Source: Simmondsia chinensis
Lineage: Eukaryota; Streptophyta; Magnoliopsida; Caryophyllales; Simmondsiaceae
DNA length: 64,000 nt
Reading direction: 5' to 3'
Assembly: GCA_018398585.1 (NCBI GenBank)
Contig: JAGTTD010000016.1
Span: forward strand, 26,397,212 to 26,461,211
Shown: positions 1 through 64,000 of the stretch, piece by piece
How positions within the stretch are numbered: position 1 is the stretch's first letter
How the letters are laid out: each line of letters starts with the position of its first letter
Program-made: the position numbers and the translations under genes
Notes under the pieces: generated by a model
Seen by the model: the letters and a program-made list of their open reading frames with translations, nothing else
Databases searched by the model: none
Told to the model about the DNA's origin: nothing

Positions 1-1642
1 ACAACAAAACATGCACGTATCACCAATAAAAGTCCAAGGATTATTTGATTCGCACAGCAATGAGTTGATTTTACACCCCTAAAACGTGCTTTTGTATGCT
101 CAGGAACCAATGTTACGATGCATCATTCTATGAATCACCGATACCGACAGCAATCAGGAAAATTTGCTGGTTGGCATCATGGCAAACGACCATGAACAGA
201 AGACCCCGGTATTTTCCCTTCAGATATGTTGCGTCAATGCTCACAATAGGCCGGCAAAATCGGTACCCTTTCAGTGAAGCATCAAACCCAATGAAGAGGT
301 ACTGAAACCTGCTTTCGTCATATGTTTGTAAATAAAATGTGGTACCGGGGTTAGTCTATTGGAGGACATGCAGATAAGCAGGCAAGAATGCATATGACTC
401 TTCGGCGGTACCCAATCTAACATTGTCGTATGCAAACTCTCTCGCCCTCCATGCAACACTGTAGCTGATATCAACACCGTAGCAACTACGGACGTCATCT
501 ATGACATCCAGTGGCTTGAACACTCTTCCGGGGTTGACAAGTTTCTTGGGGACGCATTCCCCGATGACCCAACTGGTTGCTTGCCTGTGTCTAACATGAG
601 TGATATTGGTAGGGTAGGTATGATTATTTTTAACTTTTGTAACCATCCAATACCCGCCATTTGCTAGACACATAGCCCGAACCCTCCATGTGCAACCCTG
701 TTGCACACAACGAACAACCGTTAAGGATTTGTTGGACTTGAAGCTCTTGAATTCAAAATTTTCCCTCATGGCAATTGCTGCCAGGTTAGTCAACAAATCC
801 TTTTTCGATTTAAATACTTGATGCACATCGATTACATCAACCATCCAACCCTGCCCATAAATCCTGTCAATCCGGCTACTCTCATCACCGGAACCAACAT
901 CATTGTCATAATGAGGATCAACAGTAGCTTGGACGTTGGGTTGGACATTCGGTTCCACTGCAGGTTCAACAGTAGAAGGTGATGTACCCACTTCAGGGCA
1001 AATATTCTACTGGTCAGAAATGTGCCCATGTGGAGGTGATGCGTCGGTTGCAGTCGGTTGCACATGGGATAAATTTATATTATCCAAATGATCGCACGGA
1101 CTTTGATTAGAATTTTCCCAATCTTCACCGGTCGTTGTCGCTGTCGCCGTAGGTATGTCAAACTCCAGTTCAGATGCATCTCCACGCGCTACTTCTTCCA
1201 TCCCCGCGTTAATACATCCTCCAAAAGTATCAGGTACCACAGGGTCCAAACCACCATTGTTCTCGTCACCATCTGGTAGTGTTTGATTAAGACTCCGTTG
1301 CTCTTCAAAGTAAGGAGTCCTATCAACCGTGGACTCAACAGTAACGAACAAGGTATGCTTCGCCATATCTTTTTTTGCCAGTGCCTTCTAAACCATTACT
1401 GATCTATTATTATTGACATCATACAATGGGATGTCCCGATCGCCGGTACGAACTTGCAATTGCATCTTCGAACCTGCATCCACCTGAACACCCATCAACT
1501 CCACCAAAGTCCTTTGCAAGCCAGCAAAGTCAGTCTTATCATCCGAAAAAACAAAATCCAACTTTCCACCAACATACTCTGCCCTCTTGTCAAAGTGTCC
1601 ACTGTACCAAATAATAGCAACATCTGCCATTACTGTGAACAC
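1..1642 (-). pseudogene. MULE (Mutator-like) transposase, decayed, 3' part beyond window
   Basis: Reading the minus strand from 1642, one frame runs through an N-terminal segment (1642-1391), a linker (1366-1010), a MuDR-type DNA-binding region (about 900-600, with an FKSKKDLLTNLAAIAM stretch) and the start of the MULE catalytic domain. The catalytic part shows SIDATYLKGKY near 225-245, whose Asp matches the first catalytic Asp of plant MULE transposases, followed by MVVCHDANQQIF. The frame is interrupted by TAG codons at 1388-1390, 1007-1009 and 356-358 and by two more stops near 115-135, where the family normally reads ENDASW. The element is therefore inactive as read. The rest of the catalytic domain and the zinc knuckle lie left of position 1. 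The identification rests on domain pattern; no database search was possible. Confidence 0.85.
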
Positions 1643-1644
1643 AA

Positions 1645-4150
1645 AAGTAACATGATATTACACCCCTAATTACATGAGAGACACCAAGATAAAATGAAAG
1701 AACAGCATTTAAAGCATTAATACACGGTGTATGATTAATTATACCCCACTAATGACTTGAAAGACATTGAAACAAGTTGATTTACACCCTTTAAACCTAT
1801 CATACACGGTGTATGATTGATCATACACCACTATTTTCTTAAACACACTAAAAAAAGTTGATTTCACACCGTTAAAACCAATCATACACGGTGTATGATT
1901 AATCATACACCGCTGTTTACTTAACACACACTAATACAAGTTGATTTCACACCCTTAAAACCTATCATACACTGTGTATGATTGATCATACACCACTAAT
2001 TGCCTAAAACACACAAAAACAAGTTGTTTTCACACCATTTAGACCAATCATAGACGATGTATGATTGATCTTACACCACTATTGACTTGAAAGACACTAA
2101 AACAAGTTGTTGCACACTATTTGAACCCATCATACACGGTGTATGATCAATCATACACTACTAATGACTTAAAACACACCAACACAACTTGATATTACAC
2201 CATTTAAACCAATCATAATCCTATATGATTGATCATATGCCATTAATGACTTGAAACAACCAACAACAAATGATATTACACCATTTAAACCAATCATACA
2301 CCGTGTATGATAAGTCATACACCACTAATTCTTTGAAACATACCTACATAAGTTGATTTTACACTATTATAATCCATCATACACCGTGTATGATTCATCA
2401 TACACCACTAATTACTTGAAACATACTTATACAAGTTAATTTTACACCATTATACCACTAATTACTTGAAAAAACCTGCAAAAGTTGATATTATACCATT
2501 AAAACCTATCATACACCGTGTATGATTGATCATACACCACTATTTACTTGAAACATATCTATATAAGTTTATTTTACACCATTATATCACTAATTACTTG
2601 AAAAAACCTGCAAAAATTGATTTTACACCATTAAAACCAATCATACACCGTGTATGATTGATTATACACCATTAATTACTTGAAGCATATCTATATAAGT
2701 TGATTTTACACCATTATAACCTATCCTACACCATGTATTATTGATCATACACCACTTATTATTTGAAACATATCTATATAAGTTGATTTTACACCATTAA
2801 AACCTATCATACACCGTGTATGATTGATCATATACCATTAAATACTTGAAACACATATATACAAATTGATTTTACACAATTAAAACCTATACAAGTTGAT
2901 TTTACACAATTACAACCTATCATGCACCGTGTATGATTAATCATACACCACTAATTACTTGTAACACACCTAAACAAGTTGATTTCACACCATTAAAACC
3001 TATCATACACACCCCTAATTACTTGAAACACGCCTAAACAAGTTGATTTCACACCATTAAATGCACTCATACACAGTGTATGATTGATCATACACTCCTA
3101 ATTATTTGAAACACACCTAAACAAGTTGATTTCACACCATTAAAGCCTATCATACACGGTGTATGATTGATCATACACCCCTAATTACTTGAAACACACT
3201 AACACAAGTTGATTTCACACTATTAAAAGTTATCATACACGGTGTGTGATTAATCATACACCATTAATTACTTGAAACACACTTTAACAAGTTGATTTCA
3301 CACCATTAAAACCTATCATTCACGGTGTATGATTGATCATACTAATTACTTGAAACACACTAACACAAGTTGATTTCATAGCATTAAAACCAATTATACA
3401 CGGTGTATGATTAATCATACACTATTAATTACTTGAAACACACCTAAACAAGTTAATTTCACACTATTAAAAGCAATCATACATGGTGTATGATTGATCA
3501 TACACCACTAATTACTTGAAACACACCTAAACAAGTTGATTTCACACCATTAAACTTTATCATACACGGTGTATGATTGATCATACACCACTAATTACTT
3601 AAAACACACCTAAACAAGTTGATTTCACATCGTTAAACTTTATCATACACGGTATATGATTGATCATACACCACTAATTACTTGAAACACACCTAAACAA
3701 GTTAATTTCACACCATTAAACTTTATCATACATGGTGTATGATTGATCATACACCACTAATTACTTGAAACACACGTAAACAAGTTGATTTCACACCATT
3801 AAACTTTATCATACATGGTGTATGATTAATCATATACCACTAATTACTTGAAACACACCTAAACAAGTTGATTTCACACCATTAAACTTTATCATACACA
3901 TACACCACTAATTACTTGAAACACACCTAAACAAGTTGATTTCACACCATTAAAACCTATCATACACGGTATATGATTGATCATACACCATTAACGACTT
4001 GAAAAACACCAACACAACATGATAATACACCATTTAAACCAATCACACACGGTGTATGATTAATCATACACCATTATTGAGTTGAAACACACCAAAAGAA
4101 AATTATAATACACCATTTACACCAATCATACACTATAAATAACTTGTAAC
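1645..4150. repeat. 83-bp tandem (satellite-like) array with palindromic core
   Basis: About 29 head-to-tail units run through this stretch. The period is exactly 83 bp where units are best preserved: the phrase GTTGATTTCACACC recurs at 3535, 3618, 3701, 3784 and 3867. The next step is 68 bp because one unit lost 15 bp of its core. Each unit contains TCATACACGGTGTATGA followed by TTGATCATACACC, so the octamer GTGTATGA/TCATACAC occurs three times per unit in alternating orientation. It forms a perfect 20-bp inverted repeat, GTGTATGATTGATCATACAC. Units diverge more toward the left. No coding capacity is visible. The array starts where the MULE reading frame begins and ends before a GA-rich stretch. 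Confidence 0.93.
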
Positions 4151-4199
4151 ACACCAACCTCATACAGCAAGGATTCATTGACGATAATGTCAACAAATG

Positions 4200-4740
4200 A
4201 TCATTTTACCTTCAATGTTTGATCTGAAAACCATGAAATGTGTGTAACGACTCAACCTTGAACCTACCGCAATGCCACGATGCTTCAAACACGATCTTAC
4301 CAAGCCTTCTTCTTCTTCTTCCGAGGGCTCAAAGTAGCCAAACGACACATGGAGGACGAAGAAATGGAGCTTGGGAAATTCAGAATGAGAGAAAAAGAAC
4401 AAAGAAGGGAGAATGAGAGATAAGCTGAGTAAAACGGGCGGGAAGTGAGAAGGGGAGGGAGAGAATGAGAAGCATATTACATGACATAAAGTAAAAATAT
4501 GTCCTTTTGCATTAAATGAGGAGAGAGAAAATGGAGGGGGGAGAGGGTAAAGTAAATAATTTACTGCTGTTGCATTAAATGAGGAGAGAGAATGGGAGAG
4601 AGAGAGTGGACGGGTTGGGGGGGGGGGGGGGGGTGAAGTGGGAGGGGCATTTTTGTCCAAAAGGGTCTATTTTGGGTTAATGGGATCTAAAAAAGATTAA
4701 GGGGGCGCTGGGGGTCCAAACCGTACGATTTCCCTTAATT
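4200..4740. repeat. GA-rich low-complexity stretch with 17-G tract; possible MULE terminus
   Basis: Polypurine-rich DNA (GAGAGA and GGAGGG runs) with a G17 tract at 4617-4633. The long minus-strand reading frame across 4190-4660 is only serine, proline and leucine translated from this low-complexity sequence. A G-rich stretch near 4700-4730 lies just outside the LINE insertion and could be a MULE terminal repeat. The partner end is not in the window, so this is inference. Confidence 0.5.
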
Positions 4741-4799
4741 CTTTCTAAAATTGCAATATCAATTAGCACTCTCAGTGCGAAGATGAAGAGCAAGCAAAC

Positions 4800-7468
4800 A
4801 AGCAGCTCTCACAGCGATACATTTAGCTATCCGACTTGATTGCGTGTAAACTGACCCACACTAGCCCGAGACAACACAAGCATCATCATCCCAGACCACA
4901 ACACCAATACCTGCTGCAACGAGAGGGGAGCACCAGCTTGCATCTGCATTCCATTTGAGAACACCAGCAGGGGGACGTTGTCAAGCCACCAAATTGATGG
5001 GATTTTGCTGTGGGTGAACCGAAGAAACATCTACTTCAGCTAAAGTAAATTCCAGAGCTTCAGCCATCGCTCGATCAACAATCCATTTCGGGTCATCCCT
5101 CTTGTGCTCGAAAATAAACCAGATCTACGAACACAGGAAAATAATCTTAGTAACAAGTTCGGGGTCATTATGAAATGAATCAACAATAGAATCCCACCAC
5201 CGAGGAAAGCCCGAGAACCCAATAGGATGAGGACGGAAACCGATACAGGAGCCAAACCAAATTGCTTTAGCAAAGGGACAGAAGAACACAATATGATTAG
5301 CTATTTCAGGTTCAAGATTACATCTTGGACAATACAATGGAATATTTGGCAATCTCTTAACAATATTATGTTTTGTGGGAAGGGCATCAACAATAAGTCT
5401 TTAAAGAAAAATCCATAAACGAGGAGGAATCGGGGCATTCCATAGTCTACTAAGACACTTCTTCTCCGGAAATGAAGAAGACAATGAATTGAGACTATCA
5501 TCCCTTTTATGGGGAGACCGACACCATAGGCTATATCCTGGTCTAACTCCGTATATTCCTTGTTTGTCCCACCTCCAAATCAATTTTTCATCTACTCTAG
5601 GATCCAAGATGGGAATGCATCAAATAGCATGAACATCTTCAATAAAAAATATGCTCCGAAGAGCTTCCAAATTCCAGGACCTCGCCCCACGATTAATCAA
5701 ATCAGAGACCCAAAGATCAGCCACACCCAATCCTCTCGGTTTGCCATTATGTAGAGGGAAGTTCGGGACCCATTGATCCTCCCACACCCTGACAGATCGA
5801 CCGTTTCTAACATTCCAAAATAGCCCCTTCTTCAAGAGATTACGATCCTCAAAGAGACTTCTCCAGAACCAAGATGGCCTAGAGCCCACCCAAGCCGAAA
5901 AAAAGTCCCCGTTAGGAAAATAGAGTCTTGTAACTACCCTATCCCAAAGAGCATTGGGATCCTCCATTATTCTCCAAGCTTGGTTAGCAAGCATCGCCAA
6001 GTTCATACCTTCCATATCCTAGAATCCCATACCCTCCAAGCCCTTAGGCTTAGTAAGTTTCCTCCATCCAACCCAATGAATATGATTCTCATCATCAATT
6101 CCACCTTTCCACCAAAATTTAGCCATAAGGCTATTAATTTTCCTAGAAAATGTAGAGGGCATTTTAAAGCAATGGAATAGATATTGAGGAATAGCAGAGA
6201 TGATGGCCTTAATAAGAACTTCTCTCCCCGCATGAGATAGGAGAGACGTTTTCTAGTCTTAGATCTTTTTATGAATTCTATCAATAATTTACCCCATGGC
6301 TCTTTGTTTATCCCGACCCACACCACCTGAATTCCCAAATACCTATCATCAACATTAAACTCCGACACCCCAAGCTCGTTGAGGCATTGGTCTTGTAAAT
6401 CACGAGGAGCATTAGCCGAGAAGAAAACCGAAGATATTTCAAGATTAACACATTGACCCGAGGCCTGGCAGAACTCCTCAATAAATCTTTTCACCTCCTA
6501 CACCACTCCAACTCTCGTCTCATAAAACAACAGACAATTGTCCGCCAAAAAAGATGGGAGAGAGATGGAGAATGGGGGGAAATCCTGAACGGCCGCCACT
6601 AACCAATGCACATGGAGTGGGCAATGAGAACTGAAAAAATTTCCATCATCAGGATGAACAAATATGGAGACATGGGGTCACCTTGCCTAAGTCCCCTTGA
6701 AATACGAAACGATTCAAGGTGAGCACCATTGACAACCGGACTAACCAAGACCGATCTAACACATGTCATTATCTAGGACACAAATCTCTCTGCAAAACCT
6801 AACTTGAGAAGAAGCTTTTCTAAGCATTCCCAGTTAATTTGATCATAAGCAATTGAGAGATCAATTTTAATCTCCATCGATGCGAGTTTCCATTTCCTCT
6901 TTCTTTTGAGAGCATTAAAAACTTCATATGCTATAATTATATTATCCTGAGTACGTCTTCCCCCAACAAAGGTCCCTTGGCAAGGGGAGATAATGGAAGG
7001 GAGTAAAGGTTCCAACCGATTAGAAATAATTTTGGAGATGATTTTATATTTGAAATTACAAAGGCTAATAGGTCTAAATTGTAAGACTGTTTCTGGGTTT
7101 TGGACTTTAGGAATAAGGGCAATATTGGTTTGGTTAAAGGATAAGGGAAGGGTCCCAGTCTCAAAGAAAGCCAAGATAACCGCACAAACATCATCAGCCA
7201 CAATATGCCAGAATTTGTTATAAAAAATACTTGAAAAGCCGTCCAGGCCCGGAACTTTGAGGCTGCCAAGCTAATCAGTAAAGACCTAGATTTCCTCACG
7301 AGTTACTAAAGAAAGCAGAGCTTGATTAGCTTCATCAGAAATCACCGGCGAGCATAAGTCCAACACCTGATCAATACCAAAACTTGCTCTTGCAGCAAAA
7401 ACAAATCTGAAATGTGATCCGACCATATTTTGCATCCCATTAACATCATCTACCCATCGCCCATTCAC
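4800..7468 (-). pseudogene. L1 LINE ORF2 remnant: reverse transcriptase, zf-RVT, RNase H N-half
   Basis: Segments in 5' to 3' order on the minus strand are as follows. A pre-RT linker lies at 7468-7286. RT fingers/palm at 7201-6773 show TNIALIPKVQNPE, FRPISLCNFKYKIISKII and a decayed catalytic motif A (KIDLSIAYDQINWE, where the family has a KLDMSKAYDRVEW-like motif). The YADD site is degenerate, reading LADN near 6530. The C-terminal region at 6494-5620 contains NVRNGRSVRVWEDQWVP. The zf-RVT zinc finger lies at 5607-5125 (WRWDKQGIYGV; CPRCNLEPEIANHIVFFC). An RNase H start, LKWNADASW, lies near 4955. Several stops and frameshifts separate these pieces, so no active protein is encoded. Confidence 0.88.
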
Positions 7469-7479
7469 ATCCCAAAGTC

Positions 7480-7816
7480 TTGAAATCCGGTTCCGGCATC
7501 TCCAAGAAAGGGTCTAAGCTTGTTATCTTCGAGTCGGACTGTTTAGAAGTGATTCAAGCCTTTTCTTTTGAATCTTGGGTTCCTTGGGATATGGCTCCGA
7601 TAGTTGAAGATACTAAACTTATGCTTAGTTCTTTTCATTATGTTCGTTTTTCTTGGTGTCCTCAAATGGCTAATGTGCCTATCTATGAAGTGGCATTGAT
7701 GCATAGGTTAGGAAGGTGCTCCCATGATTGCTCCCCCCTAATTTTGGATTCCATTGTAAATGATCAAGGTATATATTTCTCCTTCGGGCTTTTTCCAACC
7801 CCCCCAAAAAAAAATT
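7480..7816 (+). pseudogene. L1 LINE RNase H (RVT_3) C-terminal half and poly-A tail, sense segment
   Basis: The plus-strand frame from 7480 reads KLVIFESDCLEVIQAF and then VRFSWCPQMAN, the second half of an RVT_3-type RNase H (family patterns: ESD...EVVQ and WVPR..N). This is the direct continuation of the N-half that sits inverted at 4800-5040. The segment ends in an A-rich tract at about 7806-7814, which abuts the right copy of the 14-bp TSD. Confidence 0.82.
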
Positions 7817-7842
7817 TATCAATTAGCACTTATAGGTACTTT

Positions 7843-9954
7843 GCCTACAGTCACAGGCATCTAATTAAGGCTAGGTGGAAAATGTACTTCCATGAGCTGT
7901 TCAACGAACAAGGAGGGACAGAGATATCCTTAGGTGATCCTCAAACATCTGAGGTGCATCAAAACCACTGTGACTGTAGGAAAATTAGCCCCGAGGAAGT
8001 CAAGGAAGCCCTGAGATCCATGGGAAGGGGTAAAGCAGTTGGTCCAGATGGCATACCCATAGAAGTATGGAAATGTCTTGGACAAAAGGGCGTCAGTTGG
8101 CTGACTAAATTATTTAACCAAATCCTTCAGGGGCACAAGAGGCCTGAGGAATGGAGGAAGAGCACATTGATTCCAATATATAAGAGCAAAGGCGACATTC
8201 AGAGTTGCGCCAACTATTGAGGTATCTAACTAATGAGCCACACTCTGAAGTTGTGAGAACGGGTTATAGAGACGAGGTTAAGGCAACAGACAGAGGTGTC
8301 CGAGAACTAGTTCGGATTTATGCCCGGGAGATCAACAATAGAATCCATCCACATTCTAAGGCGGACGATAGAGCAATATAGGGAGAGACAAAAGGACCTT
8401 CATATGGTCTTCATTGATTTAGAGAAAGCATATGATAGAGTACCAAGGGAGGTCCTTTAGAGAGTTCTGGACAGGAAAGGCATCCCCGTACCATACATCC
8501 GAGCCATTAGAGACATGTATGAGGAGGCACAAACTATGGTGCGCACAGTGGACGGGGAGATAGACGCTTTCCCTATAACAGTAGGGGTACATCAAGAGTC
8601 TGCTTTGAGCCCCTATCTGTTCATTCTGGTTATGGACGAGCTCACTAGGCACATCCAGGGATGTGTACCTTGATACATGCTTTTTGTAGATGACATAGTG
8701 TCGGTAGGGGAGTCGCGGAAAGAGATAAATGAGAAGCTAGAACTGTGGAGAGGGGTTCTATAGTCAAAGGGGTTACGACTAAGTAGAACCAAGACCGAGC
8801 ACATGGAACTCAAGTTCGATCCCTCTACCACGCTTAGCCGGGAAGAAGTCAAGATTGGACATGAGGCCATATCGAAGAATGAGAGATTCAGGTACTTGGG
8901 GTCCATGATACAGCATAACGGAGAGGTGGACGACGATGCTAGCAACCGGATTAAAGCGGGATGGCATAAGTGGAGGATGGCCTCCGCGGTACTTTGTGAT
9001 AGAAAGTTCCCCTTGAAGTTAAAGGGAAGATACTACAAAACGGTTGTGAGGCCAGCCATGACGTATGGGGGATGAGTGCAGGGCAATAAAACAACAGCAC
9101 ACACAGAAGATGAAGGTGGCGGAGATGCGAATGCTGAGGTGGATGTGCGGACACACAAGGAAGGATAAGATCAGAAACGACATCGTAAGAGGCAAATTGG
9201 GCGTAGCCTCCATTGAAGATAAATTGAGGGAGCAACGTCTGAGGTGGTTCGGACATGTCAGAAGGAGACCGGACAACGCCCCAGTCCGGAGATGTGAACA
9301 GCTACTTACTACACTAGGCAGAAGAGGCAGAGGCAGGCCAAAGAAGAGATGGCTTGAGACGATCCGACAAGACCTCACCCACCCAAACCTTCGAGAGGAG
9401 ATGGCCTTAGATAGGGCCCAATGGAGGGCCAGCATAGGGGTATTAGATGTTCCGGTTGGAGTAGGGTAGTCCAGCTTACTAGTGCTAGGGCCTCTTGGCG
9501 CACGTAGGCTATTTCTGGCTCTCATGAGGATGTACGCTGCTACTTGCCTACTTATCTTTATCTCTACCTCTCTATCTATCCCTACCCCTATCCCTATCTC
9601 CTTCCTTTTCTCTATCCCTTCTATCTCTATCTCTATCCTCTATCCCTATCATTTATTTATCTTCATCTTATATGTTGATCTGTGCTTGATGTGGCATGCT
9701 TTGAGCTTGTTGCTGTGCTACAGTGTGCTTGCCGTGAGTTTGCTATACTCATGCATTTGATGCTTCTTCTGTTTGCCAGGTCTTTGGCTCTTTGCTACGG
9801 ACCAGCTTTTCAGGCTGGGGGTCCTTGGAAACAGCCTCTCTTCAGGGTAGCCTCCTGAAGGGGGAAGGCTGCGTACGCATACCCCCCCCCCCCCCCCCGA
9901 CCCTGCTTATGCGGGAGCCCTTGGAGGCACTGGGTTTGTTGTTGTTGTTGTTGT
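7843..9954 (+). mobile_element. RTE-type LINE, 5' truncated, with (TTG)n 3' tail and 10-bp TSD
   Basis: The element is flanked by TAGGTACTTT at 7833-7842 and 9955-9964. It contains an RTE-clade reverse transcriptase, a C-terminal region, a short 3' UTR with pyrimidine-rich CTATC repeats (about 9550-9660) and a 3' module at 9826-9940 followed by TTG repeats. The endonuclease domain is absent, so the copy is 5' truncated. A C17 tract (9882-9898) sits inside the 3' module. Its left TSD starts two bases after the right TSD of the L1 insertion, so two non-LTR elements landed almost at the same spot. The 3' module is shared with many short copies across this window. Confidence 0.9.
7860..9468 (+). 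pseudogene. RTE LINE reverse transcriptase, degenerate
   Basis: Recognisable RTE reverse transcriptase blocks are IKARWKMYFHELFNE, GKAVGPDGIPIEVWK, EEWRKSTLIPIYKSKGDIQ, an [11 protein letters not shown] block, [16 protein letters not shown] (catalytic Asp, about 8405-8455) and MLFVDDIV at about 8677 (family FADD/YADD). After these come FRYLGSMIQ and the C-terminal MRMLRWMCGHTRKDKIRND, LRWFGHVRRRP and GRGRPKKRW. The frame is broken by at least six stops (for example near 8218, 8458, 8671 and 8761) and by a frameshift near 9070. It cannot produce an active enzyme. The closest known relatives are plant RTE LINEs. Confidence 0.88.
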
Positions 9955-10128
9955 TAGGTACTTTCCATAAGAAAGGGAGTACCGCCCACTAATCCTCATC
10001 GCTGTCTTGAGCCTTATTTTCTTACTTATTATAGGAATCCCGATCTGGGAAGAAAACCTAAAGACTTCAATATTTACACATAGTAAATGTATTGTTTCAA
10101 TTTCCATCTAACTTTATAACATTAATTT

Positions 10129-10513
10129 TAGGATTATTTACGTCAAATATTTCTATACTTTACCCATTGCGTCAATTTGGTCCTTGTATTTTTAATTGTG
10201 TCAATTTAGTCCCTAAACAATTCAAAATGTGTTAATTTAGTCCTTTGGTTAAATTTAAGTTAATGACGTAATTTTGAACGGTAAAATTATATTAGATGCA
10301 AGTAGCTTATTATAAATTTATTTGTTTATTCAATTTAACTCAATTCGTGGCTGAATCATTAAAAAGTTTATTAAAAACTTAACATAAAATTTTTTCTAAG
10401 GATCAAATTGACACATTTTAAATTATACAGGACTAAATTGACACAATTAAAAGTGCAAGGACTAAATTGACACAATGATCAAAGTATAAAGACTTTGGGC
10501 ATAAATAACCCTT
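10129..10513. mobile_element. MITE-like element with long inverted arms (TCAATTTAGTCC family)
   Basis: The left arm (10129-10250) and right arm (10400-10513) are imperfect reverse complements of about 110 bp. Both carry repeated GTGTCAATTTAGTCC phrases, and the outer ends read GGATTATTTACG and AAATAACCCTT. No coding capacity is present. Related arms occur at 12620-13255, 26730-27480 and 49390-49755. The superfamily is not determined because terminal duplications could not be fixed. Confidence 0.65.
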
Positions 10514-10840
10514 AATTTTAATATAGATTTGATTGCAACAAATTTAATTATACAATAATTAAATTAACTAAATAACAAAAATACATAAACTAATAACATA
10601 AATATACAAATAATTGGAGTTTTCGTGGGTCCATAGGACTTGTAATAGGTTGGCCCATTTTGTTGCCAAACAACATGTGTCTAGTGATTGTAATCACTGA
10701 TGGTGGTGCTCTCCTCCTCGGGACATGATAGATGTAATAGTTTCGGATTCGAATGGTTAGTGTTTTTTCAGCCTGTGGCCGGTTTTGTTGATCCAAAAAA
10801 AAAAATGCAAATAATTTCATAATACATCAAAATATTAAAA

Positions 10841-11028
10841 GCAAAGCAACAAAGCAACATATCAAGTGCCCCAAGAGCTCCCGCCTAAGCAGGGTCTGGG
10901 GGGTGGATGTACGTAGCCTTCCCCCTTTAAAGTATTATCTCTGAAGAAAGGTTGTTTCCAAGTGTCTGCAACTTGAGGGTGAGGACTTTCCAGGAGGTCA
11001 CCCATCCTAATACTGCACGCTTAACATT
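10841..11028 (-). mobile_element. 5S rRNA-derived SINE with RTE-like 3' half, 5' truncated
   Basis: Flanked by AAAATATTAAAA at 10829-10840 and 11029-11040. On the minus strand it starts inside the 5S part (GTTAAGCGTGC, then AGGATGGGTGACCTCCTGG, the box C region). It then passes into the RTE-like 3' module (AAGGCTACGTACATCC, GGCGGGAGCTC, GGGGCACTTG) and ends in a GATATGTTGCTTTG tail rather than TTG repeats. About 13 bp between box A and box C are deleted compared with the two longer copies at 26046 and 39010. Confidence 0.85.
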
Positions 11029-11040
11029 AAAATATTAAAA

Positions 11041-11384
11041 TATCTAAATAATAAATTTTAATTTAAAAAATTAAAATGTACCCATAAAGTAAAACCAAAT
11101 ATCTAGCAGTAGGGTGACACCCCTAGTCACACTCATTTCATTTCATCTACATTTTCATATTTTCTACCAAATTAATATAAAAATCCAAAGTACTGAGCTT
11201 CAATTATGGAGCTTCAGCTTTGAGTGCATCGGCTCCCAGATCAAACCCTTCATTCAAACACAATCAAACCTCAATATCCACCTGCATTTCAGGGATTTGA
11301 TCTTCTAGAACCTTCTGGATCACCGTGTTATGCGCCAAAAACAGTTGGGCCAGAGAGAGAGAGGGAGATTTTGTCAGATCGGAG
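11041..11384 (+). promoter_or_regulatory. Presumed MAP70 promoter-proximal region and 5' UTR
   Basis: This is unassigned DNA between the SINE and the MAP70 start codon. It includes a GA repeat (about 11351-11368) just upstream of the ATG, as is common in plant 5' UTRs. No TATA box can be assigned with confidence and the transcription start is unknown. Confidence 0.35.
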
Positions 11385-14300
11385 ATGGACGAGAGTATTA
11401 CTACGCTGCCGGAGATGAGCTGCGCCGATAATGGTGGCAATGCGGGGTTGGCGGCGGCGACTCCAGCGCCGGCGCCGCTTGTGGTGTCGGGATCGTTCAA
11501 GGAAGGTAAGAGTTCGTCGAGGAGGCGGGTTTCAAGGCGGCCTAGTTTGGATGCGGATGAGTTCTTTAATCTGCTTCATGGGTCGGATCCGGTGAAATTG
11601 GAGCTTAATCGGTTGGAAAATGAAGCTAGAGGTGAGATTTAGGGTTTAGATTTGGATCTAATTGATGTTCTTTTTGTTGATTTGGTTATGTTAGAGTACG
11701 AAACCATATCTAGGTGTTCACCTATCAGTTTAAACTTTCAAAAAAATTGGTTACTTTTGTGGTATCAGAGTGTTGTTGACCAAGAGGTCACAAGTTCGAG
11801 CGGGCATTCGCTTGAGGGGCATATGGGAGTATGCAACGATTCTTGAGCTAGCTTAAACTTTTGGAAAAGTTTGTTGCTTGATAGGTTAGATTATGATGGA
11901 AAATGTAGATAAATATAAATACAGTTTACGAAATACCTCGATTGTCGAATTGGATCTAAGCTTATCTTAGCGGTTGGGTAAATCGCCTTGAAACATAGAA
12001 TTAACTAAGAGGGTTATTAGAGTCCTCTAGTTTTCCACGTCATCAAAACCTAGAGTAGGAGATGGTAACTCTAGAGAGAGAGTGGAGTATTGAGAGGTTT
12101 TTACTGATTTCTAATTAGATGAATGAATGAATAATTGAAGAAAAGATGGTCTATTCATAGGCACAAGCTATAATCCTCTTCTAAATCAAGTACTACCAAC
12201 ATTATCTCAACATATAAGATAAATGGTTGACTTGTTGACTTGTAGTCAACATCTAATAGATTATTTTGTGTTTGATTTGGGATTTCGGTGTGAAAATTTG
12301 CAGATAAGGAGAGAGAGCTTAGTGAAGCGCAGGCGGAGATCAAGGCGTTGAAGTTGTCTGAACGGCTTAGAGAAAAGGCCGTGGAAGAGGTAATTTCTAA
12401 ACTTTGTCTAAGTTTTTTAAGTGATTGTTCTTTCAAAGTCCAGTCTTTTCATTGCGTTTTTGCATTTGTATTATGGTATGCTGACCTTTTGAATCTAATT
12501 AATTGGGTCAGTGGATAAAATGAAACATTTTTTGTGGATTTTCTTTGGGGTTTTGGGGTGGAGGGGAAGAAGAGTGTATCTTTTCTTAGATCTAATTTTA
12601 AAGTTACTAATGACATACTATGGTGTACTTTGCCAAGTGTGTCACTTAGTCCCTATATGTTTAATCATATGAATTTAGTACTTTGCCAAGTGTTTAGTTC
12701 ATAGTTAACTTTATGTTGTGTCAATTTAGTCCCTTTATTTTGCAAAATGCTTCAATGTCATTTAAGGTCCAAACTCTCATCTAAATTTGGAAACAAAATC
12801 TAATGGCTAGATCAGGTAAAAGGAGTATTGCGATTTCATCACTAGTTGCAGTGATCACATTAGGTTTACATCATAAAAAGAATGGAGAAAAATTGATAAA
12901 CTAGAATAAGGATATTCTATAAATATATTATTAATTATTTATACAAATTTAGAATGTTGTCTATTTATTTTATGTATTTTAAATAATATAGATAATGATT
13001 TAAACTTAACTTTTTTCCTGTTAGAAATTTAAGATTTTTTACATGCTACTGTTAAAATTTGGACGATGTAATTGGAGCATTTTGCAATTGAGAGACTAAA
13101 TTGACACAATTGAAAGTATAATGGCTAAAATGACACACTTGATAAAGTAAAGGATAATATGGTGTAAATAACCATAAAGTTTCTTATAGAAAAATGACTA
13201 AAGTGACACACTTGACAAAGTAAAGGGTAATAAGGCATAATTAACCATGATTTTTCTTATTAAAAAAACCGATTTTATATCTGTGTCCACCTATCAAGTA
13301 TTGCTAATATTTACCTTATAACATGTACTCCAGAGTATATTAACTATAACTTTTGTGCATGCTATGTTTATAGGCACTTCAATGTCACCGATTTATCAAG
13401 CTTATAGGTTACTTATGGATCCTCCCATTTATGTTTGTTTTATTTTGATCCCATTTTCTTTCGCTTAATTATTAACAGTGTGCTGAATTGTTTGTTTCCG
13501 TCGTCCTTGTTTACTCTTTTGCTAGGAAACATGAGGGTAGGGCTAGGATGGTTGACCTCTGGGAAAGTTCTCATGTTGCACCCTTTTTCATTTTCTCTCA
13601 CTTCTCTCTTAAATGTCTTTTCTTATGAAAAGAATGACGGGGATTTTCTTTTGAGAAATACATAGAAAGGAGTAGCGAGGCAACTGGCTGAATGCCCAGT
13701 CTGGTGTGTAACTGTCGAGTGCTTGGGTTAGACTGCACGTGGTACCTGTAACATTAAACATTGCTGTGGGATCTCTCTGTAAAACCATGAATGAGCATCC
13801 CAATTCAACTCAAAATTTCAACTTTTCTGCACCTATTTTCAGGTTTTGGGATTTTATTTTATTTTCTTGCTCGATCCATCCTCTCAAGTAAATCCAACTT
13901 TCCCATATTACAGCAAGTTTGCCTTTGGAATTTGAACATACTTCGGTTATAGATGTAAGATCATGAGATTGATCTTACTATCATCTTCTCCATGTTGTCC
14001 TGTATCACTAAACATGGAGTGAGGCTAGTTGTCCACAATCTCATTAATTACTTTCTTATTTATTATCGAAATGATTTAACTAGATTCTAATTTCGTTGCT
14101 TATCCTTGAACCACCAAGGAGAAATCCTGAAGCTGTTTGAGTTACATTTTAGCATTCAAAACTCGGAGCTTAAATCCTTTACTATGGGACATTATGAACC
14201 CTTTTTCTATGGAAGTTTCATTCTACCATGTGGTGTTTGCAATGCATTAGCTGACTGAAGAATTGGCGAAGGCGGAGGAAAAGCTTAAATTAACCGAAAA

Positions 14301-17300
14301 TCTTCTAGAGAGCAAGGTATGGCCGGCATCTCTTACAATCATACCTGCTATAGACATATTTGTATTATACCGAGGATTTGTCTAATGAGGAGGTCATGGA
14401 ACAGAATCTTGAAATAAAGAAAATAAATGAAGAGAAGAAAGCTTCCATGGCAGCTCAGTTTGCTGCAGAAGCAACCCTTAGAAGGGTCCATGCTGCTCAA
14501 AAAGATGATGACATGCCTCCAATCGAAGCCATTCTTGCTCCATTGGAGGCTGAGCTTAAGCTTGCTCGACACGAGGTATTGTTCTGGTGTTATCCCTGAT
14601 TTTGAATGTATTGTGAATACTAGTGTCCTATGCATCCGTTATTTCTGTGTATTCTGCAGATAGCAAAGCTACAAGATGACAATAAAGCATTAGACCGTCT
14701 CACAAAATCAAAGGAAGCTGCTTTACTAGACGCCGAGAGGACTGTCCAGTCTGCCTTGGCAAAAGCTTCTATGGTGGATGATTTACAGAATAAAAACCAA
14801 GAGTTGATGAAACAAATAGAAATCTGTCAGGTAATTACTGTGAATTCCTTACAATTTTCTTCTATTTATTTTCATTTGTTCCCCTTTAGCTCACTGAATA
14901 AGAGTGGCAAGGATTTACATGGCAAATACTTGTGGTTCTCAGGAGGAAAATAAGATCTTGGACAAAATGCATCGTCAGAAGGTTTCTGAAGTCGAAAAGC
15001 TGACCCAGACTGTGCGGGAGTTGGAGGAGGCTGTTCTTGCTGGTGGTGCTGCTGCTAATGCTGTTAGGGAGATCCAGAGGAAAATGCAAGAAATGAATGT
15101 AATGTCTTATTCTTTATCAATTCTCGCCTCGGACGATGTCTCACCAGCTTGACCTTAATGCTCTTTATTACCCATCCGCTGCTATTGCTCACCATGAAAA
15201 AGATCCCTAGAGATATGCTTCTAAATTATAGTATTTGGATTTATTTCCTTGATCTGCAGGAGGAAAGGAAAACCCTGGACAGGGAGCTAGCTCGTGCTAA
15301 GGTAAGTGCTAATAGGGTGGCTACTGTTGTAGCTAATGAATGGAAAGATGCCAATGACAAGGTGATGCCCGTAAAACAGTGGCTGGAAGAGAGACGGGTC
15401 TTGCAGGTTATTTCTTATCATCATTTCCTCATTTCTTTTCTGTTTAGGTTGTTCTTTTGTGGTTTGAATTGGTGACCACAACTTTCCATGTCTAAGACTG
15501 GATTTCTAATGTTCGTGAGTTTCCAAAACTCCATACATAGGGAGAAATGCAGCACCTTCGTGACAAACTTGCCATAACAGAGAGAACTGCTAAGTCTGAA
15601 GCACAATTAAAGGTAAGATTGCAATTTCCTTTTCATAGATATGCTTAATTAATTGTCCTATTTTCTTGGCTTCTTTCATAAAATTTAATTTGTATTTTTA
15701 CCTGCAGGAAAAATATCAACTCCGCCTCAAAATTTTAGAAGAGACTTTAAGAGGGACACCAACTAGTAATATACGAACTGCAAACGAGGGAAGAAGTTCA
15801 AGCAATGGACGTCGCCAATCCCTTGGTGGGGTAGATAACTTCTCCAAAGCCAATGGGTTTCTGCCCAAGAGAGCACCGTCTTCTCAGTCGAGGACTTCTC
15901 TAACTTCAAGTGCTAGTATGGTGTTGAGACATGCAAAGGGTGTATCGAAGTCTCTGGATGGTGGCTCGAGGTCATTAGACAGGAGTAGAATCATACTAAA
16001 TGGAGCGAGCCGAAATCATTCTGCTAGCCAGCCAAGTGAGAGATCTGAGGATATTGAAGCAGAAAGCACCTCTGAAGGAAAACCGGAAGAAAAACCAAAT
16101 GAGGGTCAAACAACTGTTAAAGAGGATACTGTCCCCGGTGTGCTTTATGACCTGCTCCAGAAAGAAGTCGTTGCTTTAAGGAAGGCTGGTCTTGAGAAAG
16201 ATCAAAGCCTCAAAGACAAGGATGATGCAATTGAGGTTGTTATTTTGATCTTCTCTATCGTATGTTACTCATCGAATTGGTTTCATCGGCATAATTGTCT
16301 TTTCGTTTTTCAGATGTTAGCGAAGAAAGTAGAAACCTTAACTAAAGCTATGGAGGTTGAGGCCAAAAAGATGAGAAGGGAGGTAGCTGCCATGGAGAAG
16401 GAAGTAGCTGCTATACGCCTGGAGAAAGAGCAGGAGAGCAGAGCAAAGCGCTCCAATAACATGAAAGGTCCTGTGGCAAGTTCTCAGCTACTCGCTGGAA
16501 GGTCTGTTTTTAAAATCTTATCTTGCAGGATAAGAAAAATATCTTCTAATGTAAGAAGACTAGTGCGCAATCATTATTGAGGAGAACTTGAAAGGAGAAA
16601 AGGAGGAATTTATGTAGGACAAGGGAAGGGGAAGGGAGACGGGAGAGAGAAGTGGAGAGAATTAGAGGGAAGGGAAAGGAGTAGAGAGAACCATGAGAAG
16701 GTGGAGAGGAGGCTTCGGCAAATATTATTTAATTTTATTGCATCTTGTCAATTCTGAGTACACATGGGTATCTATAGGCATCTCTAGAGCAAAAATTAGA
16801 GAACTAAATTAACCTATAAATATGGAAACTTGCTGAAATATTTAAAATATGAAAAATATGGAAATTTGCTAAGATATTTAAAATTTCAAAATAGTGAAAC
16901 TTTTTGATCATAGAGATTTTCCAAAAACAAAGAAACTTCGAAAAATTAGTAACTTCCTGAACTTTCTTGTTTCACCTAGTGTAAATTTCAACGGTATAGA
17001 TGGCCTAGGCGGTGCTACATCAGATAATCTTGTTTTTAGTTGTATGTCAAGCTTTTGAATAGAAAAGGCCTTTAAGAAATAGAGGGAGTGAGCACAACCT
17101 CACTAACGTCCTGCATTAGGGATACTCGAGTTAGCTTCCAAGAGTCTAGCTTCTATAGCCATGCGAAGCATTGACACAAGTCTTGATTGAATTTTTATTG
17201 GTGTTATGTACGGAAAGGATTGAATTGGATGACACATGAGGAAAGGTCGAATAATAGCTTTAAGTGAAAGAGTGTGTGCGGAAAGGAACTTCTGTAGTTC

Positions 17301-20300
17301 TATTAGGCGAAGAAGCCAGGACTAGTCAGTAACGACACATAATGCCCAAGCATGCCTCAACTACCAACTAGACCAATTAACTGTTCGGCCTTAACCTGCA
17401 AATGATTGCCATAAGACAACTTGTATGCGATGTGCATCTTGGATATGATTTTTCTCAATTCCAAGTAGATGACCGTGTTGCATTTTTTTATGTTCTTGAT
17501 TTAAACTTCCTAGATCTCTTGGAATTCATGCTAGTTTGGCCTTAGTTCAAATTTCACCAACTATAATGGGTTTCTTCAGGATCAGAGGGTTGATTGAATG
17601 GCATCTGACCCAGTTGATCCCCAGTAGGATTTATTCGTTTGGTATGACAATGATGTCCAGCAGAATCACTAGGAAAAACACCCAAGGGTAGGGCTTCTGT
17701 AAATGATTTTGCTTTTTTTCGTAGGTAATGTTTCGAACCTATGACCTTTTGGCAGAGGGCCTCAACCTTAGTGGTGCATCTAGGAAATTAACAATAGGGT
17801 GTCAATATTTATAATAAAAAAAAAATATATAGTAGTTAATAAAAATAAATAAATATTATATATAATTAACTAATATCATGATATAAATATGAACATATTC
17901 TTATGTATAAAATAAAATATATATAAAAAATTGGGGGTTAAATTGAGTAATATGCAAAGAGAGAAACAAGGAGAATAGTAGTAAAAATTTGTTTAAAAAG
18001 TGCTGGGGAGTAAGAACGCACCCCGGGACTCGAATCCAGGACCAAAGAGAACCAATGAGTCGTGCTAGGGAGTCACTTTATTTTTATATCTTGTTTTTTT
18101 ATATTTTAGGTACCAATATCTTTACATTGTTTAAACATCAAATGGTAAAGTTGCGGGGCCCATGCACCCCGGTTCCTGCATCGTTGTTCCGCCACTGCTC
18201 CACCTTGTTTGTGTTTTTAACCACTAGACTATGGTCTCATTGGCTTCATAAATGATTTCATCCTATGAAGCCGATGTTTGGTCAAAGCTTGTTTAGCTTT
18301 GTTGGTTGACTGTATTACCAGAATTACTACCAACGGCTAGTTTTCCATACCATGAATTTTGTCACCTTTATGTTGAATAAAAGTGATGTAGCACAACTTG
18401 CTACTCAAAAAGTAAACTACATAATATTTATTCAAAACCTAAGAATATTGAATTACAAAGCTATATTTATATTCAAAAATTTATCCATATGGGATGGCTA
18501 AAGAGATAAATACTCAATTAACTAGGATACTACCTCTCTAAAATAAAAGCATATAAATTATCCTATAAATACAAATAAATATAACTAAAGTATCCTAGTG
18601 ACTAAAAAGATATATAATACTCTAATCCTATCAAAATCGTATAAGATATCTTGTCTTTTATAATCATTAAATCTCTTCTTTTGTGTTGCATAGAAAAGAC
18701 ATGGTGTTTGTTAACAAATGGAGGCCTTTGTTATTTTGTCTAATCTTGGAATATACTATAGGGGTAAGGTTGCATACATCTTACACTTTTTAGGCACTAG
18801 GTGGTTGCTGATATGATTTGATAAATAAACTACATCTATTATGAAAGTACCAATCAATCACCTAACAATTAACTCAAAATATGTTATGTAAGACTTGTTT
18901 GATTCTACGCTTTAGTGCATCAGAGGATTGGACAACCTCAAACTGCCTCATTTCCCGAATCTTTCTGCTTCCTGTGGATGAAGCTTCTATTTAGAAAGAT
19001 ACAAAGCGGATGACCTATGCTGTTACAGATGACAAAATTGGGGATAAGAATAATGGAGTTATGGAGATCGGGGCTCGGGGGTGTTGAGGGAGAAAGGAGT
19101 ATGAGAGTGCTCTTGAATATCCTTGATCTTCAGAGAAGAGGAATCACTCCGGTAGGTAGGAAATGCTATTCTACCCCATTTTTGTGTTTACTTACATAAA
19201 TGAGTAGCAAACATAATCTAATGAAAACACAGCTTTTCTCCACATGCAAGAAATTGACTTCGTCTCAGAGAGGAAGTCATTTTCCTTACCCAACTACCAT
19301 CTCAAATTGTGCTAAATTCCAACACCCTACAAAGTGATGGATGAAATTGATTTCTTAAACCAAACAGAAGAAAAGTGAGTACTAGTTTTAGCTAAAAATA
19401 TTTTAAAAAGAACAATTTCTGAAGGAAAAATGTCTTTGCTTTAACAAGGGTCTATTTGATATCATTTCTATTTGTAGTTTGTCTTTTAAGAAACTAAAAA
19501 CTAAAAAACTAGGTTTTGAAAGTGAATATTTTTTTTCTGTTTTTTAGTATTTTGTTTTCATTTTTTTTCCTAGTATGAGTGAGAATTGAAAACATAAAAC
19601 CAAAAGAAGAAACAATCACTTTCAAAACCTAGTTTTTAGTTTCTCAAAAACCAAAATCTTCAAATAGAAAACAACAACAAACAAAGCCTAACTAAAATAG
19701 AGCCTTTGCTATGCAGTGAAGATTATTAATGTCTCAGGGACATACTGAGTTGGCTTGGAGCCTGTTCAAGTTTAGAAAAGGAGCATAAGGAATTCAGGAG
19801 GGATGTGTCTAAGGCTGACATGATTCAAAAGAACTCTCATGATAGTTCTAGGTGGGGTTATTGAACTTAAGCACCAAAATTTATAGTCCACAAAGTGAAG
19901 ATAGACAAATATATCTGGAATGATATGTTCATCTTCACAGGTTGAGTGAGAGAGGAACTGAGTTTTTCCAATGATGTTAAATAACAAAGAAAAGTTGAAC
20001 TCGGGAAGAAGGGAAGCAAAAAGAACCTAGCAGGCATACTGGGGGATAACGGAGCCTAACTCTATCTAGAAAACTTGCTTGCTAGGGGAGGGATATCTAA
20101 GTTGGAATATGTGTCACACCTCAACACCAAACAAGCATAGGGGTGTGTGACGGGTAAATTTGACCATAAATTTCTCATATATCATAAACCAAAATGAAGG
20201 GGTTTTCCATCAATAAGCTTTATATTCCCAGGAAAGGAAATAGAAAAATACAATCTAAGGGGGAGGAATGCTAGACATTCAAAACGCTTAATGCCAAAGT

Positions 20301-23300
20301 TTTATAATTTTAACAACTATAAGAAAGTATGAAATAGAGAACTTATTCAAGCCATAAAGTATAGAAAGTCTCCTATTATTGTCGGAACTTCCAATGGCGT
20401 GGTGGCTAAGATCCTTGATCCCCACATAAGACACATCTTGCCTCGTCTGAAAATGATAAACAACAGGGTGAGTATAAAACTTAGCAAGTGACAAATCCGC
20501 TAATAAAACAAGGATTAGGCATTCTTAGAAAGACATATTCCAAAAAGCATAGGTTAAGTAGAATATTAAAAATCACTTATGAAAACTCAAGAAAACAACA
20601 GAATTTTAGGCCATAAGACCCTAGGTTGTGGTTGCATATAATCCCTACAACGAGGCTCGGAATTGACTACTATAAATGGGTCCTCGACCAACATCAGGTT
20701 CAAAGGAACATTCCAAACAACGGACTGCTAACGGAGTTGGTATAATCCCCCATCGAGGGCTCAAAGATGTCTTTTCCCGTCGTCATAAAGCACAATCCGC
20801 AAACAAAGCACATTATGTCCAAAATACAAAGTGCATAACACAGTTGTATATCATAAAACATAAATCCAGCCATATTTTTAGAGTACCATAAAGTAAGGAA
20901 ATATAACCATAACCAATGTAAATTTCGTATTCCACAAACTTTGGCATACTTGATCCCATTTTAGTTTTAAGCATATAGAGAGGTAAACATGTGGTATGTA
21001 AAAAAGAAGTCCTTTTTAAACAATTTTAAAATACCATGGAATTTTGATACAAATAAATATATCAAAATCACTTAAATGTTTTAGCCAAAGGGGCGGAAGA
21101 GTTAACGGATACGTCACTTATTTATTGAAATTAAAGAGTGAACCGATAATGCGATAACTCTCTCTCTCTAAATCTTGAATTCTTAGAGTAGTCTTTCTAA
21201 ATGACTTGACCTTTGACATAAAATTTTTCTCTATCCTAACATTTAGGCCCCGTTTGGAACTAAGAAAATTTAAAGGAAAGAAAAATATGAGGAAAAAAGT
21301 TGAAAGGAAAGAAAATGGGGGAAAATGACTTTTTTTCCTTGTTTGGAAGACAGGGAAAAAAAATTAAGTTTTCAAGATCATTTTTTTGGCTCGGATAAAA
21401 GAAATGTAAAAAAATAACTATTGCCTGACCTAATAGGCTATATTTGTCTCGTATCGTTTAGGCCATGTTTCGGTCAGCTGTCCTGATACTGTTCCGTTGA
21501 AAATTTATTATTTAGATACTCTGAGTTTAATCTTTTAATACTTAAGTACCTAAGATTTCAATATATACAATTAGGGACTTTGAGATTTAAACGTTCTTGA
21601 GAAATTTAGTTCATGTATCCTGAGGTTTCATAATATATTTATAAGGTATCATGAGATATCGAAATGCGGGAGCCCTTTGAGGCACTGGACTGTTGTTGGT
21701 GTTGTTGTTGAATGAGATATCGAAATGTTTTTGAGGTACCTTGAACTTTGATAACCTTTTTCCGAGCACCCTCTTCATAACTCCATTAGAGTTCCTTTAA
21801 GTTATATTGACCTGGTACTTAAAGAGAAATCTAAAAAATAAACTAAGGGTACAAAAGTTGTTTATATCTAAAATAAAATTGAAAATTTGAAAATATTTTA
21901 AATATTTAAATGTTTTAAAATGTGAATGTTTTTCATAGAGTCTCCAATGTTCAAGATACCTTAAAATATTCTAAAAGCTTAGGGTATCTGAAAGATAAAG
22001 TACCACATCTTGGGGCACTTGAACCAAATGTTCTCAAAAATTTTATGATTGAGGTACCCAAAAGTTTAAATATTATATCAATCCGGTATCTAAATAAATA
22101 TTGTATTTGACTTATACTTTGTATATATACCGAAAATACTTACGTGTGCACAATGAACTTACATAAAAAGTAAAACGTAACGGAACATGAAGCTGAGATG
22201 AAGTCTAATGCATATTAGGTTAACATCGTTTGGGTCAAGATTATTTTTTTTTCCCCTAATTTTCCTTCCAAGTTCAAGAGGAAAATGGTTTTCCTCAAAT
22301 CCTATCGTAAAGATTTTTAACTTTCCATTCAATTGTTTTTTCCTTCAACTTTTTTGTGCATTCCAAACATGGGAAACATACTTTCCTTCATATATTTTTT
22401 CTGTTGCTAGCTTTTTCTGGGTTCCAAACGGACCCTTAAGAATACTAATAGAGAAGACAAGATGGGTGTTATGAAATGGATGACTATAAGGTGCTATGTA
22501 TTGGGAAGGGAAAGTAAGCCAAGGGTTGGTGAACCATTAAAGGAGGGGTATTCCAAAAGTTAGCCTACAATAAAAGATAGACATGTCAAAGGTTAGTAAC
22601 TAAATTACTATGATAATTAAGCCAAAAGTCACACGAGTTATCTTAAGTAAGAGACATAATGCACATCATTAGGTGTAAGTAAATACTACTTGAGGTGAGT
22701 TACAAGAAATAACTCTAGGAACTCAAAAACTTTAAGTAAAAAATAACTTTGCAAATTTAAAAATGTGATTTTTCTCACATTATGCCAATATTCTCAGGCA
22801 ATCTATGAAATCAATACACCTACCATGCCAAACTATTGCAAAATACTAATTAGAGACCCGATTATCATACCCTAATGATACCATATAGAGGATATTTGAT
22901 GTAAAGCTGTATTAAAGGATATCATCAGTCCATATTCAAGGGTATTTGATGTAACTCCACCTAGAAGAGTGACTAGGAAGGGATGTCCTCAACATAATTC
23001 AAAATAGTCCCAAGCAATGTGAGTTTCTGACAAGACATGAGACGGGTTCATGTCCATCGTTTTTACTTGCTCCCGGAAGCTATCTGTTTCTGTTTCTAAC
23101 GACCTGTTGTTGTGCATCTTTTGGTGTTCTTGATGTTGGTTTGTTGCTATAGGTGTCTCACCTAGCGTGCGAGAGTTTTCGGGCCTCTGGAAATAACCTA
23201 TTTGGATCAATCTGCACTTGTTGACATGGAAAATGTGCAAACTTTTGCTAAAATATTATCCTGAAAGAAAAAAAATTTGTAGTGGGAAATCGCCGGGGCA

Positions 23301-23714
23301 CTGCTGCCATAAAACCTTTTCCTCATTGGTGTAATAACTAGTTGGTGTCCGTGGAGCCAAATATAGGCGATTCATTATGTAATGTCGGTCGTTAAATAAT
23401 GAGTTTTAGGCCAGCCTCCGTGAAAGAATATTACATTCAGAGGTGTAAATATGAGCCGAGCTCGCGAGCCAACTTGTCAAAAGGCTTGAAAAACTTTGCT
23501 CGTTTAGCTTATTGAGCCAAGCTAGAGCCTAGTAAGCTCGAGTTCTTAGGTTTGTGAGCCTAAACAAGCTTGGCTTGGTTGATGCGCTAAATTGACACAG
23601 TGGGCAATGTATATGGATATGTACTGTATTAATTCTTTCTTTCTCATCACAGCTAATCAAGAATCTTTGTGCAGGACAATGAGTCGAGGTGGACTAACAC
23701 GAAGCACTCAATAA
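11385..23714 (+). CDS. MAP70: MAP70 family microtubule-associated protein (11 coding exons, 623 aa)
   Basis: Plant-specific coiled-coil protein that binds and organises cortical microtubules. Coding exons: 11385-11631, 12304-12389, 14251-14316, 14405-14575, 14660-14830, 14943-15098, 15260-15406, 15541-15612, 15708-16235, 16314-16501 and 23675-23714. All junctions are GT-AG and phases agree; the sum is 1872 bp, close to the usual family length of about 620 aa. Family landmarks are RRPSLDADEFFNLLHGSDPV near residues 46-65, ERELSEAQAEIKALKLSER, DDMPPIEAILAPLEAELKLA, ANEWKDANDKVMPVKQWLEE and PGVLYDLLQKEVVALRKA, with a basic serine-rich central region and C-terminal coiled coil. The start at 11385 was preferred to the in-frame ATG at 11325 because it gives the family-type acidic N-terminus. 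The last coding exon (R/TMSRGGLTRSTQ-stop) follows a 7173-bp intron full of repeats. The MAP70-1/-2 versus other subgroup is not resolved. Confidence 0.95.
12620..13255. repeat. Inverted-repeat MITE-like sequence in MAP70 intron 2
   Basis: The left part carries repeated TACTTTGCCAAGTGT and TCAATTTAGTCCC phrases. The right part carries their reverse complements (GACTAAATTGACACAATTG, ACACTTGACAAAGTAAAGG), the latter duplicated. It resembles the family at 10129-10513. No coding capacity is present. Confidence 0.55.
16580..17690. other. MAP70 last intron: GA-rich start, otherwise unassigned
   Basis: A GGGAAGGGAGA-rich segment (16600-16710) is followed by AT-rich DNA in which I see no gene, RNA or recognisable element. 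Confidence 0.4.
17690..18260 (-). repeat. Possible degenerate repeats with tRNA-like promoter motifs
   Basis: On the minus strand several tRNA-like pieces are seen: AGGTTCGAAAC near 17730, GGATTCGAGTCCC near 18030 (B-box-like) and TAGTCTAGTGGTTAA near 18220 (A-box-like), separated by AT-rich DNA. These probably belong to old tRNA-related repeats, but no complete copy or duplication could be defined. Confidence 0.3.
19443..19690. mobile_element. Fold-back MITE with long internal arms
   Basis: The arms AACTAGGTTTTGAAAGTGA (about 19508) and TCACTTTCAAAACCTAGTTT (about 19617) are reverse complements. The outer parts (GGGTCTATTTGATAT and AACAAACAAAGCCTA) are also roughly inverted. There is no coding capacity. 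It lies inside the last intron of MAP70. Confidence 0.6.
19690..21240. other. MAP70 last intron: unassigned, possibly decayed retroelement
   Basis: No gene or complete element is recognised. GTGTCACACC near 20113 and the following text resemble fragments of plant LTR retrotransposon ends, but no paired LTR, primer site or protein domain is visible. Confidence 0.25.
21246..22435. mobile_element. PIF/Harbinger-like non-autonomous element, TTA duplication
   Basis: The left end GGCCCCGTTTGGAA and right end TTCCAAACGGACCC are near-perfect inverted repeats. Both are flanked by the trinucleotide TTA (21243-21245 and 22436-22438), the duplication size typical of PIF/Harbinger elements. The sub-terminal regions are also inverted, being A/G-rich on the left and T/C-rich on the right. 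Internal phrases such as AGGTACCTTGA and GGTACCCAAAAG are partly inverted, and similar text occurs near 38850-38950. No transposase is encoded in 1190 bp. A 45-bp RTE-tail copy is nested at 21667-21711. Confidence 0.72.
21667..21711 (+). mobile_element. 45-bp RTE/SINE 3'-end insertion with 16-bp TSD
   Basis: Only the last 45 bp of the shared 3' module were inserted (GCGGGAGCC..., GAGGCACTGG, TTG repeats). The flanks are the perfect repeat ATGAGATATCGAAATG at 21651-21666 and 21712-21727, which proves an independent target-primed insertion. Confidence 0.93.
22440..23430. other. MAP70 last intron: no recognisable feature
   Basis: AT-rich intronic DNA. I see no gene, RNA or defined repeat here. 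Confidence 0.4.
23437..23600. repeat. GAGCTCG/AGCCTAAAC-rich dispersed repeat
   Basis: Dense GAGCCGAGCTCGCGAGCC and GAGCCTAAACAAGCTTGGC motifs, with partly inverted halves. The same vocabulary recurs at 24178-24545, 24880-25060, 37790-38165 and 40600-41110. This pattern is common in dicot genomes as non-autonomous DNA elements; the exact family is not assigned. Confidence 0.5.
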
Positions 23715-24177
23715 CAAGTAAAGATGCCGGTTTAGTAGTGCAGTCATGGAATCGAATTGCAGTTTGTGTATCGTCAAATGGTGCAGTGAAATGGGTGTGG
23801 ATCTGACATTTAGATAGAGGCTGGGAAGTATTTGCAGTGACAATGAGTGTGTGTGCTTATTGTATAGATAGGCAGTCTTTATTTTTTGTAATATTTTTAG
23901 CTAATGTGATTTCTCCCTCTTCAGTTTGGTTTCTTTTAGTATTCTTCGGAATCAACGTGTTGTAACTAACACTTTCCTTTTGCTGAATCATTTTTCCAAG
24001 AAGCGTACGTTGATTAAGTAAAGTTCAGTTTCGTTCCAATTTTATCGGATGCCTCCGAAGAGACAAGTTGATGTTCAGTTTTTACTTCCCTTATGTTGTC
24101 TTTTAAAACTTGGTTTTATGCGTGTTGAGCACTTAAAAAAGATTGATGAAGTTCTTTTTTAAAGTAAAATGTAAAAC

Positions 24178-24545
24178 TTGGGGTGTATTTAAGCCAAGCC
24201 CAGGCTCGCCCAAGCTTGCTAGGTTTGAGGCTTGCCTTAAAGCTCGGCAAGCTCGGAAAATTCAAACTTGACCTTGGCTCGTCAAAAGCTCTAGCTTGGC
24301 TCGGCTTGATCTAAGCTCGGCAAGCTTTGTATTAAACTTGCAAAATATTGGCTCATTTAAGCTCAATTTAGGCTTGTTTAAGCTCAGGTTCGGTTCATTT
24401 AAACTCAAATTTGCCTTCATTGAGCATGTTTAAGTAAATATATTTATTAAGAAAGGCTACTTAGGCTCATTTAGGCTTATGAGCTTACGAGCTCAAGTTT
24501 CATTAGGCTCCGCTTAAGCTTAAAGTGAGTCGAGCCTACAATTTC
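24178..24545. repeat. GAGCTCG/AAGCTCGGC-rich dispersed repeat
   Basis: Starts with GGGGTGTATTTAAGCC and is filled with AAGCTCGGCAAGCTCGG and TTTAGGCTTGTTTAAGCTC phrases. It belongs to the same family as 23437-23600 and lies in the intergenic stretch between MAP70 and CCZ1. Confidence 0.5.
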
Positions 24546-25142
24546 CTTCACCAAACGGCGAAAATTTTCTGTCGTAATGTAATGTCATATATCTTAACTC
24601 AACCCCTATTTGATTAAGTGTGTGTCTCATATAAACATATGTAATGAAATTATTTTCCTTAGCTAAGCAAATAGAAGCTTAACAAAAGAATATTTCTCAA
24701 TAAAATGTAAAGAGGAAAATTTTTCTAAAAGGAAAATATTTTCCCTCTGATCAATTGGAGTGAATATTGGTTTTTGAACATCTTTTGCTTTTTGGTAATA
24801 GAAACATCTTTGCTTTCGGCCTTTGATTGTTGGTCATTTAATATGCATCTCTTTGAATAAGCTGAGTAGATTCAATCAGACGTTCTGTTTGGGCCAGTCG
24901 TGCTGAGCATGGAAACTTTAAGCTAGTCCCAAAGTTGAGCTAAAACTAAGAACAATGAAATCCGAGCTAAGCTTGTCTCATTTATGTTTATTCAAACACG
25001 ATTTGAGCTTGTTTAAACTCGTGCTTGTGCTCATTTTGACACAAAGGTAGCTCAGAATAACTTGAAATTGGTTACTTGGCTCATTTGGCCAAATTGATTT
25101 ACACTGCTATTTCTCCACAATGCCTTCTAATCATGAGAATAA

Positions 25143-25628
25143 TGTTACGAGTTATTTACATTTTAATACCTCGAATGTTTTTGAAAATAATAAAAATGAC
25201 CCTAGTCTTTTTGAATTAATAAAAGACCATAAATTTTTATTGTATTAATAAAAAGGCCCCAAAGATGTGATAATAAAAGGCCCATCTTGGGCAAAATGAC
25301 GTCATTTTCCGTCCTTTACTAACTATATTTTTGAACAAATTCAGCGAAAATAGATAATTTCTACATAATACATCATCTCAAATTTTGTGCTTGTGAAGCA
25401 AGAATAAGGGTAATGAAGGGTACTTTTATCCTTTTGCCAAAAATTAATAAAAAAAAAAAGGTTCCACATCAGCTCAGTCAACAGAAAGTAACGTTATCAT
25501 GCCAAAGAGGAGCCTTTTGATTAATAATACAAAAAACTTATGGGCCTTTTTATTAATTCAAAAAAATTCGAGTCTTTTTTATTATTTTCAAAAATGTCAA
25601 GGTACTAAAATATAAAAACTCTAATGAT
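25143..25628. mobile_element. MITE-like element with about 85-bp inverted arms
   Basis: The left arm (about 25148-25240: TTTTGAAAATAATAAAAA, TTTTTGAATTAATAAAAG) and right arm (about 25535-25625) are reverse complements over roughly 85 bp. There is no coding capacity. It lies between MAP70 and CCZ1. Confidence 0.6.
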
Positions 25629-26045
25629 ATTCTTCAATAACATTCATCTCATGACACTCTACAAAACCAAAGGGACTATATCAAGCTGAATCTGAGCCTA
25701 ATAAAGGTAACATACTCTCTTTTCTTCAAACATTCATGATCTTAAACGAATTACAATGGGATAAACGGTTTGGTGAACTTCAAACTCAATATGCAGTCGA
25801 ATAGAGGCAGGGACTTAACCACCAAGCCAACCGACCGTTTGTCATTCCTTAACTTTTCCAAGAGACATATAACAGATCTTATCAGATTCAAGTACTTAAA
25901 ATAAATTAACACCGTAAGAGCAATGCTAATCACATTGTGTCCAATTTGAGTTTCCAATACACATAAAAAGAAACCATTAGATAATTGAAAGGAAAACCAA
26001 GACTACTTTCAGCCATCTTATAAAGGTCCATAAATAGAAATCTCT

Positions 26046-26287
26046 AAAAGGAATATACCCAGTGCCTCAAGAGCTCCCGCCTACGCAGGGTCTGGGAGGG
26101 GCGGATGTACGCAGCCTTCCCCCTTTAGGGTGTTAACCTGAAGAGAGGTTGTTTCCCAGTGCCCCTAACCTAAAGGTGAGGACTTCTCAGGAGGTCACCC
26201 ATCCTGGTATACTCCTCTCGCCCAAGCACGCTTAACTTCGGAGTTCTAACGGGATCCGATGACGGCATGTTGGTGCCCTCTTTGGTT
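26046..26287 (-). mobile_element. 5S rRNA-derived SINE, full length (242 bp), 16-bp TSD
   Basis: Flanked by the perfect repeat ATAAATAGAAATCTCT at 26030-26045 and 26288-26303. On the minus strand the first 100 bp or so closely follow plant 5S rRNA: CGGATCCCGTTAGAACTCCG, AAGTTAAGCGTGCTTGGGCG (box A), the intermediate element region, then GGATGGGTGACCTCCTGAG (box C). The next 110 bp match the RTE 3' module (GGGAAACAACCTCTCTTCAG, GGGGGAAGGCTGCGTACATC, CAGACCCTGCGTAGGCGGGA, TTGAGGCACTGGG). The tail is TATATTCCTTTT, not TTG repeats. An internal 5S promoter plus a LINE-like tail plus a TSD defines a SINE3-type element. Confidence 0.94.
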
Positions 26288-26807
26288 ATAAATAGAAATC
26301 TCTGGACATTCAAATACTCCCTCTATAGTACAGTTGGAAAGTCAAATCTGCATACTGAATACCGTCCCTGAAAGACAATTGTTTAATATAATTTATTCAT
26401 AATCCAATAATTTTTGGTCGCGTGTACAGAATACTCAAATTACGTACATAAAGCATTTTTCCAATTTATTACATAGATACCAAGAAAAGAAAGAACAAAT
26501 ACAGATCTCGACGTAATGTGCATTGGGCTTTATCTTTTACTTCATTCCCACAAAATGTACACAAAATAGTAAAATTTTGTATGAAAAAGAAGCGGGTTAA
26601 GGGAAGAAAAAAGAGATTAGGGAAGATCTTACAAAGTGTCAGGAAGCAGCAAAAATTGCAAAACCCTTCAATCCAAGGAGAATACTCCACTACAGTACCT
26701 GTATAACACAAGATTAAGATGAGCGTTCTCCAATTTTCTTAACCGTTGTTTAAACTATATTATTTTGGACTTTTAAGTGTGTCAATTTAATTTTTATACT
26801 TTTAAGA

Positions 26808-26857
26808 GACCCTGCTTTGACAAGAGCCTCTTTGAGGCACTGGATTGTTGTTGTACT
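26808..26857 (+). mobile_element. RTE/SINE 3'-end fragment (about 50 bp)
   Basis: Shows AGACCCTGCTTTG, then GAGGCACTGGATTG and TTG repeats, the end of the shared 3' module. Target duplication not resolved. Confidence 0.7.
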
Positions 26858-27030
26858 GTTATTTGTGTCAATTAAGTCCATATACTATTTTAACTATGAC
26901 AGTGTTATCTATAAAGTATATTCTTCTTATTATGTTGTGCAACTTAAAATAAAATTACACATTAGGGTATTTGGAGAAAAGTGGGTTAGTTGCCACTTGC
27001 TGGGAATAAATGAGGACCAAATTAGGATAA

Positions 27031-27331
27031 ACAACAACAACAAACCCAGTGCCTCAAGGGCTCTCCCGCATAAGCGGGGTCTGGGGAAGGTGGGATGCAC
27101 GCAGCCTTATCCCTACTATCCTAAAAGGAGGTTGTGTTTGAGGACCCCTAACCTAAAAAACAACAGCACATAAAAAGCATAAAGCATAAAGCAGTGATAG
27201 CAATAAAGCAACATAGCGGCAGAACAACACCCACAAATATAATCAAATAGGCATAATATATATATGCTTAAGGGTGCTGGTACTATCTTAGATGCGCTCC
27301 TCTCTTTTAAACCGCTATATTGGCTACACCT
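27031..27331 (-). mobile_element. 5'-truncated RTE LINE copy (301 bp), 10-bp TSD
   Basis: Flanked by ATTAGGATAA at 27021-27030 and 27332-27341. The left edge is the reverse complement of the TTG tail, followed by the inverted 3' module (GTGCCTCAAGGGCTCTCCCG, GCATAAGCGGGGTCTGGGG) and the LINE 3' UTR with AGCATAAAGCATAAAGCA repeats. No coding region is left. Confidence 0.9.
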
Positions 27332-27754
27332 ATTAGGATAACTTTATGTTAATAAATATAACTTTTTGATAAAATTGCAACACTTTAAATAATTAATACA
27401 TTGATAGAAAACAATAGAGGACTAAGTCGACCAACTTAGCAAACTACACGGTAGTATGGCATGAATAGCCCTTTTCTTAATATCGTTTGTCTTGAAATTC
27501 TCGTTCATGTTATTACAGGAACGGAATGATGGACAAACATTCAACAGTGATTTTTTATCTTGAAAGCGTACTAATAAGAATTTAAGATATGGAACTGATA
27601 CCGATATCAGGCAAATATACTTTAGAAGTACACTAAGTTTAGTAGAAAGAACAAAATAACATGATGTTTGATAAATATAAAGTTCCCGAAGATGAATAAG
27701 AAGGTAATGACGTGACAACTAGTCATGGAAATGCTGGTAAAATGCTGAAGAACT

Positions 27755-28045
27755 GTTTTACCCCTACAGGATAGAGGTTGTTTCCAAAGGGCCCTCACCC
27801 CTAAAAAGAAAAGAGGAAACAATGTTTTATTTATAAAAAAAAAATAAAAAAAAGAATAAGTTAAATAAAGTAATACCAGACATGTAAGCAGCAACAATAA
27901 TAGACATGTAGGTCTAGAAGTATCGTGAACTAGCATCGGCAGGTCCCTCTCTCCTAATCGTCTGTGTCTATCACACTATTACTAACCGCCACTCTTTGGC
28001 CTACCTTCACCTCTCTTCCAATATGTGTTATGTAGTAGGGATGAC
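27755..28045 (-). mobile_element. Probable RTE LINE 3'-region fragment, decayed
   Basis: AGGATAGAGGTTGTTTCCAA and, further right, CTCTTTGGCCTACCTTCACC resemble the inverted 3' module and coding end of the RTE copies at 39344-40011. The TTG tail is missing and an A-rich stretch interrupts it. Confidence 0.45.
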
Positions 28046-28588
28046 AATAACTGATTTTTAATATATTTTTATGTAAAGCAACACAATTACTTCTTGGCGT
28101 TTTGGTCAGCAACCAGCTCTTCCTTACTTGCATTTCACATCAGAATATTCTTAAGCCACCACATAAGCATCACTGTGTAGTTTTAATTCCGTGTAAGGTA
28201 GGTCAAACTACGGAGTCCAATTAGAATAAACCTAGACTTCTTTTGGTTCAACGGGAAGTATTTTCCTTTTGAAACAATTTTGTCCTCTAAATATTTGCAT
28301 TGACAAGCATTATTTTGTTGAAATATTTTGTTTGTTTGGCTTAGGAAAATTATTTCATTATCTATCTTTATTTGGGATTCACGCTTGGTCAAGTTAAGTT
28401 TGAAGTCAAATATATGACATGAGATTACAACAAAAAATCATGTCTTCCCCTCTCCTTGAGGTAAGGGAAGAATTGCTACTCATTTGTAATAGAACTATAA
28501 GAATATGATTGGAAAGCTCTTCTTTCAAGACAAATGGAGCCTTAGAGATTAACAGCAGAAAACAAAAGGCATAAATTACGAAAATGAA

Positions 28589-30223
28589 TCACCTGTTGCT
28601 GAATTTCTCAACAGCATCAGAAGCATATAGAAGCGTTTCGTTGGCTTTCTCCAAGACCATATAGAGTTCTTTCCCTCGAACAACACGAGCAATAACCCAC
28701 GCGTTGTTCTTCGCTCGCATGCATACTTCGAGGTCCTTCTCATTCGCTTCGTCCCATTTAGCTCCACTCTTTTCCAGATCGACTACTTCTCTCACCTTAC
28801 ACATTGCAACCAAGGATTCCTGAAAATACAAAACCAAAGACACAATTTACGACTCGTTTCGTTCATATAGAAAGTAAGTTACCAAGGTTGCAATTTGTAG
28901 GAAATCATTTTGCGGTGAACTTAAAAAAGGAATCAGATTTCTGCATTTGGTTCACAAGTAAGGGTCTATTTGGTGAATGGAAAACATTTTCCGTAAAAAA
29001 AGTATTTGACCTCAAAAGATTTTTGACTAAAAAATGTTTTCACTTGACCGTGTTCTCTTGATAATGAAATAACAAAAAAGATTCAAGATCCAAGTTACTA
29101 ACCTTGGCCAAGGTTGTGACTTTTGCAGGTGGAGAAGCCCTAGAGACACTTCTATCACCGTCCACCAATAAGTAACGATAACCACTGACATGGTAAGCAT
29201 TCTCACCACCCCAACCTTTTGAGAGTCTCTCTTCAACTTTCAGAATCTTCAGCGACGCCTAACAAATTGGGAAACAACTTCACAAGAATCAATAGAAAGA
29301 CTATTTATAGCCCAATTCTTGACCTAATGTATGGACTTCTACTGACCTTTTGCCCAATCTGATTCACATATGAACCAATGAACAGTCCGGGGCTCTAGTC
29401 CTTAATTGCGGGGAAACATTCAGAATATTCCATAATAAAACACGAGACTACAGTAATGGTGTTTGTCAATCCAAATTCAGGTAAAAGATTGGATCAAATA
29501 ACACCACCCAAATTATTAGCTCAAAAATGACAAAGGCCAAGTCCAGTAAGACACGTAAAACGGAGAATATCAACAGCCAAACTGCAATCACACAATGGCG
29601 CGCGTGATGTCATGGAAACATTGGTTTCTTGAATGTCATATAATGAGCGCTAACAATCATGTAAGTTACATCCTTTAGTATACAACTACATATTTTAGTA
29701 TCATGTGCAAACATGTTTACAAGTACCTTTTAATAAATAAAATTCAATACATGTTGGATGGCATTACAAAATTATGCACCTTATAAAAGCCAAATGCAAA
29801 ACAAGAATATCAAAGCAAATCTAGCACAAGAGTCCATGGAATAGAAACTATGGCCATAAGATCCATCATGCCAAAAGAATAAGATTTCAGGTAATAAGAT
29901 CATTAATCTAGTACGCTCCAAAGAGGGAGAATCTTCGGCCTGAAAAGGATAACACAATCTTTAAGTGGGCGCGATTGTCACGCTAAAAGAAGTACCCCAT
30001 CACAAGGATATCAGCAGTCTAGCTGGATTATAATTCTTAAGAACCTCCACTCTCTCCCTTAACTAACAATAAGAGTTCCCTTGGGCTAACGTAGCTCGAC
30101 AAAGTTGCAACTTGGTCAGCTGGGGCCAGGCTTTAGAATGAACTAGTCTATACTCATAATGTAGGAAAAGAGGTACAAGTTAAGATCCAGAAATTTTTTT
30201 GGGGGTTTGGGAGGGAAGGAAGA

Positions 30224-30254
<31 letters not shown>

Positions 30255-32834
30255 AAGGAATCAAGGAAATGGCCACGGTCCAAAAATGAATAGCATAGAT
30301 TTGCTTTCTTCTACTGTGGCATGTGGTGCATAAAAGAGCACCACAAAAATGAATGCCATTGAACAATTCAACTAACCAGCCAATATGAGAATAGTGAGAA
30401 TTTCAAATATGAGGGGAATTTGCCAAGGTTCAAAAGAAGGCCTTCAATATGCACATTTAATATAAAAATAACTAAACAGAACGCAGATTACAAAATATGC
30501 CAGTATAAGGGCTCTCTCTGCACCCACATAAACCGTAACATGTAATGATATTCGTACACCCGTTATGTGCATGGGTCAGGCTAAGCTAATAGAATGAACT
30601 ATTTATTTGTCAGCTGTCTTTAACAGAAAAAAGTAATATACATCTAGGGAACAGCAGATTGCTTACATTCTCTAGGACCTGCTGCTTCACCATAGATATC
30701 CCTCGTTCTGCATTATCAGTGGAGGAAACAGGAACCAGGAGAATAATGGTAAGATTTTTATGCTGGTGGGCGCAAAGATACATTCTCTCTCCTGTCTGCC
30801 GGAGCAAAATTGTTGGGACTACAGAATTCAAGCTACGGATATCTGCCCCCCACGTATCAGTTACAAGAAACCCATCCTTCCCTTTCGACCAGTTGTCCTG
30901 CTTTAGGGGCCTTGGAATGAGATACCTGTTATCTTCGTTAGGGGATGTATCCCGTGATCCATGGGAATGTTCAGAAGCAGTGGAAGCAGTTGCAAGGATG
31001 GACCCAGAGGCCATATGAGCAGCGGCACTTCCTTTGCGTATGTAGGACCATGAACTTGTATTGGAGGATAACGCAAGAGGACACATCCTCATCACAGCAT
31101 ATGTAAATAAGTTTACGGTGTCATCCTGTAACGATTTTCCAATCAAACCGATCTCAAACAATTGTAAGGAAAAAGGAAGGTGAAAGGGTGTTGAGGATCA
31201 GCACGTACAGGACAAAGTGATGTAGAGACCAACAAGTCATGGAACAGAATGAGGGAATGACATTGTGTGTTCCCAGTACAGGACTCCAGCACGCGCACAA
31301 GAGACTGCCAAAAATGCGAATTATTTTGTGTTAGAATATACACAGTCGATGTAAATTAAATAAAAAGATAAAATACAAATATTACTTAGATGATCTAAAC
31401 AATATAAATATGATAAATAAAAAGTAATAGTAGTATTTTTTTTCCCATAAAATTAGAATAGAAGTAAAACATACTATATAAAACAATATATATACTTCAA
31501 TTGATTATGACCGTTGCATTTGATAGCGCAGGGAAGGGTGAGACTTTTTGGCCTACAGTGGGTGTCAAATCCAGATAGGACTAGGCATCTGCGTTAACTT
31601 TCAAATGAGGGGCGCCACATAGGACTTGGCATCAGTTTTGCTTTCTAGGGCAGGGGGGCCTTCGGACACAGCCTCCTTTCAGGGTAACATCCTGTAGGGA
31701 TAAGGCTGCGTAAATTTCACCCCCTGTGGTGGGAGCCTTCAGGCACTAAGTTGTTGTAGATAGATATATGAAACGTGAATAAATTTGCAATAGCAAACAA
31801 AATGTCAAAAAAAACCAAACGGGCAAAGCCATATGCATTATTGCAGCCTTAATGTGGAGCAACTCCTGAAATTACATTGCTTTTCCTTATCATAGAAAAA
31901 CATACCATTCTGAAACATGATATTTGCCGCAACTGTGCTTTATCAAATCTAGATATAGCTTCTACATATCAAGCAACAGGAAATTTCATGTCAAATGTCC
32001 CAAAGGTAGACCAAGTAATTACATCAGAAAATAGATAGCGAACATCTAAAATGTCTAAGAACTTATAAATATTTCCAACTTGCAAGAGGTACTTCAAGTT
32101 ATTCCAAAGGAATTAATCGATCACTTGAAATCAAACCTGAACTTCGATTGCAGCTTCACGGCCCACCGTCAGCATTTGTACAGTTCCTCGCTCTCTCAGT
32201 GAATCTCGGAAAGATGGTAAATGAAGTTTCTTCCCAGCAAAGAAATCTGCCCGAAAGAGAAAATTTTCATGTGAGGCATGAGCAGCAACTTCAGCAATAT
32301 CCCAGAAGCAGAAATCCAATGAAGAATGGCACAGGAACTTCAGCATTACCCCAGCAGCAGAAATCCAAAGGATACCGTATTTGACATGCTGACAATTAGT
32401 AACCTAAATGAATCTTTAAGACTAATAGACAACCGAAACAACAATCTAATTTTGTGATGAGATTCATGTCTTACCAAATATATAATCTGTAATAAAGAAG
32501 TAAAGACTTGAACGAACTAGTTCTCCACTAGGTTCTTTGTCAAGCATTGCTCGTATTGATCCATTGAACATCACAAACAGCGAATGCAGTTCTTTAAGAA
32601 CACCTCTCAATGCCTCAGCTCTCCAAATTGCATCGAGTTCTCTATTCTTTTCAACTACCTGAAAGCAGGGAAAGCAATAAAGGACTATTTTGAACTGGAG
32701 ATCAGCATAACAAGAACAATGACTCCTAGACATTACTGTGGAACAACCTTGCGAAGTTCGCGATGGAAGCTCCAAAGACGCAATCAGATGGTAGACAAAT
32801 TGACGGGAAACTAAGACATGTAAAACAAAGTGAA

Positions 32835-32885
<51 letters not shown>

Positions 32886-35800
32886 AAAGTAGAGAAAGAG
32901 CTCAGAAAATCATAATTACATTACAAGTAGACAAGAACACCTCTGAGGGAATAACTCTGAAGCCAGTCCCAAGCCTAGATAAAGGACAATTGCATTCAAT
33001 AGCCAACAACCAATGCAGAACTTCCCCAAATCTTTTGGAATCTTTGAATACAATTAATAGATGGCACAGGATGCACACGCTCCCAAGATGAAGAGTGCTT
33101 CGCCCAGAATATTACTAGAATGAATAACCACCTAGTGTATCCGTGTCGTACCCTTTTCAAAGAGGGGAACTCTTGATATGATATGGCAGTACTACTAGAC
33201 AAGATTTTGTAGTAACATTGCAGAGGACAATCCAACACGTTGGCCTAAATAGACGAGTAAAGCTGTTGGGGTACCATCTTACGCAATTTATTAATGTGTG
33301 CCAGAATTATCAACAATTTGGATCAAATAAAGGTTGGGGGACCTCGGAAACAGTCTCTCGTCAGGGTCTCACCCTGATGGGGTAAGACTACGTACATCCT
33401 TCCCCTTCCAGACCCCGCACGAGCAGGAGCCCTCAAGGCATTGGGTTTGTTGTTGTTGTCCAAAATTTAGCAATGTGGTCATTTCATATCCATCACTTGG
33501 GCTGGCGTTACAAACCAAGAATTTGCAAACCACAGATTACGAACCATAGGAAAGGACTAATTGCCCAACTCAAGACCCCATATGCTAATGAAGGCAATCG
33601 AAGCTCGTGAAATAATTATCAGATTACATCTAATTTACATCATCAAGTAGTTGTGATCAGGATTCAAGTTAATAGTTAGCATAGTAAAGATGTATCAAAC
33701 CGTAAATCACACACAGAGGACCCCTCATACACAAAGAACAGAAAGCTTCCACGATTTCTCAGATTATCACTAATAAGTCATGCTTCTCTGAAGATGGATG
33801 TATTAGAGACAATGATAGTGACAACACGAAGACATCAATGTCCCAACCTATTCTCATAACATTAACCACAGGTTTTGTGCAGTAACAGAGTTGCTGCAGA
33901 TAAAGAATCTTTGCAGCTCCCTGGTATTAGTGTATTCAAACCAGAAGAGAACCGTCACACATTAACAGCAAGTATAGCTCGTAATGCAGCATAACATGTG
34001 GATTGTGGTTGTGTTAAGATGTTATAACATACTGGCTAACAATTGTTTTAATTCCATGCCAGAACACTGATCGTCCCATGATCCTAAGAGCCCATATATT
34101 TGCAATAACTATAGAAGCACGCACCATCACCATCCAAATATCAGGTTCTGCCTGATAAAAAACATGAGAGTGTCTCTCTGCTTCTATAACTTCACAAGCA
34201 GCATCCGGAGAGAAAATTCTGCATCAATTGAAAGATCAGCGTTAGATTCTGCATCAGTATATACATGGCAGGATTAACTAATTGAGCACACACAATAACT
34301 ACTCGTGTAAAGATTGTGAATAGTATTTCAACATAATTTAGATTAGCAAAATTGATGGAATTAATACGAATAACTAGATGACCCATATAACCAAATAACA
34401 TTTTGACAACAGGAATCCATGAAGGCAGCCAACTTGTCCCCATTTCATTATAACACAGGCATACAAAACAACCGTGCACACAAGTATTATTAGGGTAATT
34501 ACCATACAAACCCCCTCAACTATTCCTTGAAATAAAAGAGATTCCCTTGACTTTCAATTTCAAGGAATACACCTCCAAACTATCAATATATATCAATTGT
34601 AACTTACATTATAGTTTCATCCAAATTTTTTCACTCCATGAGTTAAGGGAAAATACTATAAGATTGTAGTGAGACCGACTATGTCATATGGCGCGGAGTG
34701 TTGGCCAATGAAACGGTATCATACATAGAAGCTGAAAGTAGCGGAGATGAGGATGTTGCGGTGGATGTGTGGACACACAAGGAAGGATAGGATCAGGAAT
34801 GAAGTCATAAGAGGCCAATTGAGCGTAGCCCTGACCGAAGATAAATTGAGGGAGCGACATTTGCGCTGGTTTGGGCATGTTAGAAGGAGACCGATCACCG
34901 CCCCGGTCAGAGATGCGAACAACTCCAAGCTATGCTCGAGAGGAGAGGGAGAGGCAGGCCGAAGAAGAGATGGATGGATATGATATGATCCGACACAATC
35001 TTACCCACCTAAACATACAGGAGAAAATAGTCTTAGATAGCGATCAGTGGAAGGCTAGCATAAGGGTGGCCGATGTAACAGCGTAGAATAGAGAAGCATA
35101 TTTTGGCTAGCAGTAGTGCCCCAAGGTTTATATGTCTGCCTGTTTGATTTACTTGATATGTTTGAGAGTTGCTTTATTGCTTATTGCCTATTGCTGTTTC
35201 TAGCTTCTTGCTTAGGCTTGCTCTGGACTGTTATTTTTATACTCTTATGCTTTATGCTTGTAGGCTGTTATGCTTTTGTGCTTCTCAGGACGGGGGTCAT
35301 CGGAAACAGCCTCTCTTTAAGGTAGCACCCTGAAGGGGAAGGCTGCATACCACCCCCCCGGGGGGACCCAGCACATGCGAGAGCTCTTGAGGCACTGGGT
35401 TAGTTGTTGTTGTTTTTTTCACTCCATGACCAACCCAAACTATGTGCACATTTACTTCATGTGATAAGGAGGCTCCAGGAGTTAAAAAATTGGATAAGAT
35501 ATAAATTGTTAGTAGATGGGAGTATTTGATGGAATTGAATTTTCAGGACGACTAACTTCAAGTAATAGTTCAGGGTCACAATATAATATTTATCCTCATT
35601 AAACAGAAACAAAATGAAACTTAGAATAGATTAATAAATGTCTAGAAAAGGATGAAACTGAATGGAATTATATACATCGTTGGTCCATAATGTTTCTAAA
35701 TTTGTTAAAATTGGTCCCTCATCTTTTCCCTTATTCAAAATGGTCCCTAATTTTACTACTTTATTTAAATTAGTCTTTCATCTTTTCTTTTATTCAAAAT

Positions 35801-36708
35801 AGTCCTTAATGTTTTATTTTATAACAAAATTAGTTTAGGGACCAGTGCTACGAGCCTATTTATGGGTTGAGCCCATATTTTTTATTTCTTGTTGATCCCT
35901 AGGCTGTACTTAAGTTATTAGGAGGCTAAATAAGTTCTATTTCCCGTCCTGGCAACAAAACCAAAATACCTACTTGTTAGGAAATTGATACAGGAATTCA
36001 ATGCCTAGAAATACAACTTCCCCTTAGGTCATTCGTCATCAAATCAATGGAATGAAATCCTTTTCCCCTTGTTAGACGATATGTGCTCATTTATATGAGC
36101 CCCAATTATTCCCCTCTCTATATCCTAAGATTTCCATCTCTTTTCCCTCTAATTTCTACAATTCCTCTACCAGATATTTCACTTCAAAACAAATGACTCG
36201 CCTAGTGAAGTCAACAATACTCTAATATCAAGTCAAGCAACCAACTATCCCAAAAGCATAAACTAAGGGTAAAAGCTCATAATTGATTTTAGGGAGTTGT
36301 TATTGCCAGGACATAAATTGTTATATCCGGAGCAATAATATAACCTACAAACAATGAAAGCCACAAAGTTGCTTTAAAAACTATGATCTTGCTCTGACAA
36401 TAACAATTTTGCCTTGACAATAACATTACCCATGATTTTATACTCTTTTAACATCCCATCTCCTTTTGCCTATAATTTCTACAATTTCTCAACCAAAAGT
36501 TTCAGTTCAAACAAATGACTCACCTAGTGAAAGTAATTAGACCCTCGCTGAGGCCAATAACAGAGAGCTGCTCAGAGAAGGGCAAATCAGAAGGATAAAA
36601 AAAGAGGATTTTATCAAGCTCATGCCCTTCTTGCTGTCCCCTTCTCAGATCAAACACGCATATTTTCACTGCATCGTGCGGGATCGTTGCTGTTGAAGAT
36701 AGTCCCAT
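28589..36708 (-). CDS. CCZ1: CCZ1, subunit of the MON1-CCZ1 Rab7 guanine-nucleotide exchange factor (8 coding exons, 504 aa)
   Basis: With MON1, CCZ1 activates Rab7-type GTPases on late endosomes and so drives vacuolar trafficking. Coding exons (minus strand): 36708-36524, 34218-34125, 32658-32475, 32246-32137, 31304-31209, 31125-30667, 29258-29103 and 28819-28589. All junctions are GT-AG with matching phase; the total of 1515 bp gives 504 aa, near the plant family length of about 500. Landmarks are CVFDLRRGQQEGHELDKILF at residues 17-36, QLSVIGLSEGLITFTR, ACEVIEAERHSHVFYQAEPD, SFRDSLRERGTVQMLT and SKGWGGENAYHVSGYRYLLV near the C-terminus. The N-terminal half corresponds to the longin-type domain known for the family. 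A telo-box-like AACCCTAG sits a few bases upstream of the ATG (36714-36721, as read on the plus strand). The first intron (2.3 kb) contains an RTE LINE copy; other introns hold short RTE-tail copies and a G29 tract. No disabling change is seen. Confidence 0.96.
30226..30254. repeat. G29 homopolymer in a CCZ1 intron
   Basis: Uninterrupted run of 29 G on the plus strand within the intron between 30667 and 29258, preceded by GGAAGGAAGAGAG. Confidence 0.9.
31645..31757 (+). mobile_element. RTE/SINE 3'-module copy (about 113 bp) in a CCZ1 intron
   Basis: Shows ACACAGCCTCCTTTCAGGGT, GGGATAAGGCTGCGTAAAT, GTGGGAGCC and CAGGCACTAAGTTGTTG in the order of the LINE 3' module. Target duplication not resolved. 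Confidence 0.75.
32828..32882. repeat. A-tract plus (TA)n microsatellite in a CCZ1 intron
   Basis: About 20 A followed by about 16 TA units. Simple repeat with no other content. Confidence 0.9.
33330..33459 (+). mobile_element. RTE/SINE 3'-module copy (about 130 bp) in a CCZ1 intron
   Basis: CTCGGAAACAGTCTCTCGTC, GGGTAAGACTACGTACATCC, CAGACCCCGCACGAGCAGGA and GGCATTGGG lead into TTGTTGTTGTTG, the full 3' module. Target duplication not clear. Confidence 0.82.
34642..35413 (+). mobile_element. 5'-truncated RTE LINE copy (772 bp), 16-bp TSD, in CCZ1 intron 1
   Basis: Flanked by TTTTTTCACTCCATGA at 34626-34641 and 35414-35429. Inside is the C-terminal part of the RTE protein (EMRMLRWMCGHTRKDRIRNE and LRWFGHVRRRP, about 34744-34900), then a 3' UTR with GCTTTATTGCTTATTGCC-like repeats, then the 3' module and TTG tail (35283-35413). 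The protein part corresponds to 9119-9468 of the longer copy. Confidence 0.93.
35680..35845. repeat. AATTGGTCC-type short repeat in CCZ1 intron 1
   Basis: Three direct repeats of a TTATTCAAAATGGTCCCTAA-like phrase, ending in TTTAGGGACC. It is probably part of a MITE; the other boundary is unclear. Confidence 0.4.
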
Positions 36709-37043
36709 TTGCGAACCCTAGTTTTCAAATTCTTGCACTTTTGAAGAAAATTGAAGTGGGTGTTAATTCAAGATCAGAATTTGATTGCGAAATTGAATTG
36801 AATTTGGGATTGGATTGTGAAGAATTAGAAGGAGTGGGTGTAATGAGAAGAAATTGGACTTACAGTTAGGAATTGATGATGCAAAAGGAGAAGAAATGGA
36901 CGTTGACGATTAGGCAGAGCTTACTTGTTTAACATTGCGTGTGACTTAATATTATTTGTTGTTGTTATTGTCGGAATAATAATTATTAATACTAGAATAA
37001 TAATATAATTAAGTAATAATTATAAGATTTTATGAAGCTGCTC

Positions 37044-37050
<7 letters not shown>

Positions 37051-37074
<24 letters not shown>
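37051..37074. repeat. (TA)n microsatellite
   Basis: About 12 TA units upstream of CCZ1, at the left edge of the repeat cluster that follows. Confidence 0.85.
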
Positions 37075-37079
<5 letters not shown>

Positions 37080-37725
37080 AGTTGCATTTTAATGAGAGCG
37101 TGAAAGGGCCAAATCTTGACCTTTTATTGTAATGGACAGTCAAGATTTGTTGGATATTAAAAAATATAACAATTTATGGCCCATATCTCTCCATGGGGCA
37201 AAAAAAAATAAGAGGTAAGGGACAAAAATTATTTTTTTTTCAATACTCAACAAATCTTTACAAATATATATGTTGGCATTTTTATGAGAGGGTGACAGCA
37301 TGAAAGGGGTGAATCCTGACCCTCTATTGTAATGAAAGGCTAAGATTTGTTGGACATTAAGAAAATAATAATTTATGGCTAAGATTTGTTGAGTATTGAA
37401 AATAATTATTTCCTTCCCTTACCCCTACTTGGCGTTTTTATGAGAGGGTGAGAGCGTGAGAGGAGTGAATCATGATCCTCTATTGTAATGTATGACCAAG
37501 TTTGGTCAAACATTAAAAACAAATAATAATTTACTGCCCATACCTCTTTATGGAGCATAAAGAAAGAAGAAGTAAGAGAAGGAATTTTTTTTTTCTTTCA
37601 ATACTCAATAAATCCTAGCCGTAAATTATTATTTTTTTAATGTCTAATAAATTTTAGCCGTCCATTATAATAGAGGGCCAGAATTTGCTCCTTTTACCCT
37701 CTCATGCTCTTACGAGAAAAGCTAG
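37080..37725. repeat. Cluster of three direct and one inverted copies of a TATGAGAGGGTGA element
   Basis: The phrase (T)TTTATGAGAGGGTGA recurs near 37090, 37274 and 37432 with a following TGACCCTCTATTGTAATG. An inverted copy appears near 37655-37715 (ATAATAGAGGGCC, ACCCTCTCATGCTC). The spacers carry AAGATTTGTTGGACATTAA. This looks like nested or tandem MITE copies in the CCZ1 upstream region. No coding capacity is present. Confidence 0.65.
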
Positions 37726-37789
37726 AATGAGAATGGAAGTTTTGTAAGAATGTGAGAAAATTAATTCTACAATGTTGGATCCTAAATAA

Positions 37790-38165
37790 GATTGATCAAT
37801 AGTTCTAAGAGGCTCATCATGTTAAGAGCCCTATCAAGCTTAAAACCGAGCTCGCCATCAACGCTTTTTAAATTACTATCGAGCCATTATCAAACTACTT
37901 TTGAACCTATATCAACTATTACCAAGCTCTTAATGAGCTTTTAATAAGCCCTTAATAAGTTCTTATCAAATTGTTCGTGAGTGTTAACGAACCGAGCGCC
38001 CCCTATTCAAACTTGGCTCGTTAAGCTTATCGAGTCTACGTGAATTTGATAAGTTATCAAGCCCTCATAACGAACACGAACGAAGCTTAATCGATTTATC
38101 AAACGCTCGGTTCGTTTACTCCTACCTTAGTGGATCGTTCGTTATCGCTTTTAAAATAAGGAACC
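37790..38165. repeat. GAGCTCG-type dispersed repeat
   Basis: ACCGAGCTCGCC, AACCGAGCGCC and repeated ATCAAGC and TAATGAGC phrases place it with the family at 23437 and 24178. It lies between CCZ1 and THO2. Confidence 0.45.
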
Positions 38166-38777
38166 TAGCCTTAAGCCTACGCTATCACATTTTGTAAAGA
38201 TGAGTGCCTATAATTAAATAACTCGCATGATCCTCTTATTTTTCCTCTGCCTTAAAAATTATTTATCGTTTGGGAATTTAACCTTAAGCACTCCAAAATC
38301 ATTTAGGTAAAAGGAGGAGGAAATGGGGGTATATAGAAAATATTATAAAATAGGTGAGTAGTGTGAAAATGTGAAAGGAGGGTTGGGGAAAAGTTGGAAA
38401 ACTAGGTCCTTATTTTGTGAAGAAAATATGGTTCCAAATCTGTGAAGAAACAGGGAAAACTAGAAAATCGTTTTCCAACTTTTGGTATTAGAAAATTGGA
38501 TTACTAAATATGTTTTCTAGTTTTTAAGGAAAATTTTTTCTAGAAAACTGAAAAATTCTCTGTTACTAAATAGGCTCTTACCCTAATTTGGCCAATAAAG
38601 TGAGTTATAATTAGAACAATTGATCAAGTCTACTCAAGATCCAACGGTGTAGCTTTAATTTTCTCATTTTCTCACCCAACTTCCATTCTCAATCTAGCAT
38701 GTCCCTATATATATATAAAGAGTTACCATTGACGAATTATTATTGCCAAAGTAATGATGTGATTCAACAGCAAGAAG

Positions 38778-38826
38778 AAAAAAAATCCAGTACCTCAAGG
38801 GCTCCTGCCACAGCAGGGTCTGGTAC
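38778..38826 (-). mobile_element. RTE/SINE 3'-end fragment (about 49 bp)
   Basis: CCAGTACCTCAAGGGCTCCT and GCAGGGTCTGG are the reverse complement of the end of the shared 3' module. The tail side is A-rich and TSD evidence is absent. Confidence 0.65.
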
Positions 38827-39009
38827 CGTGCAATTGGATAATTTATTATTTAGTTACCCTTAGATTTCAATATACATAATGAAATATATTGAAGTTTAAA
38901 TTTTTATTACTAGGTATTTTGAAGTTTTAAAATTTTATAATCAAGTACCCTTTCGGACAATGTTAAAGTGGATCATGATTCCAATAATATATAAGTATTT
39001 TTGTTAGAA

Positions 39010-39253
39010 AAGAGGGTACCAACACATCGTTACCGGATCTCATTAGAACTCCGAAGTTAAGCGTGCTTAGGCGAAAGTAATACCAGGATGGGTGACCTAT
39101 TGGGAAGTCCTTACCCTTAAGTTGGGGGCACTCGGAAACATCCTCTCTTCAGGGATAATACCCTAAAGGGAGAAGGCTGCGTACATCTGCCCCCCAGACC
39201 CTGCTTAGGTGGGAGCCCTTAAGGCACTGGATATGTTTCATGTTGCATATATC
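39010..39253 (+). mobile_element. 5S rRNA-derived SINE, full length (244 bp), 10-bp TSD
   Basis: Flanked by TTTGTTAGAA at 39000-39009 and 39254-39263. The head reads as plant 5S rRNA (ACCGGATCTCATTAGAACTC, AAGTTAAGCGTGCTTAGGCG, CAGGATGGGTGACC), with box A and box C intact except for single changes. The second half is the RTE-like 3' module (CGGAAACATCCTCTCTTCAG, GAGAAGGCTGCGTACATC, CAGACCCTGCTTAGGTGGGA, TTAAGGCACTGG). The tail is ATATGTTTCATGTTGCATA. Length and organisation match the copy at 26046-26287 on the other strand. Confidence 0.94.
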
Positions 39254-39343
39254 TTTGTTAGAATTGATTATTTCTTTGCAAAATATATTATGTATATGTA
39301 TTATCGTAAATTTTTTTTTATCAGAACTATTATCGTAATTATA

Positions 39344-40011
39344 CAACAATAACAACAAACCTAGTGCATTAAGGGCTCCCGCATAAGTACGGTCTGGGAG
39401 GGGTGGGATGTACAAAGCCTTACCGCTTTAGGGTACTGCCCTAAAGGGAGCTATGTTCGAGGACTCCCAACCTGAGAAGCATAAAGCATACAAGCATTTA
39501 AGTGTAAGTGTAAGAACATAAAAACAAGCATATAGAGAATATAAAGCAGCAAATAGATAATAAAGCGACAAAGTGACAGTACAATAAGCAGCCAATACAG
39601 AGCAAAAGTGGGTATAATCAAACAAGCATACATAAAAGCCTAAGGGCACTAGTACTAGCTTAGAAGTGCCCCTCGACCCTAAACTTCTATATCGACTACA
39701 CCTATGCTAACCCTCCACTCAGCTCTATCTAGGGCCATCTCCTCATTTAGGCTGAAGTAGGTGAGGTCATGTCGAATCATCAGCATCCAACTCTTCTTTG
39801 GCCAACCTTTCCCCCTCTTTCCGTCTGTAATATAAAGTTGTTTGCATCTCCTAACAAAGACAGTGGTAGGTCCCCTCCTAGCATGCCCAAACCACTACAA
39901 ACGTTGCTCCCTCAACTTATCCTCGATTGAAGCCACACCCATTTACTTATAACGTCATATTTGATCTTATCCTTCCTTGTATATCCACACATTCATATCA
40001 AAATCCTCATC
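39344..40011 (-). mobile_element. 5'-truncated RTE LINE copy (668 bp), 14-bp TSD
   Basis: Flanked by TTATCGTAATTATA (39330-39343) and TTATCATAATTATA (40012-40025), one mismatch. The left end is the inverted TTG tail and 3' module, followed by a 3' UTR and the inverted end of the LINE coding region (to about 40010). The copy inserted 90 bp from the 5S-derived SINE. Confidence 0.88.
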
Positions 40012-40599
40012 TTATCATAATTATATACTATATAAAATATTTTCCATACAATATTTGCTATATTTTTACAAAAGTCCATCAAATTTCAATATAATGTACT
40101 AACGTAATAAAACAATTTAAATCTCAAGGCTTAAGGTAGAAACCATATCAGTAACAAGTCTTATTTGCTCAATTGTCATTCTTAATTCCATTGCCAATGC
40201 TCAAGGCTTAAGGTCATGTTAAAGGTTTCGAGTCCACGAAGAACTTTTATGTCTCCATTTAGTAAAGAATAATCAACATTAGACAACCACCGATAAAGAC
40301 CAAACAACGTAACAACTATGTTGGGTTAGTCCTGGGTCAAGTTAATCGGTTCAATTCAAGTATTATTAAACCATTGATTTAGCACCTTAAAAATGTTCAT
40401 CGCTTTAAACCAGACCAAATGGAAGACCTTCCAAAGGTTTAAATCAAAGACCGAGAGACCAAAGTGAATAGCAAACGTTCCAGCGTTCGCCACTTCTTTA
40501 TCTAGACTGATATTTAAACATAATCACAGCACAAACGGAAACATAGCACTTTACAAAAATGTCAAATGAAACCAATTGAATACATTGACCAAATGTCAG

Positions 40600-41110
40600 G
40601 CTTAAGCTCGCGATGAACCATGCTCAAGCTCAAATTAGAACTTATCAGGCTTTGCATTGTGCAATACACCAACGAGCCAAGCCTCAAGCTTTGCCTCAAC
40701 TAGGGTGTTTATGATCCAAGCCAAGCCCAGCTCGTCACGATTGAGGCTCGACTCATTAACATTTATCTCAACTGTGGCTCAACTTAAAGCTTGCTGAACT
40801 TGGAATTCAAACTCCAATTCAAAAAAGGCCAAGGCTTAGCATGACAAATTACTTGAGCCCACACCAAGCACGGTGCGCTCAAAGTTTTAGCTCATCTTAT
40901 TAGACTCATAAACTTAATCTAGGTTTGTTCAGAATCGTTCAGGGTTGACCTCAACTCATTTAGACTCAGACTTGACTCGATTAAGCATATTTAGCCTGTA
41001 AATCATATCAAGATGAGCTTAGTTAGGCACATTTAGGCATGTAAGCCTATGAGCTTGAGCTGACTAGGCTCAAGCTTGACACCCGTTAAACTAAATGAGC
41101 TAGCTCGGCT
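40600..41110. repeat. GAGCTCG/AAGCTTG-rich dispersed repeat
   Basis: Dense AAGCTCG, CTCAAGCTT and GAGCTTGAGC phrases with partly inverted halves, of the same family as 24178-24545. It ends about 280 bp from the THO2 stop codon, so it may overlap the THO2 3' end. Confidence 0.5.
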
Positions 41111-41389
41111 TTGCTGAAGCTTGAAACAATTCAATCCTTTCGTGCTTTATGACAAGCAGGCTCGTAAAGGATTGCGAGTTAGTGTAGTAGTAACTATCTT
41201 GCCCCAAACAATAGGGGACTTGGATCATAAACCAATGTAATACTTCTTCGAAATAGAAACTGCTCAGAACAGTACAAATTGACAAAAATGGCTCAAGGAA
41301 ATAACGGTCACGAAATTTGAATGTCAGAACCGAGGTGGCAACACAATTTTAGACAATTTGATTTTAGCTGGGAATAATGAACATGTTGA

Positions 41390-44300
41390 TTACTTTCGGT
41401 GCCTTCGCTTTGCTTCAGCTCTCAGTCTCTTCTCGTCTTCCCAGTCGCGATCGTACATTCTAAAACATTCTGGTTAAGGACTAGCAAAACACCCAAGTGA
41501 TACTTCTAATCAAGAGCTGAAGGAAATTTTTTCACTGATATTTGGTGACATTTAGCCAATAACTATAAATATCGGAAAACAAACAAACTATAATCGCAGG
41601 ACCAGCTACATACATCAAAGTACGTTGTTGCGCTACACCATGAATTAGTTCATTGTTAAGCTCTAATGAAACAAGGCCTTTCTTATGCTACTTAACCGTG
41701 GCTTTTCGGGTCCCCGACTAACCTTTGGCATGGATAGCTACCATCAATTCAATCCTTCACACAGGCACACGTCCATAGGATTTTGCTTTATATGCCCCAA
41801 CCATCACAAAAACGTATATATCTTATTCTGAATAAGACCCCCTTTGTTTTGACGGAAAATATTTTGTATCCCTATTTTATTATTTCTTTGGATGACTTCG
41901 TAGCAACAACTACAAATATGAAAAATGTTTCCTCCATTTAGGGGAAATTAACTTCTTCTCAACAAAAAGGGAAAACATTTCCTTCCATTGAGGAGACATA
42001 GTGATCTCATGACCTATCCCTCACTTCAATCTCAACTTGGTCACAAGTGAACCCATACTAAATTTATTAAATGAATTCATTTTCTTCATCTAGAAAGACA
42101 AATGACTTTAAGAAAAAAAATATTTTTGATCAAAAATATATTGTTAAGAAAAATTTTCACAAAAAAAAAAAGGAGTTCCTTTAAACCAAAAGGAGCATAG
42201 GTGTCACCTTCACCTGATCTCATATGCATCCATTTCTAATGTTAATTTTTCTTGCAAGCCCACAAAACCACAGCCACCTCTTCAGCTACCCTACATCTAC
42301 ACTCATCTTAGAGGATGACATCTAAATAGAAGTGTCGGCACAGAAGAGAAGACTCAACTAATGGCAGGAAATTCACCATCATTTTTTGATCTTTACATTA
42401 AGATGCTGCATGCATTTTAGACAAGAGGTACTCAAGCGAATATACTAACATGCACATTCGCATTGTTGTTTGGTCTGGTGCAATAGTTAGGTTACTCAGC
42501 CTCCAAGCAAGGACGTCTTGGATTCAAAATTCATCTCCCTTTACCTGAATATTGATGTCCCTACTTAGGGCAACGTTGTTAAAAATATAAAATAAAAAGC
42601 GCATGCGAAAGACACAGCAAGAAGAAGTGTAAAAAGGATACGGGTCATTATCACGTCGGCTGATCTTGCTAGCTGGTTCTTTGGCATGCATTCTCGGACC
42701 TGGTTCCTCAAAGTAACCCGGGCGTTGAACCATTGAAGCTTTTCTGTCCCCTCTTTCTCTTGCATCGTATGACTGTGATATACCACCGGACAGAGGGGCC
42801 AGTGGAGCAACAGGCGAGTATTCACCGGGTTCCACACCAGCAACATGCTCCCTTTTAAGTTTCCGCCTCTTTGACGCTGCAATTGCATCCATTTCTTCTT
42901 TTAATCTCTCCCTTTCACGTTCCCGCTCTCTATCTCTTTCCCTTTCCTTCTCCCTCTCTCTCTCCTCCATCTACGGGCAAAAATAATCACAATTAGAGCA
43001 TAGAACTAACAGTGATACCAAACACAATCGTCTTCCAACTGCAGAAGCTAACGGCCACTAGGTATACCAGAGCCTTCAAATCTTATTGATAAAATAGATT
43101 TGGGAGGACACAAGACTTCAAAGCCAAAATTTACAATCCAAAGCAAGGCAACCAGGAAACATACATTGAAGATATGTTTATGAAGAACAAAAAGCACAAA
43201 ATGTTTATTTTACAAAATAGTAACATGTTATGAAAAAAAAAAAAAAATCATATATTGAAAAAAGAACCTTCTCGTGTGTCATTGGAAAAAATATCTTATT
43301 ATTTGTCGAAAACATGCTACCCTTCACGTTTTCTTTGTAAAACATGTCACTCTTTTTGTGTATATAGCAAATAATACTCTTCATTTCCCCACAAATGAAA
43401 CGCCCTTGACAGGTATATTGTCTACGAAAATATCTTAGCAGCAAGATACAACATGGTGGAAGACTGTATTAAAATGGCAACGATTAGTTTTTCACCATCT
43501 TTAAACTTCACCACCAACAAGAGCAGGAAAGTCTAAAAATACACCATAATTGGACTAGATGTTGCATCATTCATTATAGTAACAAGAAAGACCACTAGTT
43601 ACACACCTTCATCGCCAAAGTCTCACGCTCTTCCCTCTTTCTATCTCTAAGTTCATCTTCTCTTCTCCTTTTTGTCTCATCCTGCACAATCGACAAATTC
43701 TCTTCTGAACGCCTTCGCTCCTTCTCTTCATGTCTTGGAGAAAGCCGTTGAGCATGTCTATTCACGAACCTTCTGTCAGTATCCTCGTCTCTTCTACCGC
43801 TACTAACCGATTGAGGAACCACGTGAGAAGGTAATGGTGGTGGTGGGGGTAGGTTTTGACCATAAAACCGGTCATCACTCTGAGATTTCTCGGCAGGCAT
43901 CTCATTGTAACGCATTTTTCCCCTGTCGTCTTTAACTTTTTCATCCTTTCCTTTGTCGCTAAGATTACTCGCAACCCTCCTTTCAGGCACTCTTTCAACA
44001 GATCTCTCTCTGTCGTCACCGTAAGGCCTATCAGCGTGATCCGATCTTTCCCTATGGTCTCTATCATATTTGTCACTGCTTTTATCCTTTGCCCGATTCA
44101 TATGCTTATCAGTAATCCTACTGAGACCTTGCTCTTCCATCCCCAACTTTTCATGATCTACAGGATTAGATTTGTTCACTAATCGAGTATCAGATAACCG
44201 ATCAGCATCAACATCTCTTACATCAGAATCACCCTTTCGACGTTTGTTTAGCCTGTCATGTTCCTCGGCAGGGCTCATTCTTTTCTGCTGTTTGTCAGCG

Positions 44301-47300
44301 GTCTTAGCATCATGCCTAGGAGAATGAGCTGAACGAGTAGGCATATGTCGAGGAAAATCAGATGGGTCGGTGCTCTCATCTCTTAACGAGCCTCTCAACT
44401 CAGAGGACCTGGAAGCTCCGCCTTCGGCCCTTACTTCGCTGCCATGGGCATCTGTCAATCTTGACGTTAGTGGCGGGACTTTAGATGGAGGAATTGAATT
44501 ACCATTCATAACAATGGAAGAAGTATTCTTTAGCCCGGTTTGCCTACCTTCAGCAGGATGAATAGTATGATCTCTGTCACTACTTGAAGCAGCGGCAGTT
44601 CTAACTGCAGCTTTGGTTGATTTGTTGTCATCTTTAACAAGCTCTTGTTTCGCTGGCTTTGTAGCAGCACTAGTACCAGCCCGTTTAGCAGCAATTCTTG
44701 TCTATGCACAAAACAAGAGCAAGTTCAAAACTTCAAGAAACAAACTAGTCGTGTCGCTATCTTTTTACAGCATAAGAAAGCAAATATATTGCATGCAGCG
44801 AGTGAGAAACCACAATATCGAACGTGTAGAAGCCGATCATAGGTTAGGGAAAATGCTCCCTATTGTGCTCAGGCAAATACTGATCATTGTTCACAAGTTA
44901 AAATGAGCTAGCATATATTTTACAATGAATATCATGGCTCATATTTTGTATTTTAATATTGTGCTTCAGGGAATATTATGTAACTTACGCTCATAAAAGC
45001 AAATTATAGAACCCAAACATCGAAGAGCAGGATTAGGAAAAAGATTCCTGGCTCAATGCCTTGGGGGTCCTGGGACACAACCTCCCTTTAGGGTAGCACC
45101 CTAAAGAGGTAAGGCTACATACATCCCACCCCTCCCAAACCCTGAATATGCGGGAGCCCTTGAGACACTGAGTTTTTTGTTGTTGTTGTTGACTAACCAC
45201 ACTGTCTTGACAGATAAAACTCAAAAGAACAACAAGAAGCAACAAACTTAGTAATACCTCAATTTCAGAATGCGCTTTGATAGCAACTTTCGCTGTATTC
45301 TCATCACCAACTCTGTTTGCTGAGTCATCCGCCTGCTTCTGACCAGAAACTCCAACTTGCATACCTGACTGAGAATCTGATCCATTTGCCAGTGAGGCGC
45401 CTTTTACCTTTGGATTAACTGAAGTGCTCTCCATCCTCTCCAACCTTCCATCGTTAGGTTTTGCTCTGGAAGCTTGCTCTTTCGCATAATCCCCTGAATC
45501 TAAATGTTGTGTTCCAGATGCGACTTTCCCAACTAGTTCACCTTGAGAAGGCCCAAACCCTGAACCGTTACCTGGTACAGACTTAGAGGCAATTGATGGT
45601 GCGGGCTTTAGTTCAAGATAACCCATCCCAAATTCTTCTTCTGAGACCCATGATGGCTGCAAATGGTAGGAAAGATTGTATTACTAAACCGAACAAAGAG
45701 AGAAGTAACAAGTTTCCGCCAGCCAAATATACAAATTTGTTTGCCGCCCCATTTTTCAGTCATTTATAACTCAATTCTCTCATCAGCACCCTCTCTCACC
45801 TTTCTAGCAGCCAATGCAGCGGCGACACTTGTTGCCAGGACTTTCAAATCTTCTCTTTCCTCACCTTTAATCTTTGCCACCTTCAAAATACAAGGCAAAC
45901 AGGCATTAAGGCATCATCTTACAACGTGGAATTAAAAACCTACATTTTTTCCAACAGTTGGGTTACTTACCCGCTTCTCAATGTTAATCCCACTCTTTCG
46001 AGTAACTGGAAAAACGCTAGAGATTTTTGTTAATATTATGAGGGCATTTCGAATTTCCATGTATTCTGTGGATTCCAAGCATTGGATCAACAGTCGAGTG
46101 ATTCTTTGACTCCACTTCCAATGGACCTTCAACCAGAAACACCAAAACAAAATCTTAAAATACAGAAACACATTTCCCATGAATTTAAGTTTAAGCACGC
46201 AACACATGTTTTTCATATCTTGGATGAAGATTTTATCCCATGACAAATATTCATGGATGAATTTGTTTAGTAGATGCACTATTTCCCTAAGCAAAACTTC
46301 TGTATGTAATTTTATATCTGCAAAGGGTCCAAAGAAAAGTTGATGAAGTGGTTAACAGATTTTGATTAGTGAGCAAATCACCTTGGACATTATCAACTGC
46401 AACGCTAAGAGAATTTCTTATGCTGAGATCTTTCTTATACATCGCTTGAACCAAATGAAGGGGAATATTCATACTGCCACCATAAAACAGAACCCACTCG
46501 CTGATACCCTGGCACTGTGTATTACAATTTGAGGTAACCTATTTCAAACTTATTTTCCGGTAGCACCCTCTGTACAGCCACCAGCATTAACTTTGCAAAG
46601 AACAGCACAGTTGACGGTATATTTTCCAAAAAATATATATACCTTTCCAAGGTCTAAATTTCCCCTCTTACTGATGAAAAGAATAAACTAGACGTCAAAT
46701 AGTCAACCCTAGAAGCCCATCCAACCTTCCTACACGAACAGATTGATGCAAAAAAAATTCCAACCCTACATGGGTTACTCTTCAAACTCAAGTCGACTCA
46801 ACCCACTTATATAATGGGCAAAAATGAGTCAACCATTGGCCATCCCCATAAGGACAAACTAAAAATATAGCATCATTTGGTACATATTTGAAAGACCAGG
46901 GGGAGATAGAAAAGAGAAAGGCCAAAAACAGCTTGAAAAATAAGAAGAGAAAAATAAATGGAGAAGGAAAACGGATGAAGGCTGCATTTCGAAGAGGTAC
47001 TTAGGAAAGTAGTGCACCTAAGAGTAATAATGGCATCATAAATCCACAGAACCTCTAAAATAAGACAATAGGTTCATTACGTCAGAGAACAAAAATTAAT
47101 TGAAAACTATAGGATGTCACATATGTCCCAATAAAAAGAAAAAGAAGAAATGAATCTAAGAACTCACCTTAATAAACTGGCCATATGTAACACGTTGACT
47201 ATTAGGGTATCTATAGTACACAGCAAAACCTGGCATGTTACCACATTCACGTTCATACACCGATTCATCACTCTGAAACATAAAAAGGGGGTCAATTAAA

Positions 47301-50300
47301 GCACTAAAGACTAAGTTAATCTATAAGGTAAAAGGAGACAAACATTAACATAATTATTTTTACCTTCCAATAGTAAGCAATCTTTAGTGTCTCATGTAAG
47401 AACCTCCCAAGCCTTCCTGCCTCATATTCGGTGCAGCAGCAAATCATTGGGTGTAAAGTTTTACAGATGAGAACATCAATGTGGTTAACTGTGTTAAAAA
47501 AAGGTGTTCCTAGGGAATGAAGAGTGTGAACAAACATTGCACAGTAAACAGCATCAGGCATGCTAAAAGTACAGCGTGGGAAAATACAGCGCTGAAGGAA
47601 CTCCATGTTAATTTTCAATGTATCGGGGCAAGAACTGAGCCACGTATCTTTTTCACGAGCAAGCCTTACACGAACAGATGCGACATGTTCAGAATGCTTC
47701 TGGAGTTCACTGCTCAGACGATCAAGAGACTCCTGAATCCTCTCCTTGTCTTTCTTCCTCTTAGCGATTCCGGAACTTGAATTATCAGACAACTCTTCCA
47801 GAGCCTTTAAAGCAGCATGCAGCTTTGAAATCTCGGATTCATATCGACTTTGAGGAACATATAGATCATACAACGTGAGACCCCAAAAGGTTGCATAAAG
47901 ATCAGGAGAGAGACTATTCCATGCTTTAGAGGGAAGCATAGTCCTAACTGTGTCAAGAAGATCAGACCACCTGCAAAGTTCACATGTAAGGCATAATGAG
48001 AACCGGGCACTCGGCCCTTGCTGACGTTTGTTAGAGAGAAAGAGGGCTTCACTAGATGCTTCCGAGCTTCTACAATAAGTATATACTTAAGACAACCATG
48101 AATAGAATAGCCATTCTCTTTCATTCAACTCAATTCTCTCTTCATCCCAATACCTTTTAGGAATTATGCCATATTATGTAAACAAATACATAAATAAACA
48201 AAATGTTTATGTAACATACATTTGAAATAAAGGCACCTATTTTTTTCAATTAAAAAGCCGACTATTTTGATATCATTACAGTTACACAAAAGATCAAATT
48301 ACATTAAAATGGCCGTTTTCAAAATATGTTCATCTAAATTTGAAAATGATGCACGACAAGATTAGGGTCACAGAATGTCTGTTAGTCCACGAGTCACGGA
48401 GACAGGCTAGTTTTTGTATCATTAAGTTCATTACATGAATTATCTCAAAAAAAGGTTCAACACATGAAAGAAGCTCATGCCCTACTGTTGTCCGGAAAGA
48501 AAACAAAGAGAATGTGTGCATTCCCTACATAGAATCATTTGCTGTAATGGACCCGTCATAGTCTCATGGAAGCAGGGGTTTCACGGATGTTAAATAATGG
48601 ATTGTGGCAATTGCGTTGGGCTTTTTCAAGGAAGATTATTACTTTAAAGCTTTGTGTTTGCAAAAAGCCAACTAGCTATAAATCATTAATTTTTACAACC
48701 GATAGTTTTTAATATATATAAATTTATAAATATGCACTAGTAAATTTACAACAACAAACCCAGTGCCCAAGGGCTCGCGCCTAAGAGGAGTCGGGGGTTG
48801 AGATGTATTAATAAATTTACTATAGCATATATGCATCATGAAAGTTACAAAAATATCATCACATACAACTAGTCTAGTAATATTTAGCTCAATATCCGTT
48901 ACTTAATAGCCATTAGGTTACACGACGGCCGTGGTTCTCCGTCAAGGAAAAAGAGATGATTGCCTAAGAACGCTAGAGGATGAATGGGCTTAAACCTTGT
49001 AAGCTAGATAGATCCACCACTGATCAATAGAGTAAACTTCTTGCTGGCTGTGTAATTCATTGCTTGAGGTTGCTGAGGTGACTTTGGGACTTACAAGCAC
49101 TTCAAAGGTAAGCGAGCAAAAAAGCTCATCAAGCATTGGCAATTTGCTGGAAATGTGGTGTACTTGAACAACATAGAAAGATTGAATTTCCACAAGGGCA
49201 AGCCCTTCCGACCGACCTCTTTTAAGGCAAGGCATGGAATCAAATCACAGTTCTGGTCAGGTCTCGGTGACAGTTGTCTTGGATATCATATAACATGTAG
49301 TGGCTTCTCCACTGAGTTTTCTTAGGAATCCTTATATTTGCAAATATTTGAATGTATACTAATACAATTATCAAATTTTGGTTTTTTTAAGACCGTACTA
49401 TCCTCACCTTTTTTAAGTGACCAATTCAGTCCCCATACTTTGAGTGTGTTGATATAGGCTCCGTACCATTCTAAATGATGCAATGTTAACCAAAGAGTAT
49501 TTTTATTCCCATTTGTTTCATCATACTCTTATCTAATTTTTATATTAACATTCAGACATTAAGACATTAGGAGAAAGAGGGTTGGTTGCCACGTGTCAGA
49601 CAAAAGTAGGACAAAATTAGGATGAAATAACGAGAATGACTATAACTATTTATAACACTGCAACACTTGAAATAGTAGAGGTATGAAATTGGCACAAGCA
49701 AAAGTATACGGACCAAATTCACACACAAAGTAAAGTAGGCCATGAGTAACCCTTGGAATTTATTCTTCTGTGACAACTTTTAATATCTAAAGGCATGTAC
49801 AGCTATGTTATATGTGCATTATAAAAGTCATTAGAAAGGCAACATTACCTAATGGCAAATCAGGTTATAGCTGGGCCTAATCCATAAATCAATATGCAAT
49901 ATAATGTTCTTTATTTGATCCCACGGGACATGATAACCTTTGTTTTCTCTATATGGGGATCTGTGCAGGTTCTACTTTGGGATTGTAATTGAATAACGTC
50001 CAACTGTCCAGATGCCTTAATATACTGATCGTGCTATTTATGTTTATTACTTGGGACATCTTGTACTTCTAGCTTGTACCTTTTGTCTCCTTCACAATCT
50101 CTATTTCTACAAAAACGTGAAAAACGTGAAAATGGGAAAAATGCATGATAAACATACAAACTTCCTTACAACTAAGTAAGCATATTTTATTTTCAATTGG
50201 TAATATCTTTCTTGTGGTTTGTCCCTCGAACCTCAGACCTCGGGGTTGGCTTATTGCCATCCTAACCACCAGGCTACAATAAGGAAGGACACTAATTAAG

Positions 50301-53300
50301 CATATATTTATACATAGAACATATTTCAAAATCAAAGGCCACAAACATATCAGAACAATAAAAGGGTTTCTTTGCAGTATGCCACGGAAAAAAAAGGGTT
50401 TGCAGGCTTGTTGATGAACCCTATCCTCTAATAAGTGTCCAAGCAATTAAGCTCCTCTAGAACCTGCTTTTGGCTTCTTTGTAACTGAACCATCAGATAA
50501 GAATTTTTTTTTTTTTTTTTTTTTTTTTGTTGTTGCTACATTAAGCAGATTGGATTAACCTTTCTTTTTGCGACTCAATAGGGGACTGATAGTAGAGGCA
50601 AGTAAAACAAAAACAATACATATAATATAGTTGGAGATGTCCAGCAACAAAAAATGTGTTATTCTCTCGCCAATACTCAAGACCCATTTTATATATTTCT
50701 TTAGATAATTGACAAACAGAGAGAATAATTCCTTTTGCCTAATGCACTGACAGGGTGGCATAGTCAACGGCAAAGAAAAGCATAAAAACAGTACCTTGTA
50801 GGGTTCTGAGAAGAGCCAAGATCCAAAACCAGATCACCAGAACCTTTTCCCATTGTCAACACATTAGCTTTATCTTCTGATAAAGGCCAGCAGACAGAAC
50901 TTGTTGTACACTTGAAGAGCCTCATCACTGGCCGATAAATCAAGAAAGCTACCTAAAACATAGGAAGAGAAATATCATCTAAACAATAGCATGGTGATCA
51001 TGTTTTCTTTAAATTATTCAGCTAGAAATGAAAAGAATACGAACTTTGGAACCAAAGGCATCTATACACAACAAAAGACGAATAATAGTACCTCAGGGTC
51101 TAGATGATATAGGTGCACTAGATCATTCAAAGAGGGTATGAGTTGAGCATATGCAGCTGCTGGAGTGAATGCATTACAAAGGAATTCTACATATTGAAGT
51201 AGAACACCATGGCACCTGTCAAGCTGCTCGCTTACCATTTTAATGTAAGGAGCATTTGCATTTATGACAACCCTGCAAAACATACAAGTTGACAAAATTA
51301 CTAAGAGTATAGCTATCTGATAGCAAACACAAAGTCCAATAGGCAATCCACCTTCCAGAACAATTCACCGGTGACAGGCCCAATTCAGCAACTAGGTAAG
51401 TTCCAGACCAGAGTGCCTTAACCATTTTTCTTTTATTTGTACACGAACCTTATCCAATTAATGCTAGAGTGAAAGAACCAATGGATGGAAAATGCTACCA
51501 AAGGAAGCATATTTGAGACTATAATACTGAAAGGTAGTCTTCTCATTTTCTTATTTTGTAAGGAATCAGAAACATAGGACGGCATATAATCATCTGCTAC
51601 TACACCTCTTAAGAGCATTTACAAGTGTGATATTGCACTGGTACAAATAGATAAAGACATCAGTGGCTTCTCCCTTCTATACAATGTGATTTTCTCTTCA
51701 AAATGTGTCATTGACTAAAGCATCCATAGTGAATTTTTCCATGTAATATATTTACTTTGTCAAACAAATAACTACTTTTTGATAATTTGTGCACCTCTAT
51801 TCCTTAACAAGTCACTTTGGCGGGTCAGAACAAGATTCTTACCCAGAGCGATGCTGGGCAATCAGCAGCAAAAGGGGGGTCGCTAGCTTCGGCTCATCCT
51901 TTGGAAGCAGTGAGTCCCTCAGCCTATTAGTAGATTTGATTAATGCCTGGAATGGGGTTCAGATGAATTTTGACGTCAATTAGAATCTCATAGAGACTTA
52001 AAATATAACTAGGACAAACACAATGGAGAGAATTACAGAAAGCAGAGAATAACACATTAAACATTAAAAGCACTTTTAGATTGCGAAAATTTTCTAGTTT
52101 TCCATCTCTATTTTTCGAAGTGTTTTGTACAGTAAATGGAGAACTGGAAAACACTTGGAAACTTTTTATTAACAAAATGAAGAACTGCCATCCTCAACTA
52201 CAAAGAAAAACTCGGAAAAATTCCAGCTCAATACAAATGGGACAAAACTCGAAAACCGTGTTTTCGTAGAAAAATCAAAAAGCTAGGTCTTTGAACGCAA
52301 TGTCTTGAAAAACACAGGTTTAGAGAATTTTGTAGAGAGAAGCAGGACGTTTCTCTCATGTGAACATGCCCTAATGTTATCTAGATCCGATCCAAGAAAG
52401 ACAAACAACATTTTGATTTGGAACCAGATACTAAGACCTGAAATGACAGAACATAACATTGTTCAAAAGGATTTTAACATTTCATCAGATGAAATTTACT
52501 TAGCAGATCAACATTGAACATATACATAATTCCGTATGTGCAGAATTTCTGTAAATTTGTGTATGTACACTTATGAATTCCAACCCCCCCCCCCCCCCCC
52601 CCCCCCCCCCCGGGGGGCTAAAAAGAATAAAAAAAAAGAAAAGGAGTACAAAGCAAGGCTAATATTGCAAACATCAAAGTCCATGAAAAATGTAGACTGG
52701 ACATAGAACCCAGACTTCTTGAGGTAGCAAAAGTCAAAGACACATGATCAAACATCCAGTGAATTGTTGAACCTAATTTTTCCTGCACGCAATACTTTCC
52801 CATGATCCTCACACAGAAATAGTAAAATAGGTTGCACGTCTTTTTGCAAATAGAAACAAAAAAATATTGAAATAGCGTATGCATTAATGTATAGATCAAA
52901 GTGTAGAGAGAAAGAAGCGAGCACTTGTAGAGAAACCTCCAAAAGCTCATGCCAAATAATTTTGAACCACCTTATTATTCCTGGTTATCCCGAAAGAGGT
53001 AGCCAGATAGCGGAGCGACTCGCCCCCTGCCATGGCATCCAACTGCTCTTCAGTCATGTTTTCTGTATATTGAACATTAGCCATCTGCTGTACAAGCTCC
53101 TATGTGGGTAAACAGCCAACAATGAAAAACAATCAGCGTAAGATACTCGACACGAGTTCTATAAAAAAACAGATACTCGACACGAGAACAACGTTGCACA
53201 TAGAACATTATAAAACTACCTGCAATAAAATAAGTTCAATGCCTTGCCCCCTTTTCAACTGATTTACAAGGTACTGGAACAGACCACGCAGCTCCATTGA

Positions 53301-56300
53301 AGGGTACTTCTTACATCTACAAAAGAAAGAAGAAATACTACAAGTTCTACAGGGTACTTCCACGAGAAAATCAAACAGAGCATGATGCATATGAAACGCA
53401 GTTGTTGAACAGTAAAGAGAAATAAAATAGACCTCCTACAATACTTATATGGGAAATATAACAGTTGGAATAGAGATGGACCTTATACAGAGCACCAGTG
53501 TTCAATAAAAAATGTAACCAAATCCAAGGTACTCACATACTTGAACAAAACCAAATCAACCATACTTGCATACTTTTTCTCGGCTAAGTCAAATCAGACA
53601 TGAACATCAATGTTAAAAACCCATGCACCAGAGTCTTGACTTTCCAATCTTGAAAAATAAATAGTATTCACCAATACACCCGCAAGTAGAATATAGTTTT
53701 TTTTTTTTTTTTTTAAATTAAAGCACATATGGAATAGCTATCCGGACTCGATCTTAAGGATGGGGGTCCTTGGAAACAGCCTCTCTTTCACCAGGAAGGG
53801 GAAAGGCTGCGTACATCCACCCCCCAGACCCTGCTTCGTGCGGGAGCCCCTGTGGCATTGGGACTGTTGTTGTTGTATAGAATAGCTATCCGGTCAGAAA
53901 TTTTAAGTAGTTCTTCGTTCAGACAGTGTGGTAACCGATTGAAAGCAGGAAAACTGAGAAAGAAGGGTAACCTATTTGATCCTCTAGCACTGCCCTTAAA
54001 CCGCACCCAAAAAAACAAAAAAAAAAAGGAAACCATTCTGCATGGTCACCATAAGATGACTGCTAAATACAAGCGCCTAGAAATCTCTAGTGTTCTGTAA
54101 CAACCCGAATTCAAAAGCCAGTAATAGTTCTAACAGAATATACGAATAGCTTATACTTGTGAACCATCTTTAACAGGGTATGCTGCTTCCTTCACCATAC
54201 CGCCACATCAAACTAGGTAAGAAGCTATACTTCGATCAAATATAGACAATACAGACAATACAGACAATATAGACAATAGCCAGAACTAAGAGTAACGAGC
54301 TATTTTGATCAAAGTGTAACAAGCTTTCATCACAATGTTGCTTCCATCCTTCACCATACCCTCATAGCCGGAACAGTCAGAATTGTGAATTGTTAACATC
54401 TATATTTTTCAGCTGAAAGCAGACGAAATGAGACACACAACTCAATAGCAGTATAATTAACTCACGGTATCTGTCTATTAAAAGGTCAAGAACAATTTCT
54501 CCAAACCACCTTGTTTACATCCGGCCACCAAACTTCTATACATCGCTACTGGGATTTACTCCAGAAAATTAAATCACATAAAGGTAACAAAATTAATCAG
54601 CGTCTCTGCTCTTACTTAATGGAGGCTCCCGCGAGTGTAATAAATCTAAGTATCCATCAACAACACGGTATACATATGATACAAAGATCTGCTAACCAAC
54701 ATATCAAGCAGCTAGCCTTGAAAGCTATAGGTGAGGAAAAAACTCGGAAGGTGGATGCTCGAACCCCTCACAGACACAACTCAAATGTGGACAATCTCAT
54801 ACATGGAAGACCGAAAACTACAGTGCACTGGTGGAAAATAGAGCGTGAACCCTCAACAGAAAACCACCTGAATCGCCTATTTTCCCTCGTATTATTATGA
54901 ACTTGCATTTCAACCCTATATAAGATCCAAAACACCCCATGAAAGCCTACATCACTCAGCAAGCAAAGACACCATGACAATGATAGTCTGACCGCGGAAG
55001 ACATGAAGCAGCAGCAACTGCAGCATTAAAAACATCCTCAACACCATTAATCTTGCAAATATCCAAAAACTGAATGTACAAAGAATTCTGAATCTCATTA
55101 AATGCCATTGAGGAAGAGGACTAAAAGAAGATCCGACATATTGAAAGCATCATCCAAGATATTGCGTATTTGACCATGTCAAAATAAGTTCTAGATCCCA
55201 GGGAGAAAGGAGCAGAGTGCTAGCACACAGTATTAAGTTTCTAACAACGAAGGCACAATATGTTACCATTATATTACATATGCATACAGAAAATGTACAT
55301 TGACAAACATGGAAGCAGGAAAGGTCACATTCTCTAATGAACTGAGATTTTAAAAAAATCCAAACAGAATATGATGAGAATTGAGGACTACAAGCAACCA
55401 AAAATAAAGAGTAGTACATACAAGTGTCCCCAAAATGAGGCCAATGATTGAAGCCAGTCTGACAGATTAAGCCCATCATCTTTTAGCTTTTCACGTCCAC
55501 TTTGCGCCAATCGCTCAATGACAACGTATTCTAATACATCATATTCTAGCTGCAGCACATAAAAACAAAAAAATGGCATATCAGCAAATGCTACCATAAG
55601 ATCACTTAGGAACTCGCAAACACCATCCAGTGGTTAAGAAGACAGTTGTGGGCGTGAAAATTAATACTGAGCAAATAAGGACAAATATATGAAGAAACAA
55701 AATGAAGGCTCATTAGAACCCTCAATATAACTCAACATGAGCAAGTAGCTCGTAGCCCAGTGGTGTGGTTCCCGGTCGCCTATGTGAGAGCGCCGGGGTT
55801 CAAGCCCCCACTAGAGCACCCCCCTCCCCTGGATTTACCATGATTAAAAAAAAATATATATATATATATATAACTCAACATGCATCCATGTTTTTCTGAG
55901 AGAACTTACAGAAAAAGCAAATTTAATTATGTCATCCAGTTTTAGGATTCAATGCTTGCTAGATCCTTTACATCACACTAGACAAGTTCGAAACAATTAT
56001 CCAACAGAATCTGCAAGAATGTTTCACTCAAAATCTTTAAGCATCTAACATGTAATCAAGTAGCAGTTCACAGTTGTCTCACAATCTTGGTCACATACTT
56101 CGACATATCACAGTGATAAGTAACTGACAACTAGCCAAAATCTCATTGTGCAACAGGCCCTACAGCTATTTGACCCTGGCATTTAACACTCAACAATACA
56201 AGTAGAATGCATTCCACATGTCAATACCTTAATAAAAAATATTAAAAAATGGTGACTAGTTTGTGGTCAAAGGTTAACAAGGTACATTAACGAGAAATTC

Positions 56301-59300
56301 AAGCTCAATTGCAAGACTTTAAAACAATATTAGAGCAATAAAGAATGATATCCCGAGGAAGAAGAGAATTAAACAAGATTTCACCATAAGGAAGTACCTT
56401 TTACATATGGTTAAATTAAGGTTAGGTTTAAGCTAGTATGGTTACCCTCAGGAAATGATCAGGGAAAGGAGACATTACAACTACAAACTTTCCCAGTGAG
56501 TGAACAGTAGCAGAACAAAAGGAGGTTTCTAATTCATTGATCAAAAATGAACAAAGAAAAGGAAATAATGGAGAAATATATAGGCAGGAGGATCATGGCC
56601 ATCCTTTCAGAAACGATAGCTTCCTTTTATTGAAATATGTACTTGGAAGGATCTCTTGAGACCAATGGTTGAGCATTTAAATTGAAGAAATTTCGCAATG
56701 AAGAGGCAGTAGCAACTCCTTGAAAAATGAAGAATGGTTGAGATGGGTGTGATGTAAGTCTTCTCAACCCGGCAATTCTGCCATGGAATCTGTCTGAAAT
56801 TGCTTTCTTGACTTTACGGTAGAGGTAGATGCTCTATACGGGTCTATAAAGGACTTTCAGAAAGAATAGGACAAGATCCATAATTAAATATTTGGAAGGA
56901 TATGTAGTACACTTTGAGACAGTAAATACAAAAGAATTTTCTTGAAGGAGGAAAAGTCTAAGTACACAAGCATTGTCCCATAAAAAAAATGACTTCCAAA
57001 GACCGTAAAAACAATTTCAGGAAAACAAATATTGAAAACGGAAAACTAAATTCCAAAAAGGTTGAAAAGTCTCCTGTAATTACTTCAAAATTATTTTAAA
57101 TGATATACATACACAAGGCATGCGAAATCAAGTCTGAGTGCCGAGGGTTCAACATCTTAACCACCTCAATTCTGATTGCTCACTTTCCTGTCATTGACAA
57201 AATCTCCTTGCAAACCACCTAAATACAATTTTTCACTCTAGCAAGTATAGAATGACTGACAAAGCATTGCAGCACAAGAGTCAGGTGAAATTGAGATTGC
57301 AATGTCTCCGCCAGAACCATCACCAAAATCCACATAGAATTGTCAATAGCTTTCCATTCTGAAAAGTCCTCCATGTCATGACTTTTCCGTCTTCAACCAT
57401 GATGCAGTCACTAGATCCATCTGGATCAAAATGTAGTATCGATGTTGGCTAAGTATGAAAAGTACTGAAATCCCCCATGATCAAACACATTCCCAGATCT
57501 ACCAAAAAAGTCATGATTCCTGATGCATGTCAAGTGAAAAGTTCCATTCAAATGATTATTCACTAACTGAACTGGTATTTAGCCAGCTTACCAGTTTGCT
57601 AGAGATGTCATGCCACCCTAGATACGCACTCATGGCCAACTTCTGGCTAACTAGAACAGAAAGCCTAATATTAGATCTTTGCTGCAACTCCACCAAATGC
57701 AGATCGGAATTTATGACAGGCAACTCTGCATGCACCTTATCACAGGAAAACTCAAAGGTTCGCCTGGGTTATCAGCTTCAGCAGGATGACTAACAGACCA
57801 TTCACTGATGATTACAGGATCCATATGAGGCTATAATGCTGCTAACCCAAACTTCATTGAACCGGAAAGAGATGCTCAAACTAACAAATCTGGTCAAATT
57901 TCAACGTAACAATCCACATAAAACACATGCCTTTGTCCAATTCATTCCTCCTATTGACCCTTTATGCTCTTGTTGAACGACTGGCCACTCAGCAGCCAAA
58001 TAAACCACAACATGCACTTTATTCTCTCATCCCTTTCAGACCCATCACTCAGAAGTGCAGAAGCAGAGATCCTCCAGCTCATCAGAACCAATTCGTCACC
58101 AAGCATTGATCTTCACTGAAACTTGCCAACAGCAGACCCCAAAGCCTCTGTACAAAGGTCTGTCCCTCATTGCCTCTTAGAAATGAATATGTTCTTTGCG
58201 ACCAGGCCACCAAAGTCATACGTTTAGGCTCTTATTCAACAATCAACAATGATCTCATGAAGCATAGCACAACGGTGATCCTTAGTACATTAAAAAGTCC
58301 AAGGTCCCCTTACAAGCTAATCTTCTTAGGTAACTTTTTGTCTTCACCAACATCGTATCGAGAACAAGGTGAATGCCGACTATGCCAATAACAATTCAGT
58401 ACTGAGACTGCACAATGCTCTCTTCCGGAAAACTGTAAACAACCTTAGGAGTATGAAGAAGACTTGTTTCAGACTTGGGATTTGGGTAGAACATGCATTC
58501 AGAGTAAGAACACGGAAAGATCTTTTGGAGTAAGAAGGAAATAATTTTTGGAGGACCCCTTTTAAAGTAGTAGTTACATAGTTATGTTGTCCTCAACTTG
58601 CAAGGAATGATACCAGGCTGACCCTCTGCTTTGGGTCGAAATCACTTCTTAGGACTTCATTGTGGAACACAGCATTTGGGCACCCAAAGGAATTGCTTCA
58701 ACTCAATCTAAACCAAGCTTCAGGAAAGCTACTAATATTTCCTGGAAACCCGTCACACATCACAAGTGATTTTCAATACCTGTGTTAAGTACTTGAATGC
58801 ATCCACAACTGGAGTAATCATATCCTTGTACGCCTCAATCTGCACAGGATATCAAGTTCTTTCTTAGAAATAGCCAAAAGCCTCAACAAAGTTTTACAGC
58901 TTTTGAAGCATTGCTCCCTTAAATGCCACCCGCCATCCCCAAGATGCATGGTCAAAGAATGGGGCGGCTGAGAGGCCCCACCATTTTTTTTACTCATACG
59001 CAAACCTGGCCCAAACAACAAAAGATAGTATGAGTACCTGGTGAACAATTGTCCGGAGGACAATCAAGGGATTAGCATGGGATAACTTTGCAACCATGCG
59101 ACCAAGCTGCTTCAAGTTTTCCTTTGCAAGCCGTTTCAAGATCCTTCTGGTGTCCAACTACATGTGCATTACAGAGTGAGTACTGGCATCCACTGGTCGC
59201 ATGCAAATTGTAATAAACCTTTAACATTAGACATTAAGAGCTATCTTACCTTTGCTGTTTGTCGTGCTGCCAATATCATTGGTATCCGCTCATCATCTTT

Positions 59301-62300
59301 CTCCCATTCACCATATAGACGATACCTTGCCTACGAAGAACAAATTTCAATTTAAGGCCAGATTAGCTATTGAATATCTTCTATTTTACACACACAATAG
59401 CAGTATTGCACAATATAACGCACCTCATATGGAAGGAGACTCATAACTTGCCAAATTTCCATCACAACTGCTGGATTGGCTGGTATTAACTGCAATGAAG
59501 GAAGCAGACATGATCCCAAGGCTTCCTCAATCCTCGACCTAGCTTCTTTCATGTGAGAACGAGGAGCATTAATCACAGCCCTGACAGAATCAGGTCTGAA
59601 AGTTGCAGGACCATTCTTGACAAGTTCAAGAGCAGACAGGTAGTAGCCCCTCAAAACCCTACAGACCTGTTCAAGAAGAAAGTGAAGATACAAACTTACT
59701 ATGAAAATATAACAATAATAAGAAAGCCAGCCCAAAAAATAGAAAAAAGGGTTAGAAACTCCTCACCTTCTGCAGCAACAAGGCATCACAATGCAGATAA
59801 GGTCCAGCACAAGCAAGCATCTCAAATAGTCCTTTTGGTAGATCAATAAATGATCTGCTCGCTGACATATCTACAGCATCCACAGGAAGACTGCTTACAG
59901 CAGAAGAACCACCATTCTGGGGATGCATTTGACGAACAATATCATATGCTGAAGACACTGACTTTTCGATAAGCCTGAAAGCATACAGTGTTAGAGAGAA
60001 AATACGCACACCTATGCCAATATTTAATTGCTAAAAAGAAGTAAGCTAGCCAAAAGAACTGCAAGAGAGAATAGCCAATAAGGCCTCAATCTAGTGGTTA
60101 AAACATTATAAAGGTTGAGGCCCTAGGACATGAAGTCCTACGTTCGAATCCCCTTACCCCCAAACTCATTTGCCTATAAAAATATAGAACTACAAGAGAA
60201 AATAAATTGCTGTACTATGCTGATATAAATCTTACAAACATCAATCATGCATCCTCATATATCCATGAACAGATGTGTGTCAATCACTTTGCAGAACTTT
60301 TTAATGCAATGCAATGAGAAATAAAGGGAAAAAGCAGAGTCAACCACATTTCTTTATTTTTTATCGATAAACAGAAGGGTCAACCACATTCCCACCCCCC
60401 CCCCCCCCCCCCCCCCTCCCCCCAAAAAAAAAAAAGAGAGATAAACTAGCCATGCCATATCATATTTACATTATTACATACCTAAACAATCCATTACAGA
60501 TTTGAGTATGCTCCACAGGATTAAAAGGTGCTAGCCGCTCAAATAGCATATTTGCATGATACCTGCAAAACCATTCACCAGACAAATGTATTAGTGAAGC
60601 AGGAGACACATCAAACAATATAACCAACTGAAGAATAACGCTAAAACATTAGCTTTCCTTTTCTTATGCTTCATGTGAAAAGCAAATATTCTTTTAAAAT
60701 ATCAAACAATCAGATCCGTTGTTTGCAAAGGGGTAATAACACTCGTACAGAATAGTATTATGTGCTGCAGAATAAAGTAATCAAATAACAGCCTTCTTAG
60801 GGAACTGACAAGGTATAGAATGTTTTTCAAGTCTAAGTTTCCATCGTGATCAAAATCTGGAACCATAAATATCCTTCTGGGCTATATCCAATAGATACAA
60901 ATATACAAAACAAAGGCCACACTTATTTTATACGCAAGGTCCTCCCAGTATTCCTGAAGACATAGCAAGAATTCAAGAAAACAATTCCCATGGCTTATGT
61001 AACCTCAACTTTATTTATTCCTTTTCAGCTCTTTGGCATCCTACCATCTTTTTTCCTGTCATTCCACGGGGCCCAGGATACATCAAGCAGCATACCAGAG
61101 GACAGGCTAGATTTGAACAGGTATGTTAATTCCAGCCGTATCTACATATCATAAGTGATGACTGAACCATCAGTACAACTACCACAGGCGTAGCAAAAAC
61201 ATTTGGGAGCTTCCAACAAACCAAATCCAGTTGCACATGAAATGAATGGGAAAGGTGCATAAGCAGATCCAAAGAAATGAGAGAAAACCAAGACAAAAGA
61301 AAAAGAAAAGTATGCATCAGTTCTACCATACCAGTCATCCACAAACAGAAAACCACTGAGCAAGCCCAAAGTCTGATTACTTTCGAGCTCGGAAGAACGT
61401 TCAGCAACTGCCTGAGTTTCTATGTCTAATGCAGCATAGAGATCTACTGTCACATCCCCTTGCTTCTCATCATCCATAAGATCCTTCCCAGTGGCAGCAA
61501 GGTTTATTTTGCCAATTTTGTTTGCCTGTTACATTGAACCATGAGAGTAAAGAACATTGCAAAAAACGAACAAAAGCTTGTAGCAATGATACAACTCAGA
61601 TAAAGTGATGCAGAATGTATAACTTTCAAAAGGCAATAAATATACGGTCTCTTATTCCCACATTCCATCAAGCATGTAAAAACATGAAATAAGTAAGAGG
61701 ATAAACAGGAGTAAACTAAGCTTCAACCAGTAAGATCATGAGTTTTCCTGGGAAAAATCAGTAAACTTCAAACCAAGCGCACAATAAAAGGCTCTAGTTC
61801 CTATCTTAGCGACACTCTAATGAAAAAGAAAGGTATTAAGAGAATTACCATTGAAGCAGAAACAAAGCCTAAAAAAGGATCCCCTCTCCCTGCTTTTTCC
61901 CTTTGTAGATAAATTTCAAACCAAACGCACACTAAAAGAAATCAGCAGCCTTTTCTTTTGATCTATCTTTACTTTTTTGTGGAAAAACACTTTGCGCTCT
62001 GAAGTCAAGACACCAAACAGTACGAGCCATCAGAAACCAAATGGAAAACATTAGACGGAATAGTCACACAAGCTGCATACCATGTCTACTAAAAAGCAAA
62101 ATCGCCCATCAATGTAGCAAAGCACCAAACGCTCCACCCACTCCAACGGCTAGAAAACCCTCCCAGTTGAAAGTTAACCTCTAATCTCAAAAAGACGGCA
62201 AAAGCAAAAAAAAATAGAACAAAAAAAACCTCGAGCACACGAAGACCCAATTCCTATTTCTGTCTCTCTCTTGTCCCTTAGACCAAGTGATTTGCTTCAC

Positions 62301-63485
62301 CCAGACCAAAAAACCCAAATCTACGGACCACCAGCTTCAACCTCCATATCTGCCAACTCTAACCATATAATCAACTCGCAGTTTAGAACTACGTCACAAT
62401 CATGGTCAAAACGCAATGTCACTGAAGCGGGCTGTCATAGACATTACATAGGGGTCGCACCAATCCTCATTGGATTCATTAGGGATCATAAGCTACTTTC
62501 AAGGCTTATTTTGGCCAAAATGAATGGAAAGCCATTTAAATCTTAATAAGTTGTTGATAGTTCTTTACACATGAACAAATGTACAAGTATGTTTTCAATA
62601 AATGAAACACAATGCATATCGGTCACAAAAGTACCAACCATGTAACAGCCAACCATGTAACTGTTCGATAAATGCCCAACATGCAACAATCGTTACATTA
62701 CATTAAGTTTTTATATGCTTTGACACAAGTAACACAACACAGGCTTTGACACAAGTAACACAACACAGCGACATTCTAACTTCCACTTGAGAACATTGCA
62801 AGGCATGAGGGGCAAAAGGGAAACAAATATGAAATGACTAATTCGCAATCACTTACATAGTGTTCCCAGAGTCTTCCACCTTAATACCAAAGTTTTACTA
62901 GGAATTCTATGATGACAAATGTTGTTCAGTATTAACAGATGTCAACATATTTTTAACTAAAAGGTTCAAACATTGAAAAGGCATGTATCACAGTCTCAAA
63001 AACATCACAACATATATTGCAAAGTTCCAAATTCTGAAAAGCTAGATGAAAATGGGGGAAATTTGGTCATATTACCATACTTGCCAATATTTCATGATCA
63101 TGTATTTTCCATCATCCTATCATTGCACAACGCAATGTTTTGCATTATTATCCAGCTATGTGCTATTTGGACAACTTTTACTTGCCTACCAATATCGCTC
63201 TTTTTTTAACATACTTGCCTATCAATATCACATCAAAGTAATGGCTACATATATCCTGAACACGATTTACAAGCAATTCCTGAAATTCAAATCATGATGC
63301 AGGACAATGGACCAGACAATAACATCATGTATCCCAACAAAACTAACTAAAAAAAAATCTCATATTGAAATTAACTACCAGAAAAAAGAAAAATATGCAA
63401 ATAACCAACCTCATCGAGTCGCTTGGAAGAGATCGCATTATAATGCTCAAATGCTTCCTCATCTTTTGGAAGTAAATGTGCATAT
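41390..63485 (-). CDS. THO2: THO complex subunit 2 (THO2/THOC2), 5' end beyond window; 22 coding exons
   Basis: Largest scaffold subunit of the nuclear THO/TREX complex, which couples transcription to mRNA export and in plants also affects small-RNA production. Coding exons (minus): 63485-63410, 61525-61332, 60562-60482, 59974-59767, 59666-59424, 59330-59250, 59157-59038, 58839-58780, 55549-55422, 53316-53220, 53099-52971, 51946-51843, 51272-51092, 50952-50795, 47970-47364, 47272-47168, 46126-45971, 45880-45800, 45656-45258, 44701-43607, 42970-42642 and 41459-41390. All phases agree; 4702 bp encode about 1566 residues. Landmarks are HLLPKDEEAFEHYNAISSKR, SNQTLGLLSGFLFVDDWYHA, DGLNLSDWLQSLASFWGHL, LKINMEFLQRCIFPRCTFS and SGINIEKRVAKIKGEEREDL, then a charged Arg/Glu/Asp/Ser tail ending KRRHRK. 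The N-terminal 300 or so residues of the family are missing and must lie right of 64000. No stop or frameshift is seen. Confidence 0.96.
41828..42195. repeat. Possible MITE in the last THO2 intron
   Basis: The ends CCCCCTTTGTTTTGACGG and CTTTAAACCAAAAGGAGC are roughly inverted, with A/T-rich halves (GGAAAATATTTTG versus AAAAATTTTCACAA). No coding capacity is present. Confidence 0.4.
45057..45191 (+). mobile_element. RTE/SINE 3'-module copy (about 135 bp) in a THO2 intron
   Basis: GGGGGTCCTGGGACACAACC, GAGGTAAGGCTACATACATC, ATGCGGGAGCCCTTGAGACA and TTGTTGTTGTTGTTG form the full module. It lies in the 556-bp intron between coding exons 45656-45258 and 44701-43607, in antisense to THO2. Duplication not clear. 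Confidence 0.85.
48750..48811 (-). mobile_element. 62-bp RTE/SINE 3'-end insertion, 9-bp TSD, in a THO2 intron
   Basis: Flanked by TAAATTTAC at 48741-48749 and 48812-48820. It contains the inverted TTG tail and AACCCAGTGCCCAAGGGCTC, truncated after the GGGGGTTGAGATG part. Confidence 0.88.
49390..49755. mobile_element. MITE (TCAATTTAGTCC family) in a THO2 intron
   Basis: The left end ACCGTACTATCCTCACC and right end GGCCATGAGTAACCCTT are weakly inverted. Internal phrases GGTTGGTTGCCACGTGTCAG and AGGACAAAATTAGGATG match the element at 26730-27480. No coding capacity is present. Confidence 0.55.
50210..50285 (-). mobile_element. tRNA-derived SINE head fragment in a THO2 intron
   Basis: On the minus strand TAGCCTGGTGGTTAGGATGG (A-box-like) is followed by GAGGTTCGAGGGAC (B-box-like) about 30 bp later. 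There is no acceptor-stem pairing and no 3' body, so it is a SINE fragment or tRNA-like relic rather than a tRNA gene. Confidence 0.5.
50503..50528. repeat. Poly-T tract
   Basis: About 26 T in a THO2 intron, followed by GTTGTTGCTACA; possibly the tail of an old minus-strand retroelement. Confidence 0.7.
52584..52617. repeat. C28-G6 homopolymer block in a THO2 intron
   Basis: A run of 28 C (52584-52611) directly followed by six G. The C-to-G switch could mark an assembly join or a strand-switch artefact. Confidence 0.85.
53746..53879 (+). mobile_element. RTE/SINE 3'-module copy (134 bp), 14-bp TSD, in a THO2 intron
   Basis: Flanked by GAATAGCTATCCGG at 53732-53745 and 53880-53893. The interior reads GGGGGTCCTTGGAAACAGCC, GAAAGGCTGCGTACATCC, CAGACCCTGCTTCGTGCGGG, GGCATTGGG and TTG repeats. 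Confidence 0.93.
55740..55867 (+). mobile_element. tRNA-derived SINE (128 bp), 15-bp TSD, in a THO2 intron
   Basis: Flanked by ATATAACTCAACATG at 55725-55739 and 55868-55882. The head has TAGCCCAGTGGTGTGG (A-box-like) and GGGTTCAAGCCCC (B-box-like), spaced as in tRNA genes. The body ends in an A-rich/TA repeat tail. No tRNA cloverleaf closes at the acceptor stem. Confidence 0.85.
55883..58779. other. Rest of a long THO2 intron: no recognisable element
   Basis: The intron between coding exons 58839-58780 and 55549-55422 is 3.2 kb. Apart from the SINE at its left side I see only AT-rich unique-looking DNA. Open frames at 57527-58391 are under 90 codons and match nothing I recognise. Confidence 0.4.
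60074..60185 (+). mobile_element. tRNA-derived SINE (112 bp) with imperfect 19-bp TSD, in a THO2 intron
   Basis: Flanked by AGAACTGCAAGAGAGAATA (60055-60073) and AGAACTACAAGAGAAAATA (60186-60204), two mismatches. The head reads CTCAATCTAGTGGTTAAAAC (A-box-like) and ACGTTCGAATCCCC (B-box-like), and the body is short. It is a different family from the copy at 55740 judging by its sequence. Confidence 0.75.
60395..60423. repeat. C22-T-C6 tract in a THO2 intron
   Basis: Twenty-two C, one T, six C, then a run of A. Simple repeat. Confidence 0.88.
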
Positions 63486-64000
63486 CTGCAACAATCCATC
63501 CCATGAAACATTATAATACGAGTATGTCTTAAAGCCAAGGAAAAAAAAAAAAGAGCAACAAAATACAGGCATCCTCAAAGCCAATTTCTGTAAATACTTC
63601 GTACAGCTGGAGGAACAACTTGATAGAGGGCATTTTCTCTTGGTGTAATGAATAAATCTCTTGTCAGTAGATAGTTGGTGCAGAATACAAACAAAAGAAG
63701 GAATCCAAGTATCGCATATCAGGATAAAGATATAGATATTCTTAATGAGAGGTTGATGTATACTATTTTTGTGGATATTATAGTGGAGTACTTTAAAAAG
63801 GGAAATAAAAGATTTAGGACAGACTTACTGGGAATGGAATCGACTATGTTCCCTTATCATATTAAAAGCATCTTCAGCATATTGCTCTTGCAGTTTTTTT
63901 TCACAACAAAAAAATCAATATTAAGAGGAAAAAAAAGTACAATGTTAAGGACAAGACGTTCTGAAAGAGAAAAGAGCGAGAGAGAGAGAGAAAAATCGAA

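Follow-up and report, generated by a model that had tools for sequence, protein, structure and literature searches.

SINEs with a head derived from 5S rRNA have been described from vertebrates and some insects (PMC7245038) and from Aspergillus (PMC5063351). Members of the SINE3 class, including zebrafish SINE3, AmnSINE1 and the insect SINE3-1_TC and HaSE3, combine a 5S head containing an internal promoter with a LINE-derived tail (PMC3747384). The springhare Ped-1 element has a 5S head and a tail from BovB, of the RTE clade (PMC3747384), and moth HaSE3 likewise has a 5S plus RTE architecture (PMC7245038). Plant SINEs derive from tRNAs according to a 2022 review (PMC9033089); the tail of the tobacco TS SINE is the 3' end of an RTE LINE (potato RTE-1_Stu), and the LINE partner of the Au SINE is given as Nd (both PMC3747384). 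Where a 2024 paper on Cassandra considers captured promoters such as that of 5S, it names SINEs in animals (PMC10853983). Cassandra itself, a TRIM, is a plant retroelement that also has a 5S Pol III promoter (PMC10853983, PMC7215508, PMC10886601).

The element reported here comes from a 64,000-nucleotide stretch of the Simmondsia chinensis genome (the window; C8:26.40-26.46 Mb). Judged by its sequence features, i.e. a 5S head, duplications of variable length and a LINE 3' end, it is of the SINE3 type. Compared by description, it differs from the SINE3 class in that its host is a plant rather than an animal and its head comes closest to the 5S of that host, and from Ped-1 in that the latter is mammalian. 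Unlike the TS, Au and Angio-domain SINEs of plants, whose heads are tRNA-derived, it begins with 5S sequence, and unlike Cassandra, an LTR retrotransposon with 5S inside its LTR, it is a SINE. The element is ~235 bp long, and the window holds two near-complete copies and one 5'-truncated copy, delimited as follows.

26046-26287, minus strand: copy 1, full-length 5S-headed SINE; subfamily A letters (C at consensus position 12, G at 200, CCTTTT tail)
26180-26261, minus strand: copy 1, region of box A, IE and box C, aligning with nt 26-105 of the host 5S rRNA gene
26046-26173, minus strand: copy 1, tail, derived from an RTE-type LINE (3' end)
26288-26303, minus strand: copy 1, 5' target-site duplication, 16 bp
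26030-26045, minus strand: copy 1, 3' target-site duplication, 16 bp
39010-39249, plus strand: copy 2, 5S-headed SINE with ~4 leader bases absent; subfamily B letters (T at consensus positions 12 and 200)
39031-39110, plus strand: copy 2, match to host 5S rRNA gene nt 26-105, by 5S alignment
39117-39249, plus strand: copy 2, RTE-LINE-derived tail
38996-39009, plus strand: copy 2, 5' target-site duplication, 14 bp with 1 mismatch
39250-39263, plus strand: copy 2, 3' target-site duplication, 14 bp with 1 mismatch
10841-11028, minus strand: copy 3, 5'-truncated within the 5S part (profile match 155 bits)
11029-11040, minus strand: copy 3, 5' target-site duplication, 12 bp, read from the sequence
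10829-10840, minus strand: copy 3, 3' target-site duplication, 12 bp, read from the sequence

The bounds of copy 1 stand exactly as the first-pass annotation had drawn them, and its 16-bp repeat is a perfect duplication, AGAGATTTCTATTTAT, at 26288-26303 and 26030-26045. For copy 2 the proposed start and strand were retained, but the end lies at 39249 rather than 39253, and a 14-bp duplication with one mismatch describes the flanks better than the 10-bp repeat first given. Copy 3, proposed as 5'-truncated with a 12-bp duplication, was confirmed at 10841-11028; the truncation lies inside the 5S part, and the duplication, AAAATATTAAAA, was read from the sequence and stands outside the statistical duplication test described below. 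The Rfam 5S rRNA model matched the heads of copy 1 (56.3 bits) and copy 2 (50.0 bits; cut-off 38), and Rfam gave no match for copy 3. Five Rfam miRNA matches were all under their family cut-offs and were disregarded.

Over nt 26-105 the head is identical to a 5S gene of the host arrays at 77 of 80 positions, ungapped and in register (74-77 of 80 across the eight 5S genes compared); the three differences fall at nt 79, 81 and 95, and nt 50-97 is identical at 45 of 48 positions. Box A, IE and box C were placed within the head at their usual positions in 5S genes. Because the head is in register without gaps, the first base of the element corresponds to 5S +1. Before nt 26 and after nt 105 the head departs from 5S, and the SINE copies are not complete tandem-array 5S genes. 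A nearly complete 5S head with box A and box C, as first annotated, is thus a somewhat too strong description, since clear 5S descent is limited to nt 26-105; in the first 25 nt, 9 of 25 positions are identical to 5S and 3,671 of 20,000 shuffles are equally good, i.e. there is no excess. A leader without clear 5S descent that yet keeps the 5S +1 distance would fit an internal promoter that fixes where transcription begins.

The searched genome comprises 831 Mb in 35 contigs. The exact junction of 5S part and tail, with a short variable gap, occurs at 1,012 and 1,017 places on the two strands (reversed control 0 and 0). With a fixed pattern of 31 specified bases and up to 3 mismatches, it occurs at 5,013 and 5,058, or 10,071, places, both strands equally (reversed control again 0 and 0), which is a lower bound for the family, worn or junction-less copies being uncounted. 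A whole-genome search had been proposed in the first-pass annotation, together with a count of duplication-bearing copies, and the matches are dispersed. The best 40 matches of copy 1 (of 7,392 candidates) are spread over 18 contigs and both strands, and the 5S arrays found in the host are on the same contig as the window but ~20 Mb from it, at C8:4.69 Mb and C8:6.40 Mb (repeat spacing about 435 and 421 bp, respectively). The copies are therefore not confined to 5S arrays or segmental duplications, and head and tail do co-occur elsewhere, being joined at all 10,071 places; the earlier note had named the opposite outcomes as speaking against its reading. Segmental duplication was rejected as the source of the copies.

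Within the family, four linked sites (consensus positions 12, 128, 154 and 200; all six pairs p < 1e-6) define two subfamilies, and judging by positions 12 and 200 the two near-complete window copies fall into different ones; at position 128 the working consensus carries C, although G is the more frequent base there. The two sets of linked letters indicate more than one source element. In the 55 full-length copies sampled on contig C1, non-CpG divergence from the consensus has a median of 4.3% (0.9-12.7%), exact-junction copies being biased toward young ones. These data bear on the reading that the copies are 5S rRNA pseudogenes or retro-pseudogenes strewn from the 5S arrays. The near identity of the head to host 5S over nt 26-105 is what such an origin would give, but one head-tail junction is common to ~10,000 copies, the genuine arrays are found elsewhere (C8:4.69 and 6.40 Mb), and the linked diagnostic letters split the copies in two, and we regard scattered pseudogenes as a very improbable source. 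The common junction and the linked subfamily letters indicate that the copies stem from amplified chimeric source elements.

Mobility was assessed in 115 distinct copies, consisting of 35 loci, namely window copies 1 and 2 with their best matches, and 80 consecutive exact-junction copies on C1, of which 55 are full length, 21 begin past consensus position 12 and 5 stop before position 220. Three of 38 loci had been dropped because each repeats an insertion already counted (L035, equal to L018; L023, equal to L022; and L028, at the place of L003). As a separate observation, the identical flanks and duplications of L018 and L035 (C34), and of L022 and L023 (C33, C32), mark duplicated or haplotig assembly sequence.

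Duplication scores of at least 9, 10 and 11 were found for 78, 74 and 70 of the 90 full-length copies, compared with 11, 1 and 0 of 600 control pairs of flanks taken from different copies; twelve of the 90 are without a duplication at a score of at least 9. The consecutive C1 sample behaves similarly, 46 of its 55 full-length copies scoring at least 10. With target-site duplications at 74 of 90 copies against 1 of 600 controls, the earlier view that these are mobile copies and not 5S genes is well founded. In the 65 cleanest cases the duplications measure 11-25 bp (median 18), and 35 of these 65 copies begin at CCAAAGAG or ACCAAAGA; the element ends are ACCAAAG... at the 5' side and T-rich at the 3' side.

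The lengths and ends of the insertions argue against reading the copies as Cassandra derivatives (solo LTRs or fragments), which would be of similar size; Cassandra is a plant TRIM with 5S in its LTRs. LTR integration leaves a short target duplication of fixed length, about 5 bp; the duplications here, at 11-25 bp in the 65 cleanest cases, are longer and variable, and ends of the LTR type were not found. Although Cassandra has a 5S promoter and is widespread in plants (PMC10853983, PMC7215508, PMC10886601), in the present copies the 5S part is at the 5' end of the element, the termini are ACCAAAG... and T-rich, and the remainder is a LINE 3' end. Set apart from the SINE in this way by its described features, Cassandra can be given hardly any weight as their origin. 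Taken together, the observations support a family of 5S-headed SINEs scattered through a plant genome, and the earlier reading of the locus was right in the main.

A site for which the state before insertion can be read was found in a worn nuclear copy of plastid matK (L160, C4:19061600-19063200), which is interrupted by a 5'-truncated SINE at about L160:314-486 (consensus 60-232; 161 identities, 10 mismatches), flanked on both sides by the 15-bp TATGGTATCGAACTT. When Gonocaryum matK (P0121) is aligned across the locus, residues 359-364 (KKFDTI) are used twice, once per side, which implies that the target was single before the insertion and was duplicated by it. The motif KFDT is single in the matK proteins of three of four relatives and was not found in the fourth. 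Pieces of the genome derived from matK match the matK of several core-eudicot orders, with identities of up to 77% among the at least 120 matches listed. The duplication begins with TA, and there is no T stretch in the ten bases preceding it.

In the 110-bp module of the first-pass annotation we recognize the 3' end of a LINE of the RTE type, which occurs in the window and in the genome. Aligned between TCAGG and TATGTT with the 3' consensus of 10 LINE copies, the SINE tail has 110 identities against 10 mismatches, along with 9 gap positions; the score is 163, compared with 29 for the highest of 300 shuffles. The tail also appears to resemble the 3' ends of the Au SINEs and of the SINEs with a 37-bp Angio-domain. 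Eight further matches in the window have only the last ~100-130 nt in common with the SINE, most with a (TTG)n end; three have the ends of ORFs of the same type upstream and four have LINE similarity upstream. Two shorter window matches comprise about 50 nt of tail only.

7843-9954, plus strand: RTE-type LINE truncated at its 5' end, with a broken ORF for reverse transcriptase, a 3' UTR, the shared tail and a (TTG)n end; its family is a candidate partner
35284-35411, plus strand: RTE-type LINE tail, ORF C-terminus and LINE similarity upstream
39348-39476, minus strand: RTE-type LINE tail, ORF C-terminus and LINE similarity upstream
27035-27156, minus strand: RTE-type LINE tail, LINE 3' UTR similarity upstream
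33331-33456, plus strand: LINE tail only, ending in (TTG)n, probably from a copy truncated at its 5' end
45061-45184, plus strand: LINE tail only, (TTG)n end
53753-53874, plus strand: LINE tail only, (TTG)n end, visible flank duplication GAATAGCTATCCGG
31654-31751, plus strand: degenerate LINE tail

The tail match at 9810 belongs to the LINE at 7843-9954, which is flanked by 10-bp repeats, TAGGTACTTT, at 7833-7842 and 9955-9964. At least 39 relatives in the genome match it at 88-94% along the greater part of a 1,256-bp query (counted in the best 40 of 9,555 candidates, the query itself being one of them). In one relative, an open frame of 575 aa matches RVT_1 (1.9e-33), and homologs about 56-62% identical to it are listed in Malus, Glycine and Solanaceae; the endonuclease domain PF03372 is also present in some of the listed homologs (Malus, Glycine, Capsicum). 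On the basis of its tail, domains and insertion signature, this LINE is a putative member of the RTE clade and a candidate partner of the SINE. The ORF is also about 50% identical to proteins of the catfish Hemibagrus guttatus, compared with about 60% for plant proteins; matches of this kind are in line with the RTE horizontal transfer mentioned in PMC13295347. An exon-like region on the minus strand (window 42.5-47.9 kb) contains an open frame overlapping the LINE tail at 45061. The exon-like frames of that region presumably belong to a gene resembling THO complex subunit 2.

A non-random survey of 231 kb, i.e. the window and the flanks of fetched copies, showed 25 matches to the tail alone, while elements with a 5S head, counted without the bait copies but with the three of the window, numbered 14; in the match lists for the window and the 231 kb, the profile was built with 2 of 36 rows (L012, L026) probably misoriented, and later counts were oriented copy by copy through alignment. 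Box B, searched for as its usual motif with up to 2 mismatches in the 120 nt upstream, was found at none of the 25 tail-only matches, and hence no tRNA-headed sister was seen among them. Folding z values were -1.53 for the whole SINE and -1.81 for its tail; in the tail hairpin, 6 pairs are changed on both sides compared with a shuffled mean of 4.1, and 85 of 500 shuffles are as high, so that covariation there is not in excess of shuffling.

Plant RTE LINEs and SINEs are reported to insert with a T stretch ~10 nt ahead of a duplication whose first base is a T adjoining an A (PMC13295347). The SINE insertions carry this RTE-type target signature, though not in every copy: 27 of 65 copies have TTT between -12 and -8 relative to the duplication, against a mean of 7.6 (3-12) in background windows, the first base of the duplication is T in 41 of 65 (background 0.37), and TA is its commonest first pair (24 of 65). 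The SINE might nonetheless be moved by a LINE other than the present RTE family, e.g. an L1, the tail being shared by descent only; its ends (CCTT, GCTTTT) are unlike the (TTG)n of the LINE, and the window's RTE-type LINE copy is broken. Against this stand the RTE-type signature at the insertions and the 110 of 120 aligned tail bases that are identical to the RTE-type LINE. The difference in ends, T-rich (CCTT, GCTTTT, etc.) in the SINE versus (TTG)n in the LINE, is moreover much as in legumes, where SINEs end in Tn and LINEs in (GTT)n (PMC13295347), and we consider mobilization by another LINE improbable.

Our preferred reading, in which these sequence features give us high confidence, is that of a 5S-headed (SINE3-type) SINE that has a Pol III promoter of type 1 and depends for its copying on an RTE reverse transcriptase. 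The element consists of three pieces, namely a 25-nt leader, the promoter-bearing nt 26-105 of the host 5S gene and, as its tail, ~120 nt from the very end of an RTE-type LINE. Through its internal control region, which comprises box A, IE and box C and is of the TFIIIA type (type 1), the 5S part would let Pol III transcribe the copies, with transcription predicted to begin where the element corresponds to 5S +1; the RTE reverse transcriptase would then recognize the LINE-like 3' end and insert the RNA by target-primed reverse transcription. The family was probably born by a template jump of the RTE reverse transcriptase from the LINE 3' end to 5S RNA, and its (TTG)n end was probably swapped for a short T-rich one, e.g. 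CCTT or GCTTTT. The promoter part is barely better kept than the tail (non-CpG identity to consensus 0.963 for nt 50-97 versus 0.949-0.952); the value of 0.986 for nt 98-111 reflects selection by the junction pattern. Internal TTTT, a Pol III stop, is present in 8 of 90 copies and internal AAAA in 20 of 90. TTTT at or just beyond the 3' end is found in only 34 of 65 copies, which implies that the terminator is not uniform.

With respect to the animal families, the closeness of the head to the host's own 5S suggests a birth independent of animal SINE3, and descent from animal SINE3 families seems unlikely. AnnoSINE, a tool for plant genomes, allows for 5S-headed SINEs in its sorting of heads, citing Mao and Wang 2017 (PMC8825457); the passages on this point name no plant 5S-headed family. 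A text search of two plant papers (PMC11709435, PMC11603912) returned no plant 5S-headed SINE, and none appeared among the matches listed from the open-licence literature. The novelty of a plant 5S-headed SINE family is accordingly provisional. We lean slightly towards regarding it as the first 5S-headed SINE of plants, in which SINE3 would have been reinvented independently from the host's own 5S promoter and an RTE LINE tail.

If this is so, plant SINEs with a type-1 (TFIIIA) promoter for Pol III can reach high copy numbers, and plants have the kind of element from which the LTRs of Cassandra are speculated to have acquired 5S. The speculation, that the 5S of Cassandra was taken from a SINE3 insertion, is set out in a passage of PMC10886601, and a plant family would make it testable. 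A plant family of ~10,000 copies would widen SINE3 to plants, and with springhare Ped-1, moth HaSE3 and now a plant element, 5S plus RTE chimeras appear to have been born repeatedly. There is also a consequence for annotation, in that annotation by 5S similarity may miscount SINE copies as 5S genes; our genome-wide 5S search had 51,838 first-look candidates, the best 47 matches scoring 98-113 bits. Finally, four small contigs, C20, C21, C25 and C27 (L146, L147, L150 and L152), open with units that resemble tandem repeats and fall into two kinds; these may be satellite arrays left unplaced.
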